From an uncultured Paraglaciecola sp. (GTDB lineage Bacteria; Pseudomonadota; Gammaproteobacteria; Enterobacterales; Alteromonadaceae), in the NCBI GenBank assembly GCA_905479025.1, contig CAJQKX010000505.1, forward strand, positions 1 to 5,412: 5,412 nt of DNA. Reading direction: 5' to 3'. The translations under genes were made by a program, and so were the position numbers. The notes below the pieces were generated by a model that worked only from the letters and a program-made list of their open reading frames with translations, searched no databases and was not told the origin of the DNA. Position 1 is the first letter of the stretch; every line of letters begins with the position of its first letter. Below are positions 1 to 5,412 of the stretch, piece by piece.

Positions 1-105
1 CTCACCTGTGACTTCCATTTTAGCTAACTCTTCTTGGTTTTTTTGCATGCGCTCTTGCATTTGTTGCGCCTGCTTCATCATGTTACCCATTCCACCTTTC
101 ATCAT
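1..105 (-). CDS. ybaB: YbaB/EbfC nucleoid-associated protein, N-terminal part (cut by window edge)
   Basis: This is the first 35 codons of a YbaB/EbfC family protein, a small dimeric DNA-binding protein of the bacterial nucleoid. The visible peptide begins [20 protein letters not shown] and continues to MEVTGE. It closely resembles the start of E. coli YbaB ([16 protein letters not shown]..., LEVTGE), which forms the long first helix of the fold. The rest lies beyond the left edge. Two ATGs are adjacent (103-105 and 100-102); I chose the first, which has a GAGAG purine run 7 nt upstream. The gene starts 44 nt after the dnaX stop on the same strand, the classic dnaX-ybaB(-recR) arrangement, so co-transcription with dnaX is likely. 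The family assignment is firm; the exact start among the two ATGs is not. Confidence 0.93.
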
Positions 106-149
106 AATCTGTCTCTCTTTGTGTAAAATAAATATTTAATTTTGGCCGT

Positions 150-2711
150 CTATCTAGCTTGAATACTTTGTTTGTCTATCTTGGCAGCAAACTGTTTTTG
201 TAACAATTGAATGCCGGGATCACTTTTCACCACTTCTCGGGCATATTCATTACGCACTTGATTCACTTTTAATTGCAAGGCATATGGGGAGTTAATGGGT
301 TTTCCAAGCTCAATTTCAAGTTCAATAGGCTCATTAAGTGCTAAACAAAGGGCATCTTTGAGCTGTTGCTGAGCTGTATCTGAAATAAGATGTGCCTTTG
401 TTTCTAAAAGTATCAATCTAACGGTGTTACCTTGTTTATTAAAAGTAGAGTGTAAAGCTAATTGTTTTGTCAATGCGGTCACTTGCATATCTTCAATCAA
501 CCTACTCCATCCATCAATTTGTAACGCTTTTTGGACTTTTTGTTTGTTAGGCAAAAAAGCTGATACCTCTAAGGTGACATCGCCAACATTATCTTCATCT
601 AAATGAGCATAAGAATCGAAATACTCAGTTTCTTGTAACGTTTTTTCTGCTGAAAAAGGACTGTTCATGGGTGTTAGCAAAGTTGGAGCAGAAGGGGTAA
701 CTAAGGGGGTAACCGCTGCTGAAACTGGTGACTCGTTTTCAACTGACCATGGCGGTAAATCATCTGTTTCATGGTCTACACTGGAAGATGAAATTTGTGG
801 TTCCGAAATAGATGCTGATGGGGGAATATCCTGACCTGGCTTTTTATCATTGGCCACATCAGCTTTAATTTCAGCTTCTTGGTTTTGATTACGGATCGAA
901 GCTAAATTGAATGGTGTAAAACTTTCAGACTTTTTTACCTGTTCAGCCCCTTCCCCCGCTTCACGTTGGCTTTGTTTAAGCTTATTACGAAGTGCTATTA
1001 AATCAGCGGTAGAGGTATTTGGTTTTGTATCAGTTTGCTGATGAGGATGTGCCTGAGGGATCTGTGTTTGTATTGCATCATTTTTATAACCCGATGTGTG
1101 ATGTTCAATGTCAAAACCTCCATGGCGTTGTTCTTCCAACGAAACGGGTTGATATTGGTCATAATCTATTGGTTGATGACCAAAATTTTCTGCCTGTTCC
1201 ATAATATCTTCCTGCTGAGCAAATAATTCAGCGTCCGAAGATTTTCCTTGTCCATCCTGTAATCTACTTTGATCTTGATTTGGTTCAGATGAAAGCTCGG
1301 GTGAAAGCTCGAGTGAAAGCTCGGGTGAAAGCTCGGGTGAAAGCTCGGGTAAAAGTTCAGATGAAGGCTCAGCACTTAACGTTTCATCAAGCACAGGATT
1401 ATTTTCAGCTATGACTTCACCTGGTTCGCTTTGTTGACCCGAAGATTCAACACCAGATTCAACTAGTGTAGCGCTTTGGTTTTTCATCTCATCAGAGTTA
1501 TGTGTTGTGAGATCAGTAGATAACGTTCCTAATGTGACATTGTCTATTATTTGACTGGTGGGTTGTTTAAAACCCCCTTCAACATCTTGAGTTAAGGCAA
1601 CGATGTCTAGTGCGTCTAACTTTACATTATTCGGACAAAAAGCCAGCATGCGCAACAATGTCATTTCCAGCCCTGTCCTGGCATCGGCAGCATGGGGTAA
1701 GTCTTTTTTACCTGTCAGGGCAATTTGATAGAGTAATTGAACTTGTTCAGCAGGTACAGATTTGGCCAATTGGAAAATAGCTCTGGCAGAAATCGTTTCT
1801 AATTTACATGCATCGGGCACAAATTGTGTCAGAGCAATTTGGTGCAGCAGGCTCATAATTTCAGCCAAGACCAACCCATAGTCGGGAGCCTGGTTAGCCA
1901 TCAATTCGACTTGCTGCATGACTTTGCCGCTGTCTTTTTTCACCAAGGAATGAACCAGTTTGAGCACTTGGTTTTTATCCATTAGCCCCAGCATATCGGT
2001 GACTGTTTGTATCCCAACTACACCATTACCTTGAGCGATGGCTTGATCTGTCAAACTTAACGCATCGCGCATACTACCTTGGGCAGCTCTCGCAAGCTGG
2101 TTGAGCGCGTCTTTGTCAAATACAATGCCTTCTTCGCCAAGTACAAAGCTTAACTGCTGGCAAATTTGTGAACGAGACAGGGCTTTAAGATTAAATTGTA
2201 AACAACGGGATAAAATCGTAACGGGTAGTTTTTGTGGATCAGTGGTCGCCAACAAAAATTTAACGTGAGGCGGCGGCTCTTCGAGGGTTTTCAGCAAAGC
2301 ATTAAAACTATGCTTCGACAACATGTGCACTTCATCTATTAAATAGACTTTATAACGTCCACGACTGGGTTTATATTGAACGTTATCTAACAACTCTCGA
2401 GTGTCTTCCACTTTTGTACGAGACGCAGCATCTATTTCAAGTAAATCAATAAAATTGCCGTTTTCGATTTCTTTACAAGTACTGCATTGACCACAAGGTT
2501 TAGCACTTAGACCTTGTTCACAGTTTAAACTTTTTGAAAAAATCCGAGCAATGGTGGTTTTACCTACACCCCGCGTACCAGTAAACAGATAAGCATGGTG
2601 CAGTCTATTATTATCAAGTGCATTAGAAATGGCAGTAACGACATGTTCTTGCCCTACTAATTCGCCAAAACGATTAGGTCGCCATTTTCTAGCTAAAACT
2701 TGATAACTCAT
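150..2711 (-). CDS. dnaX: DNA polymerase III tau subunit (and gamma by frameshift)
   Basis: This encodes the ATPase subunit of the replicative clamp loader, which loads the beta clamp and, as tau, links the polymerase core to the DnaB helicase. Visible features in order are: Walker A GTRGVGKT (45-52); zinc-module cysteines C64, C73, C76 and C79; Walker B VYLIDEVHM (122-130); the SRC motif with the arginine finger (168-170); sensor II GSMRDALS (212-219); and the domain III end GKKDLPHAADARTGLEMTLL (334-353). A low-complexity acidic Pro/Ser/Gln-rich linker runs from about 375 to 720. It contains a tetrapeptide repeat (about 447-474), a slippery site at K593-K594 and the conserved DDLPPWS motif (650-656). 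The C-terminal alpha-binding domain starts near DGWSRLIEDM (733-742). At 853 residues it is about 200 longer than E. coli tau (643), almost all in the linker. The start lies 8 nt after the apt stop. A GGTGAG inside the end of apt is a possible, rather distant ribosome site, so translation may be coupled to apt. Confidence 0.98.
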   Translation of the reverse strand: MSYQVLARKWRPNRFGELVGQEHVVTAISNALDNNRLHHAYLFTGTRGVGKTTIARIFSKSLNCEQGLSAKPCGQCSTCKEIENGNFIDLLEIDAASRTKVEDTRELLDNVQYKPSRGRYKVYLIDEVHMLSKHSFNALLKTLEEPPPHVKFLLATTDPQKLPVTILSRCLQFNLKALSRSQICQQLSFVLGEEGIVFDKDALNQLARAAQGSMRDALSLTDQAIAQGNGVVGIQTVTDMLGLMDKNQVLKLVHSLVKKDSGKVMQQVELMANQAPDYGLVLAEIMSLLHQIALTQFVPDACKLETISARAIFQLAKSVPAEQVQLLYQIALTGKKDLPHAADARTGLEMTLLRMLAFCPNNVKLDALDIVALTQDVEGGFKQPTSQIIDNVTLGTLSTDLTTHNSDEMKNQSATLVESGVESSGQQSEPGEVIAENNPVLDETLSAEPSSELLPELSPELSPELSLELSPELSSEPNQDQSRLQDGQGKSSDAELFAQQEDIMEQAENFGHQPIDYDQYQPVSLEEQRHGGFDIEHHTSGYKNDAIQTQIPQAHPHQQTDTKPNTSTADLIALRNKLKQSQREAGEGAEQVKKSESFTPFNLASIRNQNQEAEIKADVANDKKPGQDIPPSASISEPQISSSSVDHETDDLPPWSVENESPVSAAVTPLVTPSAPTLLTPMNSPFSAEKTLQETEYFDSYAHLDEDNVGDVTLEVSAFLPNKQKVQKALQIDGWSRLIEDMQVTALTKQLALHSTFNKQGNTVRLILLETKAHLISDTAQQQLKDALCLALNEPIELEIELGKPINSPYALQLKVNQVRNEYAREVVKSDPGIQLLQKQFAAKIDKQSIQAR
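870..952 (-). promoter_or_regulatory. Programmed -1 frameshift signal in dnaX producing gamma
   Basis: The mRNA reads A AAA AAG (936-930) in the X XXY YYZ phase: codons GTA AAA AAG encode V592 K593 K594. Slipping back one base gives AAA AAA GTC TGA, so the -1 frame ends after one extra residue at 927-925, giving a gamma of 595 residues. The same design occurs in E. coli dnaX (A AAA AAG followed at once by a -1 stop). An SD-like AAGGGG (952-947) lies 10 nt upstream of the heptamer, the spacing of the E. coli stimulator. The downstream stimulatory stem is less clear. The best candidate is a 9-bp stem, including one G-U pair, between 906-898 and 878-870 with a 19-nt loop. It begins 23 nt after the slippery site, farther than is usual. 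Slippery site, stop and SD-like element are seen directly; frameshifting itself is inferred. Confidence 0.88.
1291..1374 (-). repeat. In-frame 12-bp tandem repeat in the dnaX linker
   Basis: There are seven tandem 12-bp units. Written on the plus strand the unit is GAAAGCTCGGGT. Units 1, 3, 4 and 5 are identical, unit 2 differs by one base (1303-1314, GAAAGCTCGAGT), and the last two (1351-1362 and 1363-1374) are degenerate. On the coding strand each unit encodes Pro-Glu-Leu-Ser (Leu-Glu-Leu-Ser in unit 2), giving an acidic run at about residues 447-474 in the linker between domain III and the frameshift site. Because the unit length is a multiple of three, gain or loss of copies changes linker length without breaking the frame. 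The near identity of the central units suggests recent expansion by slippage. Confidence 0.93.
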
Positions 2712-2719
2712 TTACTTAG

Positions 2720-3268
2720 TTACTCACCGTCGAATTCACAAATAGAAAAACTGGTAACACCATAATCGATAAGTTTTTGATTACCACCAAGTTCTGGTAA
2801 TGAAATAACAAAACCAGCGTGTTCAACCACACCGCCCAAGCGCCTGATCAAATTAGCCGTAGCGATCATAGTACCGCCAGTTGCCAACAAATCATCCATC
2901 ATCAATACTTTCTCGCCGGGTTTTACTGCATCCCTATGGATTTCTAGACAATCAGTACCGTATTCAAGTTCATAACTTTCACTTATCACTTCGCGAGGCA
3001 GTTTATTTGGCTTACGCACCGGAATAAATCCGATCCCTAATTCAATGGCTAAAGGCGCACCAAACAAAAATCCACGAGCTTCAGTACCCGCAACTTTATC
3101 AAAACCCATTGGCGCATAATGCTTCAATAATATTTCAATACTGGCTGAGTAGGCTTTATGATCTTCTAAAACCGAGGTAACATCACGAAACATGATCCCA
3201 GGTTTAGGATAATCAGGAACGGTTTTAATAACCGATTTTATATATTCGGCGGGCACGAATTTCCCCAT
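2720..3268 (-). CDS. apt: Adenine phosphoribosyltransferase
   Basis: This cytosolic purine-salvage enzyme converts adenine and PRPP to AMP and pyrophosphate. At 182 residues it has the usual family length (E. coli Apt is 183) and aligns along its whole length by eye. Signatures are [14 protein letters not shown] (19-32), [12 protein letters not shown] (61-72), [10 protein letters not shown] (84-93), the flexible catalytic loop region around [11 protein letters not shown] (96-106), and the PRPP-binding loop [13 protein letters not shown] (121-133) with its paired aspartates. The ATG at 3266-3268 gives an N-terminus of normal length, but no clear Shine-Dalgarno precedes it (the leader just upstream is CTTATTAATTT). 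The gene follows a putative 40-codon membrane-protein gene after 34 nt and precedes dnaX by 8 nt. The apt-dnaX order is the common gammaproteobacterial one and suggests a single operon. Confidence 0.98.
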
Positions 3269-3301
3269 AAATTAATAAGGTTAAAAAGAGTAGTTGCGGA
3301 T

Positions 3302-3307
3302 ATTATA
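3302..3307 (-). promoter_or_regulatory. Candidate -10 element for apt-dnaX-ybaB
   Basis: On the minus strand a perfect TATAAT sits at 3307-3302. It would place a transcription start near 3295 and leave a 5' leader of about 27 nt before the apt ATG. No convincing -35 hexamer is found 16-18 bp upstream: the bases there read TACTGG or ACTGGG. The element overlaps the last codons and stop of the upstream 40-codon ORF (CTA TAA). It could therefore be chance arising from the coding sequence, and apt may instead be transcribed together with that ORF. Confidence 0.4.
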
Positions 3308-3425
3308 GGTAAAAAACGAACCAACCCAGTATGACATGCATTAATGGTAATGCTAACAGAACGCCTAAGGCGGCAAACAAATAGCCCCAATTAAATGGGT
3401 CGTGTGGACTGTTACTATCTTGCAT
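3303..3425 (-). CDS. Putative 40-residue single-pass membrane miniprotein
   Basis: I do not recognise a named family. The ORF runs from ATG (3425-3423) to TAA (3305-3303). It has a well-placed ribosome site: CTGGAG upstream, with GGAG 7 nt from the ATG. The protein begins MQDSNSPHDPFNW, a short polar acidic segment, and continues with an almost uninterrupted hydrophobic stretch from about residue 14 to 40 (including LFAALGVLLALPLMHVILGW). This fits one transmembrane helix reaching nearly to the C-terminus. It contains no Lys or Arg, two His (8 and 30) and a proline (27) within the helix. It lies 34 nt upstream of apt on the same strand and could be the first gene of the apt-dnaX-ybaB operon. 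The ribosome site and amphipathic layout favour a real gene; the short length leaves doubt. Function is unknown. Confidence 0.68.
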   Translation of the reverse strand: MQDSNSPHDPFNWGYLFAALGVLLALPLMHVILGWFVFYL

Positions 3426-3674
3426 TACTGCACTCCAGACTCAAAGGGGAAACACCCTTAAAAACAACTAAATTTGAATCCAGATATTAATCCATAGCTT
3501 AATAAATTGATAGCCCTAAAAAGCTATGCCCGTGATAACTATCCAAAAATTCTGGAGCTGTATGGCGCTAACAGGGAAATATATTGCTGCAATTTAAAAC
3601 GTTAAGTGCGAAGCTTGCTATCCTTATTATCGAATAAATTCAGTCAACAAAGATATCAGGTAAAGATGTAAGAT
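3426..3674. other. Intergenic spacer between the MNIO cluster and the apt operon
   Basis: This AT-rich stretch of 249 bases has no credible ORF. On the minus strand it must hold the end of the DUF2063 transcript and any promoter for the 40-codon ORF. I see no G+C-rich hairpin followed by a T-run after the DUF2063 stop, so no convincing intrinsic terminator. It contains an inverted repeat (3493-3528) and a weak 5-bp hairpin (AAGGG 3444-3448 with CCCTT 3455-3459) close to the ribosome site of the small ORF. A TTGACT (minus strand, 3647-3642) resembles a -35 box but has no good -10 partner. Confidence 0.6.
3493..3528. repeat. 8-bp perfect inverted repeat in the spacer
   Basis: CATAGCTT (3493-3500) and AAGCTATG (3521-3528) are perfect inverted copies separated by 20 bases. 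In RNA they could form an 8-bp stem with a large loop. The loop also contains GATAGCC, offering an alternative shorter pairing with the right-hand arm (ATAGC with GCTAT). No T-run follows on either strand in the manner of an intrinsic terminator. It could be an operator or a processed leader structure, but chance is possible at this length. Confidence 0.4.
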
Positions 3675-4421
3675 TTATTCGTCTACCGGAAATAATATTT
3701 CTTGTTTTAATAACTGCTTTAGCACTTGTTGAAGTGACTCGGTGATTTGTTGAACGTCAAGTTGCGGCATGGCGGCAATCATCGTTTTACTAAGGAAGTC
3801 AATGCTGGCCACTCCTTGTTGCGCAATTATACTTAACAAGTGCGCAGATACAGCATTAACGAGTGTGAAATTCACATCGTCTGTGGCATCTCGATAAATC
3901 ACTAGATACACCACTTCATTAGTCTGTGTAGGTTTAAAATCAGAACTTATTTGATGAACCGGATATTGGTAACTGACCAAGCTTGCTAAGTCTGACATCT
4001 GAACTTGGATTACCTGTGAATGCCCGTCCCAAACATTAGCTATTTGACTCGATTGGCGCACACTAACGTCTAACTCCAGCCATTCGTAATGTGCTAATTC
4101 GAGCATAAAGACCGGATCACTCTCGGTTAATGCATATTCACTGCTTAGGTATTCGACAAATTCCTTACTGATATCAATAAAGTAAGGAGAGCGGCATGTA
4201 TGTTCAATAAAAAACTTTCGCGCCAATACTTGCCATTGTTGTTCTGAATATAAACTCTCTAAGACAGGAAATCCTGAACTGAGAAAACCCAAAATATTGT
4301 TAAAAAATAAATCTCGATATATTTTTAAACGGCGGTCTTCGATCTCTCCATCAAATGGATGGGCTTGAGGGTTTTTTATATGCTGAATAAAAGCACGTTG
4401 TGTTTTTATCAGTGACGTCAT
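3675..4421 (-). CDS. DUF2063 partner protein of the MNIO peptide-modifying enzyme (BufC/HvfC type)
   Basis: This 248-residue protein has the DUF2063 N-terminal domain. Seen here are a helical start (TQRAFIQHIKNP, 7-18), the family signature region RRLKIYRDLFFNNILGFLSSGFPVL (30-54, key residues R34-equivalent basic cluster, IYR, FFNN and FPVL), then FFIEHTCRSPYFIDIS (70-85) and the acidic LELAHYEWLELD (107-118). The C-terminal part (about 140-248) is of mixed character. It ends in helices LDVQQITESLQQVLKQLLKQ that suggest a winged-helix-like or peptide-recognition module. By family knowledge such proteins pair with DUF692 oxidases and help present the precursor peptide, although the Pfam name calls the domain a putative DNA-binding one. 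The start ATG shares one base with the DUF692 stop (TAATG), and no separate ribosome site is visible, so translation is probably coupled. Cytosolic, with no signal peptide. Confidence 0.9.
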   Translation of the reverse strand: MTSLIKTQRAFIQHIKNPQAHPFDGEIEDRRLKIYRDLFFNNILGFLSSGFPVLESLYSEQQWQVLARKFFIEHTCRSPYFIDISKEFVEYLSSEYALTESDPVFMLELAHYEWLELDVSVRQSSQIANVWDGHSQVIQVQMSDLASLVSYQYPVHQISSDFKPTQTNEVVYLVIYRDATDDVNFTLVNAVSAHLLSIIAQQGVASIDFLSKTMIAAMPQLDVQQITESLQQVLKQLLKQEILFPVDE

Positions 4422-5269
4422 TAGGCGCTAAATTGTTTCGGGTGCTGGGCAGATACTTGCTGCTGAATAGTTCTGATTTTTTCCATTTCTAATAACAATT
4501 CATGAATGGGTGGTATATTAAAGTCTCTTTCTAACAAAGTCGGAAAAACACCATGGATCTCATAGGCCTTTTTAAGTAATTGCCAAACAGGTTCAATCAC
4601 ATCTGCACCGTGGGTATCAATTTTTAAATCATCAGCTTCATCATAGTGCCCTGCAATATGCCCATATACAATTTTACCGCTGGGCATAGCGGCCAAGAAA
4701 GCTTCGGCATCGTAGCCGTGGTTAATAGAATTAACATAAATATTATTCACATCTAATAACATCAAACAACCCGATTCATTCAATACCGATAGTGTGAATT
4801 CTTCTTCGCTCATCTCTTGTCCAGGTGCGGCATAATAAGACACATTTTCTAATAGCAACGGCCGCTCAATAATATCTTGTACTTGTTTAACCCGCTCAAC
4901 TACATGTTTAACTGCTTCTTCGGTAAAAGGAATAGGCATCAAATCATACAGGTGACCTTGACCCGAACAGTAACTTAAATGTTCACTGTAATATAAAATA
5001 TGATGTCTATCTAAGAATGCTTTAACCTTTTTTACAAAATTGATATCAAGAGTATCAGGGCCGCCAATAGACAATGATAAACCGTGGCTAACAAAATTAC
5101 AGGCAGAGGTAAATTGGTTGAGGTTTTTCTGATACTTTCCCCCAAGAGGGATCCAATTTTCCGGCGCCACTTCCCAAAAATCGACAGAGCTAGGAATATC
5201 AGGTAAAAGCTCATTGAGCATTTCTCGGCGTAAACCTAAGCCTACCCCTGAAAGATGTTTATTGATCAT
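4421..5269 (-). CDS. DUF692/MNIO iron-dependent peptide-modifying oxidase (BufB/HvfB type)
   Basis: This TIM-barrel enzyme belongs to the multinuclear non-heme iron oxidase (MNIO) family. Such enzymes oxidatively modify cysteines of ribosomal peptides. Family hallmarks, numbered from a GTG at 5281, are: VGLGLRREML (13-22), E37 and E41 in WEVAPENW, SHGLSLS (65-71), SEHLSY (99-104), LLLENVSYY (142-150), LLDVNNIYVNSINHG (175-189), YGHIAGH (206-212), IDTHGADV (221-228), PVWQL (231-235) and TLLERDFNIP (248-257). The His, Asp and Glu residues expected to bind the iron cluster (H66, E100-H101, E145, D177, H188, H208, D222, H224, E251) appear intact. The longest frame opens with that GTG, giving 286 residues. 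I prefer the ATG at 5269, giving 282 residues: it has an AGGTGA ribosome site 8 nt upstream, and the GTG itself lies inside that site. The gene overlaps the DUF2063 gene by one base and follows the EGKCG precursor after a hairpin. Confidence 0.93.
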   Translation of the reverse strand: MINKHLSGVGLGLRREMLNELLPDIPSSVDFWEVAPENWIPLGGKYQKNLNQFTSACNFVSHGLSLSIGGPDTLDINFVKKVKAFLDRHHILYYSEHLSYCSGQGHLYDLMPIPFTEEAVKHVVERVKQVQDIIERPLLLENVSYYAAPGQEMSEEEFTLSVLNESGCLMLLDVNNIYVNSINHGYDAEAFLAAMPSGKIVYGHIAGHYDEADDLKIDTHGADVIEPVWQLLKKAYEIHGVFPTLLERDFNIPPIHELLLEMEKIRTIQQQVSAQHPKQFSA

Positions 5270-5273
5270 TAGA

Positions 5274-5282
5274 TGTGTCACC
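5274..5282 (-). promoter_or_regulatory. Ribosome binding site that decides the DUF692 start
   Basis: The minus strand reads CAGGTGACACATCTAATG. AGGTGA matches the anti-Shine-Dalgarno complement and ends 8 nt before the ATG at 5269-5267. The alternative GTG start (5281-5279) lies inside this same AGGTGA, so it would lack its own ribosome site. This favours initiation at the ATG. Confidence 0.7.
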
Positions 5283-5296
5283 TGAATTTTTCTAAA

Positions 5297-5324
5297 ATAA
5301 AGGCCGACATGAGCCGGCCTTTAT
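5297..5324 (-). terminator. Hairpin terminator/attenuator between precursor and DUF692 gene
   Basis: A perfect 10-bp stem, ATAAAGGCCG (5297-5306) with CGGCCTTTAT (5315-5324), encloses an 8-base loop. On the minus-strand transcript the stem ends CGGCCTTTAT and is followed by TTTAG, giving a T-rich tail after a G+C-rich core, as in an intrinsic terminator. It starts about 20 bases after the stop of the precursor gene and ends before the ribosome site of the DUF692 gene. No good promoter is seen between hairpin and enzyme gene, so the enzymes probably depend on read-through. Confidence 0.82.
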
Positions 5325-5345
5325 CATTTAACTAAACCTAAGTTA

Positions 5346-5412
5346 TTAAGCTTGGCCGCCACATTTACCTTCACCACATTTGCCTTCTTTCATAGTTTTG
5401 GCTGCTTTTTCG
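5346..5412 (-). CDS. C-terminal end of an EGKCG-motif RiPP precursor (HvfA/bufferin-like), cut by window edge
   Basis: Only the last 21 full codons are visible. They end in KEGKCGEGKCGGQA, followed by two stops in tandem (TAA TAA, 5348-5343). Two consecutive EGKCG motifs, Lys-rich with one Cys each, are typical of the low-complexity precursor peptides encoded beside DUF692 and DUF2063 genes (HvfA-like). The frame is chosen because it gives these repeated motifs, has no stop before the window edge and ends just ahead of a terminator hairpin. By family knowledge the precursor is a small secreted protein. Its cysteines are modified by the adjacent MNIO enzyme and bind copper. The N-terminus, including any signal peptide and the total number of EGKCG motifs, lies outside the window. 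Confidence 0.85.
   Translation of the reverse strand, partial: EKAAKTMKEGKCGEGKCGGQA

Follow-up and report, generated by a model that had tools for sequence, protein, structure and literature searches.

A gene for an MNIO (DUF692) enzyme, lying between a DUF2063 gene and the end of a small-protein gene, raises the question of which modified peptide this locus encodes and how its production might be controlled. In the window (the whole stretch of DNA that was analysed, 5,412 nt), the minus-strand genes follow each other in the direction of transcription as hvfA (its end only), hvfB, hvfC, a 40-residue open reading frame (ORF), apt, dnaX and the start of ybaB. The last name comes from only 35 residues scoring 28.6 bits, below the cut-off of 49.45. 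The genes apt (adenine phosphoribosyltransferase, 2720–3268, minus strand; NF002632, 291.9 bits, cut-off 243) and dnaX (DNA polymerase III gamma/tau, 150–2711, minus strand; NF005942, 775.3 bits, cut-off 613) are neighbours; the DnaX linker (window about 1290–1370, minus strand) contains a short run of SPEL-type repeats. The closest relatives of HvfB are from Paraglaciecola (93% identity to locus L001, 92% to L002–L004), and one of these loci, L003 of Paraglaciecola sp. MB-3u-78, shares 85% DNA identity with the entire window.

The hvfB ORF (4421–5281, minus strand) opens with GTG and encodes 286 residues; an alternative ATG at 5269 gives the 282-residue MNIO maturase (4421–5269) that we use for residue numbering. 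The protein scored 344.2 bits against PF05114 (cut-off 25) and 430.3 bits against the NCBIfam HvfB equivalog NF003818 (cut-off 360), and matched the structure 3BWW with an E value of 9.4e-63, the MbnB chains matching more weakly. In an alignment of the window enzyme with 80 relatives, H62, H97, E141, D173, N175, H204, D218, H220, E247 and D249, the last being the catalytic Asp/base, are invariant (81/81). We take these positions to be the MNIO metal ligands, from their alignment to 3BWW and MbnB and from general knowledge of the family, and the reading of the gene in the initial annotation as a DUF692 oxidase with intact metal ligands is upheld. R14–R15 are likewise present in all 81 sequences; F250 is the window's own residue. 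As judged by position and motif, R14–R15 and D249–F250 correspond to Arg15/Arg16 and Asp249/Phe250 of FonB, specificity residues described for the Lys-Cys group (PMC13097082). Residues N175, D242 and H244 of site 3 in Haemophilus influenzae HvfB would be N175, D218 and H220 here, if an insertion in 3BWW is allowed for; a mixed-valent diiron cofactor is described in HvfBC (PMC13419390).

HvfC (3675–4421, minus strand, 248 residues), the DUF2063/RRE partner protein, matched PF09836 (93.5 bits), PF22106 (80.9 bits), the NCBIfam equivalog NF050145 (281.8 bits, cut-off 142) and the structure 3DEE (E value 1.8e-13). The stop codon of hvfB shares base 4421 with the start codon of hvfC (TAATG), which bears out the one-base overlap noticed earlier. 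On the other side of hvfB, the end of hvfA (5346–5411, minus strand; 21 codons and a stop, the gene running past the window edge) translates to EKAAKTMKEGKCGEGKCGGQA*. Two EGKCG motifs, at 5373–5387 and 5358–5372, are read in this translation, as the initial annotation had noticed for the tail of a small protein just upstream. The tail passed the 'HvfA family' domain model NF050137 (24.1 bits, cut-off 19.5), against which four full-length relative precursors scored 78.6–107.4 bits. The narrower HvfA equivalog NF050188 (cut-off 95) was missed both by the tail (17.5 bits) and by the four full relatives (63.4–75.8 bits), and we therefore file the window precursor as an EGKCG captophorin and not as HvfA proper.

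The three genes also stay together in related genomes. HvfC directly follows HvfB in 79 of 80 related loci, and an ORF containing KCG, in some cases truncated by a contig end, lies immediately upstream of hvfB in 79 of 80; the sole exception is L005, where the contig stops 33 nt before the hvfB match. This conservation of order indicates that the hvfA-hvfB-hvfC arrangement is beyond chance. With the HvfB and HvfC equivalogs and the HvfA-family domain all passed, the original reading of an MNIO/DUF2063/EGKCG cluster stands, and the gene set is of the captophorin (Buf_EGKCG/oxazolin) type, a kind already known. The superfamily also takes in bufferin (Buf1/Buf2) and methanobactin clusters, and the window enzyme does give matches to the BufB model NF050167 (258.9 bits) and the MbnB model TIGR04159 (49.3 bits). 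Both, however, fall below their cut-offs (310 and 325), whereas the HvfB cut-off is exceeded, and the precursor tail carries EGKCG repeats, so that a bufferin- or methanobactin-type cluster is very improbable. Of the earlier family label 'HvfABC/bufferin', the first half fits, since the HvfB cut-off was passed; the second does not, since that of BufB was missed.

The published members of the class show how far the locus resembles known systems. About 2,000 Buf_EGKCG/oxazolin proteins are described, with a variable number of repeats and two EGKCG per repeat (PMC12452194). Their clusters resemble the present loci in these repeats, in a probable Sec signal, in the MNIO and DUF2063 genes and in their variable gene combinations, but are described with repeats of 17 residues, whereas the spacing varies in the loci here. 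The hvfABCX locus of nontypeable H. influenzae (oxazolin; PMC13419390) likewise combines an EGKCG precursor, an MNIO HvfB and an RRE partner HvfC, and the captophorin fontiphorin, FonABC (PMC13097082), shares the EGKCG repeats and the Arg-Arg and Asp-Phe residues with the present system, whose product is predicted from the genes. For the family, conversion of Cys to a copper-binding 5-thiooxazole is supported (PMC13097082, PMC13419390): 5-thiooxazoles are described for fontiphorin and for the Haemophilus and gonococcal products, copper binding is described as well, and products of the EGKCG class bind Cu(I) (PMC13097082).

Since the window ends inside hvfA, with 21 precursor residues, before the start of the gene, its signal peptide and the full repeat array, complete precursors were examined in the 71 of 80 related loci that offered an hvfA start together with 200 nt of upstream sequence. 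They are 100–206 residues long and contain 3–18 exact EGKCG motifs (median 12) and 6–18 Cys, compared with the six modified Cys of H. influenzae (PMC13419390); five to eight Cys are given for a marine Microbulbifer relative (PMC12538549). All 71 are positive by a simple signal-peptide heuristic, which is not a dedicated predictor, and the nearest complete relatives combine a Sec-like N-terminus with 12 (L001), 8 (L002), 11 (L003) and 12 (L006) EGKCG motifs. Among the 120 HvfA-like proteins listed of 4608 matches, nine contain the window's 21 tail residues (P0002, P0008, P0009, P0011, P0012, P0014, P0015, P0019 and P0021), with 4–7 EGKCG each. As the same residues occur in at least nine proteins, the tail fixes neither the species nor the number of repeats. 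The contig ends less than 500 nt upstream of hvfB in 8 of the 80 loci (L004, L005, L011, L013, L014, L020, L028 and L068), within the hvfA repeat array or shortly beyond it, and L023 has a run of N in the repeat region of hvfA. The hvfA repeats thus probably break assemblies, as at the end of the window itself, and repeat numbers from short reads may be too low. Repeat units differ less within a locus than between loci (2.95 versus 4.50 of 33 nt; 38 of 40 loci); the effect is modest and proves little about repeat homogenisation.

Taken together, the genes hvfABC very probably form a RiPP operon of captophorin (Buf_EGKCG/oxazolin) type in a Paraglaciecola-like bacterium, with a product that would chelate Cu(I); modification, metal and export are argued from published relatives. 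Against this reading stand the shortness of the precursor tail, the scores below the NF050188 cut-off and the lack of a linked DoxX-like gene. The gene set most likely converts Cys of a repetitive secreted peptide into copper-binding rings. HvfC, through its RRE, would recruit the precursor HvfA with its signal peptide, and in the cytoplasm HvfB, as an iron MNIO, would turn the Cys of EGKCG into 5-thiooxazoles by oxidation. Sec export would then deliver to the periplasm a repetitive peptide able to chelate Cu(I). Comparison of relatives further suggests that their hvfA would be transcribed from an ECF-type promoter, and that a hairpin after the gene would hold precursor mRNA above enzyme mRNA.

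The hairpin lies in the gap between hvfA and hvfB (5296–5325, minus strand) and consists of a 13-pair stem, a 4-nt loop and a short U tail. A simple terminator scan of the window did not list it; the surrounding stretch (5275–5345) has a folding z of −4.35. Comparable stems, with at least 8 pairs of which at least 4 are GC, were found in 57 of 78 related gaps, while 1560 shuffles gave 28 and 1462 random windows gave 66, and the folding z was −2 or lower in 48 of the 78. These results are consistent with a partial terminator that would keep precursor mRNA in excess. The strong stem and short U tail, together with hvfA-hvfB gaps that in relatives reach 224 nt, would also suit a full terminator, with hvfBC served by a promoter of its own. 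In the window, however, the gap from hvfA to the hvfB ATG measures just 76 nt, and we consider full termination unlikely and prefer the partial terminator.

Between hvfC and apt lies another conserved feature, an ORF of 40 residues (3303–3425, minus strand; MQDSNSPHDPFNWGYLFAALGVLLALPLMHVILGWFVFYL) with one hydrophobic stretch. By tblastn, 67 of 80 loci have it in the corresponding position (weakest E value 0.06), and it is under purifying selection (pN/pS 0.10–0.46, 10 of 10 comparisons). It gave no match in Pfam or NCBIfam, and none of 24 homologues carries a functional name. It seemed linked to hvfC, being present in L066 with no apt nearby, and was considered as a component of the Hvf system. 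However, it also occurs with apt in stretches without an HvfC match (L104–L110, 7 of 7), and since it is found beside apt without a nearby hvfC, we do not claim it for Hvf.

The initial annotation had also asked about a DoxX-like gene beside the precursor. In H. influenzae such a gene, hvfX, is a member of the hvf operon, and its product is called uncharacterised (PMC13419390). No hvfX match was found within the window, and in the 80 related loci the gene is linked in three (L076, L077 and L080, downstream of hvfC), a count that speaks for the stretches examined, as many loci are truncated by contig ends. In contrast to the arrangement in H. influenzae, hvfX was unlinked in 14 of 14 genomes of relatives. 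All 14 contain an HvfX-family gene above the cut-off; it lies on a different contig from the hvfABC-type hvfB in 12, and about 261 kb (G010) and about 957 kb (G007) away in the other two. In a sample of 59 genomes of the family, HvfX passed the cut-off in 43.

A possible tie between the separated genes came from the regions upstream of hvfA. The window ends before the hvfA promoter, and the promoter results that follow come from relatives. Aligned hvfA upstream regions showed two conserved blocks, and the pattern TGAAAT-N16..18-GGTCT was present in 48 of 71, always with a spacer of 17 nt and 38–75 nt before the ATG. The same pattern occurs just once elsewhere in the 1.7 Mb of these loci (both strands counted). 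All 10 Paraglaciecola loci that have an upstream region carry the element; the 23 upstream regions without it include the Kangiella loci and several from Alteromonas. A matrix trained on the 48 strict sites alone reached 10 bits upstream of 16 of 42 hvfX genes (the best 30 of 45 places above the cut-off, plus 12 from earlier genomes); random windows and shuffles reached this score in 0.33% of cases each. When spacers of 13–21 nt were compared for hvfX, only 17 was raised (16 versus 0–1). It seems that hvfX, which lies apart in relatives, is partly tied to hvfABC by a common stress promoter. Among five Paraglaciecola hvfX genes, one reaches 10 bits (L164, 15.1; L169, 7.0; L168, 1.9; L185, 1.5; L166, −0.7), and this weakens the reading of a split operon bound together by a promoter.

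Matrix matches were also found upstream of a DinB-like gene (14 of 23; 13 of 22 without the recurring seed genome L265) and of msrP (7 of the best 30), two sets that were chosen because strict matches occurred there. Control upstream regions gave none (0 of 234: apt 0/20, hvfC 0/77, a second apt set 0/70 and dnaX 0/67, the apt sets overlapping in a few genomes). No set consists of independent loci, its members being related, and lists of loci were capped at the best 30. The msrP case is weaker, because a spacer of 16 is raised there as well (6 of 30 at 8 bits, versus 10 of 30 for 17). Searched for in 10 genomes, the strict pattern recovered the hvfA site in every one, with 77 total matches versus 92 in the reversed control; as the totals do not exceed the control, single strict matches prove nothing, and recurrence and the matrix test were used instead. 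Of 28 non-hvfA N17 sites examined, 10 fall inside long ORFs. Recurrent non-hvfA sites precede DinB-like (three genomes), AhpC/TSA-like (two) and DsbD (two) genes, and sites seen in single genomes precede the genes for MsrP and for a BufA2 bufferin precursor. The latter, L222 of genome G008 (1437–1934, minus strand), is of BufA2 type (NF050166, 130.5 bits versus 60), and the strict element lies 113 nt before its longest-ORF start. In this one genome, bufferin and captophorin may thus share a promoter type.

We read TGAAAT-N17-GGTCT as a putative ECF-type promoter. Its −10 block resembles the block CGTCTAAH of the neisserial sigmaE promoter (PMC2893595). The whole element is different from GTMAGBWTT and CGTCTAAH with 12–13 nt between, as given for Neisseria sigmaE (PMC2893595), and from GTAACC-N16-CGAA of Caulobacter sigmaF (PMC3511200). 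In the literature searched, with most subscription journals outside it, we found no paper linking hvf genes to this element or to the hvfA-hvfB hairpin, and the accessible text of the Buf_EGKCG survey describes neither a promoter nor a hairpin for its clusters (PMC12452194). The sigma factor for the element was sought through autoregulation in four genomes and through the anti-sigma factor NrsF in 14, and was not found by either route. None of the 14 genomes contains NrsF, which was found to accompany MNIO clusters in PMC12452194. For autoregulation, 56 of 76 Sigma70_r2 matches were scored upstream, long and very weak matches being dropped, and two reached 8 bits. In the top candidate, L323, the match is 38 nt before the domain start and was read as lying inside the coding start, and the second has a poor site 276 nt away; both were rejected.

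The conserved element may define a stress regulon in Alteromonadales. In content it would be like the ECF regulons of H. influenzae RpoE2 (PMC7907618), Neisseria sigmaE (PMC2893595) and Caulobacter sigmaF (PMC3511200), where MNIO, DUF2063 and DoxX genes come with methionine-sulfoxide or YedY-type genes. Such company can also be read to mean that the peptide serves mainly against oxidative (hypochlorite or thiol) stress, with copper binding secondary: in H. influenzae hypochlorite switches on the hvf (doxX) cluster, an induction that depends on RpoE2 (PMC7907618), and the related promoter sites precede MsrP, DsbD, AhpC/TSA-like and DinB-like genes. Products of the class, however, bind Cu(I) (PMC13097082), a common regulon is compatible with both functions, and the msrP sites are the weak case; a mainly oxidative role is therefore possible but doubtful, and we favour a copper-chelating product. 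For the regulation we propose, as a reading evenly balanced between right and wrong, that Alteromonadaceae and their neighbours carry a split captophorin operon, with hvfABC by apt-dnaX and hvfX elsewhere, under one ECF-type promoter that would also drive the DinB-like gene and, in some genomes, BufA2 bufferin, MsrP, DsbD and AhpC/TSA-like genes. Such a periplasmic regulon for copper and oxidant stress would resemble those of Caulobacter sigmaF and Haemophilus RpoE2 in its content but use another promoter.

The operon itself is one more member of a large class that has been described recently, and it is the regulation that could matter. If the proposal is true, possession of the common promoter would single out HvfX, although unlinked, as a genuine partner in the pathway. 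An unlinked hvfX that keeps the promoter of the precursor gene in many genomes makes the role of HvfX testable in marine bacteria that are harmless, and the promoter motif offers a route to the sigma factor and to further targets.
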